Positions 1-64,000 of a DNA stretch of 64,000 nt are shown piece after piece. The notes beneath the pieces are model-generated. The model made no database searches. It saw only the letters and a program-made list of their open reading frames with translations, and was not told the DNA's origin. This stretch comes from Saccharopolyspora thermophila. Lineage in GTDB: Bacteria; Actinomycetota; Actinomycetes; Mycobacteriales; Pseudonocardiaceae. A program made the translations under genes and the position numbers. How positions within the stretch are numbered: position 1 is the stretch's first letter; each line of letters begins with the position of its first letter. Location of the stretch: contig NZ_BMMT01000001.1 of the NCBI RefSeq assembly GCF_014646075.1, positions 1-64,000 of the forward strand, read 5' to 3'.

Positions 1-197
1 AGCACCTGCGACCACCGCGTGTCCCAGTGCAACTGCTCGGCCTGCTTCGCCCAGAACGCCTCCCGGTCCGCCGCCGCCTCCTCATACAACTCCGCCGACG
101 CATTCGCCTGCGCCGCGAACTCCTCCGAAGGCGGGAAAGTCCTGCTTTCGGTCAGCAGGTTGTCGAGCGTGGTGCTCTGCCCGTCGGGCTGGCTCAT
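1..197 (-). CDS. acs: Acetyl-CoA synthetase, N-terminal fragment
   Basis: The 65 visible residues begin MSQPDGQSTTLDNLLTES and continue with the FPPSEEFAAQA and EQLHWDTRW patterns typical of the N-terminus of AMP-forming acetate-CoA ligase, which turns acetate, ATP and CoA into acetyl-CoA. The remaining roughly 590 residues, including the adenylation core and the regulatory lysine, lie beyond the window edge. The ATG at 197 has an AGGGAGG element about 10 bases upstream. It is divergent from the Fic-like gene at 411. The identification rests on a short N-terminal segment. Confidence 0.8.
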   Translation of the reverse strand, partial: MSQPDGQSTTLDNLLTESRTFPPSEEFAAQANASAELYEEAAADREAFWAKQAEQLHWDTRWSQV

Positions 198-410
198 TGC
201 CGAGAACCTCCCTGGTGATGGGGGCCAGTGCTAGTCGAACCGTAATGCGATCCGGCTCACTACAACAGGGGCTTCACGCAATTGGTACAGACCAATCAGT
301 CATACGGTCCGAAATCGCCGGGCTACTCAGGGTTGCGGCAAGGCCACTGTGTCACATGTCGCAACCCGGGCGCGCATCGGGGGGATGGCCGGCCGGTAGC
401 GTCGGCGGGC

Positions 411-1157
411 GTGAACGACAAGCCATCGCTGGCCCCGCTCGCGGAGCTGGAGGGCGTCGCCGACGCCGTGGCGGCCGCTCGCGCCGCCATCGACGAGGTG
501 CACCGGCACCCGGCCAACCGTCGCGGCTGGCCAACCACGGCGGCCGAGGCGTCGGTGCGCGCCGCGCGAGCGTCCGCGGCCGTCGCCGGGGGTGCGGCTG
601 AAATCCCCGAGTCCGGCGAGGTCACCGATCCGCTGCTCGCGGGCGCGCTGCGGATCGCCGAGGCGATGGGCACCCTGCTGCCCACGTGGCAGCGTGCGCC
701 TCGGCAGGCGCTGGCGCGGATGCACGTGCTCGCCGCCGCGGACCTGGTCGACGACCCGGAGCAACTGGGGCGGCCGCGGCCGGATCCGGTGGTCGCCGAG
801 CGGCTGGATCTGCTCGCGGAGATCATTGCCGACCCAAAGGCCCAGGGGCCGGGGCCGGTGTTCGCGGCCGTGGTGCACGGGGAACTGCTCGCGCTGGGGT
901 CGTTCGGGGTGACTGATGGTGTGATCGCGCGGGCGGCGGCTCGACTGAGCGTGATCGGCAGCGGGCTCGACCCGAAGGGTTTGGTGGTGCCCGAGGTGGC
1001 CTACTTCCGGCGGCGGGAGGAGTACGTGGAGCGGGCGCTGGGCTTCGCCACCGGCGAGGTGGACGCGGTCGCGGAGTGGATCGTGTACTGCTGCCGGGCG
1101 CTGGAGGCGGGCGCTCGGGAGGCGAAGTCGATCGCCGACGCGGTCCACGAGGGCTGA
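411..1157 (+). CDS. Fic-like (degenerate) protein, often annotated oxidoreductase
   Basis: A 248-residue Ala-rich, mostly helical protein of a family often found in actinobacteria and frequently labelled oxidoreductase without biochemical support. Near residues 155-180 it carries HGELLALGSFGVTDGV followed by ARAAARL. This resembles the Fic/Doc HPFxxGNGRxxR loop: the His and the Gly-Asp-Gly-like turn remain, but the canonical Asn and first Arg are changed, so AMP-transferase activity cannot be assumed. The GTG start at 411 begins the family-like segment LAPLAELEGVADAV. An in-frame start at 282 would add an unsupported tail. It is divergent from acs and 59 bases before the nucleoside hydrolase. 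Its function is unknown. Confidence 0.65.
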   Translation: MNDKPSLAPLAELEGVADAVAAARAAIDEVHRHPANRRGWPTTAAEASVRAARASAAVAGGAAEIPESGEVTDPLLAGALRIAEAMGTLLPTWQRAPRQALARMHVLAAADLVDDPEQLGRPRPDPVVAERLDLLAEIIADPKAQGPGPVFAAVVHGELLALGSFGVTDGVIARAAARLSVIGSGLDPKGLVVPEVAYFRRREEYVERALGFATGEVDAVAEWIVYCCRALEAGAREAKSIADAVHEG

Positions 1158-1216
1158 CCGACCTCGCCCGCATGCGGCCGTGGTCCGTGTGGGAGTGGCG
1201 GGAAGAAGAGGATGCG

Positions 1217-2149
1217 GTGAAGAAGATCCTGATCGACTGCGATCCCGGCATCGACGACGCGCTGGCACTGGCCCTGGCGCACGGCAGCCCGGAGCTGGAG
1301 GTCGTCGGCGTGACCACCGTGAGCGGCAACGTCGCGTTGGCGCACACCACCGACAACGCCCTGCGGCTGTGCGACTACTACGGCATGGACGTGCCGGTGG
1401 CGCGCGGTGCCGGGCGGCCGTTGGTGCGTGCGCCGCGGGCCGCCGGTCACGTGCACGGCGCCACCGGCCTGGGCGATGTGGTGCTGCCCGCGGCGAAGTC
1501 GGAGCTGAGCACGCAGCACGCGGTGGACTTCATCATCGACACCCTGGCCGCGGCGCCCGGCGAGATCAGCCTGACGGCCATCGGACCGCTGACCAACATC
1601 GCGCTCGCGCTGCGCAAGGAACCCCGGATCGCCGAGTGGGCCCGGCAGTTCGTGATCATGGGCGGCTCCTACACCCGCGGCAACACCACCCCGGCGGCGG
1701 AGTTCAACATCCACTCCGACCCGGAGGCCGCGGCGGTCGCCTTCGGCGCGCCCTGGCGCACGGTCATGATCGGCCTCGACCTCACCCACCAGGCCCGAGC
1801 CACCGCGGCGGTGCGCGAACGCTTCGGTGACCTCGGCCGGTTGGGTTCCGAGCTGGTCACACCGTGCCTGGACTTCTACGGCCAGCACATCAGCTACCGC
1901 GACGAGGGCCCGGCCATCCACGATGCCTGCGCGATCGCGTACGTGATCGACCCGGGCCTGTTCGAGACGGTCCCGGCCCGCGTGGACGTCGAGACCCAGG
2001 GCCGGTTCACGGCGGGAATGACGGTCACCGACTTCCGGGCGCCGGCTGAGGAGCACAACGCCGAGGTCGCCACAACGTTGGACGTGCAGCGGTTCTGGTC
2101 GCTGGTGGCGGACGCGTTCCGCGCCGTCGCGCGGGGGCTGTCGGGCTGA
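1217..2149 (+). CDS. Inosine/uridine-preferring nucleoside hydrolase
   Basis: A 310-residue enzyme predicted to cleave the N-glycosidic bond of ribonucleosides to give base and ribose for salvage. The N-terminal DCDPGIDD motif is the hallmark Asp cluster that binds Ca2+ and the ribose hydroxyls. The segment SLTAIGPLTNIALAL and the C-terminal HDACAIAY (the His/Asp loop) are also family-typical. The GTG at 1217 is chosen because GGAAGAAGAGG precedes it and the product then begins VKKILIDCDPG, as in the family. No signal peptide is visible, so it is probably cytoplasmic. Substrate range cannot be read from sequence. Confidence 0.9.
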   Translation: MKKILIDCDPGIDDALALALAHGSPELEVVGVTTVSGNVALAHTTDNALRLCDYYGMDVPVARGAGRPLVRAPRAAGHVHGATGLGDVVLPAAKSELSTQHAVDFIIDTLAAAPGEISLTAIGPLTNIALALRKEPRIAEWARQFVIMGGSYTRGNTTPAAEFNIHSDPEAAAVAFGAPWRTVMIGLDLTHQARATAAVRERFGDLGRLGSELVTPCLDFYGQHISYRDEGPAIHDACAIAYVIDPGLFETVPARVDVETQGRFTAGMTVTDFRAPAEEHNAEVATTLDVQRFWSLVADAFRAVARGLSG

Positions 2150-2176
2150 CCCGATGACGGGCCTCGGCCGGGGCCT

Positions 2177-3088
2177 TCAGTGGGCGAGGGCGCGGAGCGC
2201 GTCGCGGACGTGGCCGTCGGTGACGGCGAGAGCTGCCGCCGCACGCTCCACGTCCACCCCGGTGAGCAGGTGCACCAGCGCCGTCTTGAGGTCGCCGTCG
2301 GCGGCGTTGAGCGCCGCCGAGCACACGTCCTCCGGGGCGTTGGTGGCCTCCTGCAGGATGCTGATGGTGCGGCCGCGCAGCTTCGCGTTCGTGGCGAGCA
2401 TGCTGACCATCAGATTCGAGTAGGTCCGCCCCATCCGGATCATCACCGCGGTGGAGAACGAGGTGAGCACCAGCTTCTGCGCGGTGCCCGCCTTCATCCG
2501 GGTCGAGCCGCTGATCGGTTCCGGACCGGTGTCCACCGCGATCACCACGTCCGCGGGCACGGCCCCGACGTCCGGGTTCGAGGTCACCAGCGCTGTCCGG
2601 GCGCCGATGCGCTGCGCCTCCTCCAGCGCCGCCAGCACGTACGGGGTGCGGCCCGACGCGGCCAGCCCCAGCACGAAGTCCGCCCCGGTGGCCTGCTCCC
2701 GGATGGCTGCCGCACCGGACTCCGCGTCATCCTCGGCGTTCTCCACGGCCCGCAGGAACGCACCAGGACCGCCGGCCTGGTGCGCCACAACCCAGTCCGG
2801 CGGCACATTGAACGTCGGGATCAGCTCGGCGGCGTCCAGCACCGCCAGCCGCCCGGACGTACCCGCGCCGACGTAGTGCACCCGTCCGCCCGAGCGCAGC
2901 GCCGAGACCGCCGTGTCCACCGCGCGCGCCAGCTCGGGCAGCACCCGGCCGACCGCCACCGGCACCGTCTGGTCCTCGGCGTTGAGGACCCGCAGGATGT
3001 CCAGGGTCGGCAGCAGGTCGATGTTTCTGGTCCTCGGGTTGTTGCGCTCGGTGGGAGCGTCGACGCGCACCGCGCGGTCCCGGCCCAT
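2177..3088 (-). CDS. murQ: N-acetylmuramic acid 6-phosphate etherase
   Basis: A 303-residue SIS-domain enzyme that removes D-lactate from MurNAc-6-phosphate to give GlcNAc-6-phosphate in cell-wall recycling. The N-terminal DAPTERNNPRT, the sugar-phosphate loop GAGTSGRLAVLDAAE, and GSTRMKAGTAQK are MurQ signatures. The ATG at 3088 has GGAGG 6 bases upstream and overlaps the TGA of a 28-codon frame starting at 3174, so translation may be coupled to that frame. It follows murR on the same strand. No MurNAc transporter or kinase lies in the window, so the source of MurNAc-6-P is not evident here. Confidence 0.93.
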   Translation of the reverse strand: MGRDRAVRVDAPTERNNPRTRNIDLLPTLDILRVLNAEDQTVPVAVGRVLPELARAVDTAVSALRSGGRVHYVGAGTSGRLAVLDAAELIPTFNVPPDWVVAHQAGGPGAFLRAVENAEDDAESGAAAIREQATGADFVLGLAASGRTPYVLAALEEAQRIGARTALVTSNPDVGAVPADVVIAVDTGPEPISGSTRMKAGTAQKLVLTSFSTAVMIRMGRTYSNLMVSMLATNAKLRGRTISILQEATNAPEDVCSAALNAADGDLKTALVHLLTGVDVERAAAALAVTDGHVRDALRALAH

Positions 3089-3174
3089 CACGCCTCCAGC
3101 CCGGCGGTGCGGGAAGGACTGGGGTTGGCGCTCATGCGGCCCTCCTGTGCTCTGCGGGACACCCGTGCGGGCAT

Positions 3175-4095
3175 TCACGACTCCTTCTGCCGCCGTCGGT
3201 CCGGTCTGCTGCCGAGGCGGTGGCCGCCCACTGCTTCGTAGGTGGCCTCCAGCGCTGCCTTGGCCTGGTCGAGGTGGCGCTGCGCGACGCCGATGAACAG
3301 GCAGTCGATCACGGTCAGCTGGCCGATGCGGCTGGCCATCGCGCCGGAGCGGTAGGTGGTCTCGCGGACCGCGGTGGTGAGCACGTGGTCGGCGATCTCG
3401 GTGATGGGCGAGCGGGCGAAGTTCGTCAGCGCTGCGGTGGTGGCGCCACGTCGCCGCGCCTCGCGCAGCGCCTCGACCGTCTCGACGGTGGCGCCGGTGT
3501 GCGAGATGCCGATGGCCACGTCGCCCTTGCGCAGCACGGCCGCGGAGGTGAGGGCGTTGTGCGTGTCGGACCAGGTGAAGCAGGTCAGGCCGATGCGGTG
3601 CAGCTTCTGCTGCAGGTCGAGGGCGACGAAGGCGCTCGCGCCGACGCCGTAGACGTCGATACGGCGGGCCGACGCGACCGCGTCGACGAGGCGTTCCAGC
3701 ACCGCGGGGTCGAGCTGCCCGGCGGTCTCCTCGACGGCCTTGGCGTCGGCGTAGCCGACCTTCTCGATGATCTGGCTGATGTCGTCGTCCGGGGCGATGT
3801 CGCTGCCGAGCTCGCGGTCGCGGGTGGAGGTGCGGGCGGTGTCGGCTGCCAGCGCGATGCGCAGGTCCGGGTAGCCGCCGACGCCGATCGCCTTGCAGAA
3901 GCGGGTGACGGTGGTCTCGCTGGTCCCGGCCGCCTCGGCGACCTCGGTGATGCTGCGGCGGGCGATGGAGGCGGGGTCGGCGAGCACGATGTTGGCCACG
4001 CGCTGCTCGGCCCGGGCCAGGCCGGGCAGCAGGGAGCGAATCTTGACGAGCGGGCTCGCTTCGCTCGCTTCGCGGGGCGTGTCGTCAGCGACCAT
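3175..4095 (-). CDS. murR: RpiR/MurR-family transcriptional regulator
   Basis: A 306-residue regulator. Residues about 15-90 form the RpiR winged HTH (AEAAGTSETTVTRFCKAIG), and residues about 130-290 form a SIS sugar-phosphate binding domain (VYGVGASAFVALDLQQKL, ISHTGATVETVEAL). RpiR proteins of this arrangement sense a phosphosugar, in MurR the murQ substrate MurNAc-6-P. Placement directly upstream of murQ on the same strand supports control of MurNAc use. The ATG at 4095 begins MVADDTPREAS. The symbol is inferred from context, because RpiR proteins serve several sugars. Confidence 0.82.
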   Translation of the reverse strand: MVADDTPREASEASPLVKIRSLLPGLARAEQRVANIVLADPASIARRSITEVAEAAGTSETTVTRFCKAIGVGGYPDLRIALAADTARTSTRDRELGSDIAPDDDISQIIEKVGYADAKAVEETAGQLDPAVLERLVDAVASARRIDVYGVGASAFVALDLQQKLHRIGLTCFTWSDTHNALTSAAVLRKGDVAIGISHTGATVETVEALREARRRGATTAALTNFARSPITEIADHVLTTAVRETTYRSGAMASRIGQLTVIDCLFIGVAQRHLDQAKAALEATYEAVGGHRLGSRPDRRRQKES

Positions 4096-4484
4096 GTGGG
4101 AAACTTACTAACCGCTGCTCGTGCAGGTCAATGTGCATCTTCCGGGTTTCCTTCGGGAAGACGGGGCAATTGCATACCCAGGTTGCATCCTCTCTCAACT
4201 ACTCCGAAAGAGGGACTACTGAACGGGGCCGGTTGGCGGCGTTACCCGACGCGGCGCACACCGAGTGTCACGTCCCGGAGACCCCGCTGGTTCATCGGCG
4301 GCACATCCGTCACCCTGCCGTCCGTACGCTTCGGGAGGAGGCGAGCACAACGGTTCGGACGTGCCGGCCTCGTCCCGGGCGAGACCATCTGTGCGTCACC
4401 ACCGACCGCACCGGCGAGCACGCACTGCCCGTCGGCTGAGCTGTTTGAGCGGTGGGCCCCTCGGGCGCAGGGGCCCACCGACGT
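4096..4484. other. Intergenic region upstream of murR
   Basis: No convincing gene is present. The strip next to murR is less GC-rich (AAACTTACTAACC near 4102) and should hold the murR promoter. The right part holds the PPOX gene terminator (separate entry). Short frames across it lack family resemblance and ribosome sites. Confidence 0.5.
4450..4480 (-). terminator. Terminator hairpin after the PPOX gene
   Basis: A perfect 12-bp stem, CGGTGGGCCCCT at 4450-4461 pairing with 4469-4480, closes a 7-base loop. It sits 4 bases beyond the PPOX stop. There is no long T-tract, as is usual in high-GC actinobacteria. Confidence 0.75.
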
Positions 4485-4877
4485 TCACTGCGTGGTGGTG
4501 TGCTCCGGCTCGACGTAGACGACAACCCGTTCCTCGCCGGGCTGTGTCCACGGGTACACGTCCTCATCGAGGTACTTCTTCGCCATCTTGTTGATGAACG
4601 CGTTGTCGGGGTCGTCCTCGATCCGGGTGACCCGCCCGCGCACCTCGACGTACCGGTAGGGCTGGTCGGGGTCGTGCACCGAGATTGCGATTCGCGGCTC
4701 CCGCCGCAGGTTGCGGTACTTCTGCCGCGCCTTGGTCTGGCTGAACTTCAGGTACCGGCCGTCCCAGTCGATCCACACCGGACTGGACTGTGGTTCCCCG
4801 TGCGGTCCGATGGTGGCCACGTGGCCGAACGACCGCTTGGTCAGGATGTCTTCGCGTTCCTGCGGAATTACCGACAT
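4485..4877 (-). CDS. PPOX-class (F420/flavin) split-barrel protein
   Basis: A 130-residue single-domain split barrel of the pyridoxamine-5'-phosphate-oxidase-like superfamily. The N-terminal FGHVATIGPHGEPQSSPVW and WDGRYLKFSQTKARQKYRNL match the actinobacterial PPOX class usually described as F420-dependent reductases. The ATG at 4877 has GAGGAG about 8 bases upstream. It lies between amiE and murR on their strand, but nothing in the sequence ties it to cell-wall salvage, and it may simply be interposed. The cofactor (F420, FMN or heme) is not decided by sequence reading. Confidence 0.83.
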   Translation of the reverse strand: MSVIPQEREDILTKRSFGHVATIGPHGEPQSSPVWIDWDGRYLKFSQTKARQKYRNLRREPRIAISVHDPDQPYRYVEVRGRVTRIEDDPDNAFINKMAKKYLDEDVYPWTQPGEERVVVYVEPEHTTTQ

Positions 4878-5000
4878 CGCGGACTCCTCTCCACGACTGC
4901 TCCTGGCGGATCGACCTTGCCGGGAACCACGCATCCCCGCGAGTCGAGCGCCCGCCGCGTGGCCCACCGCATCCGGGCGGATCCCGCGGCGCGGCGGCGC

Positions 5001-6743
5001 TCAGCGGCTGGTCGACACCCAGCCGTCGGGGTGCAGGCGCTCGGTTTCGAGCTCCCCGTCCAGGAGAGTCGCGTTGCGGTCCGCGACGAGGATGCCGTCC
5101 ACGTTCACGCCGCGGCCCACGTACCGGGCGTCCGGCGCGTAGCGCCACCGCAGTCGCACCTGCTGCCCGGCGTCCGCCTCGACGGTGCCGCGCACCTTCC
5201 ACCAGTTGCGGTGCCCGGCTCCGGCCAGCGCGCTCTGCGGGTCGTCGGGCGCGCCAGGACCGGAAACCCGCAACGGCACCGGATTCCAGCTCACGCCGTC
5301 CACACTGGACTCCACGATGAGCGGATCGACGCCGTCGCTGTCGCGCTGGGTGTCCACGAACGCGTTGAACGACACCTGCGCCGCCCCGCTGACCGGGCCC
5401 AGCGCGTCGGTGGTCAACGTCGCGGGCCGCGCCGGATCCGCGTACCACGACCACGAGCCGCGCGCCGGATCCACCGCCAACGCCTGGGCCAGGCCCTGCG
5501 CCAGCGCCTGCCGCGCGGCGTTGTTCGAGCCCCAGTCCCGCGAGGGGTGCACGCGGTTCGTCAGCAGCACCACGACCGACCGCGACGCCGGGTCGATCAC
5601 CAGCGACGTACCGGTGAACCCGGTGTGGCCCGCGGTGCGCGGTGCGCTGAGCCCGGCCATGTACCAGCGCTGGTCCAGCTCGAAGCCGAGGCCGTGCGCG
5701 TTGCCGGGGAACGCGCTGTTGAAGTTGGTCAGCATCTGCTCGACGGCGTCCTCGGACAGCACGCGGTGGCCCCCGTAAACGCCGCCGTTGAGCAGGGCCT
5801 GCCCGAGCTTCGCGAGGTCGTCGGCGGTGGAGAACACCCCGGCCTGCCCGGCGACCCCGCCGAGCGACCACGCGTTCTCGTCGTGCACCTGACCCCGCAC
5901 CATGCCGCGCGGTGGGTCGAGCTCGTACTCGGTCGCCGCGATCCGGTGCAGTTCGGACGCGGGCGGGTTGTAGCCGGTGTCCGTCATGCCCAGCGGGCCG
6001 GTGATCCGCTCGGCGACCACCTGGTCCAGCGGTGCCCCCGCGACCCGCTCGACCAGCAGACCGAGCGTGATCATGTTCGGGTCGGAGTAGGTGTAGTGGG
6101 TGCCCGGCGGGTGCTCGGGCGTCAGCTGCATGATCCACGGGATGCGCTGCTCCGGCGGCAGCTTCCACAGCTGCGCCTCGGCCTGCAGACCCGAGGTGTG
6201 GGTCAGCAGCTGGCGGATCGTGATCGACTCCTTGCCGTTGACGCCGAACTCCGGCAGGTACTCGGCGACCGGGTCGTCCAGCCCGACCTCGCCCGCGTCG
6301 ACCAGTTGCAGCACCGCGATCGAGGTGAACAGCTTGCTGATCGAGGCGACGTCGAAGATCGTGTCGGTTCGCATCGGTTCCTGCTGGTCGGCGGGCAGCT
6401 CGGTACCGCTGGCGTCCGCGTAGCGCACCTCGCGGCCCACCGCCTCGCGGCGCACCACGACCCCGTCGTGCACCAGCAGGCTCACCGCGCCCGCGTACAT
6501 CGGGTGCTCCCGGTCCGGGGTCTTCTCTGTCCACAGGGCGATCTGCCGGAGCGCCGCGTCGATGGGGCGCGGGTCGAGCCCCACGTCCTCCGGGGAGCCG
6601 TCGCGCAACCGCGTGCCCGCGGACGCGAAGTCCTCCTGCGGCCGGTCGAAGTGGCCGTGCACCACTCCGGGTGCGGCGGTCGCCGAACCGGCCAGCGCCG
6701 TGACCGACAGCACCGCCACCGCGGCCAGAATCGTCCTGCCCAT
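5001..6743 (-). CDS. amiE: Secreted serine hydrolase, AmiE-type amidase candidate
   Basis: A 580-residue exported beta-lactamase-fold protein. The N-terminus MGRTILAAVAVLSVTALAG ending ATAA is a Sec signal. The catalytic SxxK is S134-I-S-K137, a YSDPN element near residue 215 is the Tyr-motif region, and HTGFTG lies near residue 360. About 130 residues after the catalytic fold form an extra beta-rich C-terminal domain, absent from the shorter Bacillus AmiE. It starts 11 bases after namZ in the order nagZ-namZ-amiE. In Bacillus the same trio sequentially removes GlcNAc, MurNAc and the peptide from wall fragments. The amidase role is inferred from context; esterase or DD-peptidase activity is possible. 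Confidence 0.75.
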   Translation of the reverse strand: MGRTILAAVAVLSVTALAGSATAAPGVVHGHFDRPQEDFASAGTRLRDGSPEDVGLDPRPIDAALRQIALWTEKTPDREHPMYAGAVSLLVHDGVVVRREAVGREVRYADASGTELPADQQEPMRTDTIFDVASISKLFTSIAVLQLVDAGEVGLDDPVAEYLPEFGVNGKESITIRQLLTHTSGLQAEAQLWKLPPEQRIPWIMQLTPEHPPGTHYTYSDPNMITLGLLVERVAGAPLDQVVAERITGPLGMTDTGYNPPASELHRIAATEYELDPPRGMVRGQVHDENAWSLGGVAGQAGVFSTADDLAKLGQALLNGGVYGGHRVLSEDAVEQMLTNFNSAFPGNAHGLGFELDQRWYMAGLSAPRTAGHTGFTGTSLVIDPASRSVVVLLTNRVHPSRDWGSNNAARQALAQGLAQALAVDPARGSWSWYADPARPATLTTDALGPVSGAAQVSFNAFVDTQRDSDGVDPLIVESSVDGVSWNPVPLRVSGPGAPDDPQSALAGAGHRNWWKVRGTVEADAGQQVRLRWRYAPDARYVGRGVNVDGILVADRNATLLDGELETERLHPDGWVSTSR

Positions 6744-6754
6744 CGCACTCCCCC

Positions 6755-8017
6755 TCAGCGGTACAGCAGATACGGCTCGCGTTGCCGTTCGAAGTCGGCG
6801 ACGTCGTCCTGCCAGCTCTCGACGATCTCCGCGGCGTCGGCGCCCGCGTCGACCATCGTGCGCAGCCGGTCGGAGCCCGACAACCTGTCGATCATGTGGT
6901 CCGGTCGCCACCCGAAGACCTCCGGGAACAACCGGCGTGCGGTCACGATCATCGCCACCGCCGCATGGATCGCGTCGAACCGGCCGCTCGGGTGCAGCTG
7001 CACGCCCCCGCATGGCATGTTGGCGTGCTTGGAGAACGTCGGCACGAAGGAGACCTCGCGGAACCGCAGACCCTCGAGCCCGGCGGCGTTGAGCTCCTCC
7101 GCCCAGCGCCAGTCGATGCCGGGGGCGCCGATGATCTCGAACGGCCGCGTCGTGCCGCGGCCCTCGGACAGCAGCGTGCCCTCGAACAGGCCGGTACCCG
7201 GGTACACCGCGGCGGTGTCGGGCGTCGGCATGTTCGGGCTCGGCATCACCCACGGGGCGTCGGTGCCCGCGCTGCGCTCCCGCCACCCCTCCACCCGCAC
7301 GACGTCCAACTGCGGCAGCGGGCTCGGCAGGTACTCGCGGTCGAACATCCGCGCCAGCTCGCCGACGGTCATGCCGTGCTGCTGCACGATCGGCAGCAGG
7401 CCGACGCCGGAGCGGAAGCGCGGGTCCAGCCGGGGGCCGGCCACCTGGCCGCCGATGGGGTTCGGCCGGTCCAGCACCAGGAACGCCGCGCCGACCCGCT
7501 GGGCCGCCTCCATCGCGGTGTACATGGTCCAGATGTAGGTGTAGAAGCGGGCGCCCACATCGGCGATGTCGAACACCACCTGCTCGACGCCGGCCTTGCG
7601 GAACATCTCCGCCAGCTTCGCCGCGTCGGCCCCGTAGGCGTCGTACACCGGCAGCCCGGTGCGCGGATCGCGGTAGTCGCCTTCCGAACCGCCGGCCTGC
7701 GCGGTGCCACGGAACCCGTGCTCCGGGCCGAAAACGGCCACCACGTTCACCGAGCCGCTGTCGTGCATGGCGTCCACGACGTGCTCCAGCGACGCCAGCA
7801 CGCCCGTCGGGTTGGTCACCACCCCGATCCGGCGGTCGGTGATGTCCTGCCAGTTCCGCGCCGCCAGCACGTCCGCGCCGGTGCGCACCTGCGCGGCGGT
7901 GTCGGGGGTGCGGGGCGCGGCGCACGCGGCGCTGCTGCTCAGCCCCGCGGCCGACACGGCGAGGGCGGCCGAGGTGAGGAAGCGCCGTCGCGAGTGCCCG
8001 GTCACGGTCGTCCCCAC
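6755..8017 (-). CDS. namZ: Exo-beta-N-acetylmuramidase NamZ (DUF1343)
   Basis: A 420-residue DUF1343 protein, the family shown in Bacillus to release terminal MurNAc from peptidoglycan chains. It has GVVTNPTGV, the FGPEHGFRG loop bearing the conserved Glu, DIADVGARFYTYIWTM and VLDRPNPIGG. The N-terminus SRRRFLTSAALAVSAAG is a twin-arginine type signal, and a Cys after SSSAA may be a weak lipobox. Its start overlaps the end of nagZ by 16 bases, indicating translational coupling. The enzyme would act outside the cell on products of NagZ. Confidence 0.88.
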   Translation of the reverse strand: MGTTVTGHSRRRFLTSAALAVSAAGLSSSAACAAPRTPDTAAQVRTGADVLAARNWQDITDRRIGVVTNPTGVLASLEHVVDAMHDSGSVNVVAVFGPEHGFRGTAQAGGSEGDYRDPRTGLPVYDAYGADAAKLAEMFRKAGVEQVVFDIADVGARFYTYIWTMYTAMEAAQRVGAAFLVLDRPNPIGGQVAGPRLDPRFRSGVGLLPIVQQHGMTVGELARMFDREYLPSPLPQLDVVRVEGWRERSAGTDAPWVMPSPNMPTPDTAAVYPGTGLFEGTLLSEGRGTTRPFEIIGAPGIDWRWAEELNAAGLEGLRFREVSFVPTFSKHANMPCGGVQLHPSGRFDAIHAAVAMIVTARRLFPEVFGWRPDHMIDRLSGSDRLRTMVDAGADAAEIVESWQDDVADFERQREPYLLYR

Positions 8018-9789
8018 CCCAGTCCGTGGCCGAACGGGTACTTGTCGACGCCGGGCTGGTTGGGGTCGGGTACCGACACCGGCAGCTTGCCGACCGGCGC
8101 GATCTCGCCGAACAGCACCTTCGTCAGCGATTCCATGGCGACCGCCTTGTCCGAGTAGGTGGCCACCCAGGCGGGCAGATCCACGTGGGCGGCGTCGTAC
8201 GGTTCGCGGACGGCGACCGCCACGACCGGCTCGCCGGTCTGCTGCAGCGCGCGCAGCAGGTCGAGCTGGGTGGCGTTGTCCGGGTTCCAGGCGGCGTTGG
8301 TCAGCACCACCGTGACATCGTTGCGCCTGGCCTGCTCGACCGCCTGGTCGATCTGCTCCGGTGTCGGTTGCAGTCCGGTGGCCAGCGCGGACGTCTGCGG
8401 GCCGCGCGCCCGGATCTGCTCCGCCAGCGACGCGGTGGCCTTGTTCCCGGCCCCGGTGACGAACATCGTCGCCGGCGGCTTCAGCGGCAGTACGCCGTCG
8501 TTGCGCAGCACCGTGGTGGTGCGGTCGGTGATCCGCTGTGCCTCGGCGAGGTGCTCCGGGACGCCGACGATCTTGTCCACTTCGGAAACGTCGACGAACG
8601 GGTCGGCCAGCACGCCGCGGCTCGCCTTCAGGTTCAGGATCCGCGTCACGCTCTGGTCGATGCGCTGCTCGGTGAGCCGTCCGGTGTGCACCGCGTCGAC
8701 CACCGAGTCGATGGCCAGCTGCAGGTTGAACGGCATCAGCAGCATGTCCGCTCCGGCCTGGAGAGCGAGCACCGGAATCTCGGCGTCGGGGTGCTTCTGC
8801 CGCACGCCGTCCATCTTCAGCGAGTCGGTGACGATCACGCCCTGGTATCCCAGCTCCTCACGGAGCATCCCGGTCAGCACCCTGGGCGACAGCGTGGCCG
8901 GTTCGCCCGAGTCGTCGAGCTTGGGCATCACGATGTGCGCGCTCATCACCATGTCCGTCCCGGCGGCGATGGCCTCGCGGAACGGCGGCGCGTCCACCTG
9001 CTCCCACTGCTGGCGGTCGTGCTCGATCACCGGCAGGTCGGTGTGGCTGTCCTGGTGGGTGTCGCCGTGGCCGGGGAAGTGCTTCACCGATGCCGACACC
9101 CCCTCCGCCGGCTTGGCCGAGTCCTCGTAGCCGTGGATCTGCGCGGCGGTCAGCTGCGCGGCGAGCGCCGGGTCGGAGGAGAAGGAGCGCACTCCGATCA
9201 CCGGGTTCGCGGGATTGACGTTCACGTCGCCGCTGGGCGCGAAGTTCTGGTTGAGCCCCATCGCCCGCAGCTCCTGGCCGGTGATGGCGGCGGCCCGGTC
9301 GGCGTCCTCGGCGCTGCGACCGGCGCCGAGTGCCATGTTCCCCGGGAACTGCGTGGCGGGCTCGGGGATGCGGGTGACCTGCCCCTGCTCCTGGTCGGTG
9401 GAGATCAGCAGCGGTACCTTCGCGCCGGAGTTGATCGCGGCGTCCTGCAGGCCGTTGGACAGCTCGGCGATCTGCTTCGGGGTGTGCAGGCTGTCGGTCC
9501 AGGTGAAGTGGATGATGCCGCCGAGGTGGTACTTCTGCACCACCTGCGCCGGGGTGTCGACGCCGAACTCCTCCCGGTTCTTCGGGTGTGCCGAGTTGGC
9601 GGTGGGGCCGTAGGCGTAGGTGACGAACAGCTGCCCGACCTTCTCCTCCAACGTCATGTCCTGGAGCAGCTCGGCGGGGGAGAGCGATCGCGGGCCGGTG
9701 GCACCGCCCGTCGCGGTCAGCGCTGCGGCGCCGATGGCGACGGCACCCAGCGCGAGGGCGGCGCGGCGCGCGCGGGTCTTCAGGGCCAC
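8002..9789 (-). CDS. nagZ: Exported GH3 beta-N-acetylglucosaminidase
   Basis: A 595-residue glycoside hydrolase family 3 enzyme predicted to remove GlcNAc from muropeptides. Residues 236-249 carry the NagZ-specific loop KHFPGHGDTHQDSH, whose His/Asp dyad replaces a Glu as acid/base. The nucleophile is D322 in VTDSLKMDG. A second alpha/beta domain (about 430-595) follows, as in Bacillus NagZ and unlike the short cytosolic Gram-negative form. The N-terminal RARRAALALGAVAIGAAAL is a signal segment. It is the first gene of nagZ-namZ-amiE. A GGAGG-type site (CAAGGAGGCCCC) precedes the ATG. Confidence 0.92.
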   Translation of the reverse strand: MALKTRARRAALALGAVAIGAAALTATGGATGPRSLSPAELLQDMTLEEKVGQLFVTYAYGPTANSAHPKNREEFGVDTPAQVVQKYHLGGIIHFTWTDSLHTPKQIAELSNGLQDAAINSGAKVPLLISTDQEQGQVTRIPEPATQFPGNMALGAGRSAEDADRAAAITGQELRAMGLNQNFAPSGDVNVNPANPVIGVRSFSSDPALAAQLTAAQIHGYEDSAKPAEGVSASVKHFPGHGDTHQDSHTDLPVIEHDRQQWEQVDAPPFREAIAAGTDMVMSAHIVMPKLDDSGEPATLSPRVLTGMLREELGYQGVIVTDSLKMDGVRQKHPDAEIPVLALQAGADMLLMPFNLQLAIDSVVDAVHTGRLTEQRIDQSVTRILNLKASRGVLADPFVDVSEVDKIVGVPEHLAEAQRITDRTTTVLRNDGVLPLKPPATMFVTGAGNKATASLAEQIRARGPQTSALATGLQPTPEQIDQAVEQARRNDVTVVLTNAAWNPDNATQLDLLRALQQTGEPVVAVAVREPYDAAHVDLPAWVATYSDKAVAMESLTKVLFGEIAPVGKLPVSVPDPNQPGVDKYPFGHGLGWGRP

Positions 9790-9838
9790 GGGGCCTCCTT
9801 GCGGGGCGGGGACACCGCCCGGTAAAAAGTGTTCACCA

Positions 9839-9856
9839 CGAAATCGATCAATTTCG
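9839..9856. promoter_or_regulatory. Candidate operator upstream of nagZ
   Basis: An inverted repeat CGAAAT-N6-ATTTCG lies 50 bases ahead of nagZ in a short AT-rich patch of otherwise GC-rich DNA. Its size and place suit a dimeric regulator such as the nearby MurR, but no second copy was recognised upstream of murR, so the link is a guess. Confidence 0.4.
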
Positions 9857-9950
9857 GAAGCTACTCACGTCACCGGGGCAGGTCAACGCCGCCCACCGGC
9901 GCGGATGTGCGTGCATCGTCCCCGCTCGCCAGCACCGGCCCTGGACGTAC

Positions 9951-9985
9951 GGCGGCGCCCGCCGACCTTGTCGACGGGCGCCGCC
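9951..9985 (-). terminator. Strong hairpin ending the Ms1-like transcript
   Basis: GGCGGCGCCCG at 9951-9961 pairs perfectly with 9975-9985 around a 13-base loop. It would end a minus-strand RNA arriving from 10185. No T-run follows. Confidence 0.65.
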
Positions 9986-10185
9986 CTCGCGCGATGATCC
10001 GGGTTACCAAGCGTGCACTTGTGTCGTAACTTCCGGGCTAGGCGTCCGGCGTCCCGGTACGCAACCCCGTTTGACGACCAGCCTTGTGTGCGGCAACGCG
10101 TGGGTTCTCCGAACCTCGCGCACGGAGCCTGATCAGGGTGGATGCTACTTCTCCTCCGTAACATCCCTGGCCAACCAGGGTCCGC
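9951..10185 (-). ncRNA. Ms1-like (6S-like) regulatory RNA candidate
   Basis: The roughly 500-base gap behind the HAD gene has the signs of a non-coding transcript on the minus strand. A promoter-like TTGCAG (10215-10220), a 17-base spacer and TACAAA (10192-10197) would start RNA near 10185. The 5' part folds as CCCTGG-TTGG-CCAGGG. At 9951-9985 an 11-bp perfect hairpin can terminate it. The length would be about 235 nt. In M. tuberculosis the RNA-polymerase-binding RNA Ms1/MTS2823 lies at exactly this place, downstream of the HAD gene Rv3661 and on its strand. Synteny is the main argument; covariance was not tested. The ends are estimates. Confidence 0.6.
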
Positions 10186-10191
10186 ACCTCC

Positions 10192-10220
10192 TTTGTAGTC
10201 CGTGACGAGCATCACTGCAA
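10192..10220 (-). promoter_or_regulatory. Predicted promoter of the Ms1-like RNA
   Basis: Read on the minus strand: TTGCAG, 17 bases, TACAAA. Both hexamers are close to the housekeeping sigma consensus, which is uncommon in this GC-rich window. A start about 7 bases downstream gives an RNA beginning near GCGGACC. Confidence 0.5.
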
Positions 10221-10297
10221 GGGTTCCGGGTCGGCGGTTCGCGGCCCGCGCTCGCCAGCGGTTCCGCGATGTGTTTGGGGAAATGTGCCCGATCCGG

Positions 10298-11137
10298 TCA
10301 GTGGCGGCGGCGCCACGCGCGCAGGCCCCACCACGCGGCGCCGGCGGCCGCTACGGCGCCCATGCCGACCCCGGCGGCGGTGACCGCGGCCCGCGACGGC
10401 GTGGGGATGCGGGCGCGCAGGGACACCGGATGCTCGAAGGCCAGCGACGGCCAACCGCGCTGCGCTGCTTCCTTGCGTAGCCCCCGGTCCGGGTTGACGA
10501 CCGTGGGGTGGCCGACGCTCTCCAGCAGCGGCAGGTCGGTGATGGAGTCGGAGTAGGCGTGGCACTCGCTGAGGTCGTAGCCGTACTGCTCGGCCAGCTC
10601 GCGGGCGGCGATGGCCTTGTTCTCCGCGGAGCAGTAGAACTCGACCTCGCCGGTGTAGCGGCCGTCCACCACGACCATCCGGGTACCGAACCAGTGGTCC
10701 GCGCCGAGCAGCTTGGCGATGGGGGCCACCACCTCCTCGCCGGAGGCGGACAGCACCACGACGTCATGGCCCTGCTCCTTGTGCTCGGCGATGAGCTGGG
10801 TGGCCTCCTTGTAGACCAGCGGGTCGACGATGTCGTGCAGGGTCTCCTCGACGATCGCGTTCACCTGCTCGACGTCCCAACCGGTGCACAGCGAGGTGAT
10901 GTGGGCGCGCATCCGGTCCATCTGGTCGGCGTCGGCGCCGGCGAGCATGAACACGAACTGCGCGTAGGCGCTCTTCAACACGGCCCGCCGGTTGATCAGT
11001 CCTTCCTGGAAGAACGGTCGGCTGAAGGCCAGGGTGCTCGACTTGGCGATGACCGTCTTGTCCAGGTCGAAGAAGGCGGCCACCCGGCGTCCGGTGGCAA
11101 CCGATGGGTTCGCGGGCTCTGTCACGCCCGTCAGCAT
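10298..11137 (-). CDS. HAD-IB family phosphatase (SerB-like), membrane-tailed
   Basis: A 279-residue haloacid dehalogenase subclass IB protein. Motif I is FFDLDKTVI with D24 and D26, motif II lies in VVLSASGEE, and motif III/IV is AYSDSITDLPLLESVG. Residues about 248-275 are hydrophobic (AAGVGMGAVAAAGAAWWG) with an Arg-rich end, suggesting a C-terminal membrane anchor. It is the orthologue by context of M. tuberculosis Rv3661, divergent from ssd. Phosphoserine phosphatase activity is possible, but the substrate is unknown. An alternative GTG at 11125 would start at VTEPANP. Confidence 0.85.
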   Translation of the reverse strand: MLTGVTEPANPSVATGRRVAAFFDLDKTVIAKSSTLAFSRPFFQEGLINRRAVLKSAYAQFVFMLAGADADQMDRMRAHITSLCTGWDVEQVNAIVEETLHDIVDPLVYKEATQLIAEHKEQGHDVVVLSASGEEVVAPIAKLLGADHWFGTRMVVVDGRYTGEVEFYCSAENKAIAARELAEQYGYDLSECHAYSDSITDLPLLESVGHPTVVNPDRGLRKEAAQRGWPSLAFEHPVSLRARIPTPSRAAVTAAGVGMGAVAAAGAAWWGLRAWRRRH

Positions 11138-11343
11138 ACGAGCCGGGGTGGTGGTGCTGCGGGGTGCGCATTCGCGGGCTGATGCCGCACCGGGTTTTCA
11201 CGGTGCGTGCGGATGGCTGCCTCCATTTCGACCAGCGGAACGATTTACTTGACTCGAATGACTTCTTCCGGATGGGTGCGCGAGTGCTGAGTGCGAGAAT
11301 GTTCGCTCGAATGGACGTGGGGCGGTGCGGGGCTTCTGGGGGA

Positions 11344-11349
11344 TACAGT
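11344..11349 (+). promoter_or_regulatory. -10 element of the 6C RNA
   Basis: TACAGT in the context GGATACAGTG lies about 7 bases before the estimated 5' end of the 6C RNA. No clear -35 element is seen. Confidence 0.4.
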
Positions 11350-11354
11350 GAGGA

Positions 11355-11442
11355 CAGTCCGGTGCTGCCGGACGGGTTCAGCTCGACCCCCCGGAGCTGA
11401 ACTGCCGACGACCCCCGCCCCTCCCCCCTGGCGGGGGTCGTC
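11355..11442 (+). ncRNA. 6C RNA (B11-type actinobacterial sRNA)
   Basis: Two consecutive hairpins each expose six cytosines, the defining feature of the 6C motif. Hairpin one pairs GTTCAGCTC (11376-11384) with 11394-11402 around a loop with CCCCCC at 11387-11392. Hairpin two pairs 13 bases (11407-11419 with 11430-11442) around a loop with CCCCCC at 11423-11428 and would also terminate transcription. A small GTCCGG/CCGGAC hairpin precedes them. In M. tuberculosis the 6C RNA B11 lies between Rv3660c (ssd) and Rv3661 (HAD), on the ssd strand, as here. Mycobacterial work links it to C-loop pairing with G-rich mRNA starts. The 5' end is estimated. Confidence 0.88.
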
Positions 11443-11567
11443 CCATACCGGCGGTCGTGCCTGCGACGCGGGCGCCGGGTCCGGTCCGGCGTCCAGCGGA
11501 GCATTCGGCAACCGCGAGATGTGAATTCCTTTCTGTTTTGATTCGTAGCTCGTTCGAGTGGCGCGAG

Positions 11568-11595
11568 TTATCCACAGGCCGGGGGTTTGTCCACA
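11568..11595 (+). promoter_or_regulatory. Two DnaA-box matches upstream of ssd
   Basis: TTATCCACA (11568-11576) and TTGTCCACA (11587-11595) are perfect matches to the general and the high-GC actinobacterial DnaA boxes, 19 bases apart in the same orientation, about 120 bases before the ssd start. Confidence 0.5.
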
Positions 11596-11711
11596 GATTT
11601 CGATAAACGGGTTGGCGGCCGTCGGTCGCTCCGGCACCGTGTTTGTCGAGCACTCGCCCGTTTCGGTTGCTGAGCCTCGTTTTTCCCGCATTCCTGACCT
11701 CTGGAGGCGTC

Positions 11712-12791
11712 GTGACGTCGCTGCTTGTTGCCCGGGATTCCGAACTCGACGAAGAGGTGACACGGCTGGCCGCCGTGTCGGGTGCCGAACTCGACCGTGC
11801 GCCGCACCCGGCCGCGCCCGCCTGGCGCACCGCGCCGCTGGTGCTGCTCGACGAGGCGGCCGCCGCGGCGGGCGTGGCGAGCGGCCTACCGCGGCGGCGC
11901 GGTGTCGTGGTGGTGTGCCGAGGACCGACGCCGGAGCTGTGGCGCGCGGCGTTCGAGATCGGCGCCGACCACGTGATCGTGCTGCCCGAGGAGGACGCGA
12001 GGCTCGTCGAGCTGCTGGCCGATGCCGCCGCCGACGTTCCGGCGCAGGACGGGCGCGTGCTCGCGGTGCTGGGCGGCAGTGGGGGCGCGGGAGCTTCGGT
12101 GCTCGCCACGGCGACGGCGGTGGTTGCTGCCCGCCGCGGGGAGCGATCGTTGCTGGTGGACTGCGACCCGTTCGGCGGCGGCCTCGACCTGGCCGCGGGA
12201 GTCGAAGAGGCCGAGGGACTGCGCTGGTCCGGTCTGGCGGTCAACGCCGGGCGCCTGGCCGCGACCGCGCTGCACGACGCGTTGCCGCGTCGCCGCATCG
12301 GATCCGGATCGCTGACCGTGCTCGCCTGTGACCGCGAGGTACCACCGACCGGCCTCACCCCGGAAGCGGTGCGAGCGGTGCTCGACGCCGGGCGCAGAGC
12401 AGGCGACACCGTGGTCTGCGACGTGCCCAGAACACTGACGGAACCAGCTCTGGCGGGACTGCGCGAAGCGGATCTCGCGGTGGTGGTCGTCCCGGCCGAA
12501 GTCCGGGCCTGCGCGGCTGCGGCGCGGACGGTGGCGAGCATCCGCGAGCACGTGGCGGGACAGCTCCGCCTGGTGGTGCGCGGGCCAGCGCCCGGCGGGC
12601 TCCGCACCGAGGATGTCGCCCGAGCCGTGGAGGCCGACGTGGTGACGGTCCTGCGTTCCCAGCCCCGGTTGCCCGCGGTGCTGGACCGCGGTGGCCTGGC
12701 CGGTGCGGGACTGGCCCGGCGCGGCCCGGTCGGGCGCGCCGTCGGGGACGTGCTCGCTGCGCTGTGGGCGAGCGGCCCGGGAGCGCGTTAG
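11712..12791 (+). CDS. ssd: Septum-site-determining-like ATPase, TadZ/CpaE-like
   Basis: A 359-residue ParA/MinD-type protein heading the Tad cluster. Residues about 20-110 form a receiver-like N-terminal domain without clear phosphoacceptor chemistry. The P-loop appears as GGSGGAGAS (a deviant Walker A), followed by VDCDPFGGGLDLAAG. It is the orthologue of M. tuberculosis Ssd (Rv3660c), described as influencing septation, and is related to TadZ/CpaE pilus-localisation ATPases. The GTG at 11712 has GGAGG 5 bases upstream. A 97-base gap to tadA follows. Confidence 0.85.
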   Translation: MTSLLVARDSELDEEVTRLAAVSGAELDRAPHPAAPAWRTAPLVLLDEAAAAAGVASGLPRRRGVVVVCRGPTPELWRAAFEIGADHVIVLPEEDARLVELLADAAADVPAQDGRVLAVLGGSGGAGASVLATATAVVAARRGERSLLVDCDPFGGGLDLAAGVEEAEGLRWSGLAVNAGRLAATALHDALPRRRIGSGSLTVLACDREVPPTGLTPEAVRAVLDAGRRAGDTVVCDVPRTLTEPALAGLREADLAVVVVPAEVRACAAAARTVASIREHVAGQLRLVVRGPAPGGLRTEDVARAVEADVVTVLRSQPRLPAVLDRGGLAGAGLARRGPVGRAVGDVLAALWASGPGAR

Positions 12792-12888
12792 CGAGCGTAC
12801 GACGGGCGGGGCGCCCGTTCCTGTTCGACCACTGTGGACACTATTCCGCAGCGGTCTGGATCAATCTCGTGTGGAGGGTGTGTTTGTC

Positions 12889-14118
12889 ATGTCTGCGAAC
12901 AAGACCTTGGACGGTACTCGGGAACATCCGTCCACTGTGGTCGACCAGGGGGGAGGAGAACTGGTCGAGCGGGTGCGAAGCCGGTTGGTCGGCAGCGGTG
13001 GGGCGGTCACCTCCGCCGCGGTCGTCTCGGCGGTGCGGGAGGAGTCCGGCGGCCTGGTGGCCGACGGCGACGTGCTGGCCGCGTTGCGGTTGGTGCAGCA
13101 GGAGTTCCGCGGCGCCGGTGTGCTCGAACCGCTGCTGCACGACCCCGAGGTCTGTGACGTGCTGGTGACCGCGCCGAACAAGGTCTGGGTGGACCGGGGA
13201 AACGGGCTCGCCCGCGCGGCGGTGCGGTTCCCGGACGAGGACGCCGTGCGACGGCTCGCGCAGCGCCTGGCGATGGCCAGCGGTCGGCGGCTGGACGACG
13301 CGCAGCCGTGGGTCGACGCCTGGCTGCCGCAGGAAGGGGCCACGGGAGCGGTCCGGCTGCACGCGGTTCTGCCTCCGGTCGCCGGAGGAGGAACCTGCAT
13401 CTCGCTACGCGTCCTGCGCCCGGCCGCGCACGACCTCGAGGCGCTGCGACGATCCGGCGCGTTCGACGAGCCGACCGCGGCGGTGCTGCGCGAGATCGTG
13501 GCCACCCGGCTGGCGTTCCTGGTGGTGGGCGGCACCGCCAGCGGCAAAACGACCCTGCTGGCGGCGATGCTCGGCGAGGTCGCGGAGACCGAGCGCATCG
13601 TCTGCGTCGAGGAGGCCGCCGAACTCCACCCGGCCCACCCGCACGTCGTCCGGCTGCTCACCCGCCCCCCGAACGTCGAGGGCGTCGGCGAGATCCAGGT
13701 TCGCGACCTGGTGCGGCAAGCCCTCCGGATGCGCCCCGACCGGCTCGTCGTCGGCGAGGTGCGCGGAAGCGAGGTCTGCGAACTCCTGGCCGCGCTGAAC
13801 ACGGGGCACGACGGCGGCTGCGGCACCCTGCACGCCAACTCGCCGCAGGAGGTCCCGGCCCGCATGGAGGCGCTGGCCGCGCTCGGCGGCCTGCCGCGCG
13901 CCGCGCTGCACAGCCAACTGGCGGCGGCAGTGCAGGTCGTGCTGCACGTGCGCCGAAGTCCGCAGCGGAGCAGGCACCTGGCCGCGATCGGTGTGCTGCG
14001 CCGCGACGGCGACCACGTCCGCGTGCAGCCCGCGTGGCAGGTCGGCGAGGGCTGGGGACCGGCGCGGGAGGACCTGGCCGCCCTGCTGAGCGAGCGAGGA
14101 GGCGCCCTGCCGTGTTGA
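12889..14118 (+). CDS. tadA: Tad secretion ATPase TadA/CpaF
   Basis: A 409-residue type II/IV secretion hexameric ATPase that would power assembly of a Flp-type pilus. Walker A is GGTASGKTT at residues 214-222; ERIVCVEEAAEL and the His-box segment GHDGGCGTLHAN follow. The ATG at 12889 lies 10 bases after GGAGGG. Its final TGA overlaps the tadB start, so the genes are coupled. In mycobacteria the orthologue is Rv3659c. Confidence 0.93.
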   Translation: MSANKTLDGTREHPSTVVDQGGGELVERVRSRLVGSGGAVTSAAVVSAVREESGGLVADGDVLAALRLVQQEFRGAGVLEPLLHDPEVCDVLVTAPNKVWVDRGNGLARAAVRFPDEDAVRRLAQRLAMASGRRLDDAQPWVDAWLPQEGATGAVRLHAVLPPVAGGGTCISLRVLRPAAHDLEALRRSGAFDEPTAAVLREIVATRLAFLVVGGTASGKTTLLAAMLGEVAETERIVCVEEAAELHPAHPHVVRLLTRPPNVEGVGEIQVRDLVRQALRMRPDRLVVGEVRGSEVCELLAALNTGHDGGCGTLHANSPQEVPARMEALAALGGLPRAALHSQLAAAVQVVLHVRRSPQRSRHLAAIGVLRRDGDHVRVQPAWQVGEGWGPAREDLAALLSERGGALPC

Positions 14119-14912
14119 TCCATGCGCTGCTCGCCGCGGCGGCGGGAGTGCTGTGCTGGCCGCGGATCCAGGCCCGGCACCGCCTGCTCCCGCCGGAACC
14201 GGCGCGCCTGTGGGCTCGTCCCCTCGGCAGGGGACCGCGGCTGCTGCTCGTTCCGGCCGGGGCGTTGATCGGACTGCTCGTGGCCGGTCCGGCAGGGTCG
14301 TGCGCGGTGGTGGCCCTGACGGTGCTGACCGTGAAGTACTGGCGGACCCAGCGGGAATGGCGCCGTCAGCTGGCACGGGCCGACGAGCTGACCGCCGGGC
14401 TCCGGTTGCTGGTCGCGCAGTTGCGCGCCGGTGCGCACCCGGCCGCCGCTGCGGAGGGCGCCGCGGCCGAGGCCGGTCCCGCGGTCGGCGGGGTGTTCCG
14501 GGACATGGCGGCGACGGCGCGCCTGGGGGGCGACGTGGCTGCGGCGCTGAGCGGCCAGGGCATCGGCGAGCTGCGCGAACCGCTGGGGCGGGTGGCCCGG
14601 GCGTGGGCGTTGGCCGAGCGGCACGGCGTCGCGCTGGCCGACCTGCTCGACGCGGTGCGGCGCGACGTCGAGCGGCGCACCGCGTTCCGCCGGAACGTCG
14701 AAGCCAAGATGGCCGGCCCCCGGTCCACCGCGGCGGTGCTCACCGGGCTGCCGGTCCTGGGCGTGCTGTTCGGCCAAGCGGTCGGTGCGGATCCGATGGC
14801 GGTGTTCGCCGGGGGTCCGCTCGGCCAACTGCTCCTGCTGGCCGGGGTGGCCCTGCTGTGCGCGGGGACGTGCTGGACGGTGCGGCTCACCAGGGCGGTG
14901 GCGCAGCCGTGA
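14112..14912 (+). CDS. tadB: Tad inner-membrane platform protein TadB
   Basis: A 266-residue type II secretion system F domain protein. Two hydrophobic segments occur near the N-terminus (HALLAAAAGVLCW, LLLVPAGALIGLLVAG) and two near the C-terminus, around a cytoplasmic F domain (ELTAGLRLLVAQLRAGAHP). It would form the membrane platform turned by TadA together with TadC. The GTG at 14112 overlaps the tadA stop by 7 bases; TTG at 14115 is an alternative. Confidence 0.85.
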   Translation: MLIHALLAAAAGVLCWPRIQARHRLLPPEPARLWARPLGRGPRLLLVPAGALIGLLVAGPAGSCAVVALTVLTVKYWRTQREWRRQLARADELTAGLRLLVAQLRAGAHPAAAAEGAAAEAGPAVGGVFRDMAATARLGGDVAAALSGQGIGELREPLGRVARAWALAERHGVALADLLDAVRRDVERRTAFRRNVEAKMAGPRSTAAVLTGLPVLGVLFGQAVGADPMAVFAGGPLGQLLLLAGVALLCAGTCWTVRLTRAVAQP

Positions 14913-15616
14913 GCGAAGCAGCCCTGGCGCTGGCAGCGGCGGCCGTGCTGCTCTTCCCGGTCGAGGGCGCCCGGACGAGGTTGCACGGGCTCCGCCCGCG
15001 GGAACCGGGACCACTGCGGCGGCGCCCGCCCATCACGATGCTGCTTTTCCCGGTGGCCGTGGGAACGGTTGCCTGGCAGGTGTTCGGGCTCCTCGGCGGT
15101 GTCGCTTTCGGCGTGGGCGGTTGGTTCGCGGCGCGGTGGTGGACGGCGCGGGCGGCCCGGGGCGACGAGCGGGCCGATCCACTGGCGTTGGCCGCGGGGT
15201 GGGACCTGCTGGCCGCCGGGATGCGGGCCGGGCTCCCGGTACCGGTCGTGGTGCGAGCGGTCGCCGAGGAGCTCACCGGTGGTGCGCGTCGAGCGCTGCG
15301 CGAGGTCGCCGACCACCTCGCGCTGGGCTCGGACGCGGCGACCGGGTGGGAACCGGCGCTGCGGAACCCGGACACCGCCGAACTGGCGCGGGCAGCGCGC
15401 CGGACGGCCCGCACGGGCAGCGCATTGGCCGGTGTCGCGGCCGACATCGCCGACCGAGCCCGTGCTGCGGTCGCCGACCAGGCCGAGGCGCGGGCCCAAC
15501 GGGCGTCGGTCTGGATCTCGGCGCCGCTCGGGCTGTGCTTTCTGCCCGCGTTCCTCTGCCTTGGGGTGCTTCCCGTGGTGGTGGGCATGGTGCACCGCCT
15601 GGGAGCGCTCCCATAG
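14909..15616 (+). CDS. tadC: Tad inner-membrane platform protein TadC
   Basis: A 235-residue second F-domain protein. It has N-terminal and C-terminal hydrophobic segments and a central domain (WDLLAAGMRAGLPVPVVVRAV, ARTGSALAGV). GTG at 14909 overlaps the tadB stop as GTGA. Paired with TadB it completes the platform. Confidence 0.85.
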   Translation: MSEAALALAAAAVLLFPVEGARTRLHGLRPREPGPLRRRPPITMLLFPVAVGTVAWQVFGLLGGVAFGVGGWFAARWWTARAARGDERADPLALAAGWDLLAAGMRAGLPVPVVVRAVAEELTGGARRALREVADHLALGSDAATGWEPALRNPDTAELARAARRTARTGSALAGVAADIADRARAAVADQAEARAQRASVWISAPLGLCFLPAFLCLGVLPVVVGMVHRLGALP

Positions 15617-15654
15617 AAATCCACTGTGGACTCAAAGAAGGGAAGGTGGTCGAC

Positions 15655-15873
15655 ATGTCGGCACGCACGCGCCACGCACCGGTGTGGCTCGCGCCGCGGC
15701 GACTTCGCGCGCTGTTGCGGGGAGACGGCGGGATGAGCACCGCGGAGTACGCGATGGGCACAGTCGCGGCCGTGGCGTTCGCCTCGATCCTCTACAAGGT
15801 GGTCACCGGTGACTCGGTCGCCGAGGCGCTCGCATCGCTGATCCAACGCGGGCTCGAGGGCGGCGGAATCTGA
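15655..15873 (+). CDS. DUF4244 Flp-pilin-like small protein
   Basis: A 72-residue protein. The segment GMSTAEYAMGTVAAVAFA places a Glu-Tyr pair at the head of a single hydrophobic helix, as in Flp pilins (processing before the hydrophobic run, E at +5). DUF4244 proteins occupy this slot in actinobacterial Tad clusters. A GAAGGGAAGG ribosome site precedes the ATG. A CCACTGTGGAC motif lies at 15621. It is the likely structural pilin subunit. No TadV-type prepilin peptidase gene is in the window. Confidence 0.87.
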   Translation: MSARTRHAPVWLAPRRLRALLRGDGGMSTAEYAMGTVAAVAFASILYKVVTGDSVAEALASLIQRGLEGGGI

Positions 15874-16244
15874 TGGTCGCGCAGGTGGCCGCACCGCGGC
15901 CCGAGGAGCGCGACGCCGGGACGGTGACAGTCGAGGCGGCACTCGGCATCTGCTCGGTGGTCGCGGTGTTCCTGCTGGTCCTGGCGGGGATGGGCGCGGT
16001 CGTCGGCCACCTGCGCTGCACCGACGCGGCAGTGGAAGCAGCCCGGTTGGCAGCGCGCGGTGATCGCACCCGCGCGGACGAGGCCGCCGCGCGCATCGCC
16101 CCGGCTGGCGCCACGCTGGCGGTGCGGATCGAAGGCGACGTGGTCCACACCGAGGTGAGCGCGCCGTTGTCGGGTGGACTGCTGCCCGGGCGATGGCTGC
16201 ACGCGCGGGCGGTCGCCGTGCTGGAACCGGGAGTGGCGCCGTGA
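15873..16244 (+). CDS. tadE: TadE-like minor pseudopilin
   Basis: A 123-residue protein. DAGTVTVEAALGICSVVAVF is a TadE-type leader with Glu followed by one transmembrane helix and an extracytoplasmic domain with a Cys (HLRCTDAAVEAARLAARGD). ATG overlaps the DUF4244 stop as TGATG. Confidence 0.85.
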   Translation: MVAQVAAPRPEERDAGTVTVEAALGICSVVAVFLLVLAGMGAVVGHLRCTDAAVEAARLAARGDRTRADEAAARIAPAGATLAVRIEGDVVHTEVSAPLSGGLLPGRWLHARAVAVLEPGVAP

Positions 16245-16600
16245 ACGCGGGAACGCCGCGAGACCGGGGCGCGGCCACAGCGCTCTCGGCGGTGGTGTCG
16301 CTGGCCGTGATCGCACTGCTGTGGGTCGGGCTCCAACTCGGTGCGGTCATCACCGCGCGGCACCGCGCCGAAGGAGCCGCCGACCTCGCGGCGTTGGCCG
16401 CGGCCGCGCACGCCCCGTACGGCGAGCAGATCGCGTGCGACCGTGCGAACCTTGTCGCACAAGGCATGGAGACCCACATCACACAATGCCGGTTGGACGG
16501 TTGGGAGGCACGCGTGACGGTTCGGGCTGATCTTCCGGAGATCGCGCTCAGCGGGCGGAACGCGAGCGCACGGGCTCGTGCTGGACCGACCGGCGACTGA
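16241..16600 (+). CDS. TadE-like / Rv3654c-like helicase-associated secreted protein
   Basis: A 119-residue protein: DRGAATALSAVVSLAVIALL forms a pseudopilin-like helix, then ARHRAEGAADLAALAAAA and two Cys residues. This is the Rv3654c-like family that closes actinobacterial Tad clusters. GTG at 16241 overlaps the preceding stop. Last gene of the tadA-to-tadE run. Confidence 0.8.
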   Translation: MNAGTPRDRGAATALSAVVSLAVIALLWVGLQLGAVITARHRAEGAADLAALAAAAHAPYGEQIACDRANLVAQGMETHITQCRLDGWEARVTVRADLPEIALSGRNASARARAGPTGD

Positions 16601-16928
16601 CCACCCCCGCCACGACGAACGGTCGACGAGCGGTCGGAGCTGGGGCCGCCGGCCCGCTGACGACTGCGGGAAGCACCGTCCACGCGCCGTTCATCAGAAC
16701 GATCTTTCAGCGCGCGTGGTGTCGGCCACGGCGTTCGTCGCGGCGGAGCGACCGGTCGTCGACTGGGGGTGTACGAGCAGGGCCTGTATGACGTTGATTA
16801 GTGATGTGAGCGCAAGACCCGGGTTCCGCGACGACGAAGTCGAGAACCAGGTGGCCACCGAAGGCATTCGCCCCGGTTTCCCCGAGCCGCCGGTCCAGCG
16901 CCCACTGTGGAACAAGGAGGCGGAGCAC
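16601..16928. other. Intergenic region before the primase-like gene
   Basis: 328 bases with no supported gene. An upstream extension of the primase-like frame is open from 16578, but only the ATG at 16929 has a good ribosome site (GGAGG at 16916-16920). A CCACTGTGGA motif lies at 16912-16921. Confidence 0.45.
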
Positions 16929-17597
16929 ATGCAATGGTCGGCGGACAGGTGGCAGAGCGCCTTCCGCGGCATCCCGACCCACCCGGCCGGTCTGACGAGC
17001 AGTCGGATCGAACTTCGCGTGCAGGCAATCGGATTCGCCTCGCGCGGCTGGCCGGTGCTGCCCGGAACCTACCCCGAGGATGACCACTGGATCGGCCGCC
17101 GCGGCCGAGAGTACGACGGCCTGGCGCCGATCTACCACGACTGGGCGGACCGGCTCGGCACCAGTCCGGACCAGGTGACGTCCTGGTGGGCCGAGCAGCC
17201 GTTCAGCCTGCTGATTGCCACCGGCACCACGGTCGACGCCATCGAGGTCGACGCCGACCTCGGACGTCGGGCCGCGTCCGTGCTGCGGGCCCTCGGCTTC
17301 CCGGTGCCGATCGTCGCCACCCCGGCCGGACGCTGGTACTTCCTGATGTCCGGTGGCGGCAAGCTGTACCCCGAGCTGGCCGCGGAACCCGGAATCCTGC
17401 TGCACAGCAGCGGTAGCTGGGTGCCGATGCCCCCGAGCGCGTTCCCGGGCGGTGCGGTGCACTGGCGGGTCAAGCCGGAGGTGTGCGCCTGGCAGCTGCC
17501 GACACCGGACTTCGTGCAGGACGCCCTCTGCACGGCGAGGGAAGGCGTCGAGGACAGCCAGCAGTACGTGGCAGACGTTCTCGTCGCGGGCAGGTGA
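16929..17597 (+). CDS. Stand-alone primase-polymerase domain protein
   Basis: A 222-residue protein resembling the N-terminal domain of bifunctional DNA primase/polymerases (archaeo-eukaryotic primase fold). It has AIGFASRGWPVLPG, the IEVDADLGRRA segment with the acidic pair, PVPIVATPAGRWYFLMSGGG, and HSSGSWVPMPPS. No helicase or C-terminal module is present, so whether it synthesises DNA is uncertain. Such stand-alone genes recur in actinobacteria and are not always on plasmids. The ATG at 16929 follows GGAGGCGGAG. Confidence 0.75.
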   Translation: MQWSADRWQSAFRGIPTHPAGLTSSRIELRVQAIGFASRGWPVLPGTYPEDDHWIGRRGREYDGLAPIYHDWADRLGTSPDQVTSWWAEQPFSLLIATGTTVDAIEVDADLGRRAASVLRALGFPVPIVATPAGRWYFLMSGGGKLYPELAAEPGILLHSSGSWVPMPPSAFPGGAVHWRVKPEVCAWQLPTPDFVQDALCTAREGVEDSQQYVADVLVAGR

Positions 17598-17698
17598 TCT
17601 CCTGCCGGCCGTGCGAAAGCTGATCGGATCGGCAACCGCGCCTCGGGTTCCCCGACGCGACCGGACTTACCACTCGTGAGCACACCCGCCCTGCGTGC

Positions 17699-20077
17699 TC
17701 AGTTCCCTCGTGGACGGTCGTGCAGCCCAGCCGGTCCGTCAGCTCCTTCCCCGAGCACGGTCGAGACCGCGTCGAGAACAGCCACCGCCCCCGCCTTGTC
17801 CAGCGGTTCGTTGCCGTTCCCGCACTTCGGCGACTGAACGCAGGACGGGCACCCAGCCGGGCAGTCGCAGGAAGCGATGGCTTCCCGCGTCGCGGCCAAC
17901 CACGGGACCAATGCGGCGAACCCGCGATCGGCGAATCCGGCCCCTCCCGGATGACCGTCGTGCACGAACACCGTTGCCTCCCCGGTGTCGGCGTGCAGTG
18001 CGGTGGAAACCCCGCCGATGTCCCAACGATCGCAGGTCGCGAAGAGCGGTAGCAGGCCGATCGCCGCGTGCTCGGCGGCATGCAGCGCACCGGGGATGCG
18101 CGCCGGATCCAGCCCGGCGCCCCCCGGTGCGCTGCCCACCAGCAACTCGTCGCTGATCGTGTACCAGACCGCCCGGGTCACCAGGTTCTGCGGCGGCAGG
18201 TCCAGCGGTATCTGGTCCAGCACCTCGCCCGAAGGTCGTTTCCGGAGGTAACCGACGACCTGGGAGGTGACCTCCACGTCGCCGAGGCAGACCACCACGC
18301 CGCGGCCGGTGTCCCGGCGCTCGAGGGTCCGCAGCACCGAGATGTCGACGACGTCGCGTGGCGAGGTGGTCCAGTCGGGACTCTCCTCGTGCACCAGCGC
18401 GATCCCGGTGTCCAGGTCGAGTTCGTCGACCACGAACGACTCACCGCGGTGCAGGTAGACCGCCCCGGGGTGGACCGTGGCGCACGCGGAGTCGGGGTCC
18501 ACCGTGCCGAGCATCCGGCCCGACTCGCCCTCGACCACGGCCACGGGGTGGCCCCCGGCGCCCCGCAGCTCGATGTTCCGATGTGGACGTTCACGGGAGG
18601 TCCAGAACCAGCCGTGCGGGCGGCGTCGCAGCACCCCGGCGGCGGTCAGCGCCGCCACGGCCCGCTCGGCGGGTTCCCCGCCGAACACCTCGAAGGAGGA
18701 CTCGGTGAGCGGCAGTTCCGCCGCCGCGCAGGCGAGGTGCGGTTCCAGCACATAGGGATTGGTCGGATCGAGGACCGTCGCCTCGACCGGCCGGTCCAGC
18801 ATGGCGGGCGGGTGGTGCACCAGATAGGTGTCCAGCGGGTCGTCTCGGGCGACGAAGACGACGAGCGCGCCTTCCCCGTCGCGCCCGGCCCGCCCCGCCT
18901 GCTGCCAGAACGACGCGAGGGTGCCCGGGTAACCGGCGACGACCACGGCGTCGAGTCCGGAGATGTCGACGCCGAGCTCCAGCGCGTTCGTGGTGGCGAC
19001 CGCGCGGAGCTCCCCCGAGAGCAGCGCGCGCTCAAGCGCCCGGCGGTCCTCCGGCAGGTATCCGCCGCGGTAGGCGGCCACCCTGGCGGCCAGTGACTCG
19101 TCCACTTCGGACAGGGCGCGCTGCGCGGCGAGCGCGGCGAGCTCGACGCCGCGTCGGGACCGGATGAAGGCCAGCGTGCGCGCGTCCTCGATGACCAGCT
19201 CGGTCATGATGCGCGCCGCCTCGACCCCGGCCGCCCGGCGCACTGGGGCGCCGTTCTCCCCGATGATCTCGTCGAGCAGCGGCGGCTCCCAGAAGGCGAC
19301 GGTCCGCGCGCCGCGCGGTGACCCGTCCTCGGTGACGGCGCGGCAGGTGACGCCGGTCAGCCGCTGTGCCAGGGCCGCGGGGTCGGACACGGTCGCCGAG
19401 GCCAGCACGAACACCGGGTCGGCGCCGTAGTGCTGGGCGATGCGCCGCAGCCGGCGCAGCAGCAGCGCCACGTGCGACCCGAACACGCCGCGGTAGGTGT
19501 GGCACTCGTCCACGACGACGTGGGTGAGGCGCCGGAAGAACCGGGCCCAGCGGTCGTGCGCGGGCAGGACGCCGTAGTGCAGCATGTCCGGGTTGGTGAA
19601 GATCCACCGCCCGTGGTTGCGCACCCAGTCCCGCTCCGCCTGGGGCGTGTCGCCGTCGTAGCTGGCCGCGCGGATGTCGGCCAGGCCGAGTTCGTCGACG
19701 GTTCGCAGCTGGTCCGCGCCGAGCGCCTTGGTCGGCGCCAGGTACAGGGCGGTCGCGCGCGGCTCGTCGAGCAGCCGGGACAGTACCGGCAGCTGGTAGA
19801 CCAGCGACTTGCCCGACGCGGTCCCGGTGGCGACCACGACGTGCTCCCCGGCCCAGACGGCCTCGGCGCCCTCAACCTGGTGCACCCACGGCTCCCGCGT
19901 CCCGCGTGCCCGCAGCGCCTCCACCAGCCGGGGTGGGACCCACTTCGGCCAGTCGGCGGTCCGCGCCGGGCGGGCGGGCAGGTGCGCGACGTGGCGGACC
20001 GGCGACTCACCGGGCGGGATGCCGGCGGTCGCGCGGTCGAGCAACCGCCGCCCCTTGTCCTGGTCCGCTCCGCTCAC
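17699..20077 (-). CDS. DEAD/DEAH-box helicase with DUF1998 zinc domain
   Basis: A 792-residue superfamily 2 helicase of the MrfA/SftH group (M. tuberculosis Rv3649 by context). Motif I is ATGTASGKS, motif II VVDECHTYRG, motif III ASATV, and motif VI QQAGRAGRDGEG. The C-terminal DUF1998 region ends with a CDCPAGCPSCVQSPKC cluster that should bind metal. Bacillus MrfA repairs mitomycin crosslinks with an exonuclease partner; no MrfB-like gene is adjacent. GTG at 20077 starts VSGADQDKGRRLL; longer in-frame starts add a Pro/Arg-rich tail without support. Confidence 0.9.
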   Translation of the reverse strand: MSGADQDKGRRLLDRATAGIPPGESPVRHVAHLPARPARTADWPKWVPPRLVEALRARGTREPWVHQVEGAEAVWAGEHVVVATGTASGKSLVYQLPVLSRLLDEPRATALYLAPTKALGADQLRTVDELGLADIRAASYDGDTPQAERDWVRNHGRWIFTNPDMLHYGVLPAHDRWARFFRRLTHVVVDECHTYRGVFGSHVALLLRRLRRIAQHYGADPVFVLASATVSDPAALAQRLTGVTCRAVTEDGSPRGARTVAFWEPPLLDEIIGENGAPVRRAAGVEAARIMTELVIEDARTLAFIRSRRGVELAALAAQRALSEVDESLAARVAAYRGGYLPEDRRALERALLSGELRAVATTNALELGVDISGLDAVVVAGYPGTLASFWQQAGRAGRDGEGALVVFVARDDPLDTYLVHHPPAMLDRPVEATVLDPTNPYVLEPHLACAAAELPLTESSFEVFGGEPAERAVAALTAAGVLRRRPHGWFWTSRERPHRNIELRGAGGHPVAVVEGESGRMLGTVDPDSACATVHPGAVYLHRGESFVVDELDLDTGIALVHEESPDWTTSPRDVVDISVLRTLERRDTGRGVVVCLGDVEVTSQVVGYLRKRPSGEVLDQIPLDLPPQNLVTRAVWYTISDELLVGSAPGGAGLDPARIPGALHAAEHAAIGLLPLFATCDRWDIGGVSTALHADTGEATVFVHDGHPGGAGFADRGFAALVPWLAATREAIASCDCPAGCPSCVQSPKCGNGNEPLDKAGAVAVLDAVSTVLGEGADGPAGLHDRPRGN

Positions 20078-20520
20078 GCAGCGAGCCTCGCACAGCAGGG
20101 TGACCGGCCCGCAGGGGTCCTCTGGTTCGGGCAGCGCGCTCCTTGTCGCCCGATCGGATGGTTTTCCGGCGCGCGCACCATGGGCGGGATGACCTCGGCG
20201 GAGCCGCCGGGGATCGTCGGGAGCACGCCCTATACCTGATGTCACCCGTTCGGGCCAAATCGAAGACTGTCCATCTGGGTGATCAAGTAGGCTTCTGAAT
20301 CGATTATTCGGTCACAGAAGCCCATGTCATGACGAGGCGAGTATCACACCGTGAGGTAAGCCACTTGGGGCCTGAATAGACTTCCCAGCCACGACGTCGC
20401 CACGGACGGCCAGCAGATGATCACTGGCCGTACCGGGCGGGGCCGTCTACCGCGCATCGGAGCCCGGTCGAGCATGGCGTCGGTCTCCGGTGCTGAACCG
20501 AGCACAACCCAGGAGGACGG
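20078..20520. other. Divergent promoter region, helicase / hppA
   Basis: 443 bases with no gene seen. It holds two modest hairpins: GGCTTCTG pairing with CAGAAGCC at about 20289-20321, and ACGGCCAG pairing with CTGGCCGT at about 20409-20434. The patch 20240-20340 is relatively AT-rich and should contain the hppA promoter. I recognise no riboswitch class. Confidence 0.45.
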
Positions 20521-22893
20521 ATGTCCCTGCTCACCCCGGCCCAGCTCAGCTGGGCCCAGGGCGCTGCACCACCGAGCTCGCAGACCCGGATGGACCTCGC
20601 CCAACAGACCGCTGGCATCCAGCTCAGCGGTGCCGATTACGCCGTGGTCGGGGTCGTCATGGTGATCGCCCTGGCCGCACTCGCCTTCGGCTACGTCCTG
20701 ATCAAGGAGGTGTTGGCCGCCGGACAGGGCACGGCCAAGATGCAGGACATCGCCAAGGGCGTCCAGGAAGGCGCGTCGGCCTACCTGAACCGGCAGTTCC
20801 GCACCCTGGCGATCTTCGCGGTGGTCGTGTTCCTGGTGCTGTTCGCGCTGCCCGCGGAGAACACCGCCGAGCTGATCGGCCGGTCGGTCTTCTTCCTGTT
20901 CGGCGCGGCGTTCTCGGCGGCCATCGGCTACCTCGGCATGTGGCTGTCCACCCGCGCCAACCTCCGCGTGGCGGCCGCCGCCCGTGAGGCCGGAACGGGT
21001 CGCGAGAAGGCGATGCGCGTGGCCTTCCGGACCGGTGGCGTGGTCGGCATGACCACCGTCGGCCTCGGCCTGTTCGGGGCCGGCCTCGTCGTGCTGGTCT
21101 ACGCCGGTGGGGCGCCGCGTGTGCTGGAGGGCTTTGGCTTCGGTGCCGCGCTGCTGGCGATGTTCATGCGAGTCGGCGGTGGCATCTTCACCAAGGCCGC
21201 CGACGTGGGCGCCGACCTGGTCGGCAAGGTCGAGCAGAACATCCCGGAGGACGACCCGCGCAACGCCGCCACCATCGCCGACAACGTCGGCGACAACGTC
21301 GGCGACTGCGCCGGGATGGCCGCCGACCTGTTCGAGTCCTACGCGGTGACCCTGGTGGCGTCGCTGATTCTCGGCACCGCCGCGTTCGGCCTGCACGGCC
21401 TGCTGTTCCCGCTGATCGTGCCCGCGATCGGCGTGCTGACCGCGGTGATCGGCGTGTACATCACCAAGGCCCGCGCCGGCGAGAGCGCACTGACCGCGAT
21501 CAACCGGTCGTTCTTCATCTCGGCCGGAATCTCGGCGGTGCTCTGCGCCGTCGCCGCGGTGCTCTACCTGCCGAGCAGCTTCAGCGAGCTGACCGGCGTT
21601 TCGGAGACCATCCGGAACACCAGCGGCAACCCGGCGCTGATCGCGCTGGCCGCGGTGCTCATCGGCATCCTGCTCGCGGTGGTCATCCTGCGGCTCACCG
21701 GCTACTTCACCGCCACCGAGCACCGGCCGGTGCGCGACGTCGGCAAGTCGTCGCTGACCGGTGCGGCCACCGTGATCCTGTCGGGCATGTCGGTGGGCTT
21801 CGAGTCCGCCGTCTACACCGCGCTGATCATCGGTGCCGCGGTGTTCGGCGCGTTCCTGCTGTCCGCTTCGCTGCCGGTGGCGCTGTTCGCCATCGCGCTG
21901 GCCGGCTGCGGTCTGCTCACCACGGTCGGCGTGATCGTCGCGATGGACACCTTCGGCCCGGTCAGCGACAACGCGCAGGGCATCGCCGAGATGTCCGGTG
22001 ACGTCGAGGGCGAGGGCGCGCAGATCCTCACCGAGCTCGACGCGGTGGGCAACACCACCAAGGCGATCACCAAGGGCATCGCCATCGCCACCGCGGTGCT
22101 GGCCGCGACCGCGCTGTTCGGCTCCTACACCGACGCGATCGGGGCGGCGCTGGCGGACGTCGGTGGGGAGATCGCCGCGTCGCAGTTCTTCGTCTACGCG
22201 CCGAACGTGCTGGTGGGCGTGGCCATCGGGGCGGCCGTGGTGTTTCTGTTCTCCGGTCTGGCGATCAACGCCGTGTCCCGCGCCGCCGGTGCGGTGGTGT
22301 TCGAGGTGCGGCGGCAGTTCCGCGACAAGCCGGGGATCATGGACGGCTCGGAGCGCCCCGAGTACGGCAAGGTCGTCGACATCTGCACCCGCGACTCGCT
22401 GCGCGAGCTGGCCACGCCGGGTCTGCTCGCGGTGCTGGCGCCGATCGCGGTGGGCTTCGGGCTGGGCGTCGGCCCGCTGGCCGGCTACCTGGCCGGCGCG
22501 ATCTGCACCGGCACGCTGATGGCGATCTTCCTGGCCAACTCCGGCGGCGCCTGGGACAACTCCAAGAAGCTGGTGGAGGACGGCTACCACGGCGGCAAGG
22601 GCTCCGAGGCGCACGCCGCCACGGTCATCGGCGACACCGTCGGCGACCCGTTCAAGGACACCGCCGGCCCGGCGATCAACCCGTTGTTGAAGGTGATGAA
22701 CCTGGTGTCGGTGCTGATTGCCCCGGCCGTGGTGACGCTCGCGGTGGGCGACGCGGCGAACCCGGCGGTGCGCATCAGCATCGCGGTCGTCGCGACGGCC
22801 GTCATCATCGGTGCGGTGGTGATCGCCAAGCGCCGCTCCACGGCGATCGCGGAGGCGTCCCCGTCCGACAAGGCGGTCAACGGCGCGGCCTGA
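20521..22893 (+). CDS. hppA: Membrane proton-translocating pyrophosphatase
   Basis: A 790-residue integral membrane enzyme with about 16 helices that couples PPi hydrolysis to H+ export. The PPi-binding loop DVGADLVGKVEQNIPEDDPRN is intact, as are the DNVGDNVGDCAGM and DTVGDPFKDTAGP acidic loops. K514 in VGNTTKAITKG occupies the position that makes the enzyme K+-independent. The ATG at 20521 follows AGGAGG. A strong terminator hairpin follows. Together with the soluble Ppa at 45300 the window encodes both ways of removing PPi. Confidence 0.97.
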   Translation: MSLLTPAQLSWAQGAAPPSSQTRMDLAQQTAGIQLSGADYAVVGVVMVIALAALAFGYVLIKEVLAAGQGTAKMQDIAKGVQEGASAYLNRQFRTLAIFAVVVFLVLFALPAENTAELIGRSVFFLFGAAFSAAIGYLGMWLSTRANLRVAAAAREAGTGREKAMRVAFRTGGVVGMTTVGLGLFGAGLVVLVYAGGAPRVLEGFGFGAALLAMFMRVGGGIFTKAADVGADLVGKVEQNIPEDDPRNAATIADNVGDNVGDCAGMAADLFESYAVTLVASLILGTAAFGLHGLLFPLIVPAIGVLTAVIGVYITKARAGESALTAINRSFFISAGISAVLCAVAAVLYLPSSFSELTGVSETIRNTSGNPALIALAAVLIGILLAVVILRLTGYFTATEHRPVRDVGKSSLTGAATVILSGMSVGFESAVYTALIIGAAVFGAFLLSASLPVALFAIALAGCGLLTTVGVIVAMDTFGPVSDNAQGIAEMSGDVEGEGAQILTELDAVGNTTKAITKGIAIATAVLAATALFGSYTDAIGAALADVGGEIAASQFFVYAPNVLVGVAIGAAVVFLFSGLAINAVSRAAGAVVFEVRRQFRDKPGIMDGSERPEYGKVVDICTRDSLRELATPGLLAVLAPIAVGFGLGVGPLAGYLAGAICTGTLMAIFLANSGGAWDNSKKLVEDGYHGGKGSEAHAATVIGDTVGDPFKDTAGPAINPLLKVMNLVSVLIAPAVVTLAVGDAANPAVRISIAVVATAVIIGAVVIAKRRSTAIAEASPSDKAVNGAA

Positions 22894-22903
22894 CCCGTCG
22901 ACC

Positions 22904-22944
22904 GGCAACGGGCGCTCTCCCGCTCCGGGGGAGCGCCCGTTGCC
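22904..22944 (+). terminator. hppA terminator
   Basis: An 18-bp stem with one mismatch (GGCAACGGGCGCTCTCCC at 22904-22921 with 22927-22944) and a 5-base loop lies 11 bases after the hppA stop. Confidence 0.8.
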
Positions 22945-23055
22945 GTGCGCTGGGCTTTCGGCCGACGGCCCACCCCGGGTTCCCGGACCCGGCGGGCCGT
23001 GGGGGAGAGTCTGGGCGGACCGGAAGGCAACTTTCGATCAGTGCGAGGAGTGCGC

Positions 23056-23652
23056 ATGAAGCTCCGCTCGACGTCCATCGCCGCGCTGGTGGCCGTCCCG
23101 CTGGCCCTGGCCGGATGCGCGGCGGGCCCAGCCCCGGCGCAGGCCCCGCGGCCCACCGGCCCGAGCCCGGAGGGGGTGGCCTGGACGGGCCGCATGTGCG
23201 GGCTGGTCACCGGCTTCACCCAGGCCCAGCAGACGCTCCCCGCGGTGGACCGGACGAACACCGCCACGGCCAGGAGGACGGTCATCGAACGACTCGACGC
23301 CGCGGCACGCAGCGCCGACGACACGGTGCGCGGGCTGCAGGGGCTCGGGCCCTCGCCGATCGGCGGCGCGGACCAGGTCAACACCGGGTTCCAACAGAGC
23401 TTCACGCAGCTCCGCGACCTGCTGACCGCCGCGCGCGGCCGCGCCGACCAGGTGGACCCGACCGACAAGCAGCGGTTCCAGTCCGGGATGGCGGCCGTGC
23501 AGGACGAGCTGAACAAGAGCGGCAAGCTGGACTTCAGGGACGAGCTGACGCAGCTGGAGCAGAACAAGGAGCTGAAGGCCGCCGCGGCCCGGGCCCCGGA
23601 GTGCCGCCCGTTCTTCAGCCAGCCCCCGCAGCCACCGCAACCGCCCCGTTGA
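23056..23652 (+). CDS. Putative lipoprotein, function unknown
   Basis: A 198-residue protein beginning MKLRSTSIAALVAVPLALAG-C, a Sec/SPII signal with lipobox LAGC (lipidated Cys at about residue 20). The mature part is helical, with repeated heptad-like segments (RLDAAARSADDTVRGLQGLG, TQLEQNKELKAAAA) and a C-terminal Pro/Gln tail (PPQPPQPPR). No catalytic motif is recognised. The ATG at 23056 is preceded by GAGGAG. It stands alone between hppA and topA. Confidence 0.75.
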   Translation: MKLRSTSIAALVAVPLALAGCAAGPAPAQAPRPTGPSPEGVAWTGRMCGLVTGFTQAQQTLPAVDRTNTATARRTVIERLDAAARSADDTVRGLQGLGPSPIGGADQVNTGFQQSFTQLRDLLTAARGRADQVDPTDKQRFQSGMAAVQDELNKSGKLDFRDELTQLEQNKELKAAAARAPECRPFFSQPPQPPQPPR

Positions 23653-24091
23653 CAACGTGGGAAAGAACTGTGGCGGTATGGCACGGATGGGTGGTTTTGC
23701 TCGTCATCCTCGAACTGCTGTTCGCCTGGTTCCCGGCCGGTGCCGAACGCGGCGTCCAGGCAGAGCTCGGGCGCACGCGCTGCGCCTGACCCGGCGGCGC
23801 AGGCTCGCCCGGTTGGCCGACCTGGTCGGACCAATACCCGATGGTGCGATCGAGCGAACGTGGCCCCCCGTGTCCTGACCCGTTTGACGCACATCACGCC
23901 AGGTCACGCAACGGAACACGACGGTAACCCGATACGTTCGTACAAGAAGACGATGCCGTGCACCGGCGTGTTATGTGCAACCCTGTGCCTTCCCGGCGCG
24001 GTACGACGAGCCGCGCGCGGGGCACACTAGGGAACTTGTCAGGTCAGTACCGGCGGCAACGGACGCCTCCGGGAGAAGAGAGCGGGTAAGC
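23653..24091. other. Intergenic region upstream of topA
   Basis: 439 bases without a supported gene. The part 23875-24000 has A/T-richer patches suited to topA promoters. Short frames here have no ribosome site or family resemblance. Confidence 0.45.
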
Positions 24092-26884
<2,793 letters not shown>

Positions 26885-26948
26885 TGCCGCGCGGTCGGTG
26901 CCGCGCCGTAGAGTCGTGGTGGACGACCACTCGACACGGGAGGCGACG

Positions 26949-28172
26949 TTGACGCGGACCGACGCCCCGGACGCACCGAGGACCGGGGTGTGGGCGGAGG
27001 TCGTCGGCCAGCCCGATGCGGTGCGGACCCTGTACGCCGCGGTCCGCGCCGCACACCGCCAGGTGCGGGGCGAGCCGGTGCCGCCGGGTTCGATGACGCA
27101 CGCGTGGTTGTTCACCGGGCCGCCCGGCTCGGGCCGGTCGATCGCGGCCCGCGCGTTCGCGGCTGCGCTGGAGTGCACCGACGCCGAGTCGCCCGGGTGC
27201 GGGCACTGCCAGGCGTGCCGGACGGTGCTACACGGAACCCACGCCGACGTGCGCGTGGTGGTGCCGGAGGGGTTGTCGATCTCGGTCGCGGAGATGCGCA
27301 CCCTGGTGCAGGCGGCGGCGCGCCGCCCGACCACCGGTCAGTGGCGGATCGTGCTGATCGAGGATTCCGACCGGCTCACCGAAGGCGCGGCGAACGCGCT
27401 GCTCAAAGCCGTGGAGGAACCGCCGCCGCGCACGGTGTTCCTGCTGTGCGCACCGTCGGACCACCCGGAGGACGTGTCGGTCACCATCCGCTCCCGCTGC
27501 CGGGTGGTGCAGCTACGGACGCCGCTGACCTCGGCGATCGCCGAGGTTCTGCGGGAGCGCGACGGCGTGGAGCCCGAGCTCGCGCAGTGGGCGGCGTCGG
27601 TGTCCGGTGGCCACATCGGACGGGCGCGGCGCCTGGCGACCGACGAGGAGGCCCGCGAGCGCCGCGAGACGGTGCTGCGCATCCCGCTGGGGCTGCAGCG
27701 CTTCGCGGACGTGTTCACGGCGGCGGCCGGGCTGGTGAAGCTGGCCGAGACCGAGGCGGCCGCCGCGAACGAGGAGCGCAACGAGGCCGAGAAGGAAGAG
27801 CTCCGCACGGCAATGGGCGCCGGCGGCACGGGCAAGGGCACCGCCGCGGCGACCCGCGGCGCGAACGCGGCGTTGAAGGAACTGGAGAAGCGCCAGAAGT
27901 CCCGCGCCACCCGGTCGCAGCGGGACGCCCTCGACCTGGCGCTGGTCGACCTGGCCGGCTTCTACCGCGACGTGCTGGTGACGCACGCCGGGGCGGACGT
28001 GCCGCTGAACCACCCGGACTTCGCCGGCCCGATCGCGAAGGCCGCGGCGCAGTGGACGTCGGAGTCGGCGCTGCGCCGCCTGAACGCGGTCCTGGACTGC
28101 CGGGTGGCGCTGACGCAGAACGTGAAGCCGATCATCGCGGTGGAGGCGATGCTCGCGGCCCTGCAGTCGTGA
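26949..28172 (+). CDS. holB: DNA polymerase III delta' subunit
   Basis: A 407-residue clamp-loader AAA+ protein. Walker A is degenerate (GPPGSGRSIAARAF, Arg for the usual Lys), as in delta' subunits. A zinc module CGHCQACRT lies after the P-loop, and the sensor segment ALLKAVEEPPPRTVF is intact. A charged Ala/Glu/Lys-rich insert (about 270-320) precedes the collar domain. TTG at 26949 has GGAGG 5 bases upstream; an upstream in-frame GTG would add about 17 residues. It lies next to topA, as in mycobacteria. Confidence 0.88.
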   Translation: MTRTDAPDAPRTGVWAEVVGQPDAVRTLYAAVRAAHRQVRGEPVPPGSMTHAWLFTGPPGSGRSIAARAFAAALECTDAESPGCGHCQACRTVLHGTHADVRVVVPEGLSISVAEMRTLVQAAARRPTTGQWRIVLIEDSDRLTEGAANALLKAVEEPPPRTVFLLCAPSDHPEDVSVTIRSRCRVVQLRTPLTSAIAEVLRERDGVEPELAQWAASVSGGHIGRARRLATDEEARERRETVLRIPLGLQRFADVFTAAAGLVKLAETEAAAANEERNEAEKEELRTAMGAGGTGKGTAAATRGANAALKELEKRQKSRATRSQRDALDLALVDLAGFYRDVLVTHAGADVPLNHPDFAGPIAKAAAQWTSESALRRLNAVLDCRVALTQNVKPIIAVEAMLAALQS

Positions 28173-28304
28173 GTCACGGGCGGCAACGAGTAACGACGCG
28201 AGTTGCCACCAGGCGCCACGCGGACCGCCCCACCAGCCCCGACGCGGCGGACCCGGGGGTGCCCACAACCCCAAGAACGCACCCGCTACACTCAAGGGCG
28301 CACC

Positions 28305-28378
28305 GCCGCCTTAGCTCAGTCGGCCAGAGCGACGCACTCGTAATGCGTAGGTCGAGGGTTCGATTCCCTCAGGCGGCT
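28305..28378 (+). tRNA. tRNA-Thr (anticodon CGU)
   Basis: A full cloverleaf: acceptor GCCGCCT pairs with AGGCGGC; D-loop TAGCTCAGTCGG; anticodon stem ACGCA/TGCGT with loop CTCGTAA (CGU, reading ACG); T-arm GAGGGTTCGATTCCCTC. The discriminator is T, and CCA is not encoded. It marks the left border of the accessory patch. Confidence 0.95.
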
Positions 28379-28388
28379 CGGGTTGGTG

Positions 28389-28423
28389 ACCAGGCGCTTT
28401 CCGGGACACGGAAAGCGCCTGGT
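28389..28423 (+). terminator. tRNA-Thr terminator
   Basis: A perfect 14-bp stem (ACCAGGCGCTTTCC at 28389-28402 with 28410-28423), 7-base loop, followed by TGCTTTC. It starts 11 bases after the tRNA. Confidence 0.8.
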
Positions 28424-28673
28424 TGCTTTCCGGCTCAGTTTCGAGCTGGAGCACGTCGAGCACGCGTCTCCGAGGAGACGTCGTGGCTGGTGACGACCGG
28501 GCCGATCGTCGATCGCTACATGGTTCGCCCGATTGCGGGCAGCGGAGTCCGAACTCGTGGGGTGAGAGGGCATCACGGGCGTCGTTCGAACCCGTCGCCC
28601 CACCATCGCTGGGCCGCCACGCCACTGCACGCGGCTGGACCACCCGAGATGCCGCAGCCGCCGCACCACACAC

Positions 28674-28711
28674 AGAAGGGCCTCTCGCCAGCAGGAGAGA
28701 GAGGCCCTTCT
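28674..28711. terminator. Second hairpin of the repeat cassette
   Basis: AGAAGGGCCTCTC at 28674-28686 pairs perfectly with 28699-28711 (13 bp, 12-base loop). A degenerate relative is seen near 31673-31711. Confidence 0.6.
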
Positions 28712-28744
28712 CCCCTTCTGCGGCGGCAATCCCGCTGCCTCCAC

Positions 28745-28786
28745 GCGCACACCCCTACCCGAGCAAGCCCGGGTAGGGGTGTGCGC
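28745..28786 (-). terminator. Terminator after the DUF397-like gene
   Basis: A 17-bp perfect stem (28745-28761 with 28770-28786; core CACCCCTACCCG) with an 8-base loop lies just beyond the stop of the minus-strand DUF397-like gene. A close copy lies at 31739-31777. Confidence 0.7.
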
Positions 28787-28794
28787 GCTCGAGA

Positions 28795-29007
28795 TCAGAT
28801 GAACTCGAACTCGCCCGACATGACCGCCTCGGCGAAGGTCCGCAGCTTCGCCGCCGAGGTAGTGATCACCGGGCCGGGCTGGTCGCTCTCGAAGAGCTTG
28901 ACAGACCCGTCCGCGGCCCGTCCCGCGTACAGGCACTCCTTGCCGTCCCAGTGAGACTTCCGCGCCTTGGCGAACTCGATGCGCTCGCCGTCGATCACTC
29001 GAATCAT
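28795..29007 (-). CDS. DUF397-like small protein
   Basis: A 70-residue protein. ARKSHWDGKECLYAG followed by FESDQPGPVITTSAAKLRTF resembles the DUF397 pattern (RKSSYSG-x-CVEVA, then DP-x-GPVLTFSPAEW). DUF397 proteins accompany XRE/TPR regulators in actinomycetes and are thought to act in regulatory pairs; no XRE gene directly abuts this one. The ATG at 29007 follows an AGGAATG-type weak site. It stands alone in the accessory patch. Confidence 0.6.
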   Translation of the reverse strand: MIRVIDGERIEFAKARKSHWDGKECLYAGRAADGSVKLFESDQPGPVITTSAAKLRTFAEAVMSGEFEFI

Positions 29008-29080
29008 TCCTCGTGCTCCGTTTCCGGATCACGGGCCGCGGCAACGACGGTAGCGGTCCACGTGCGGAGCAGGCGATCGG

Positions 29081-29470
29081 CTAATCGGGTCGTTTGAGCA
29101 CCACGGTGGACGCCAGGATCGGGTTATCAGACCCAGTCAGGTCCTCCATGATCCGGCCGATCCTGGTCTGTCGACGCCACTCAACCGCAGCGGAGATGTC
29201 GACGTCGCCGGGACTGACAACCCGGAACCTGCCCTCGGCGATCATCCGCCCCAGGTACTCATAGACCCAGCCCTCCCGAGCGGTGTGGTCCCAGTGCGAC
29301 CCGCAGGCGGAGCAGTCAAGGCGGAAAACCGAAAGATGTTCGGGGTCCTCTGGCGGAAAGTGTCCACATTGGAGGCGAACGTGTTCATAGGGGTGCAGGC
29401 ACAGATGCGGAGGAGCCCATATCGGGCTCGGGTACTCAGGGTCTCTCTCGGGATTGGTGAAGTCCACCAT
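29081..29470 (-). CDS. Small Cys/His-containing protein, unknown
   Basis: A 129-residue protein not recognised. Visible features are paired Cys in LQCGHF and LDCSACGSHWDH, a possible zinc ribbon, followed by an amphipathic helix (REGWVYEYLGRMIAEG). The ATG at 29470 has GAGGGGAG about 5 bases upstream. An in-frame ATG at 29578 would add another Cys pair (CTLC) but lacks a ribosome site. G+C is lower than in the flanking core genes. It is followed by the DUF397-like gene on the same strand. Confidence 0.6.
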   Translation of the reverse strand: MVDFTNPERDPEYPSPIWAPPHLCLHPYEHVRLQCGHFPPEDPEHLSVFRLDCSACGSHWDHTAREGWVYEYLGRMIAEGRFRVVSPGDVDISAAVEWRRQTRIGRIMEDLTGSDNPILASTVVLKRPD

Positions 29471-29676
29471 CGCTCTCCCCTCGGCGGCGTAGCCGCGCTT
29501 GCCAGGGTCACGGACCGCGCAGGGGTCATGGTAGCGGAGTGTAGTTCCACTGCGACAGAGGGTGCACGCCAATTTCATCAGCAACGCAGCGACCCGTAGC
29601 CACAACGGATGTGATCTGTCTGCGCGCTCTGTGCGTCTGTGAGCGGTTCGTAGCTCGACAGAGTTGTCGCCGAGGG

Positions 29677-30156
29677 TTATTCGCGTGATGCTCCTTCTGG
29701 CCAGATTACAGTTACAGGCAAACCTTTGTTGCGGGCTGCTTCTACAATATCGGCGGTGCCGCCATAGCCGCGGGCGGGTTTTCCATCCCAAACTGCGAGC
29801 ATGGCGTCTGCTTCCTCGATCATCCGCAAGCTGCCATCCATGTGCGCACGCGAATCTGACTTAACGTGATCGAGCTTGATGACTTTGGATGACTGGCGGA
29901 ACAGGTCGTCATATATCGAGTGGTGTTCGCTTGGTAGTCCAATCCGATACTCGGCGGCTGGGACGACGGTAACCAGTTTTCCGCCATGTTCAAGTATCGC
30001 TTTTGCGAGAAAAGAATCTGCGCCATCGGCCAGGCAACTTGTTCCTACGAGGTCATCTGGCGAATATCTCGCTATTTCCTGACGTAGTGCGACATCGACA
30101 ATGCGCGATGTTTCTGCGGAGAGTTCGCGATGTCCAGTAATGGCTAGTCTGATCAT
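29677..30156 (-). CDS. SLOG-fold (Rossmann-like) nucleotide-binding protein
   Basis: A 159-residue protein. AITGHRELS at the N-terminus, CLADGADSFLAKAIL, VVPAAEYR and the C-terminal GYGGTADIVEAARNKGLPVTVIWPEG match the SLOG/DprA-YpsA-like Rossmann family that binds nucleotide or ADP-ribose derivatives. The ATG overlaps the stop of the XRE/TPR gene (ATGA at 30153-30156), with GGAGGAG just ahead, so the two are one operon. Similar XRE-SLOG pairs recur in Streptomyces. A regulatory or defence-sensing function is plausible but unproven. Confidence 0.72.
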   Translation of the reverse strand: MIRLAITGHRELSAETSRIVDVALRQEIARYSPDDLVGTSCLADGADSFLAKAILEHGGKLVTVVPAAEYRIGLPSEHHSIYDDLFRQSSKVIKLDHVKSDSRAHMDGSLRMIEEADAMLAVWDGKPARGYGGTADIVEAARNKGLPVTVIWPEGASRE

Positions 30157-31402
30157 CGCTCCTCCTGGCTGTAGAGCGCGGACAGTGCTTCGTCGAACTC
30201 GGTTACCGCCACAGATTTCCTTGGTAGCTCGTTGCGAAGCAGGCGCACATTGGTGGTGATTCGCTCTGATCCATACTTGTGGCCTACCTTGATCGCTTCT
30301 CGCGCCAGGTTGCATGCTTCGTCCACCCGTCCTGCCTTGGCGAAGGCGCGCGCTTGTTCTACCTGCGCAAGGGCTTTCGGCTTCGGTGCGGTAAGCGCGG
30401 ATTTGGCTGCGGTGAATGCGGCCATTGATGCACGCAGGTCTCCAAGGTGTGCGAACGCGCTCGCTTGATAGCGGGCTACCTTGGCCGGCGTGAAGGAAAA
30501 TACCCACGGCCACTGCGGATCATTGGGCTGACGATTGGCTAGCTTTTCTGCCGTGCGCAGAGATTCTATCGTCAACGGGGAATTGCCAAGGCGCGCGTGC
30601 GCTACCGCGCGTAGTGATGCGAGCCATGCGTGTGCCGTAGGTGGGGCCTCAGGACCAAGATGGTTACCTGCTCGATTTAACAGTTGGAGTCCCTGATGTG
30701 GGTTGCCAAGTTCCACAGCGTAATGCCCGAAACTCGCTATCATGTAGGAGACGAGCAGGGAATTTCCGGCTGATTCTGCGTGACGGATGCTCTCTGTATA
30801 TCGACGTCGAGCCGTCGCGGTGTCGCCGCGGTCGGCAGCCAACCATGCCGCTAGTCCAGCCGCTTCGCTGAGTAAGCCAAAGCCAGCCGTGGTGGGAACG
30901 TTGTTTCGTACAATTTCATTGGTTAGCTGAAGGTGGGCTTCGACCGCTGGTATCAATGACTCCGACGATACCGTTGATTCCATACGCCGGTAATGCTCGG
31001 TCGGTCCTGCCACTGCTGCCAGCAACTCATGCCCACCCCCTGGGCAAATGGCACGGCCCGCGTAGCAACGGCGCCGGCGCCAGCACCCAGCGCGGCCTTC
31101 AAGAAGGTCTTACGGTCCACGTCACTAGGTGTACCCCGCCGGGCAAACCCCAGCTCCGCATCTGTGGCGACGTTGAAGATCCTTCGCAGGGCCGCTCTGT
31201 AGTGGGCCCCTGGCCACGTGATGACTCCGCGTTCCCACTTGCCGACGTGGTTGGCGTCAACGGCTGTCATCTTCTCGGTTGCGCGGTAGACCTCCTGATT
31301 GACCAGCTCAGCAAGCTCTGCACGGCTCATCGGGCACCCGGGCGAGGAAGGTGACTCCAACTGCTCGCGGGCGGCTCTAAGAAGCTGGTTCGGTTCGGAC
31401 AC
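30153..31402 (-). pseudogene. XRE/TPR transcriptional regulator, frameshifted
   Basis: One gene read in two frames. The 5' part (GTG 31402, AAGGGGG ribosome site) encodes an HTH region (MSRAELAELVNQEVYRAT, HVGKWERGVITWPGAHYR) and DRKTFLKAALGAGAG. The 3' part, in the next frame from about 31025 to 30153, encodes LLAAVAGPTEHYRRM and a TPR-like helical array. In intact relatives these join. The break lies at a run of five C at 31036-31040 on the plus strand; one extra base restores QGGGHELLAAV. Possible causes are sequencing error, recent inactivation or programmed shifting. It is coupled to the SLOG gene. Confidence 0.68.
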
Positions 31403-31604
31403 GTGCAACCCCCTTGATCAACCGCTTCGTACTGTAATCTGCCAGGCACTGGGGGTGAAGGAAACTCTCCCCCAACCCTCCCCGGGAAATCCCAGGTTTC
31501 CTCCCTGTGGCGTGGGGTGTTGCCCGAGCAGAGTGGGGATCGATCGGGTCGCAGGAGCGTGCAGCCACTGCCAACTCTGCGTCTTACGACAGGAGCTTTC
31601 TAGA

Positions 31605-31634
31605 CCGCCCGGCTGGTGGTTCCGGGACCGAGCG
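31605..31634 (+). repeat. Copy 1 of a 30-base repeat
   Basis: GACCGCCCGGCTGGTGGTTC and the next ten bases match 33920-33949 with one mismatch (T for C). Both follow TAG directly. The repeat is part of duplicated flanking DNA in the accessory patch. Confidence 0.65.
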
Positions 31635-31738
31635 CTGACCCCAGCGACACACCGCAGTCCGCATCGCATGCAGAAGGATTCTCTCGAACAGGAGGGAACC
31701 CCTTCGCCATCTACTGCGGCAGTTACGCCGCCTTCAGC

Positions 31739-31777
31739 ACGCACGCCCCTACCCGGAACGCGGGTGGGGGCGTGCGT
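31739..31777 (-). terminator. Terminator after the second XRE regulator
   Basis: A 17-bp stem (31739-31755 with 31761-31777; core CGCCCCTACCCG), one wobble pair and a 5-base loop. It starts 17 bases beyond the XRE stop and is homologous to the hairpin at 28745-28786. Confidence 0.7.
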
Positions 31778-31793
31778 ACGTCTTGGTGAAGGA

Positions 31794-33047
31794 TCAAACA
31801 CCAACCCATGCCGCATACTCGGCGAGTACATCCGAACGTCGTCGGACCGACCGAACAAGACCCGTGATGGTGTCCCGCGCCAGCGGGTGGCGGCGGGCTT
31901 GTCCCGGAGCCGCCTCTCTAGCAGCAAGTAAAGCTTCAAGCGCCTGGTCAGGGCGGTTCATCCAACGCAGAGCGCGAGCAAGATCGAGGTAGTGGTGCCC
32001 GACGCGGGTAGGCAGCCAGCCGCGCGGGAATCGCAAACCTTCCGCTGCGTCGACGGCTTGGCCGTGTTCACCAGCTGCGCCGAGGGCCATGACGCGATGG
32101 ACCGCGACGTTGGTGGGCCCGAAGCCAAGCCAGAACTGTTCCGTCTGTTCTCCGGTTCGAGAGGCGATGAGGTCTGCTTGCGCCAAATGCTCCAACATAA
32201 GGTCTTGATCACCGGTGTAGGCGGCAATGATCGAAGCGCCAAGATGTAGCTGACCACGTGCAACCAATGCCCCTGGCGTGCGATCGTCAGTGCCATCGAG
32301 ATGTGCTAACCCCGCCGCGTTAAGCCGCCAGCACGTTTCGTAGTCGCGGATACGCAGATATGCGGTGACACGTAGGTATTCGCGCACAGCCCGGAGACCA
32401 ACTCCCTGATCACCGGCTCTTGCGGCAGCCCAATCCATTGTCTGCAAGGCCACAACAGAGAGATCATTCAGGCCAAGAGCGATGCCGACGGAATGCCCGC
32501 ATCGGGCTGCTTCCGCAAGAAGCGCCCAGACGGTCTGCTGTTCGCTACCGGAAAAGTAGTGCGTCGCAGTGTGCAACTCTTGAAGTAGCCCTGGCAGAGT
32601 GGCCGCCATCGGTTCGTAGCGTGCCGCTTGGGCCAGACGGTTGACTTGCTTCACTGATGCAGTCAAGTCACGTAGCGGTCGGGGCCGTACGTCTTCGTTA
32701 GGAGGAAGGTCGAAAAGATCGAGAGCTGCACGGATAGGCGCCATCAAGGACAGTAGCCGGTCGTCGCCGGTTACGGTCCTGTAGCGACCGGCCAGCAACT
32801 CCTCACTGGTGCCAAGCGCGCGAGCGCAAGCAGCGACAAGATCCGCTGAGGCTGGCCGGGCCCCGCTTTCGACCTTGGTAAGCAACGAGTAGGAGACGTG
32901 CGCACGGTCGGCCAGTCCTCGCTGAGTGAGTCCATGCTTGATACGCAGCGCCTTGATGCGTGCTCCTGTGCTCGCCTTGGCGAGAAGAATGTCCTTGGCA
33001 TCGTCGCCCGTTGAGGTGCCGTTGTCGCCCGTTGAGGTGCCGTTCAT
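31794..33047 (-). CDS. XRE-family regulator with TPR-like C-terminus
   Basis: A 417-residue protein. Residues about 27-82 form an XRE HTH (ALRIKHGLTQRGLADRAHVS, TKVESGARPASADLV). The remaining 330 residues are helical repeats of the TPR kind (GDQGVGLRAVREYLRVTAYL, DYLDLARALRW-like segments) seen in many actinomycete signal-responsive regulators. The first 14 residues contain a tandem NGTSTGD pair from a 21-base duplication (33004-33045). A CTTTCAC-N5-GTGAAAG operator candidate lies upstream at 33185. The partner and ligand are unknown. Confidence 0.8.
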   Translation of the reverse strand: MNGTSTGDNGTSTGDDAKDILLAKASTGARIKALRIKHGLTQRGLADRAHVSYSLLTKVESGARPASADLVAACARALGTSEELLAGRYRTVTGDDRLLSLMAPIRAALDLFDLPPNEDVRPRPLRDLTASVKQVNRLAQAARYEPMAATLPGLLQELHTATHYFSGSEQQTVWALLAEAARCGHSVGIALGLNDLSVVALQTMDWAAARAGDQGVGLRAVREYLRVTAYLRIRDYETCWRLNAAGLAHLDGTDDRTPGALVARGQLHLGASIIAAYTGDQDLMLEHLAQADLIASRTGEQTEQFWLGFGPTNVAVHRVMALGAAGEHGQAVDAAEGLRFPRGWLPTRVGHHYLDLARALRWMNRPDQALEALLAAREAAPGQARRHPLARDTITGLVRSVRRRSDVLAEYAAWVGV

Positions 33048-33184
33048 GGGTCCTGCCTTACGGGTCCGCAGAAGGTGGCGGCCTTCCCGCCGCCCCCGGC
33101 CGGTAGGTTGGGGGCTTGCCTTCTGCGGGAAGGCACCCACGAGGCTACCTTGCGCGGCCCCTTGCTCCTTGCGGAACGTAGCCG

Positions 33185-33203
33185 CTTTCACCAACTGTGA
33201 AAG
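33185..33203. promoter_or_regulatory. Inverted-repeat operator candidate
   Basis: CTTTCAC-N5-GTGAAAG lies in the divergent gap between the XRE gene and the small gene at 33302. Its size and symmetry suit autoregulation by the XRE protein; this is inference only. Confidence 0.4.
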
Positions 33204-33301
33204 TCGTGCACCTCCAGCTTCGGTTGAGTTGAAGCAGCCTAACGGCGCGCTGGAAGTCCATTCAGGCCGCGCCACGTTCTCGAAACCAGGGCGGAGGTTG
33301 C

Positions 33302-33601
33302 GTGACCTGGAACATCGCGCACACGGCGTTTCCGGCCGAGCATCGGCGGTTCCGCGCCGTGGTGGGTGGCGTGGACCCGGACGCCATCTATCGGGCGGTG
33401 CATGAGGCGGGTGGTTTCCGGTCGTGGGACGAACCGTCCCGCGACCTGCTCCACCTCAGGTCGACCGCGATCGAGGTCTACCGGGTCGGGGACCGTTGGG
33501 TGCTCGCTGTCAACGGTCCCAGCGTCGAAGCCGTTCGTGAGGTTCTGCGGCTGCTCGGCCTCGGAGCTGACCGGGATGTGCAGGAACTCAAGGGGGCATA
33601 G
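33302..33601 (+). CDS. Small protein, unknown
   Basis: A 99-residue protein not recognised. It starts VTWNIAHTAFPAEHRRFRAV and is a compact alpha/beta chain with EVYRVGDRWVLAVNGPS and a C-terminal helix (AVREVLRLLGLG). No signal or membrane segment. Its TAG overlaps the GTG of the next gene, so the two are coupled. It is divergent from the XRE regulator, which may control it. Confidence 0.6.
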   Translation: MTWNIAHTAFPAEHRRFRAVVGGVDPDAIYRAVHEAGGFRSWDEPSRDLLHLRSTAIEVYRVGDRWVLAVNGPSVEAVREVLRLLGLGADRDVQELKGA

Positions 33602-33918
33602 TGATCGTGCTGTTGTTGGCATTGTTCACCGCGGTGGTCGGCGGCCTGGTCGTGGCCTACCACGTGCGGGGCCCTGGGCGCCACGCCGGTTCGGGCGTCG
33701 GCGCCTTCAACGCGCGCACGTTGGCGCCTTCGGGGCGAAAGCCCGGAGCTCTCCCGAGCGGCTACACGATCACGGCGATGGGCGGCTGCGACCTGAAGAT
33801 TCCGTGGCCGACTCCGTACGGCCAGCTGCCAGCAAGTGCGCTCGTTACTGACCAGTGCCCGGACTGCCACATGGCCGTCGTGAGCCAGGGCCTCGCGCCC
33901 CGCACCTGGGACTACTAG
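33601..33918 (+). CDS. Small membrane-anchored protein with Cys pair
   Basis: A 105-residue protein not recognised. One N-terminal transmembrane helix (VLLLALFTAVVGGLVVAY) is followed by a soluble part with CDLKIPWPTPYG and a CPDCH pair near the end, which could bind metal. The GTG at 33601 overlaps the stop of the gene before it. A decayed relative of its C-terminus appears near 31560. Confidence 0.6.
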   Translation: MIVLLLALFTAVVGGLVVAYHVRGPGRHAGSGVGAFNARTLAPSGRKPGALPSGYTITAMGGCDLKIPWPTPYGQLPASALVTDQCPDCHMAVVSQGLAPRTWDY

Positions 33919-34226
33919 GACCGCCCGGCCGGTGGTTCCGGGACCGAAGTGGGTCACGGGCCGCGGCCACTGGCCGGGCAGCCTCCCCGCGTTTGCGTGC
34001 AGGGCGCGGGGAGGCCCCAAGCGCCGGTCGGGATGTCGAACCCCCGACATGTCGATCGAGTCCAAAATGGACAGAGAATCACGGCCTCCGTGCTCGCCTC
34101 CTACGTCGAGATGATGTCGCTGAACTACCTGGCGCCGTCGACTTCCTCCCGCCAGTCAGGCAGGAAGCGCTTGGCATCGTCACCGCCCGGCCGCATGCCC
34201 TGGCGTGAAGACATACCTCCAGCACA
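33919..34226. other. Gap between the small operon and the Imm1 remnant
   Basis: 308 bases with no supported gene. It starts with copy 2 of the 30-base repeat and also holds a GTCG(A)-type palindrome near 34031-34057. Otherwise nothing seen. Confidence 0.4.
33920..33949 (+). repeat. Copy 2 of the 30-base repeat
   Basis: Matches 31605-31634 with one mismatch and begins immediately after the stop codon of the gene at 33601. Confidence 0.65.
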
Positions 34227-34600
34227 TCAGGCTCCGTGCAGCTCAGGTTCAGGCTTCCATTCGATGCAGGTCGGTCGTTGCCGGGTGCGCGCGAACTCGC
34301 GCAGCGTTCCTGCACGCGGGTGATCGGTAGCTCCGCGCCTGGTGGCATCACCATGGTGTGCCCACCTGCGGTGAAGTAGTCCACGTGCTCGGAGTTCGTC
34401 CCATCGGACGGTATGAGAGTCGTGTCGTCGAACCACATGAGCGTGCCGACCTCGCCGCGCACACCGAGGGCGAGCGTGGGGGCGCCGTTAATCGTGTTCG
34501 CCAAGTCCGTTGACGATCTGGTCGACGTCCAGAGCAGGGGACAGCAGCACCTCACCGTTGTCGAGAATGTCGGTCCCTGGGAGTACTCATGCCTGCCCCC
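34227..34600 (-). pseudogene. Decayed Imm1-type immunity protein gene
   Basis: Three minus-strand frames read in turn give one Imm1-like protein: DILDNGEVLLSPALDVD, then NGAPTLALGVRGEVGTLMWF and EHVDYFTAGGHTMVMPPGAE, then REFARTRQRPTCIEWKPE ending at 34227. Imm1 proteins neutralise polymorphic toxins and show this G-x-L-x-W, then F-x-PG-x-x-x-P, then EF-x-x-TG-x-RP order. At least two frameshifts (about 34490 and 34305) break it, and no clean start remains. No partner toxin gene is visible. Identification by pattern only. Confidence 0.5.
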
Positions 34601-34650
34601 TGTCTGTCTTGGAGAAGGGTCCGTGGACAGTCTTTCGCGCGCCGTGCGGC

Positions 34651-35322
34651 TCATCCCATGGCTCGGAGGATGTGTTCGAGGTGGGTTCGGGCGACCTGGC
34701 CCGCGCGGTCCGGGTCGGCGCTGCGGATGGCTTCGACGATGGCCGCGTGTTCGTCGTGGTCGGTGGGGCGTGGCCCGGATTCCCGCAGCAGGGCCAGCAT
34801 GTCCAGCATCGCTTCGCGGACGCGGTCGGTCAGCGAGTCGAAGAGCCCGGTGATGACCTCGTTGTGGGCCGCCTCGGCCACTGCCCGGTGGAAGGCCAGG
34901 TCGGCGTCCACGAACTGCTCCGGAGCGGCGTCCCGGGCCGCGTGCCGCTCGGCGAGCGCCGCCTCCATCGCCGCGAGGTCGTCGTCGGTCCGCTTGGCCG
35001 CCGCCAGGCGCGCGGCCTCGACCTCGACCGCGATCCGGCCCTCCACCACGTCGGAGATCACCGCCCTGCGGACCACGGTCGGCCAGTCCGTCACCGGTTC
35101 GGTGCGGACGACGAACACCCCGGAGCCGTGGCGGGATTCCAGCAGGCCGCGCCCGGCGAGTTCGCGGACCGCCTCGCGCACCGTGGACCGGCCGACGCCG
35201 AACTGCGCCGCCAGCGCCGTCTCGCTGGGGATCTTCGCGCCCACCGGCCACTCGCCCGAGGCGATGAGCTGCACCATCGCGTCGGTGGCCTGCTCGGACA
35301 GCGGGTAGCGGCGAAGCGACAC
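34651..35322 (-). CDS. GntR/FadR-family transcriptional regulator
   Basis: A 223-residue protein. Residues 1-70 form the winged HTH (ETALAAQFGVGRSTVREAV, ESRHGSGVFVV). Residues about 90-220 form an FCD ligand-binding domain with metal-site His in DLAFHRAVAEAAHN and EHAAIVEAI. GTG at 35322 has GAGGAG 8 bases upstream. It is divergent from leuA, with an inverted repeat between them that overlaps the leuA promoter, so it probably represses leuA and itself. The ligand is unknown. Confidence 0.87.
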   Translation of the reverse strand: MSLRRYPLSEQATDAMVQLIASGEWPVGAKIPSETALAAQFGVGRSTVREAVRELAGRGLLESRHGSGVFVVRTEPVTDWPTVVRRAVISDVVEGRIAVEVEAARLAAAKRTDDDLAAMEAALAERHAARDAAPEQFVDADLAFHRAVAEAAHNEVITGLFDSLTDRVREAMLDMLALLRESGPRPTDHDEHAAIVEAIRSADPDRAGQVARTHLEHILRAMG

Positions 35323-35340
35323 GGGGGACTCCTCGGGGAT

Positions 35341-35375
35341 ATCAGGTTGTCTGAGGACCTGATGTATTGTACGTT
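35341..35375 (+). promoter_or_regulatory. leuA promoter with overlapping operator
   Basis: An inverted repeat ATCAGGT-N9-ACCTGAT (35341-35363) encloses a -35 element TTGTCT (35347-35352); 17 bases later comes a -10 element TACGTT (35370-35375). A GntR dimer on this site would block leuA transcription. Confidence 0.55.
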
Positions 35376-35414
35376 GTCGATCATGTGGTTGTGGGGAGTT
35401 CGCGGCCTTCGTTG

Positions 35415-35452
35415 CCGCGGCAGGGGCTGACCGGACCGGCACCCTGCCGCGG
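35415..35452 (+). promoter_or_regulatory. Leader hairpin upstream of leuA
   Basis: CCGCGGCAGGG (35415-35425) pairs perfectly with 35442-35452. A 15-codon frame (ATG 35383, TGA 35428-35430, beginning MWLWG) ends inside the hairpin. It could be an attenuator or a translation-linked switch, though the peptide is not Leu-rich. Confidence 0.35.
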
Positions 35453-35499
35453 GGTGGTGCCGCGCGCCGGTCCACGTCGACCGACACCGGAAGGCAACC

Positions 35500-37206
35500 A
35501 TGAACTCCCGATCCAGTTGGAACCCGCAGCGCCCCTCGGGGATGCCGCACCACCGCTACCGCAGCGCCTTTGATCGCGTCGAGCTGCCCGAGATCGACCG
35601 CGAGTGGCCGCGTAACCGCATCGAGCAGGCACCGCTGTGGGTGCCCGTCGACCTGCGAGACGGCAACCAGGCCCTGCCCGAACCGATGGACCCGGCCCGC
35701 AAGCGCCGCTGCTTCGAGATGCTGGTCTCCATCGGTTACAAGGAGATCGAGGTCGGCTATCCGTCGGCGTCGCAGACCGACTTCGACTTCGTCCGGCTGC
35801 TGGCCGAATCCGACCTGGTGCCCGACGACGTGACCGTCGTGGTGTTCACCCCGGCCCGTCGAGAACTGATCGAACGCACCTTTGAGTCGATCACCGGGCT
35901 GGACCGCGTGGTGGTCCACCTGTACACCGCGACGGCGCCGCTGTGGCGCGACGTCGTGCTCCGCGCCGAGCGTCGGGAGCTGCTCGAACTGATCCGCCGC
36001 GGTGGTGAGGACGTGCTGCGCCTGGCCGGTGACCGACCGGGCGTCCGCTTCGAGTTCTCGCCCGAGGTCTTCAACATGACCGAGCCGGACTTCGCGCTCG
36101 AGGTCTGCAACACGATGATCGACCTGTGGGACGCCCGGCCGGACCGACCGGTGATCATCAACCTGCCCGCGACGGTCGAGATCGCCACGCCGAACATCTA
36201 CGCCGACCAGATCGAGCACGCTCACCGGAACCTGGACCGGCGCGACGACGTGATCCTGTCGGTGCACCCGCACAACGACCGGGGGACCGGCATTGCCTGC
36301 GCGGAACTGGCCCTGCTGGCCGGAGCGCAGCGGGTGGAGGGCTGCCTGTTCGGCAACGGCGAGCGGACCGGGAACGTCGACCTCGTCGCGCTCGCGCTGA
36401 ACCTGTACTCGCAGGGGATCGATCCGATGATCGACCTGTCCGACATCGACTCGATCCGTGACACCATCGTGCACTGCAACCGCATCGGCGTGCACGAGCG
36501 GCACCCGTACGTTGGCGAGTACGTCTACACCGCGTTCTCGGGCACGCACCAGGACGCGATCCGCAAGGGCTTCCAACGGCACGCGCGCAATGCCCGCGCC
36601 CTGGGTGTGCCCGAATCCGAGGCGCCGTGGGACATTCCGTACCTGCCGATCGATCCGCGCGACGTCGGCCGCGACTACGAGGCCGTGATCCGGGTGAACA
36701 GCCAGTCCGGGAAGGGCGGCATCGCGCACGTGATGCAGACCGAGCACGGCCTGGACCTGCCGCGCGGACTGCAGGTGGAGTTCGCGGGCGTGGTGCAGCG
36801 GCACACCGACAAAACCGGAACCGAGGTCGATTCCGCCACCCTGTGGCGGTTGTTCGCCGAGACGTACCTGGAGCGGCCGGAGCCGTCGATGGAGTTGACG
36901 GCGTGGTCGGTCACCCACGGTGAGTCCGGTGACCGTCTCACTGCGACGATCACAGTGGACGGTGCGGTCACCACCCACGAGGTCACCGCCGAGGGCGCGG
37001 TGTCGGCTCTGGTGCAGATGCTGGAAAAGCACGGCCGGTCGGTGGAGATCGTGAGCCTCGTGCAGCAGTCGATCGAGGCCGGTCGCGGTGCACGGGCCGC
37101 GACCTTCCTGGAGTACCGCACGGATTCGGGCACGGCGTGGGCGGTCGGTATTGACGTGTCCACCATCGCAGCGAGCCTGCGGGCCGTGATGGCCGCGGCC
37201 GGCTGA
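35500..37206 (+). CDS. leuA: 2-isopropylmalate synthase
   Basis: A 568-residue enzyme that condenses 2-oxoisovalerate with acetyl-CoA in the first committed step to leucine. The HMGL-like TIM barrel shows [26 protein letters not shown], the metal-binding HPHNDRGTG and [13 protein letters not shown]-terminal regulatory LeuA dimer domain (about 440-568) is present, so leucine feedback is expected. No other leu gene is adjacent. The close GntR repressor is unusual and could mean that this is a specialised copy. ATG at 35500 follows GGAAGG. Confidence 0.93.
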
Positions 37207-37668
37207 TCGTCGGAGGTGAACGGCACCCGTTCACCCGGCCAGTGCGGGACGGGGCGGGCTCGGTTCGCTGCGTCAGTTCTGCCCCCGCATCAGGTGACTC
37301 CCGATCGGGTGGAGTGGTGTTCGGAGAGGTGAATCCGGCGGATCGTGTGCTACCGGCACGCTCCGTGACCGTGATGGGGCGTGCCGGTGCCGCGATCCGC
37401 CGGATTCACCGGATATGGGACCACTGTGGACACAGAGTGGTCGGTGCGTCGTTCGTGCGGTGGGTCTTTCGCCAACACCTGCGGGGAAAAGTGAATCTTC
37501 TTGGCTCATGCCATCGAGCCAACTTCCGTGTGCGTTCCGGGGCGGGACCGGTTGCACTTGCCGGGACCGCCCCGGGGTCGCGGGTTTCGCAAAACCCGTT
37601 GCACCACACGCGGAACTAGCCCGTCGTCGCGCGGAACAAGCGCCGCGGTGGGCGGAATTGGGACAACG
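37207..37668. other. Intergenic region leuA / M23 peptidase
   Basis: 462 bases without a gene. It holds a large two-part inverted repeat (37328-37410), a CCACTGTGGACA motif (37421-37432) and further short G/C palindromes. The M23 promoter should lie after 37430; I could not match a c-di-AMP riboswitch. Confidence 0.5.
37328..37410. repeat. Long inverted repeat (28-bp stem)
   Basis: The outer arms are 18 bp and perfect (37328-37345 with 37393-37410, core GAATCCGGCGGATCG). The inner arms are 10 bp and perfect (37352-37361 with 37379-37388), separated by a small bulge and closed by a 17-base loop. It is most simply the leuA terminator, but its length suggests more. Confidence 0.7.
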
Positions 37669-38241
37669 ATGGCACTGCGCGAAAAAATCCACATCGGACT
37701 GATGCTTCTCGGCAGTGCGCTGTGCACCGCGGCGACGCTGCCCGGCGCACCGCCCGTGCCGGACGTCCGGTCGGTGCTGCCACCGGTGGGAGCGAATCTC
37801 GCCGTCCACCTCTCCCCCTGGTTCCTCGGTGAACGCGTCCCGGTACCGCCGCCGGAGTGGGTCGCGCCGACCAGCGGCGAGATGACCAGCGGTTTCGGCG
37901 AGCGGTGGGGCTCGATGCACAACGGTGTCGACATCGCCAACGACATCGGCACCCCGGTGCGCGCCGGTTCCGCGGGCACCGTCGTCGACTCCGGCCCGGC
38001 CAGCGGGTACGGGATGTGGGTGCGGATCGCGCATTCCGACGACGTCGTCTCGGTCTACGGCCACATCGACCAGACCTTCGTCTCGGTCGGCCAGCAGGTG
38101 CGGGCTGGCGAGGTCATCGCGACGATGGGCGACCGGGGCCAGTCCACCGGCCCCCACCTGCACTTCCAGCTCGAGGTCGGCGGAAACCCAATCGACCCGG
38201 TGCGGTTCTACCGCGACGCCGCGGCCGAACTGCTCGGCTGA
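37669..38241 (+). CDS. Exported M23 (LytM-type) peptidase
   Basis: A 190-residue protein. An N-terminal hydrophobic segment (GLMLLGSALCTAATLPG) serves as signal or anchor. Residues about 65-180 form the lysostaphin-fold domain, with the zinc ligands in HNGVDIAN (HxxxD) and GPHLHFQLE (HxH). Both sites are intact, so endopeptidase activity on cell-wall crosslinks is expected. No LysM or SH3 module is present. ATG at 37669 begins MALREKIHIG. Confidence 0.88.
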   Translation: MALREKIHIGLMLLGSALCTAATLPGAPPVPDVRSVLPPVGANLAVHLSPWFLGERVPVPPPEWVAPTSGEMTSGFGERWGSMHNGVDIANDIGTPVRAGSAGTVVDSGPASGYGMWVRIAHSDDVVSVYGHIDQTFVSVGQQVRAGEVIATMGDRGQSTGPHLHFQLEVGGNPIDPVRFYRDAAAELLG

Positions 38242-38539
38242 ACCGACGCTCCCAGCGCGTTCGCGCCGTCCCGACCGACCTCCCAGGTGCTGGCAAACTT
38301 GGGGAACCGCAGGCCCGCACGATGGGGAGGCCGCCCAGCGCGTCCCGGTGGCGCTGCCACAGCGGCAGGCCCGGTAACCAGCCGGTCGGCGCCTCGCCGA
38401 GCCGCCCAGCCAGCGGTGATCACCCGGTGCATCCGGGCATGGACCGATTGGCCCAGTCGACCATCACTCCGCTGGCCGCTTGTCGTGGTGCTCTCGGAGC
38501 TACTTCGATCGCACTGACGCGCTGGAAGGACCGAATGTG

Positions 38540-39352
38540 ATGGAGCGACTGGAAGCAGCCGGAATCGTCGGCTCTGGTGTGCTCGCCGAGGACCACCGGC
38601 CGGGGAGCTGGGAACGCCGGATCGCCGAGTGCTCCGAGCGGCTCTACCGCGGGCGCATGGTGCAGCGGCTGCTGCTGACCTGGGCCGTTCCTGGGAACGC
38701 GGTGCTGCTTGTGGCGGCGGGGCTGGTGCTGGGCTTATGGCGGGCGGTGCTGCCCGCTGGGGTGTTGTTCGCGGTGACCGTCGTCTCCGCGGCGGTGTCG
38801 GCGAGGCTGCTGTACCAGCAGCACTTTAGGGTGCGCGCGATGGAGTCGGAACTGCGTGCGCTGGAGCACGAACACCGTGAGCGCCTGTTGGAAGATCTCG
38901 GGTCCGGGGACCTGCTGGCCGCCCACAAGCGCTACCGGGCCCAGCTGCCGGAGCTGATCGAGCGCTACCGGGCGGAGGCGCGTCGTGACCGCCGGAAGGA
39001 CAACGTGTTGCAGTCCGCGGTGATCGGCGGTTCGATCGTCGCCGCGACGGTGACCGCGACCGCAATGTCCGTTGTGGACGTTCGCTGGGCCGCGGTGGTG
39101 TTGAGCCTGCTGGTGGCGGTCGCCGCGGCGTTCGCCGGGTATGCGAGGTACCGCGAGCGGTCGGCGGCGTGGCTGCGGACCGCGGACGCGCTGGAGCGCG
39201 AGTACGAGTCGGTGGAGCTGCGGGTCGGCCGGTACCGGCGGTTCACCAGCGAGCGCGAGGCGTACGCGGAGTTCGCCGACGCGGTTGAGGCGTTGCGTGC
39301 GGAGCAGGCGCGGCGGGTGCCCTCGACTGTCGGCGATGGGATCGGCCAGTAA
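38540..39352 (+). CDS. SLATT/DUF4231-like membrane protein
   Basis: A 270-residue protein. Two hydrophobic hairpins (NAVLLVAAGLVLGLW with GVLFAVTVVSAAVSA, and SAVIGGSIVAATVTATA with WAAVVLSLLVAVAAAFAG) are separated by a charged coiled-coil (ELIERYRAEARRDRRKDN), then an amphipathic C-terminus (ADALEREYESVEL). This is the layout of DUF4231/SLATT proteins, proposed as membrane effectors in nucleotide-signalling systems. No sensor gene is adjacent; the SLOG gene is 8 kb away. GTG at 38537 is an alternative start. A hairpin containing the stop codon follows. Confidence 0.65.
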   Translation: MERLEAAGIVGSGVLAEDHRPGSWERRIAECSERLYRGRMVQRLLLTWAVPGNAVLLVAAGLVLGLWRAVLPAGVLFAVTVVSAAVSARLLYQQHFRVRAMESELRALEHEHRERLLEDLGSGDLLAAHKRYRAQLPELIERYRAEARRDRRKDNVLQSAVIGGSIVAATVTATAMSVVDVRWAAVVLSLLVAVAAAFAGYARYRERSAAWLRTADALEREYESVELRVGRYRRFTSEREAYAEFADAVEALRAEQARRVPSTVGDGIGQ

Positions 39353-39419
39353 CAACGCCGAGCGCATGTCGCACGAAAGTGGGGCAGAAAGTAGCGGCTT
39401 TGCTCACTCGGCGTTGTTA
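39350..39419. terminator. Hairpin including the stop codon of the SLATT-like gene
   Basis: TAACAACGCCGAG (39350-39362, its first three bases being the stop codon) pairs perfectly with 39407-39419; the loop is 44 bases. A 13-bp stem placed on the stop itself can serve as terminator. Confidence 0.6.
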
Positions 39420-39517
39420 TTTCCCCAGCATGTGATCGCTGAACAGTGGTGGGTGACCGTTCCGTAATCTCCGGCGCGGCGCACAGGAGTCGGCCTGTGC
39501 AGATGAGGAGCATTGCG

Positions 39518-40201
39518 ATGAAGCGCACCTTTACCGCAGCGGCCGCTGTGTTGGCCAGCAGCGCCGGCGCTGTGGGGCTGGCGGCCACCGCCAACGCGGC
39601 GGACACCCCGCAGCTGCCCGCCGAACTGCCCACGGACAACAACCTCGCGCAGACGACCTACCACGTCGCGGGCACCGTGCACTCCGCGAAGCGGACCGTC
39701 GGCGACGTCGTGCCCGTGGAGGAGCACCTGACCGGCCGCACCGCCCCCGGAGGCCCGCTGGACGGCCTCGGTGACATCCTCGGCGGCAGCCCGCTGCGCG
39801 GCGTGCTCGGCGGAGCCCGGTCACTCGACCCGACCAACCCGCTGGGCGTGGTCCCGGTTGGTGAGGTGCTCGGTGACCAGAGCCAGCCCGCGTCCCGCAC
39901 GACCGGCGTGCTGCCGCCCGAGGCCGCGCTGGCCCCCGGGCAGGCCGCCGCGCCGCAGACCAGGCTGCCGTCCGGCACCGAGCTCGTCGACGAGGCCGTC
40001 GACGGTGTGGTGGCGGGCACCTCGCTCGGCCGCCACGCGCTGCCGCTGTCCAGGAGCGGCGACGCGCTCAACAACCTCACCGAGCCGTTGGGCATCACCG
40101 GCAACCTGCCGCTGGGCAAGTCGGCGCCCACGTCGCCGCTGGACACGGTCAACGACCTGCTCAGCCACGGCCCGCTCGGCGGCACCAACCAGCTGGGCTG
40201 A
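39518..40201 (+). CDS. Secreted protein, unknown
   Basis: A 227-residue protein with signal peptide MKRTFTAAAAVLASSAGAVG through ATANA, cleavage expected before ADTPQLP. The mature part is Pro/Gly/Leu-rich with little predicted structure (GGPLDGLGDILGG, DPTNPLGVVPVGEVLG) and no Cys. No family recognised; similar low-complexity exported proteins are common in Pseudonocardiaceae. ATG at 39518 has GAGGAG 9 bases upstream; an upstream ATG at 39503 is less likely. Confidence 0.7.
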   Translation: MKRTFTAAAAVLASSAGAVGLAATANAADTPQLPAELPTDNNLAQTTYHVAGTVHSAKRTVGDVVPVEEHLTGRTAPGGPLDGLGDILGGSPLRGVLGGARSLDPTNPLGVVPVGEVLGDQSQPASRTTGVLPPEAALAPGQAAAPQTRLPSGTELVDEAVDGVVAGTSLGRHALPLSRSGDALNNLTEPLGITGNLPLGKSAPTSPLDTVNDLLSHGPLGGTNQLG

Positions 40202-40316
40202 CGGCAACGCAGGTTGAACCGCCCGCCCTCTTCCGGGCGGCAGCAGGCGAGAAGCGCAACCCTCCCCGCCGAGAACCGGCCCGAGCGGCAGGTGGACGGC
40301 GCCCCCCAAAAGGACT

Positions 40317-40349
40317 CGATGGCCCCCGTCGCAGCGGCGGGGGCCATCG
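40317..40349. terminator. Bidirectional terminator
   Basis: CGATGGCCCCCG (40317-40328) pairs perfectly with 40338-40349, 9-base loop, between two convergent genes. Confidence 0.75.
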
Positions 40350-40380
40350 TCATGTCGGAAATCCTTGCGGCGCAAGGACA

Positions 40381-42974
40381 TCAGGTGAGTTCGACGGTGC
40401 CCGCCGAGCCGTTGACGGTGATCCGGCGCCCGTCGGCGATCCGGTTCGTGGCGTCCGGAACCCCCACCACAGCGGGGATTCCGCACTCCCGGGCCACGGT
40501 CGCGCCGTGCGAGTTCGGTCCGCCCATCTCCATGACAAGACCTCCCGCGGTGAGAAACAACGGGGTCCAGCCGGGATCGGTCGACGGCGCCACCAGGATC
40601 TCGCCGGGCGACAACCGTGCCCCCACCGGATCGTGCACCACCCGCGCCACACCCGACGCGGTCCCCGCCGAAGCCGACGTCCCCACCAACGTCCCCTCGG
40701 CGGCCGGGACGTCCAGCGCCGCTTCCGGTTCGGTGCCGTCCGACAGCAGCACGCGCGGCACGTGACGGCGGCGCAGTTCGCGCTCGTGGACCTCGCGTCG
40801 CCGCGCCACCAGGTCGCGGTGGTCCGCGCCGGTGACAACCTCGGCGAGTTCGGTGTAATCCAGGAAGAAGACGTCCTCGACCCGCGCCAGGCGACCGGTC
40901 GCGACGAGTTCCCGGCCGACGGCCTGCAGGTGGCGGCGGGCCGCGGCGATCGCCAGCACCATGCCGTACTTGGGTAGTTCCCGCAGCCCGGCGAGCTGGC
41001 GCACCCGGTCGATGGCGAACCGGGCGATCCGGGCGCGCAGCGGGTTCCGGCGGCGCAGGCGCGCGACGATGCGGTCCGCCATCCGTTCTGCCTCGGCGAC
41101 GCCGCGCCGGTACTGCTCGTCGGCGGCGTGCCCGTCGGCGCGCAGGTAGTTCGCCACGAGTCCGACGACGTGCGTCGGGTCCTCCGCCCAGCGCGGCACG
41201 CCGACGTCGATTTCGGCCACCGCGCGGTGCCCGTTGCGCTCCAGGAAAGCATCGAGTCCACTTTGGATACAAGCGGGCAGGGTGCGGTCCCGACACCGCT
41301 CGGCCAGCTCGGCGGCGGTGGATGTGGCGAACAGCCGCGCGGTGTCCGGATCGCGGCGGGCGAGCTGCGCGATGTCCCAGAGCTCCAGGTCCATCTCGGT
41401 GGTGACGTTGTGCGGGATGCCGCGCAGCACCACCTGCACCTCCTCGTCGGTGGCCGCCGCGATCCGCGGCAGCAGGCGGCTCAGGACGAGGATCGGCAGC
41501 ATGCGTGGCGGGATCCGCGCGATGCGCGGGACCGCGACGTCGGTCAACGCGCGCTGCGCCGCCACCAGCCGATCGCGCGCGGACGCGGGCTGGTCGGCCG
41601 CCAGCTCCTTGCGGATCTGCCGGACCAGCCCGAAGACCTGCTCGCGTGCGCGCTTCGGGTCCCGCAGCGCGCGCACCAGCTCGACCGGTGCCCGGGTGTG
41701 CGCCAGGACCGTGGCGAACCGGCGCAGCAGCGGCCACGGCAGTCCGGACCCCTTCGTGAGCCTCGGGTCGTCCAGCAGCGCCTCGAAGACCCGGCCGGTG
41801 CGGGCCTCGGCCATCGCGAAGACCTGCGGTGCGGCGAGGCGGCCGACGGGGTTGCGGGTCAGGCCGGTGATGTCGACGAACAGCCAGCCGTCCGCCTGCC
41901 GCCACAGGCTCGGCCACGTCCCTTCCACGGGGATGCCGAGGTGGCGCATCAGGGTGGTGAACATCAGCGCCAGCGTCGCGCTGCGCCCATCGGCGTGATC
42001 GGCCGCGGCACGCCCTGCGCCACGTTGATCGACAGATAGGCGTGCAGGCCGTCTCCGGGTTCGGCGGGCAGCGGGAACAGCGTGGTGATCGGGCGTGACT
42101 GCGTCAGCCACGCGGTGCCGTCGCCGTCGATGGCCCATTCGACGTCCTGCGGGGCGCCGAAGTGCGCGGCTGCCCGCGCGCCGAGTGCGGCCAGGGACCG
42201 CGCCTGGTCGTCGGTGATCGAAAGCCCGGCCGCGGGCTCGGCGACGGTTTCCGTTCCGCCGCCCGGGCGGGGGCGGACGCTGGTGGGCCGCTCGCCACGC
42301 CGCCGCACGGTGATCCGCCCGGACTCCACGACGACGTGGTCCGGGGTGATCGCACCGGACACCACCGACTCGCCGAGCCCGGCGGCGGCGTCGATGACGG
42401 TCTCGCCGCGGTGCCCGGTGACCGGGTTCGCGGTGAACAGCACCCCGGCCGCGGTGGCGTCCACCATGCGCTGCACCAGCACGGCCATCCGCACCGCGCG
42501 GTGGTCGATGCCGTTGGCCGCGCGGTAGGCCACGGCCCGGTCGGTCCACAGCGAGCTCCAGCAGCGGCGCACCGCGTCCAGCAGGGCTGTCTCGCCGATG
42601 ACGTTGAGGAAGGTGTCCTGCTGCCCGGCGAAGCTGGCGTGCGGCAGGTCCTCCGCGGTCGCGGAGGAGCGGACGGCGACCGGTGTGTCGGGGCCGAGCG
42701 CGGCGTAGGCCGCGGTGATCGTGGCGGCCAGGTGGGGCGGGAGTTCGGCGGCGGCGAGTCGCGCGCGGATCTCGGGAGCGGAGTCCGGCAGCTGGTCGAG
42801 CAGGTCGTCGGCGAGCCCGCGGCAGGTCTCGTCGAAGGCGGCGGTGCCGATGCAGAAGCCCGGCGGTACCGGCAGCCCGGCGGCGCGTAGCTCGCCGAGG
42901 TTCGCGGCCTTGCCGCCGACCAGGTCGCCCAGGCCGGCGTCGATCTCGTCGAGGTCCAGCACCGCGGGGGTCAT
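40381..42974 (-). pseudogene. Rifampin-phosphotransferase-like gene, frameshifted
   Basis: Together the two frames span about 864 residues, the usual Rph length. The 5' part (ATG 42974, AGGAGGTG site) is the PEP-synthase-like ATP-grasp domain: GGKAANLGELRAAGLPVPPG, VRSSATAEDLPHASFAGQQ, DVEWAIDGDGTAWLTQSRP. It runs to a stop at 41964. The 3' part, in the next frame, carries the middle substrate domain and the C-terminal phospho-His domain (GGPNSHGATVAREC). One missing G near 41986-41988 (CCC on the plus strand) breaks SINVAQGVPRPITPMG. Rph inactivates rifamycins with ATP; other PEP-utilising roles are possible. Confidence 0.68.
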
Positions 42975-43124
42975 GGCACACCTCCTGCCTCGCCCGCACG
43001 GTAGCGCGCGGCAGACCAAAAAATCAACGGTTGTTGAATTTGCTTGGGCCGTTGGGGTGGTCTTCACCGAGCGCGCAGCAAACGCGCGCCGCGCCGCGAT
43101 TCCAGTGGTGGAGGTGGGATGGCG

Positions 43125-43331
43125 ATGCAGTGGTGGATGGCGGCGGCCGTCGCCGGGGCGGCCCTGCTGGCGGCGGCGTCGGCGGCCCGCCGGTCACTGA
43201 TCCGGCGCCGCGGCGTGGCGCGGGCCCGGGCCCAACTCGCCTGGTTCGACCAGGAGCGACCACCGTGGGAGCGGTACGCCGGCAGCGGGGCACAGATCGA
43301 CGATCCCGGTCGTCGTGGTGCGCCGGGCTGA
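43125..43331 (+). CDS. Small membrane protein, unknown
   Basis: A 68-residue protein with one N-terminal helix (MQWWMAAAVAGAALLAAASA) and a basic then acidic tail (RRSLIRRRGVARARAQ, DDPGRRGAPG). ATG at 43125 stands 9 bases after GGAGGT; ATG at 43119 is an alternative. It lies between the Rph-like gene (divergent) and the MFS gene. No family recognised. Confidence 0.5.
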   Translation: MQWWMAAAVAGAALLAAASAARRSLIRRRGVARARAQLAWFDQERPPWERYAGSGAQIDDPGRRGAPG

Positions 43332-43520
43332 CGGGTCGGCGTGCGCGGTGACGTGGCCCAGCGCACAGGAAATGAAGTTGCCTCGCATTTGTTCCGGGCG
43401 CATCCTTGGTCCCGGAAACTAGTTGAGTGCTGCAAGCACATTTCTGGGGGGGGCGCGTGCCGCAGGCGCGGCACCGACAGCCACTTCCCCGGGTCTTGCG
43501 CTCCGCCACGAGGAGAATCG

Positions 43521-45134
43521 ATGTCCGAAACGGCTGCGCTGCGGGCGCAGACCGCCACCCCCGGACTGACCCACCGCCAGATCCTGACCGTGCTCACCGG
43601 GCTGATGCTCGGCATGTTCCTGGGGGCCCTCGACCAGACCATCGTCGGCTCGGCGATCCGGGTCATCGCCGACCAGCTGCACGGCCAGACCGCGCAGGCA
43701 TGGGTCACCACCGCCTACCTGATCACGTCCACCATCACGACACCGCTGTACGGCAAGCTGTCCGACATCTACGGCCGCAAACCGCTCTACCTGAGTGCGA
43801 TCTCGCTGTTCCTCGTCGGCTCGCTGCTGTGCGGCCTGGCCGGCTCCATCTACGAACTCGCCGCGGCGCGCGCCATCCAGGGTCTCGGCGGCGGCGGTCT
43901 CATGTCGCTGGCCCTGACGATCATCGCCGACATGGTGCCGCCGCGGCAGCGCAGCCGGTACCAGGGCTACTTCATGGCGACCTTCGGCACCGCCAGCGTC
44001 ATCGGCCCGGTCGTCGGCGGGCTGTTCGCCGACATGGACACCTTCCTCGGCATCGACGGCTGGCGCTGGGTGTTCCTGATCAACGTGCCGGTCGCCCTGG
44101 TGGCACTGGCCGTCGTCGCCCGAGTACTCAACGTCACCACCGAGCGCGTCCGGCACCGCGTGGACTACCTCGGCGCCGCGGCCCTGGTGGTGCTGCTGGT
44201 GCCGCTGCTGACCGTCGCCGAGCAGGGCCGGGAGTGGGGCTGGCTGTCGCCGTTGGCGCTGGCCATGTACGGCATCGGCGCGGTCGGACTCGTGCTCTTC
44301 GTGCTGGCCGAGCGCCGGATGGGGGCCGAGGCGCTGCTGCCGCTGCGGATGTTCCGGCTGCCGTCGTTCCGGATGGGCAACCTGCTGAACTTCCTGGTCG
44401 GCATCGGCATGTTCGGCGGGCTGAGCTCGCTGCCGCTGTACCTGCAGATCGTCAAGGGACTCAACCCCACCGAGGCCGGGCTGATGCTGCTGCCGATGAC
44501 CGCCGGGATCATGATCGCCACCGGTGTGGTTGGCAAGCTGGTCGCCCGGACCGGCCGGTTGAAGGTCTTCCCGATCCTGGGGGCGGCGTGCATGGCCGTC
44601 GCGCTGTTCCTGTTCAGCCTGGTCAAGGTGGACACCTCGCTGGTGCAGGTGGGGGCGACCGCGGTGCTCATGGGCGCCGGGCTGGGCATGCTGATGCAGA
44701 CCCTGACGCTGGTGGTGCAGACCGACGCCACCCCGTGTGACCTCGGCGTGGCGACGGCGTCGGTGAACCTATTCCGGCAGACCGGCGGCACGGTCGGCGC
44801 GGCGGCGTTCCTGTCGGTGCTGTTCAGCACGGTCGGCGGGCGGATCGCCGATGCGCTGAGCGCCGCGGCCACCACCCCGGAGTTCCAGGCGGCGGCCCGC
44901 GACCCCGAGGTGCTGGCGAACCCGCAGAACCGAACGTTCCTGGCGGCGCTGCGGTCCGGCGGCAACCTGGACCTGAACGACACGTCGTTCCTCTACGGTC
45001 TGGACCCGCGCCTGGCGCACCCGGTCCTGGAGGGCTTCGCCAGTTCGATGAGCACGGTGTTCTTCGTGGGCGGCTGCGTGGTCCTGGTGGCGTTCGCGCT
45101 CACCTGGTTCCTCCGCGACGTCCGCCTCGACTGA
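43521..45134 (+). CDS. MFS drug exporter, DHA2 (14-TM) family
   Basis: A 537-residue transporter with 14 predicted helices. The motif LDQTIVGSAIRVIADQL lies in helix 1, YGKLSDIYGRKPLYL is the loop 2-3 MFS signature, and RAIQGLGGGGLMSLAL and GPVVGGLFADMD (antiporter motif C) follow, as in EmrB/QacA exporters. Substrates are not predictable. AGGAGA precedes the ATG at 43521. No TetR regulator is adjacent. Four DnaA-box-like sites follow the stop. Confidence 0.92.
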   Translation: MSETAALRAQTATPGLTHRQILTVLTGLMLGMFLGALDQTIVGSAIRVIADQLHGQTAQAWVTTAYLITSTITTPLYGKLSDIYGRKPLYLSAISLFLVGSLLCGLAGSIYELAAARAIQGLGGGGLMSLALTIIADMVPPRQRSRYQGYFMATFGTASVIGPVVGGLFADMDTFLGIDGWRWVFLINVPVALVALAVVARVLNVTTERVRHRVDYLGAAALVVLLVPLLTVAEQGREWGWLSPLALAMYGIGAVGLVLFVLAERRMGAEALLPLRMFRLPSFRMGNLLNFLVGIGMFGGLSSLPLYLQIVKGLNPTEAGLMLLPMTAGIMIATGVVGKLVARTGRLKVFPILGAACMAVALFLFSLVKVDTSLVQVGATAVLMGAGLGMLMQTLTLVVQTDATPCDLGVATASVNLFRQTGGTVGAAAFLSVLFSTVGGRIADALSAAATTPEFQAAARDPEVLANPQNRTFLAALRSGGNLDLNDTSFLYGLDPRLAHPVLEGFASSMSTVFFVGGCVVLVAFALTWFLRDVRLD

Positions 45135-45139
45135 CGCGG

Positions 45140-45195
45140 CTGTCCACACCAGTTGTCCACAGCTCTGTGGAGAAACCACCCGAACCTGTGGACAA
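45140..45195. promoter_or_regulatory. Cluster of DnaA-box-like sites
   Basis: CTGTCCACA (45140-45148), TTGTCCACA (45153-45161, perfect), TGTGGAGAA (45166-45174, one mismatch) and TGTGGACAA (45187-45195, perfect, inverted) fall within 56 bases between convergent genes. There is no dnaA or dnaN nearby, so this is not an origin but may bind DnaA. Confidence 0.55.
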
Positions 45196-45247
45196 CTCGG
45201 CGTGCGAGGCGCCTTTCGCCAGGTCAGCGGTGCTCTCCACACGCGAA

Positions 45248-45280
45248 AGGGCCCTCCTCGCTGCAGTGCGGGAGGGCCCT
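45248..45280 (-). terminator. ppa terminator
   Basis: AGGGCCCTCC (45248-45257) pairs with 45271-45280; on the minus strand CCCTTTCG follows the stem. It lies 20 bases beyond the ppa stop. Confidence 0.7.
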
Positions 45281-45299
45281 CGGTGTGGTGCGCCGGGGT

Positions 45300-45788
45300 T
45301 CAGTGCTCCTGCTTCTTGGCGCGTTCGTAGGAGCGCTTGATCTCCTCCTCGGCCTCGGTGCGGCCGACCCACGTTGCGCCCTCCACGCTCTTGCCCGGCT
45401 CCAGGTCCTTGTACACCTCGAAGAAGTGCTGGATCTCCAGCTTGTGGAACTCGGGGAGGTGGTGGATGTCGCGCAGGTGCTCCTGGCGCGGGTCGTCGGA
45501 CGGCACGCAGATGACCTTGTCGTCGCCACCCTTCTCGTCGCGCATCCGGAACATGCCGATGGCCCGCGACTTGATCAGGCAGCCGGGGAACGTCGGCTCC
45601 TGGACCAGCACCAGCGCGTCCAACGGGTCGCCGTCCTCGCCGAGGGTGTCCTCGATGAACCCGTAGTCGGCCGGGTACTGGGTGGCGGTGAACAACGTCC
45701 GGTCGAGACGGATCCGGCCCGTCTCGTGGTCCACCTCGTACTTGTTCCGGTTCCCCTTGGGGATCTCGATCGTGACGTCGAAGTCCAC
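45300..45788 (-). CDS. ppa: Inorganic pyrophosphatase (soluble, family I)
   Basis: A 162-residue enzyme that hydrolyses PPi. The family signature [19 protein letters not shown], the Mg-binding [19 protein letters not shown] and the [18 protein letters not shown] loop are complete. GTG at 45788 gives the same length and start as the mycobacterial enzyme and has GAGGAA 6 bases upstream; GTG at 45800 is possible. It is divergent from dacB, as in M. tuberculosis (Rv3628/Rv3627c). Confidence 0.96.
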
Positions 45789-45930
45789 GCGGTTCCTCAC
45801 TCGTCTTGCGTCGGATGCAGCCGCCCACTCGCGCGACCACGTCTAGTGTGGACCACGGCAGCTCTCCGGGCCCCACCGCAGTGTGGGAGCTCGCAATCTG
45901 GCAGTCTGGCGATCCGTCGAGGAGGAGTAC

Positions 45931-48900
45931 GTGCCCGAACCCCAGGAGTGCGGGGGTGAGGTGGCCGGAACCGACGTCCGCCCGACCGGACCAGCTGCGT
46001 CGTCCCCCCACGGCTCGCCGCCGGACCGGCCTGAAAAAGACCAGGCCCCCGAGACGTCGGAGACCACCCCGCCCGAAGCCGCCCCGAACCAGCCCGAGTC
46101 CGCGACCGCGGCATCCGCCGAGAAGCCCGAGCAGACCGGCGAAGCGGATCAGTCCGCCGCGGATGAGACCAACACCACAGGCATCACGGCGCAGCCCCGC
46201 GCGGCCGCCGCGAACCAGCGGATCGCGGGCAGCCTCGACGACGGGACGGGCAGCGACGCACCAAGCACGACGGCCGCGCAGTCGTCCACCGAAGACGCCG
46301 CGGAGTCGGCGCCTGAGGGCGCTGGCAGCGCGGCGCAGCAGGGCGACGGGCAGCCCGAGTCCGACGAGGGTGCCGCGGCCGAGGAGACCGCCCGGCCGGG
46401 CACCGCGGCAGAGCCCGCTGACCAGCGCGCCGAGGCTGCCCGGCCCAGCGGTCCGGACGACCCAACGCAGCAGCAGGCGGAGTCCGCTCCGCCGGCCGAG
46501 CCGGAGGCGGAGTCGGCGCGAGACACCGCGGGCCAGGCGGCGGAAGCTGCTCAACCCGAGCAAGCCGGACCGGAGCAGCCCGGCGATTCCCGGCCCGGTG
46601 CCGCGAAAGCCGAGGACGTTCCCGAGTCCGCCGAGGATGCGGCTGATCAGCAGGCTGCCGAGGCCGAGCCGACGGGAGACGCCGGTCAGCCGGATGCGTC
46701 CGAAGCTGCGCAGGAGGCAGCGGGTCGGCAGGTTGCCGAGACGGCTTCGCCGGAGGCGTCTAAAGCCGGGACGACTGCGGCAGAGCAGCAGGTCGCGGAC
46801 GAAGCTCGGGGAGCCGAGCCCGCGGCTGGTGAGCAGGAGTCCGATTCCCGAGCAGGGGAAGCCGAGTCCGGCCAGCAGGGCTGCGAACCAAGCAAGCAGG
46901 TCGCCGAGACGACTCCGATCGAGGCATCGGCAGTCGGGGCCTCGCCGGCGTCGCAGCAGGCTGCTGAAGCCGAGTCGGAGCGTCCGCCTGCTGATCAGCA
47001 GGCCGACGACACTGCACCGAGCGCTTCCGAAGGCGAGCCGGAGCGGCCTGGTCAGCAGGACCCCGGCGCTCCCGCCCCGAGGTCGGAGCAGACGCCGACT
47101 GGTGAGCAGGCCGCCACCGGAGTCCAGACGCAGCCGTCCGCGGCTGGACGAACCGAGTCCGCGCCGGCCGGTGCACCGGACGCCGAGTCGGAGCAGGACG
47201 CCAAGCAGCAGGTCACCGAGACCGCGTCGGTCGACGGCGACGCGGAGCCCGCCGCGGCCGACGACAGCGCCAACAAGCCCGTCGCGGGCAGCGTCGACGC
47301 CCAGACGAGCGCCGACGACCAGACCGCGAGCGATCCGGGCCGCGAGGCCGGGGCGGACGGCGCCGCCGGGACCGACGATCACCCCACCGACGAGCCGGAA
47401 CGCGTCGCCGAGTCCGGACCGGCGACCCAGGTGATCCCACGCGTCACCGGCGACGACGGGCCGTCCGCGGCCGAGCAGACCCAGCTGCTCACGCCGATCG
47501 CGGTGGATCCCGAACCGCAGCGCGCCGACCAGCCCCAGCAGATGCCGGGCGTCGAGGCAACGCAGAAGTTCACCGCCGTGCGGGCGCCGAGCGACGCGAC
47601 GCAGCAGATCAGCCGGGCGCCCGCGGAGACCGAGTCAGAGCGGACCACCCGGATCGATCTGTCGGCGCTGCGGGCCGCACCGGAGTCCGCGCCCGAGCAG
47701 ACCCAGCAGTTCGCCCGGCCGAACTTCGACGTGCCGCCGCAGCGCCCGGCCACGGCCGCCGACTTCGCGGGCCTGACCGCTCCCGCGCCGCCCACGAACG
47801 TCGGCGGCATGGTGCCGCCGCAGGCCAGGCCCGCCGCTCCGGAGGACTTCGCCGGGCTGGCCGCGCCGCGGGCCGAGCGCCCGGTCGCCGCACCCGAGGA
47901 CTTCGCGGGCCTGACCGCATCGCGCGCCCAGCCGCAGCGGGTGGGGCCGACGGTGCCTCCCCAGGGATTCGACGGACCGAGCGGCGTTCGGGCGCAACCG
48001 CAGCGGGTCTCGTCCGAAGCGTCCGGGGCCGAGCCGCGGCGACGGCGCGCGCTCATCGCCGTGGCGGTGGTCGTCGTCGTGCTGCTCGGTCTGGGCGTCG
48101 GTTTCGGGCCGATGCTCGTCGAGGCGCTGCGGCAGATGCAGATCGCGTCGCCGCCCGCCCCGGTGCGGCTCACCCCGTCGATCAAGCCGCTCGACCAGAA
48201 CGCGCCGGTGCCCACCGAGTCGGGGCTGCGCGCCGCCCTCGCGGGCCCGCTGGCCGATCCCGGCCTGGGCACGTTGGCGGGCTCGGTGATCGACGCCCAG
48301 ACCGGTCGGGTGCTGTGGCAGCAGAACCCCGGTCTGGCGCTGACCCCGGCCTCCACCGGCAAGCTGCTGACCGTCAGCGCGGCGCTGCTGGTCCTCGGCC
48401 CCCAGGCGCGGCTGACGACCAAGGTGGTGCGCGGCAGCCAGCCGGGCAGCGTGGTGCTGATCGGCGGCGGTGATTTCACGCTGTCCTCGCTGCCCGTGGG
48501 CAGCGAGTCGGTCTACCCGGGGGCGGCGCACCTGGACGAGCTCGTCGCCCAGGTCAGGGCCGCGACCGGCGGCAACGTCACCTCGGTGCAGTTCGACATC
48601 AGCCGCTACACGGGGCCGAAGCTGGCCCCCGGCTGGCTGCCGCAGGATGTGCCCGCCGGGATGATGTCGCCGGTCGAGTCGCTGATGCTGGACGGCGGCC
48701 GGGCCAACCCCACCGTCGACTACAGTCCCCGCACCTCGACCCCCGCGCTGGACGCGGCGCAGGAGTTCGCCAGGCGGCTCGGCGGGTCCATCCCGGTGTC
48801 CGAGGGCACCGCGCCGCCGGGTGCGCAGGTGCTGGGTCAGGTGCAGTCGCCGACGGTGCAGGAGATGTCCGACATGCTGCTGCTGCACTCGGACAACATG

Positions 48901-49407
48901 CTCGCCGAGGCGCTGGCCCGGGAGGTCGCCATCGCCACCGGCAACGAGCCGTCGTTCGCCGGCGGGGTCAAGGCGGTGCGCGACGTGTTGACCCAGCACG
49001 GCTTCAACCTGGCCGGCACCACCATGGCCGACGCCAGCGGACTGTCGCTGAACGACCGGACCACGCCGTCACTGCTGGCGGCGCTGCTGGCCGCGGCCAC
49101 CACCCCGGCCAGTCCGGAAGGCACCCTGGCGCCGCGGTCGGCGAGGCTGCGCGGCCTGCTGCCGGGCCTGCCGATCGCGGGCGGCACCGGCAGCCTGGAC
49201 GACCGCTACCTGAACAGCGCCGGTCGGGGCTGGGTGCGGGCCAAGACCGGCACCCTCGACGGGGCGAACAGCCTCGCGGGCACGGTGGTCACCGAGGACG
49301 GGCGCCTGCTGGTGTTCGCCCTGATGTCCAACGGCACGAGTCCGGTGGTGGCCCGCCCCGCCCTGGACAAGATCGTCGACACCCTTCGGGGCTGTGGCTG
49401 CCGCTGA
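45931..49407 (+). CDS. dacB: D-Ala-D-Ala carboxypeptidase (DacB/PBP4) with ~700-aa tail
   Basis: A 1158-residue membrane-anchored penicillin-binding protein. Residues 1-700 are a disordered Ala/Glu/Pro/Gln/Ser-rich cytoplasmic region, with TQ-x-[ILF] motifs and three EDFAGL-like repeats near its end. A single transmembrane helix lies at about 707-729. The extracytoplasmic S13 peptidase domain is complete: S808-T-G-K811, S987-D-N and K1105-T-G. It trims or hydrolyses cell-wall peptides. The mycobacterial orthologue (Rv3627c) lacks such a long tail. GTG at 45931 follows GGAGGAG. Confidence 0.92.
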
Positions 49408-49450
49408 CCGCAGGCGTCCCGCCGTCACCGGGGCGAAAGAGAGGTGTCTG

Positions 49451-50593
49451 GTGGCCGCTGCAGCGGGTACGGTCGGTCCTGTGAACGCCGGACCCACCAT
49501 CCTGTCGTCCTCCAACTCGGGGGCGGAGCACCGGGCGCTGGACTGGAACGTCGCCGTCGCCACCGCGGTCCGGCTGATGAAGCCCGGACCAGACGTGCCC
49601 CGCGCGGAGGCCGAGCAGGCGGTGCGGTCCCTCCGGCGGTTCAGCGTCGAAGCCGAGTCGCACGTCCGCGAGCTGACCGGGCTGGGGGCGGATCTGCCGA
49701 TCGCCGAGGGCGACGTGGTGGACCGGCCAGCCTGGGTGCGCGGCGCGGCGGACGGTCTGGCCGAGCTCACCGACGCGGCGCTGGAGATGGCCGACTCCGC
49801 GCTCCTGCGGCGCGGCGACATCCTCGGTGGGATCAGCGCGCGCGGCGCCGGGATGCAGGCCGGGGTGGTGCTGGCCTACCTCGGCGGCAAGGTGCTGGGC
49901 CAGTTCGACCCCTACGGCGAGTCGCGCGTGGCGGGGCAGCGCGGGCGGTTGCTGCTGGTCGCGCCGAACATCGTGGCGGCCCAGCGCTCGCTGGGTGTTC
50001 CGGGCGACGACTTCCGCATGTGGGTGTGCCTGCACGAGTCCACGCACCGGCTGCAGTTCAACGCGGTGCCGTGGCTGCGCGACCACTTCGCGGAGAGCCT
50101 GGGCACGCTGCTGGCCGAGATGGAGGGCACCACGGGCGAGCTGCTGAGCAGGCTGCCGAATGTGCTGCGGGAGGCCCGCGCGAGCTGTTCCCGGGACTCC
50201 AGCCCCGGCATGCTCGGCCTGATCGAGCTGCTCCAGACGCCGCGGCAGCGGGCCGCCCTGGACCGGATCATCGCGATCTCCACGCTGCTGGAGGGCCACG
50301 CTGATCACGTGATGGACGCCGTGGGCCCGCGGGTGGTGCCGAGCGTGGCGACCATCCGGCAGCGCTTCACCGAGCGCCGCAAGGGCGGCGGCCTGCTCGA
50401 CCGGGTGCTGCGCAGCCTGCTCGGAGTGGACGCCAAGATCCGCCAGTACGCGCAGGGCGCGGCGTTCACCCGCCACGTGGTGGGGGTGGTGGGCATGGCC
50501 AACTTCAACGCGGTGTGGACGTCGCCGGAGCACCTGCCGACCCGCGCGGAGATCACCAACCCGGACGCCTGGATCCGCCGCGTCCACGGCTGA
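49451..50593 (+). CDS. DUF2342 zincin-like metalloprotease
   Basis: A 380-residue member of the zinc-dependent metalloprotease family once named for a supposed F420 link (M. tuberculosis Rv3626c by context). HESTHRLQF supplies HExxH near residue 195, and LLEGHADHVMDA supplies a downstream Glu/His as third ligand. FDPYGESRVAGQRGRLLLV is family-typical. No signal peptide, so cytoplasmic. GTG at 49451 follows GAGAGGTG. It lies between dacB and tilS. Substrate unknown. Confidence 0.83.
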   Translation: MAAAAGTVGPVNAGPTILSSSNSGAEHRALDWNVAVATAVRLMKPGPDVPRAEAEQAVRSLRRFSVEAESHVRELTGLGADLPIAEGDVVDRPAWVRGAADGLAELTDAALEMADSALLRRGDILGGISARGAGMQAGVVLAYLGGKVLGQFDPYGESRVAGQRGRLLLVAPNIVAAQRSLGVPGDDFRMWVCLHESTHRLQFNAVPWLRDHFAESLGTLLAEMEGTTGELLSRLPNVLREARASCSRDSSPGMLGLIELLQTPRQRAALDRIIAISTLLEGHADHVMDAVGPRVVPSVATIRQRFTERRKGGGLLDRVLRSLLGVDAKIRQYAQGAAFTRHVVGVVGMANFNAVWTSPEHLPTRAEITNPDAWIRRVHG

Positions 50594-50661
50594 CCCCGGT
50601 GCTCGGGACACCTCGCGTGGCTGGTGACGGCCTCGTCGCGGGCGCGCGTGAGAATGACGGT

Positions 50662-51651
50662 GTGCCGCCTCCACCCGCCGTCGCCGCCGTGCGCGTCGCT
50701 GTCCGGCGCCTGCTCGACTCCGCCGAGGCGGCGCCGTTCCGGGGCGCTCCGCTGGCCGTCGCCTGCTCCGGGGGCGCCGACTCGCTGGCGCTGGCCGCTG
50801 CCGCCGCCCACGTCGCCCGCCGCGCGGGCATCGCGCTGCACGGGCTGGTCGTGGACCACGGGCTCCAGGCCGGCTCGGCCGACGTCGCTGCGCGGGCCGC
50901 AGCCCAGCTGTCCGCGCTGGGCTGCGCCGAGGTCCGGGTCATCAGGGTCGAGGTGACCGGTGGGGGCGGGGTGGAGGCCGCGGCGCGGCGCGCCCGCTAC
51001 GCGGCGCTGGCGGCGGAGCGGCCCGCCGACTCGCTGGTCCTGCTCGGGCACACCCGCGACGACCAGGCCGAAACGGTGCTGCTGGGGTTGGGCCGCGGTT
51101 CCGGGCCGCGTTCGATCGCCGGGATGCGGCCGTTGGACCCGCCGTGGGCGCGCCCGTTCCTGGACGTCGACCGGGCGACCACGCAAGCCGCGTGCCGGGA
51201 GCTGGGCCTGCGCCCGTGGCAGGACCCGCACAATGCGGACCCGCGGTTCACCCGTGTGCGGTTGCGCACAGAAGTGCTCCCGCTGATGGACGAGGTCCTG
51301 CAGGGCGGGGTGCGCGACGCGCTCGCGCGGACCGCGCGGCAGCTCCGCGAGGACGCCGACGCGCTCGACGAACTGGCCGCCGACCTGCGCAACCGCGTCG
51401 AGACCGGTGGCGCTCTGGATGCCCTGGCGCTGCGGGATGTTCCCGCCGCGCTGCGCCGCCGGGTGCTGCGCAGCTGGTTGTTGGATCGCGGGATCGCCGA
51501 GCTCACCGACGCCCACCTGCGCGCTGCCGATGCCCTGGTGTCCGATTGGCGAGGTCAGGGCGGCCCTGCTCTGCCGGGCGGCTTTGTGCTGCGCCGGGCG
51601 CATGGCAGGCTTCAGGTGGAAGCGGCGGGTCGCTGGCCGCCGAATGGCTGA
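50662..51651 (+). CDS. tilS: tRNA(Ile)-lysidine synthase
   Basis: A 329-residue N-type ATP pyrophosphatase that converts C34 of the AUA-reading tRNA-Ile to lysidine. The P-loop is ACSGGADSLALA; HGLVVDHGLQ, LGHTRDDQAETVLL and the WQDPHNADPRFTRVRLR segment are diagnostic. The C-terminal domain is short, as in actinobacteria. GTG at 50662 begins VPPPPAVAAVR. It is followed 84 bases later by hpt. Confidence 0.92.
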   Translation: MPPPPAVAAVRVAVRRLLDSAEAAPFRGAPLAVACSGGADSLALAAAAAHVARRAGIALHGLVVDHGLQAGSADVAARAAAQLSALGCAEVRVIRVEVTGGGGVEAAARRARYAALAAERPADSLVLLGHTRDDQAETVLLGLGRGSGPRSIAGMRPLDPPWARPFLDVDRATTQAACRELGLRPWQDPHNADPRFTRVRLRTEVLPLMDEVLQGGVRDALARTARQLREDADALDELAADLRNRVETGGALDALALRDVPAALRRRVLRSWLLDRGIAELTDAHLRAADALVSDWRGQGGPALPGGFVLRRAHGRLQVEAAGRWPPNG

Positions 51652-51735
51652 CGGGCGACGTCGACGCGCGTCGAGCCCGGGGCGGGTCTTCCAGCACCGG
51701 GGAACTGTCGATTCGACAAGAGGGGAAGCCGGGCC

Positions 51736-52290
51736 GTGTACGACGGCGACATTGCCTCTGTGCTCATCACCGAGCAGCAGATCAACGACAAGGTCACCGA
51801 GCTGGCCAAGCAGGTCGACGAGGACTACCGGGGCATCAGCGGTGATCTGCTGCTGGTGGGGGTCCTCAAAGGCGCGGTGATGTTCATGACCGACTTCGCG
51901 CGGGCGCTGCCGCAGCCGGCGCAGCTGGAGTTCATGGCGGTCAGCTCGTACGGCTCGTCCACCTCGTCGTCGGGTGTGGTGCGCATTCTCAAGGACCTCG
52001 ACCGTGACATCGCCAACCGGCACGTGCTGATCCTCGAGGACATCATCGACTCCGGCCTGACGCTGTCCTGGCTGCTCAAGAACCTCAGCGCGCGCAACCC
52101 GGCGTCGCTGGAGGTGTGCACGCTGCTGCGCAAGCCGGACGCGGTGCAGGTCGACGTGCCGGTCAGGTACGTGGGCTTCGACATCCCGAACGAGTTCGTC
52201 GTCGGGTATGGCCTGGATTACGCCGAGCGGTACCGTGATCTGCCCTACATCGGAACGCTCGACCCCAAGGTCTATACGGCGGGCGTGTGA
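51736..52290 (+). CDS. hpt: Hypoxanthine phosphoribosyltransferase
   Basis: A 184-residue purine salvage enzyme making IMP or GMP from base and PRPP. The PRPP loop is [14 protein letters not shown], with [17 protein letters not shown] and the base-contacting [23 protein letters not shown] at 51736 follows GGGGAAGC. It stands between tilS and ftsH, as in mycobacteria. Confidence 0.95.
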
Positions 52291-52527
52291 CGCCCAGGGG
52301 AGCGGCCGGGCCGGCGTGCGTGTCCGGTTCGGCCCTCCCGTCCGGGTCGGCCGATGCGGCGGAGTAGGGTGTACGTCCTGCGTGGCGCCTCGGCATGGTC
52401 GGGCGCTCGCATCGGCCGGTACGCTGGTCTGAAGGGGTTGACGGTGAGGATGAAGGTGGTTCGCGGAACCGCCGTCGCCCGAAGTGACAGTCAGGGAGGG
52501 TCGAGGCCGCCCGCCGGCCGCAAGTGA

Positions 52528-54876
<2,349 letters not shown>

Positions 54877-54934
54877 CGACTCCGGTGCACACGGCACCCT
54901 GCGCGGGTGCCACGGCCGGTGGAGGAACGACACA

Positions 54935-55573
54935 GTGACCAGTGCGGTCGACGAGCCGGTCGGGGCCGGGGGCGACTCCCGGCCCGACGGCTCTTTCCAC
55001 ACGCCCCAGTTCGACCAGGCCCGCGCTGAGGCGGCGATCCGTGAGCTGCTGCTCGCCGCCGGGGAGGACCCGGACCGCGAGGGGCTGCGGGACACCCCCG
55101 CCCGCGTCGCCCGCGCATATCGCGAGCTGTTCGCGGGCCTGTACACCAATCCCGACGAGGTCCTGGACAAGACCTTCGACGAGGCCCACGAGGAACTCGT
55201 CCTGGTGCGCGACATCCCGGTGTACTCCCAGTGCGAGCACCACCTGCTGCCGTTCCACGGCACCGCGCACGTCGGCTACATCCCCAACGAGCTGGGCCGG
55301 GTCACCGGGCTGTCCAAGCTCGCCCGGCTCGTCGACCTCTACGCCAAGCGGCCGCAGGTGCAGGAGCGGCTGACCTCCCAGGTGGCCGACGCGCTGGTGC
55401 GACGCCTCGAGCCGCGCGGCGTGATCGTGGTGATCGACGCCGAGCACCTGTGCATGGGGATGCGCGGAGTGCGGAAGGCGGGCTCGACGACCACGACGTC
55501 GGCGGTGCGCGGCATCTTCCGCAGCTCGGCGTCCTCGCGCGCCGAGGCGCTGTCGCTGATCAGGGGCAAGTGA
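54935..55573 (+). CDS. folE: GTP cyclohydrolase I
   Basis: A 212-residue enzyme that opens GTP to dihydroneopterin triphosphate, the first step of folate synthesis. Zinc ligands sit in [13 protein letters not shown] and the later [38 protein letters not shown] is the core signature. GTG at 54935 follows GGAGGAACGACACA. Its TGA overlaps the folP ATG, starting the folE-folP-folB run. Confidence 0.96.
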
Positions 55574-56421
55574 TGCACGAGAAGCTGCCGAACCCGGGGC
55601 GCTGCGCCGTGATGGGCGTGCTGAACGTGACCCCGGACTCGTTCTCCGACGGGGGGCGCTACCTGGATCGCGCGGCGGCCGTGGCGCACGGCGTGGAGAT
55701 GCACCGGCTCGGGGCGGACATCATCGACGTCGGCGGCGAGTCGACGCGTCCGGGCTCCGAGCGGGTGGACGCCGCCACCGAGATCGAGCGGGTGCTGCCC
55801 GTGGTCGAGGAACTGGTCGCCGAGGGCGTGCCGGTGAGCGTGGACACCACGCGCGCGAAGGTCGCCGCCGCGACCGCGGGGGCCGGCGCGACCGTGATCA
55901 ACGACGTCTCCGGTGGCCTGGCCGACCCGGACATGGTGCACGTGGCCGCGGAGACCGGCCTGCCGTGGGTGCTGATGCACTGGCGCGGGCACAGCAAGGA
56001 CATGGACCGGCTCGCGCGGTACCGGGACGTGGTCGCCGAGGTGCGCGACGAACTGCTGCGGCAGGTCGACGTGGCGCTGCGGTCCGGGGTGTCCGAGGAG
56101 GCCATCGTGCTGGACCCGGGACTGGGTTTCGCCAAGACCGGCGCGCACGACTGGCAGCTGCTGCAGCGGCTGGACGTGTTCGTGGACCTCGGATTCCCGG
56201 TGCTGGTCGGCGCGTCCCGCAAGCGGTTTCTGGGCCGGCTGCTGGCCGACGCGGACGGCACGCCGCGGCCGCCGTCGGGGCGTGAGGCGGCCACCGCGGC
56301 GGTGTCCGTGCTGGCCGCGGACCGGGGCGCGTGGGGCGTGCGGGTGCACGACGTGCAGCAGTCGTTGGACGCGGTTGCGGTCGCCGCGGCCTGGCGCAGC
56401 GGGGGGAAGTTCAGTGGCTGA
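55573..56421 (+). CDS. folP: Dihydropteroate synthase
   Basis: A 282-residue TIM barrel joining p-aminobenzoate to the pterin, the sulfonamide target. [18 protein letters not shown] and [19 protein letters not shown] form the pyrophosphate and pABA loops; [14 protein letters not shown] and [12 protein letters not shown] are intact. Coupled to folE (TGATG) and overlapping folB by 8 bases. Confidence 0.96.
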
Positions 56422-56812
56422 CCGGATCACTCTGACCGGCCTGAGGGTTCGCGGCAACCACGGGGTGTTCGAGCACGAGAGGCGCGACGGCCAGGACTTC
56501 CTCGTCGACATCACGGTGTGGATCGACCTGGGCGAGGCCGCGGCCTCCGACGACCTGGCGAAGACGCTGCACTACGGCGAGCTGGCCGAGCGGGCGGCGG
56601 CGATCGTCGCGGGCCCGCCGCGGGATTTGATCGAGACGGTGGCGGGCGAGATCGCCGACGACGTGATGAGCGACGAGCGGGTGCACGCCACCGAGGTGAC
56701 GATCCACAAGCCGAGCGCGCCGATCCCGCTGACGTTCTCCGACGTGTCGGTGACGATGCGCCGCTCCCGCCGCGGCGGCCGCGGTAACGCCGCCCCACCA
56801 CCCCAACCCTAG
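56414..56812 (+). CDS. folB: Dihydroneopterin aldolase
   Basis: A 132-residue T-fold enzyme producing 6-hydroxymethyl-dihydropterin. [20 protein letters not shown] carries the conserved Glu, and [11 protein letters not shown] and [17 protein letters not shown] complete the signature. GTG at 56414 overlaps the end of folP. Confidence 0.94.
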
Positions 56813-56852
56813 GCAGTGATGATGTGGTGGTCGGTTGGTTCGGGGGCGTGAG

Positions 56853-57350
56853 ATGAGTCGTGCGGTGTTGTCGCTGGGGTCGAACCTGGGGGATCGGCTC
56901 GGGTACCTGCGGCTGGCCGTGGCGGGGTTCGCCGACGTGCTCGTCGCGGCCTCGCCGGTGTACGAGACCGCGCCGTGGGGTGTCACCGACCAGCCGGACT
57001 TCCTGAACGCGGTACTCATCGTGGAGTCCGACGAGCTGGACGAGTGGGGCTGGCTGCGCCGCGGCCAGGAGCTGGAGCGGCGGGCGCAACGGCGCCGCGA
57101 ACAACGCTGGGGGCCGCGGACCCTGGACGTCGATGTGGTCACAGTGGACGGTGTGCGCAGCGAGGACCCGGAGCTGCTGCTGCCGCACCCGGGCACCCCG
57201 AGCCGGGCGACGGTGCTGATCCCGTGGCTGGCGGTCGACCCGAACGCGGAACTGCCCGGCCACGGCCGGGTAGCGGACCTCCTGGAAGCCCTGCCGCCGG
57301 AGGAGATCGCCGGAGTCCACCTCCGCGGCGACCTCACCTTGTCTGACTGA
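56853..57350 (+). CDS. folK: Hydroxymethyldihydropterin pyrophosphokinase
   Basis: A 165-residue HPPK: LSLGSNLGDRLGYLR, SPVYETAPWGVTDQPDFLNAV and WGPRTLDVDVV (metal-binding DVD) and LLPHPGTPSRATVLIP are all present. It activates the pterin for FolP. ATG at 56853 is 40 bases behind folB. Confidence 0.95.
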   Translation: MSRAVLSLGSNLGDRLGYLRLAVAGFADVLVAASPVYETAPWGVTDQPDFLNAVLIVESDELDEWGWLRRGQELERRAQRRREQRWGPRTLDVDVVTVDGVRSEDPELLLPHPGTPSRATVLIPWLAVDPNAELPGHGRVADLLEALPPEEIAGVHLRGDLTLSD

Positions 57351-57675
57351 GCGGCACCACCGAGAGCGGCCTGGCCGGGCGTGTGATCGCGGGCGTCGAC
57401 GAGACCGAGAAACGCTCGGCGCGTCGGCGGATCGCGGGAAGCGAACCGGACGGGACTCGCCGAGCCGCGCAGGTCAGCCGATGTCAGGCGTCCACCGGCC
57501 CGCCGCGACGGCGCTGACCGAGTCGCCCCCAAGGCGGGCGCCGGGGTCGGAGCCGAACGCTCGCCGGGCCGGCTCGCCGATCGGGTCGGCCCACCTCGGC
57601 CCTCCAGCCGGTGGAGACTCAGGCCCATGCTCGCCCGCGGCTGGTGCCCCTCCGGCGAGGTGCGATCCTAAAGCT
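57351..57675. other. Gap between folK and the DUF3180 gene
   Basis: 325 bases without a supported gene. The frame of the next gene is open back to 57481, but the upstream part is Pro/Arg-rich and has no ribosome site. No hairpin stands out. Confidence 0.4.
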
Positions 57676-58164
57676 GTGGCACCGCGACACGCAGAGCACC
57701 TGACGTTCACCAAACCCCGGCACCTGGTGGCGGCCGGCTCGGTGGCGGCGGTGGTGGTCTTCCTGATCGCCCGGCTGGTGTACGGCGAGCTGCCACCGCT
57801 GCCCCTGCTGGCCGGGGCGACGCTGCTGCTGATCGCGTTCGTGGACGTGCTGCTGACGCTGAACATGCGGCCGCGGGTCAAACGGAAGCCGGGCACCGAA
57901 CCGGTCGACGGGATCACCGCGGCCCGCGCCGTCGCACTGGCCAAGGCGTCTTCGCTGGCCGGGGCGATCATGGTCGGGGTGTGGATCGGCCTGCTGGCCT
58001 ACCTGATGCCGCTCATCGCCACGATTGACGCGGCGCGGGCGGACACCACCGCCGCGGTGATCGGCCTGATCAGCGCGGCCGCCCTGATCGCGGCGGGCCT
58101 GTGGTTGGAGAACAGCCTGCGCAATCCCGACGAACCCGACGAGCCCCACGACGACGAAAACTGA
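57676..58164 (+). CDS. DUF3180 membrane protein
   Basis: A 162-residue protein with four hydrophobic helices (LVAAGSVAAVVVFLIARLV, LLAGATLLLIAFVDVLLTL, ASSLAGAIMVGVWIGLLAY, AAVIGLISAAALIAAGLWL) and an acidic C-terminus. DUF3180 proteins follow folK in actinobacteria (Rv3605c); their role is unknown. GTG at 57676 begins VAPRHAEHLTFTKPRHLV, the family-like start. Confidence 0.82.
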   Translation: MAPRHAEHLTFTKPRHLVAAGSVAAVVVFLIARLVYGELPPLPLLAGATLLLIAFVDVLLTLNMRPRVKRKPGTEPVDGITAARAVALAKASSLAGAIMVGVWIGLLAYLMPLIATIDAARADTTAAVIGLISAAALIAAGLWLENSLRNPDEPDEPHDDEN

Positions 58165-58311
58165 AGGAGGCCGGGTCACGCGGCAGCACGGCGGGGGACC
58201 GCCCTCGCTGAGCCGTTCGGCCGCGCGCGGTGTAGGCCACACCGACCACAGTGGAGCCGGGTCTCTTGCCCTTGAGATCTCGAACTGATAACCGCCCGGT
58301 ACCGTAAAGGC

Positions 58312-59172
58312 ATGTCCGACCGCGGCAGTCCCGAGAACGAATCGCGCCGGGGGCCCTCGACCGGCCTGTGGGTCGGCGCGCTCGTGCTCGCCGCGGCGGC
58401 CACGGCGGTCCTGATCCTCAGCGACGACGCCCGCCTCCTGCGGCTTGGCCTGGTAGCCGCGCTGTGGGCGGCGTTGATCGGCGCGTTCGCCGTCGCCAAA
58501 CTGCGGCACCGGGTGGCGGAGAGCGAGCAGCTGGCCGCGGAGCGGCAGCGCGTGTACGAGCTGGAGCTGGAGCGGGAGATCGCAGCGCGCCGCGAGTTCG
58601 AGCTGGAGGCCGAGGCGGAGGCCCGGCGGCGGGCCGCCGAGGAGGCCGACGGCGAGCTGAAGGCGCTGCAGGCGGAGCTGCGGCGGCTGCGCGACACGCT
58701 GGAGCAGGTCGTCGGCGGCGACGTGCTGTTCGAGCGAATCGCGTTGCGCGCGGAGTCCACACGGGTTCGGCCGATCCAGCCGGAGGGCGGCAAGGCCCTC
58801 GACACCCAGCTCGTCCAGCACCCGGCGGGGCCGGAGCTGCCCGCCGCGAACCCGGCGCCCGCCACGGGGCTGGTGGTCAGCCGGTCGTCCCACGAGCAGC
58901 CGCGGGACGAGCGCCGCGCCCGCCCGCACCCGCGCCCCAAGTCGCAGCAGGCCCGGCCGGTGCCGAACCGCCGCCCGGAGAAAACCCCGCAGGACCGCCC
59001 GGAACCGGCGCGCCGCCCCCAGGAGCCGCCGGTCAGCGGCACGCCCCAGGCCGAGCCGGTGGCGGAACCCGACCCGGCCGGCGCGCACGCGGACGGCACG
59101 TCGGTGAACGACCTGCTCGCTGCCTACGGCGGCGTGACCGACAAGCCGCGGCGTCGCCGCCGACGCACCTGA
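58312..59172 (+). CDS. DUF6779-type membrane coiled-coil protein
   Basis: A 286-residue protein. Two N-terminal helices (GLWVGALVLAAAATAVLI, LGLVAALWAALIGAFAVA) are followed by a long Glu/Arg coiled coil at about 65-140 (ELEREIAARREFELEAEAEA), then a Pro/Arg-rich linker and the conserved terminal SVNDLLAAYGG before a run of Arg. It corresponds by position to mycobacterial Rv3604c. The layout suggests a cytoplasmic scaffold at the membrane, but the function is unknown. Confidence 0.78.
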   Translation: MSDRGSPENESRRGPSTGLWVGALVLAAAATAVLILSDDARLLRLGLVAALWAALIGAFAVAKLRHRVAESEQLAAERQRVYELELEREIAARREFELEAEAEARRRAAEEADGELKALQAELRRLRDTLEQVVGGDVLFERIALRAESTRVRPIQPEGGKALDTQLVQHPAGPELPAANPAPATGLVVSRSSHEQPRDERRARPHPRPKSQQARPVPNRRPEKTPQDRPEPARRPQEPPVSGTPQAEPVAEPDPAGAHADGTSVNDLLAAYGGVTDKPRRRRRRT

Positions 59173-59221
59173 CAGGTGACTATCCGGGCACTCCCGAACG
59201 CCCTTCAATAGGGTTCTGCCC

Positions 59222-60478
59222 GTGTCGAGACCTGATCATGGGGGGTCCGCCGCCGACTTCTCCGGCGCGCGCAGGCTCCAGACCCGGAAACACCACCTCG
59301 TCGGTTGGCCGATCGCCGGTCTCATCGTGCTCGGAATCTGCGGGCTGGCGATGGTCGGTGTCACCACGTCGAAGGTCGGCGTGCTGCCCGCGCTGGTCGG
59401 GGCGGCCGCCGCGCTGCTGCCGGTCGGCGTGGTGTTCGCGGCGATCGTCTGGATCGACCGCTGGGAGCCCGAGCCGCCGATGCTCCTGCTCGGCGCGTTC
59501 CTGTGGGGTGCCGGTGGTGCCACCGCGTGTTCTCTGCTGCTCAACGAGACCGTCCTCGGCATCGGCACCGCGCTGTTGGGCGCGCCGTCGGACCCGCGGT
59601 TCTTCGCCACGGCCGTGATCGGCCCGCTGGTGGAGGAGGCGGCGAAGGCGCTGTTCGTGGTCGCCTTGTGGTTCCGGCGCCGGTCGGAGTTCAACGGGAT
59701 GGTCGACGGCATCGTGTACGCGGCGCTGACCGCGGCCGGATTCGCCTTCACCGAGAACATCCTGTACTTCGGCAAGGCGTTCGCCGCGGGCGGGATGGGC
59801 GGTTTCAGCGGTGGCGTGGTGGCCGTGTTCATCCTGCGCGGCGTGCTCGCGCCGTTCTCGCACCCGCTGTTCTCGGCGATGGTCGGCATCGGCATCGGGT
59901 TGGCGTCGCGGACGGACAACACGCGGCTGCGGCTGGTCTTCCCGGTGGCGGGCTACGTCGCGGCGGTACTGCTGCACGCGGTGTGGAACGCGGCGACGCT
60001 GCTCGGCGGCGAGGAGTTCCTCAACGTCTACTTCCTGATCATGGTGCCGATCTTCCTGGGCACGTTCTGGTTGGTGACCTGGCAGCGCAAGCGGGAGCAG
60101 CGGATCGTCATCCAGCAGCTGCCGCAGCTGGAGCGGGCCGGGCTGATCGTGCGCAGTGAGATGGAGATGCTGGCGACGCTCGCCGGGCGGCGCGGCTGGT
60201 TGCGCAAGGTGCGGCGCAGCGCCGGGCACGTGGCGGCGAAGGCGGTGCGGGACTACCAGATCGCCGTGACGGAGCTGGCGTTCCTGCAACACCGGGCGGC
60301 GCAGGGGCAGACCACGAGCGCCGCGCGGCGGGCAAGGCGGGAGAAGCTGATCGAGGAGCTGAAGGCGGCCCGGCGGTCGGCGGCCGGGACGCAGCAGGCG
60401 ATCCAGACGGCCCGCATCAAGCTCGACGAGCTCACGCGGCGGGACATCCGCCGCCCGACCCAGCGGTCCCGCGACTGA
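59222..60478 (+). CDS. PrsW-family intramembrane metalloprotease
   Basis: A 418-residue protein with about eight helices. PrsW/CPBP-type motifs are intact: IGPLVEEAAKALFVV (EExxK), AAGFAFTENILYF (FxxxEN), APFSHPLFSAMVG and LLHAVWNAATLL. A charged coiled C-terminal extension of about 130 residues follows (RREKLIEELKAARRSAAG). In Bacillus PrsW begins anti-sigma-factor cleavage; no anti-sigma gene is nearby. GTG at 59222. Confidence 0.9.
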   Translation: MSRPDHGGSAADFSGARRLQTRKHHLVGWPIAGLIVLGICGLAMVGVTTSKVGVLPALVGAAAALLPVGVVFAAIVWIDRWEPEPPMLLLGAFLWGAGGATACSLLLNETVLGIGTALLGAPSDPRFFATAVIGPLVEEAAKALFVVALWFRRRSEFNGMVDGIVYAALTAAGFAFTENILYFGKAFAAGGMGGFSGGVVAVFILRGVLAPFSHPLFSAMVGIGIGLASRTDNTRLRLVFPVAGYVAAVLLHAVWNAATLLGGEEFLNVYFLIMVPIFLGTFWLVTWQRKREQRIVIQQLPQLERAGLIVRSEMEMLATLAGRRGWLRKVRRSAGHVAAKAVRDYQIAVTELAFLQHRAAQGQTTSAARRARREKLIEELKAARRSAAGTQQAIQTARIKLDELTRRDIRRPTQRSRD

Positions 60479-60645
60479 GGAGCCACCGCACACCGGCTCG
60501 CGAAATCCAGGGACGAGTGCCGGGTGCTCCTCGGCCCGGTTCGCGTGGTTCTCGCCACCCGGAGGGCGCACCCGCCTGGTCGGCGGGCTACTCTCGCGCT
60601 GCTGTCTGGTACCCGCTCGGGACTGGAACGGTACGGGAGGACGAC

Positions 60646-61548
60646 GTGGCGATGCCTGCTGGTCGCACGGGCCCCCGGCTGCGCGTGGGCGTGATCTCCG
60701 CGGGTCGGGTGGGTGCCGTGCTCGGCGCGGCCCTGCAGCGCGCCGGACACCACGTCGTCGCGGTCTCCGCGGTGTCCGACGCCTCGCTGCGGCGCGCCGA
60801 GTCGCTGCTGCCCGGCGTTGCCGTGCTGCCGCCCGACGAGGTCGCCAACCAGGCCGACCTGGTGCTGCTGGCCGTTCCCGACGACGCGATCGCCGGGCTG
60901 GTCCGCGGCCTGGTCGCCACCGGATCGCTGCGCAGCGGGCAGATCCTGGCGCACACCTCCGGCGCACACGGCGCATCCGTGCTGGCACCCGCCGAGGAGA
61001 TCGGGGTGCTGCCGCTCGCGCTGCACCCGGCGATGACCTTCACCGGACGTCCCGAGGACGTCGAACGCCTCAGCAACGCCTGCATGGCCGTCACCGCCTC
61101 CGCGGACGAGGCGGGCTGGCACGTGGCCGAGGCACTGGCGCTGGAGCTGGGAATGGAGCCGGTGCGGGTACCGGAGGAGTCCCGCGGGCTCTACCACGCC
61201 GCCCTGGCGCACGGTGCCAACCACCTGATCACGCTGGTCAACGAGTGCGCGGAACTGCTGCGCCGGGCGGGCGTGGAGGTCGCCGACCGGGTCATGGCCC
61301 CGATCCTGTCGGCCTCCCTGGACAACGCGCTGCGGCTCGGCGACCGTGCCATCACCGGCCCGGTGATGCGCGGCGACGCCGGAACGGTCCGCGCGCACCT
61401 CGCCGCGCTGCGCGCCGCCGACCCCGAGGTCGTGCCCGGCTACCGGGAACTGGCCAGGCGCACCGCGACCCGTGCCGAGCAGACCGGCATCCTGCGCGCC
61501 GACGGCGCCGAAGCGGTCCGCGAGGCGCTGGACGAGGAGCTGCCGTGA
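60646..61548 (+). CDS. Rossmann-like DUF2520 oxidoreductase
   Basis: A 300-residue protein. The N-terminal NAD(P) domain (RVGVISAGRVGAVLGAALQRA; the loop is GxxxAGRVG rather than GxGxxG) is followed by a helical DUF2520 domain (HPAMTFTGRPEDVERL, YHAALAHGANHLITLVNE). The fold layout resembles ketopantoate and pyrroline carboxylate reductases. It ends just before panC and panD (40 bases to panC), an arrangement kept in mycobacteria (Rv3603c), so a ketopantoate reductase role is attractive but unproven. GTG at 60646 follows GGAGG. Confidence 0.8.
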   Translation: MAMPAGRTGPRLRVGVISAGRVGAVLGAALQRAGHHVVAVSAVSDASLRRAESLLPGVAVLPPDEVANQADLVLLAVPDDAIAGLVRGLVATGSLRSGQILAHTSGAHGASVLAPAEEIGVLPLALHPAMTFTGRPEDVERLSNACMAVTASADEAGWHVAEALALELGMEPVRVPEESRGLYHAALAHGANHLITLVNECAELLRRAGVEVADRVMAPILSASLDNALRLGDRAITGPVMRGDAGTVRAHLAALRAADPEVVPGYRELARRTATRAEQTGILRADGAEAVREALDEELP

Positions 61549-61591
61549 GCGCGGGTGTTGAGCCGTCGAGACCATCGACACGGGAGTCGTG

Positions 61592-62506
61592 ATGAGTGCA
61601 TCCAACAGCGTGGGCGCCGGCCCGGGATACAGGCGGGGCGCGTTGACCGTGCACCGGCAGCCGGACGAACTGGCCAAGGTGACGCGGGCGCTGCGCGCCA
61701 CCGGCCGCCGGATCCACCTGGTGCCGACCATGGGTGCGCTGCACCGCGGCCACCTGGAGCTCATCCGCCGCGCCCGGCGCGACGTCAACGCGGTGGTCGT
61801 CGTGTCGATCTTCGTCAATCCCCTGCAGTTCGGGCCGAACGAGGACTTCGAGCGCTACCCGCGCGCCTTTGAGTCCGATGTGGACGCCTGTGCGGAGGAG
61901 GGTGTGGAGCTGGTCTTCGCGCCGTCGGTGGAGGCGATGTACGGCCCGGATCCGCAGATCACCGTCCACTCCGGACCGCTGGGCGCCGAGCTGGAGGGCG
62001 CGTCCCGGCCCGGCCACTTCGACGGCGTGCTCACCGTGGTGCTCAAGCTGCTCAACATCGTGCGCCCGGATCTGGCGTTCTTCGGCGAGAAGGACTACCA
62101 GCAGCTGGTGCTGATCCGGCGAATGGTCCGCGAGTTGAACCTCGACGCCCGCATCCAGGGCATCCCCACCGTGCGCGAGCCGGAGGGGTTGGCGTTGTCC
62201 TCGCGCAACGCCTACCTCACCGCCGAGCAGCGGAAGGCGGCGCTGGCCCTGTCGGCGGCGCTCACCGCCGGGGCGCACGCCGGGCAGGCAGGTCCGGAGG
62301 CGGTGCTCAAGGCGGCGCGCGAGGTGCTGGCCACCGAGCCGTTGGTGGAGGTCGACTACCTGGAGCTGCGCGATCCCGAACTCGGCCCGGCTCCGGTCGG
62401 TGGGCAGGCCCGGCTGCTCGTGGCGGCCAAAGTCGGCACCACCCGGTTGATCGACAACGCGCTGGTGCTGCTGGGCAGCCCGGGCATCACCGGGGAGGCG
62501 CCATGA
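61592..62506 (+). CDS. panC: Pantothenate synthetase
   Basis: A 304-residue ligase joining pantoate and beta-alanine with [22 protein letters not shown] (HIGH-like), [36 protein letters not shown] and [12 protein letters not shown] (KMSKS-like) are complete. ATG at 61592; GTG at 61589 is equally open. Upstream of panD, which supplies beta-alanine. Confidence 0.96.
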
Positions 62507-62701
62507 GCGGCACCGGCTCGTCCCGCGCTCACGTGAGCCGACCGGGCGCGGGTGAGGCCATGAGCGGTGTGGAGCCGGTGTGACGCCGAGGCGGCCCCGG
62601 GCGTCCGTCGTGGGCCAGCGGGCGTCGCGCACGATACCTTTGCGCACCCGTGCGGGGAGCACCTGGCGAATCGTTGCGGTATCAGCAGGAGGAGGTCTGC
62701 G

Positions 62702-63178
62702 ATGTTCCGCACCATGCTGAAGTCCAAGATCCACCGGGCCACGGTGACCCAGGCCGACCTGCACTACGTCGGCTCGGTCACCGTGGACGCCGACCTGATG
62801 GACGCCGCGGACCTGCTGGAGGGCGAGCAGGTCGCGATCGTGGACGTGACCAACGGCGCGCGCCTGGAGACCTACGTGATCACCGGCGAGCGCGGCTCCG
62901 GCGTGATCGGCATCAACGGCGCCGCCGCGCACCTCATCAAGCCGGGGGACATCGTGATCCTGCTGTCCTACGGCGTGATGGACGAGATGGAGGCGCGTTC
63001 GGTGCGGCCGAAGATCGTCTTCGTCGACGCCGACAACAGGATCGTGGAGCGCGGGCAGGACCCGGGCCGCGCTCCGGAGGGCTCCGGGCTGGCCAGCTCG
63101 GCGGCAATCGCCGACCCGGCGGCCGAGACCGACGACGCCGCGAAGCTCGACGCGCTCCTGCAGCAGCCCGAGCACTGA
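62702..63178 (+). CDS. panD: Aspartate 1-decarboxylase
   Basis: A 158-residue pyruvoyl enzyme precursor making beta-alanine. It starts [20 protein letters not shown]; self-cleavage is expected between Gly and Ser in HYVGSVTVD (G24/S25). [17 protein letters not shown] binds substrate. The C-terminal 35 residues are a loose actinobacterial extension. AGGAGG precedes the ATG. Confidence 0.96.
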
Positions 63179-63219
63179 CCGGCGCACTGCCACCCGCGGA
63201 GAGAAGGGACGGACGTACG

Positions 63220-64000
63220 GTGCTGCTGGCCATCGACGTCGGGAACACCAACATCGTGCTCGGCCTGTACGCAGTCGGCCCGGAGGTCGCCGACGCCGAG
63301 CTGTCCACCACGCTCGTGCGGGACTGGCGGATGCGCACCGAACCGCGGATGACCGCCGACGAAATGGCCCTGACCATGCGCGGCCTGCTCGGCGACCACG
63401 CGGACCGCATCACCGGCATCGCGGCGCTGTCGACGGTGCCCGCCCTGCTCCGCGAACTGCGCGTCATGCTCGACCGGTACTGGAGCAAGCTGCCGCGGGT
63501 CGTGGTGGAACCCGGCGTGCGCACCGGGGTGCCGTTGCTGGTGGACAACCCGAAGGAGGTCGGGGCCGACCGGGTGATCAACACGCTGGCCGCGCACCAC
63601 CTGTTCGCCACCAACTGCGTGGTGGTCGACTTCGGCACCTCGACCAACATCGACGTGATCTCCGCGAAGGGTGAGTTCCTCGGCGGTGCATTCGCGCCCG
63701 GCATCGAGATCTCGCTGGACGCACTGGCCGCCCGCGCCGCGCAGCTGCGGAAGGTGGAGCTGGTCCGGCCGCGCTCGGTGATCGGCAAGAACACCGTGGA
63801 GTGCCTGCAGTCGGGCATCCTGTTCGGCTTCGCCGGGCAGGTGGACGGCCTGGTGCGCCGGATCGTCGCGGAGCTGGAGACCAGCCACGGCGGCCCGACG
63901 ACGGTGCTGGCCACCGGTGGGCTGGCGCCGCTGGTGGTCAGCGAGTCGACCACGATCGACCACCACGTCCCCGACCTGACCCTGCTCGGCCTTCGCCTGG
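63220..64000 (+). CDS. coaX: Type III pantothenate kinase, 3'-truncated by window
   Basis: 260 residues are visible of an enzyme that phosphorylates pantothenate in CoA synthesis. [14 protein letters not shown] is the ASKHA phosphate-1 loop; [19 protein letters not shown] and [14 protein letters not shown] and [15 protein letters not shown] follow. GTG at 63220 has AGAAGGGACGG upstream. The last residues run off the window. It completes panC-panD-coaX. Confidence 0.95.

Follow-up and report, generated by a model that had tools for sequence, protein, structure and literature searches.

A probable Ms1 RNA gene downstream of a HAD-family hydrolase gene in Saccharopolyspora thermophila, with a candidate CRP-like dyad in its promoter

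Introduction

Which element occupies the gap between two minus-strand genes of Saccharopolyspora thermophila, one for a HAD-family hydrolase (PF12710, 10298..11137) and one for a glycoside hydrolase of family 3 (8002..9789)? The gap lies in a 64,000-nucleotide stretch at the start of contig NZ_BMMT01000001.1, referred to here as the window, and a first-pass annotation made from the sequence alone had placed in it an RNA of the Ms1 type, about 235 nt long. The Ms1 of M. smegmatis associates with sigma-free core RNA polymerase, and binding drops when its central bubble is removed (PMC4191392); RNA polymerase binding is described for the RNAs of M. smegmatis, M. tuberculosis and S. coelicolor (PMC4191392, PMC11077062, PMC9130861), and more than 60% of the polymerase-bound reads map to Ms1 in RIP-seq of stationary M. 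smegmatis (PMC11077062). The M. tuberculosis counterpart, MTS2823, is reported to sit between Rv3661 and Rv3662c. The evidence assembled here indicates, with a probability of roughly 0.93, that the gap carries the Ms1 gene of a Saccharopolyspora species, an RNA of about 235 nt that presumably stores RNA polymerase core in stationary phase.

Recognition of the RNA by covariance models

In a permissive scan, the Rfam Ms1 model RF02566 matched the minus strand at 9943-10185 over its full length (model positions 1-304) with 54.5 bits and E 2.5e-12, and this was the only Ms1 match in the 5.36-Mb genome, contrary to the outcome that the first-pass annotation had named as refuting, no structural match in the gap and a true Ms1 elsewhere. 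Together with the similarity of congeneric DNA, the match delimits an RNA gene of about 235 nt at 9951..10185 on the minus strand, its 5' end near 10185 and its 3' end near 9951. The covariance-model search thus gave a full-length hit, though one under the curated gathering cut-off of 162 bits, so that a default Rfam scan misses Ms1 here. That cut-off was reached by 2 of 20 related loci scanned, from Mycobacteroides (L047) and Nocardia (L041), and loci from Rhodococcus (L028), Williamsia (L027) and Tsukamurella (L063), one each, fell below it. Among ten Pseudonocardiaceae-type loci, eight matched RF02566 at E 2.1e-7 or better, and L015 and L017 gave no match at E 0.01.

A second model, R1, was built from 31 Pseudonocardiaceae-type RNAs alone. 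Their alignment, A1, holds 31 of 41 such sequences, the window included, and omits L003, L004 and L108 as duplicates of each other or of L107, L099, L109 and L116 as further congeners, L016 as a further Lentzea, L005 and L021, whose boundaries the extraction pattern did not catch and both of which R1 finds, and L017, in which no Ms1 was found. In a reciprocal test, R1 matched at full length all 19 loci hand-picked from 59 named Mycobacteriales, seven of them missed by a sequence-only profile, with E from 1.2e-17 to 1.2e-8; the Rhodococcus, Williamsia and Tsukamurella loci under the Rfam cut-off were likewise all found. Up to E 1, R1 had no match in Geodermatophilus L071, in L017 or at the weak second Rfam hits L100-L103. 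The sequence-only profile made from the 31 A1 rows reached 51 of 60 other named loci (Geodermatophilus L071 among them) at E <= 1e-3, and one made from the genus alone reached 24 of the 60 at the same threshold.

Two sets of weak matches were set aside: second Rfam Ms1 hits in G007, G009, G012 and G014 (E 2.4e-5 to 2.4e-4), which R1 does not confirm, are attributed to chance, as are seven further R1 matches with E 0.029 to 0.9, three of which fall on the window's plus strand.

We think that the low Rfam score is no cause for concern, because relatives also miss the cut-off, R1 finds the Mycobacteriales loci in return and the fold carries compensatory changes. The Rfam match, R1, place and strand all agree with the original reading of an Ms1-like RNA at the syntenic locus downstream of the HAD gene, and the assignment of the minus-strand segment 10185-9951 as an Ms1 ortholog is supported.

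A 6S RNA, which would bind the sigma-bearing holoenzyme, has a similar overall shape, and the S. coelicolor RNA at the same place was once proposed to be 6S (PMC9130861); some reads of that RNA, scr3559, also appear in HrdB RIP-seq samples (PMC11077062). Against this stand the permissive Rfam scan of 9800-11600, in which no 6S family matched up to E 5, and the immunoprecipitation results reported for the Streptomyces ortholog, which associated with core but not with HrdB or the HrdB holoenzyme (PMC9130861). A 6S identity is accordingly judged very improbable.

Locus and promoter

Ms1 lies directly downstream of the HAD gene on the same strand. The HAD protein is closest, among named relatives, to those of Saccharopolyspora spinosa (95% identity) and S. 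hirsuta (94%). On the other side of the HAD gene, at 11373..11446 on the plus strand, lies a 6C RNA (RF01066, 76.8 bits), the sole copy in the genome; 6C RNA is present in 17 of the 20 related loci scanned, and Mycobacteroides shows the same arrangement as the window, with Ms1 on one side of the HAD gene and 6C RNA on the other. Upstream of the glycoside hydrolase gene, at about 9858-9886 on the minus strand, a second promoter-like element, TTGACC...GTAGCTT, was also observed, and similar elements occur in L003, L004 and several Lentzea loci.

The promoter described in the first-pass annotation, TTGCAG-N17-TACAAA, was found at 10192..10220 on the minus strand, and alignment to the Ms1 model puts the start of the RNA (+1) at about 10185. 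A generic sigma-70 scan did not flag TTGCAG-N17-TACAAA, because it requires the second hexamer to end in T. A composite promoter pattern, derived from the window itself and including the dyad treated below, has exactly one match in 18 of the 22 congeneric genomes, in every case beside Ms1, and reversed-pattern controls gave no match. The same promoter form and 17-nt spacing recur in the Mycobacteriales loci that were read.

Fold and anatomy of the RNA

Counted from +1 to position 9951, where the terminal hairpin ends, the RNA measures 235 nt, the length first suggested. Fold energy gave z scores of -6.5 and -7.2 (-7.2 for the 235-nt segment), and none of 200 shuffles was as stable. In the consensus fold, 14 of 42 pairs are changed on both sides, compared with 5.6 in shuffles, in 56 cells compared with 14.4, a comparison to be read knowing that the same alignment had served to predict the fold and that related rows can exceed shuffles; 96.6% of cells are paired, compared with 28-42% when the partners are slid.

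The 5' domain is a long interrupted hairpin (helices 1-3, 10122..10185), in which 8 of 16 pairs are changed on both sides in at least one relative. The CCCTGG/CCAGGG hairpin proposed for this end can form in the window, but gained no backing from 31 relatives: none of its pairs has changed on both sides, 15 of the 31 keep the U-A pair, pairing holds in 83.3% of cells, and all 500 shuffles perform equally well by every measure. In the MFE fold of the window, five of the six letters of its left arm lie in the longer 5' hairpin, and it is this interrupted hairpin, 10185-10122, that is the supported 5' element.

Next, the consensus fold places the 5' arm of an outer stem (helices 4, 4b and 5) at 10097..10121. 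A central region is predicted to be open, with its 5' side, containing a mini-hairpin, at 10079..10096 and its 3' side at 10014..10022; part of it is paired in the window's own MFE fold. Between the two sides stands the apical stem (10023..10078), made of a GTCGT/ACGAC helix, an internal loop and helices 7-8, and resting on the consensus fold and covariation. The GTCGT/ACGAC helix occurs in 28 of the 31 A1 rows, and the three remaining rows carry GCCGT/ACGGC, GTCGG/CCGAC and GTCGG/TCGAC; this count was read from the rows, an automated check having given other pairings or the wrong segment in 8 of 31. Paired changes in this helix are GCCGT/ACGGC in L007 and GTCGG/CCGAC in L121. The 3' arm of the outer stem, at 9989..10013, overlaps GCACGCTTGGTA, which recurs in mycobacterial loci. 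A further helix, which pairs columns 80-84 with 202-206 and so joins the outer-stem blocks, shows two-sided changes in 26 cells compared with 8.3, while its two other measures do not rise above shuffles, 275 and 142 of 500 of which reach them.

The RNA would end at a terminator hairpin, 9951..9985. Its presence had been noted correctly, but not its length, given as 11 bp and amounting to 16 bp in the MFE fold. It has no T run and is for that reason missed by a terminator scan; relatives show inverted repeats, identified by eye, at the same position.

The modelled fold thus recovers what is expected of an Ms1 RNA, a long stem with short hairpins near its ends and a central region predicted to be open, and the sequence adds what appear to be its own promoter and terminator. 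The RNAs of M. smegmatis (Ms1) and M. tuberculosis (MTS2823), both of RF02566, share with the RNA described here the place, the strand and the HAD neighbour, as well as the 5' hairpin, the outer stem, ACCCACGCG, GCACGCTTGGTA and the terminal hairpin, which in the window, in contrast to theirs, lacks the T run. The RNA of the window is also more compact than the family model: the match spans 243 nt for 304 model positions, and an apical block of 63 model positions corresponds to 10 nt.

The same features bear on whether a free RNA exists at all. The segment lies between two genes of the same strand, its +1 (10185) 112 bp past the HAD stop codon (10298), and could belong to their mRNAs as a conserved 3' UTR or attenuator; it has, however, a conserved promoter and a terminal hairpin of its own, compensatory changes along its fold and a full-length match to a family of free RNAs, which leaves such an arrangement only a very small chance. 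A short protein, encoded by the 110-codon open frame at 9883-10215 on the minus strand, has a negligible probability, since the frame takes in some of the promoter as well as the RNA and its terminator, base pairs covary in the segment, and the same segment measures 202 to 210 nt across relatives in lengths that do not step in threes.

A CRP-like dyad between the promoter hexamers

Between the hexamers of the Ms1 promoter lies a candidate regulatory site, the CRP-like dyad GTGA-N6-TCAC (10202..10215, minus strand), whose first G closes the -35 hexamer and whose remainder falls inside the spacer. The consensus of CRP sites is TGTGA-N6-TCACA, of which only the four bases GTGA and TCAC on either side fit, the window reading AGTGA...TCACG. 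Among distinct promoters read, the full dyad occurs in 13 of 23 of Pseudonocardiaceae type and 28 of 47 of Mycobacteriales, and the weaker GTG-N8-CAC in 21 of 23 and 35 of 47, respectively, counts in which the loci share ancestry and hence are not independent. The promoters read come from 32 of the 39 loci of Pseudonocardiaceae type and from 58 of the 59 of Mycobacteriales; outside the counts are six Lentzea loci with another -10 hexamer, L017 and L022. Fifteen Mycobacterium loci (L019, L020, L022-L024, L029, L030, L032, L033, L040, L043, L046, L050, L072 and L075) carry TCTAG or TCCAG in place of the right half of the dyad. In the class sample described below, the full dyad is present in 4 of 5 Ms1 promoters of the same order and, judged by eye over the 60 bases before each match, in none of 11 from other orders; it is therefore not a feature of all Ms1 genes.

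The genome also encodes a close CRP ortholog, which matches end to end the M. tuberculosis-type CRP/FNR regulator of PDB 3h3u (E 6.3e-123), a protein that we take to be Rv3676, and the stretch ASRETVNKALADFAHRGW is identical between the two. Direct control of Ms1 by the cAMP receptor protein through this dyad, across Mycobacteriales and Pseudonocardiaceae, is a tentative and rather unlikely proposal drawn from the sequences. Under it, CRP bound to the dyad would block RNA polymerase during growth and would free the promoter on entry into stationary phase. Against such control, the bases beside the dyad core are poorly matched in Pseudonocardiaceae-type promoters, and another regulator, or RNA polymerase itself, could keep the dyad bases.

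The Ms1 promoter is reportedly the subject of Sikova 2019, a work outside the literature searched here; in the portions of that literature covered, a CRP or cAMP link to Ms1 is not stated, and the dyad may already be known in print. According to a review citing Sikova 2019, a region from -491 to +9 contributes to the expression of Ms1 (PMC8628891). In the parts consulted, PMC4191392 mentions that LexA binds at the MTS2823 locus and leaves open the sigma factor and regulators of Ms1.

Distribution and prior record

Within the genus, RF02566 gives matches in 18 of 22 genomes, all of them under the cut-off, and DNA similar to that of Ms1 is found in 21 of 22, the window's own included. R1 recovers Ms1 in three of the four congeneric genomes that the Rfam model missed. 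The remaining genome, G003, shows no Ms1 by the Rfam model, DNA similarity or R1, no close HAD gene (best 33%) and no 6C RNA; the whole Ms1/HAD/6C block is thus missing from it, by deletion or assembly gap.

Under strict filters, R1 found a match in 17 of 118 genomes sampled from the class, one of them the window's own, and none in G103 and G116, which belong to the same order as the window. Of 11 R1-positive genomes from other orders, five have a HAD ortholog (61-63%) just upstream on the same strand, G028 has one (64%) 1.3 kb upstream of the R1 match, G123 has one (64%) on the opposite strand at a distance of 3 kb, and the remaining four have distant HAD paralogs only. R1 matches with no close HAD ortholog found were observed in G076, G108 and G037, large genomes of one family, in which Ms1 may persist without its usual neighbour.

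The idea that this locus extends Ms1 to a new lineage in a shorter form was anticipated by PMC9130861 (2022). Its Table 4 gives 27 Pseudonocardiaceae genera with predicted Ms1, Saccharopolyspora among them, from a search on the same synteny and at the resolution of genera, and the S. coelicolor RNA described there, Ms1/scr3559, resembles that of the window in length (~230 nt by Northern blot) and in lying beside a HAD gene (SCO3558), the comparison covering length and place. Ms1 in Saccharopolyspora is therefore already on record, and neither the lineage nor the short form is a first. For S. erythraea, about 300 transcribed intergenic regions are reported, and the Ms1 locus is not named among them in the part of PMC4008361 consulted.

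Proposed function and significance

By analogy with its relatives, the RNA of about 235 nt would be driven by the primary-sigma-type promoter seen in the sequence and in relatives, and would end at the strong hairpin likewise seen in both. It would fold as a 5' hairpin followed by a long stem, as covariation suggests, interrupted by a central region predicted to be open. As in M. smegmatis and S. coelicolor, it would accumulate when growth ceases and associate with RNA polymerase core that carries no primary sigma factor, and the core enzyme stored in this way may be kept for regrowth.

The sequence-only reading of the locus was correct, and the RNA falls in a published family, so that no claim of discovery is needed. 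The Rfam Ms1 cut-off, as it stands, leaves out 18 of 20 related loci and all 22 congeneric genomes. If CRP did act at the dyad, Mycobacterium loci without the right half-site would no longer have such a brake, and this might agree with the high level of MTS2823 reported during growth (PMC3207917), the M. tuberculosis promoter not being among those read. The promoter dyad gives an easy way to test what turns Ms1 on in stationary phase, and, were control by CRP true, the reserve of RNA polymerase in these bacteria would be tied to a nutrient signal.
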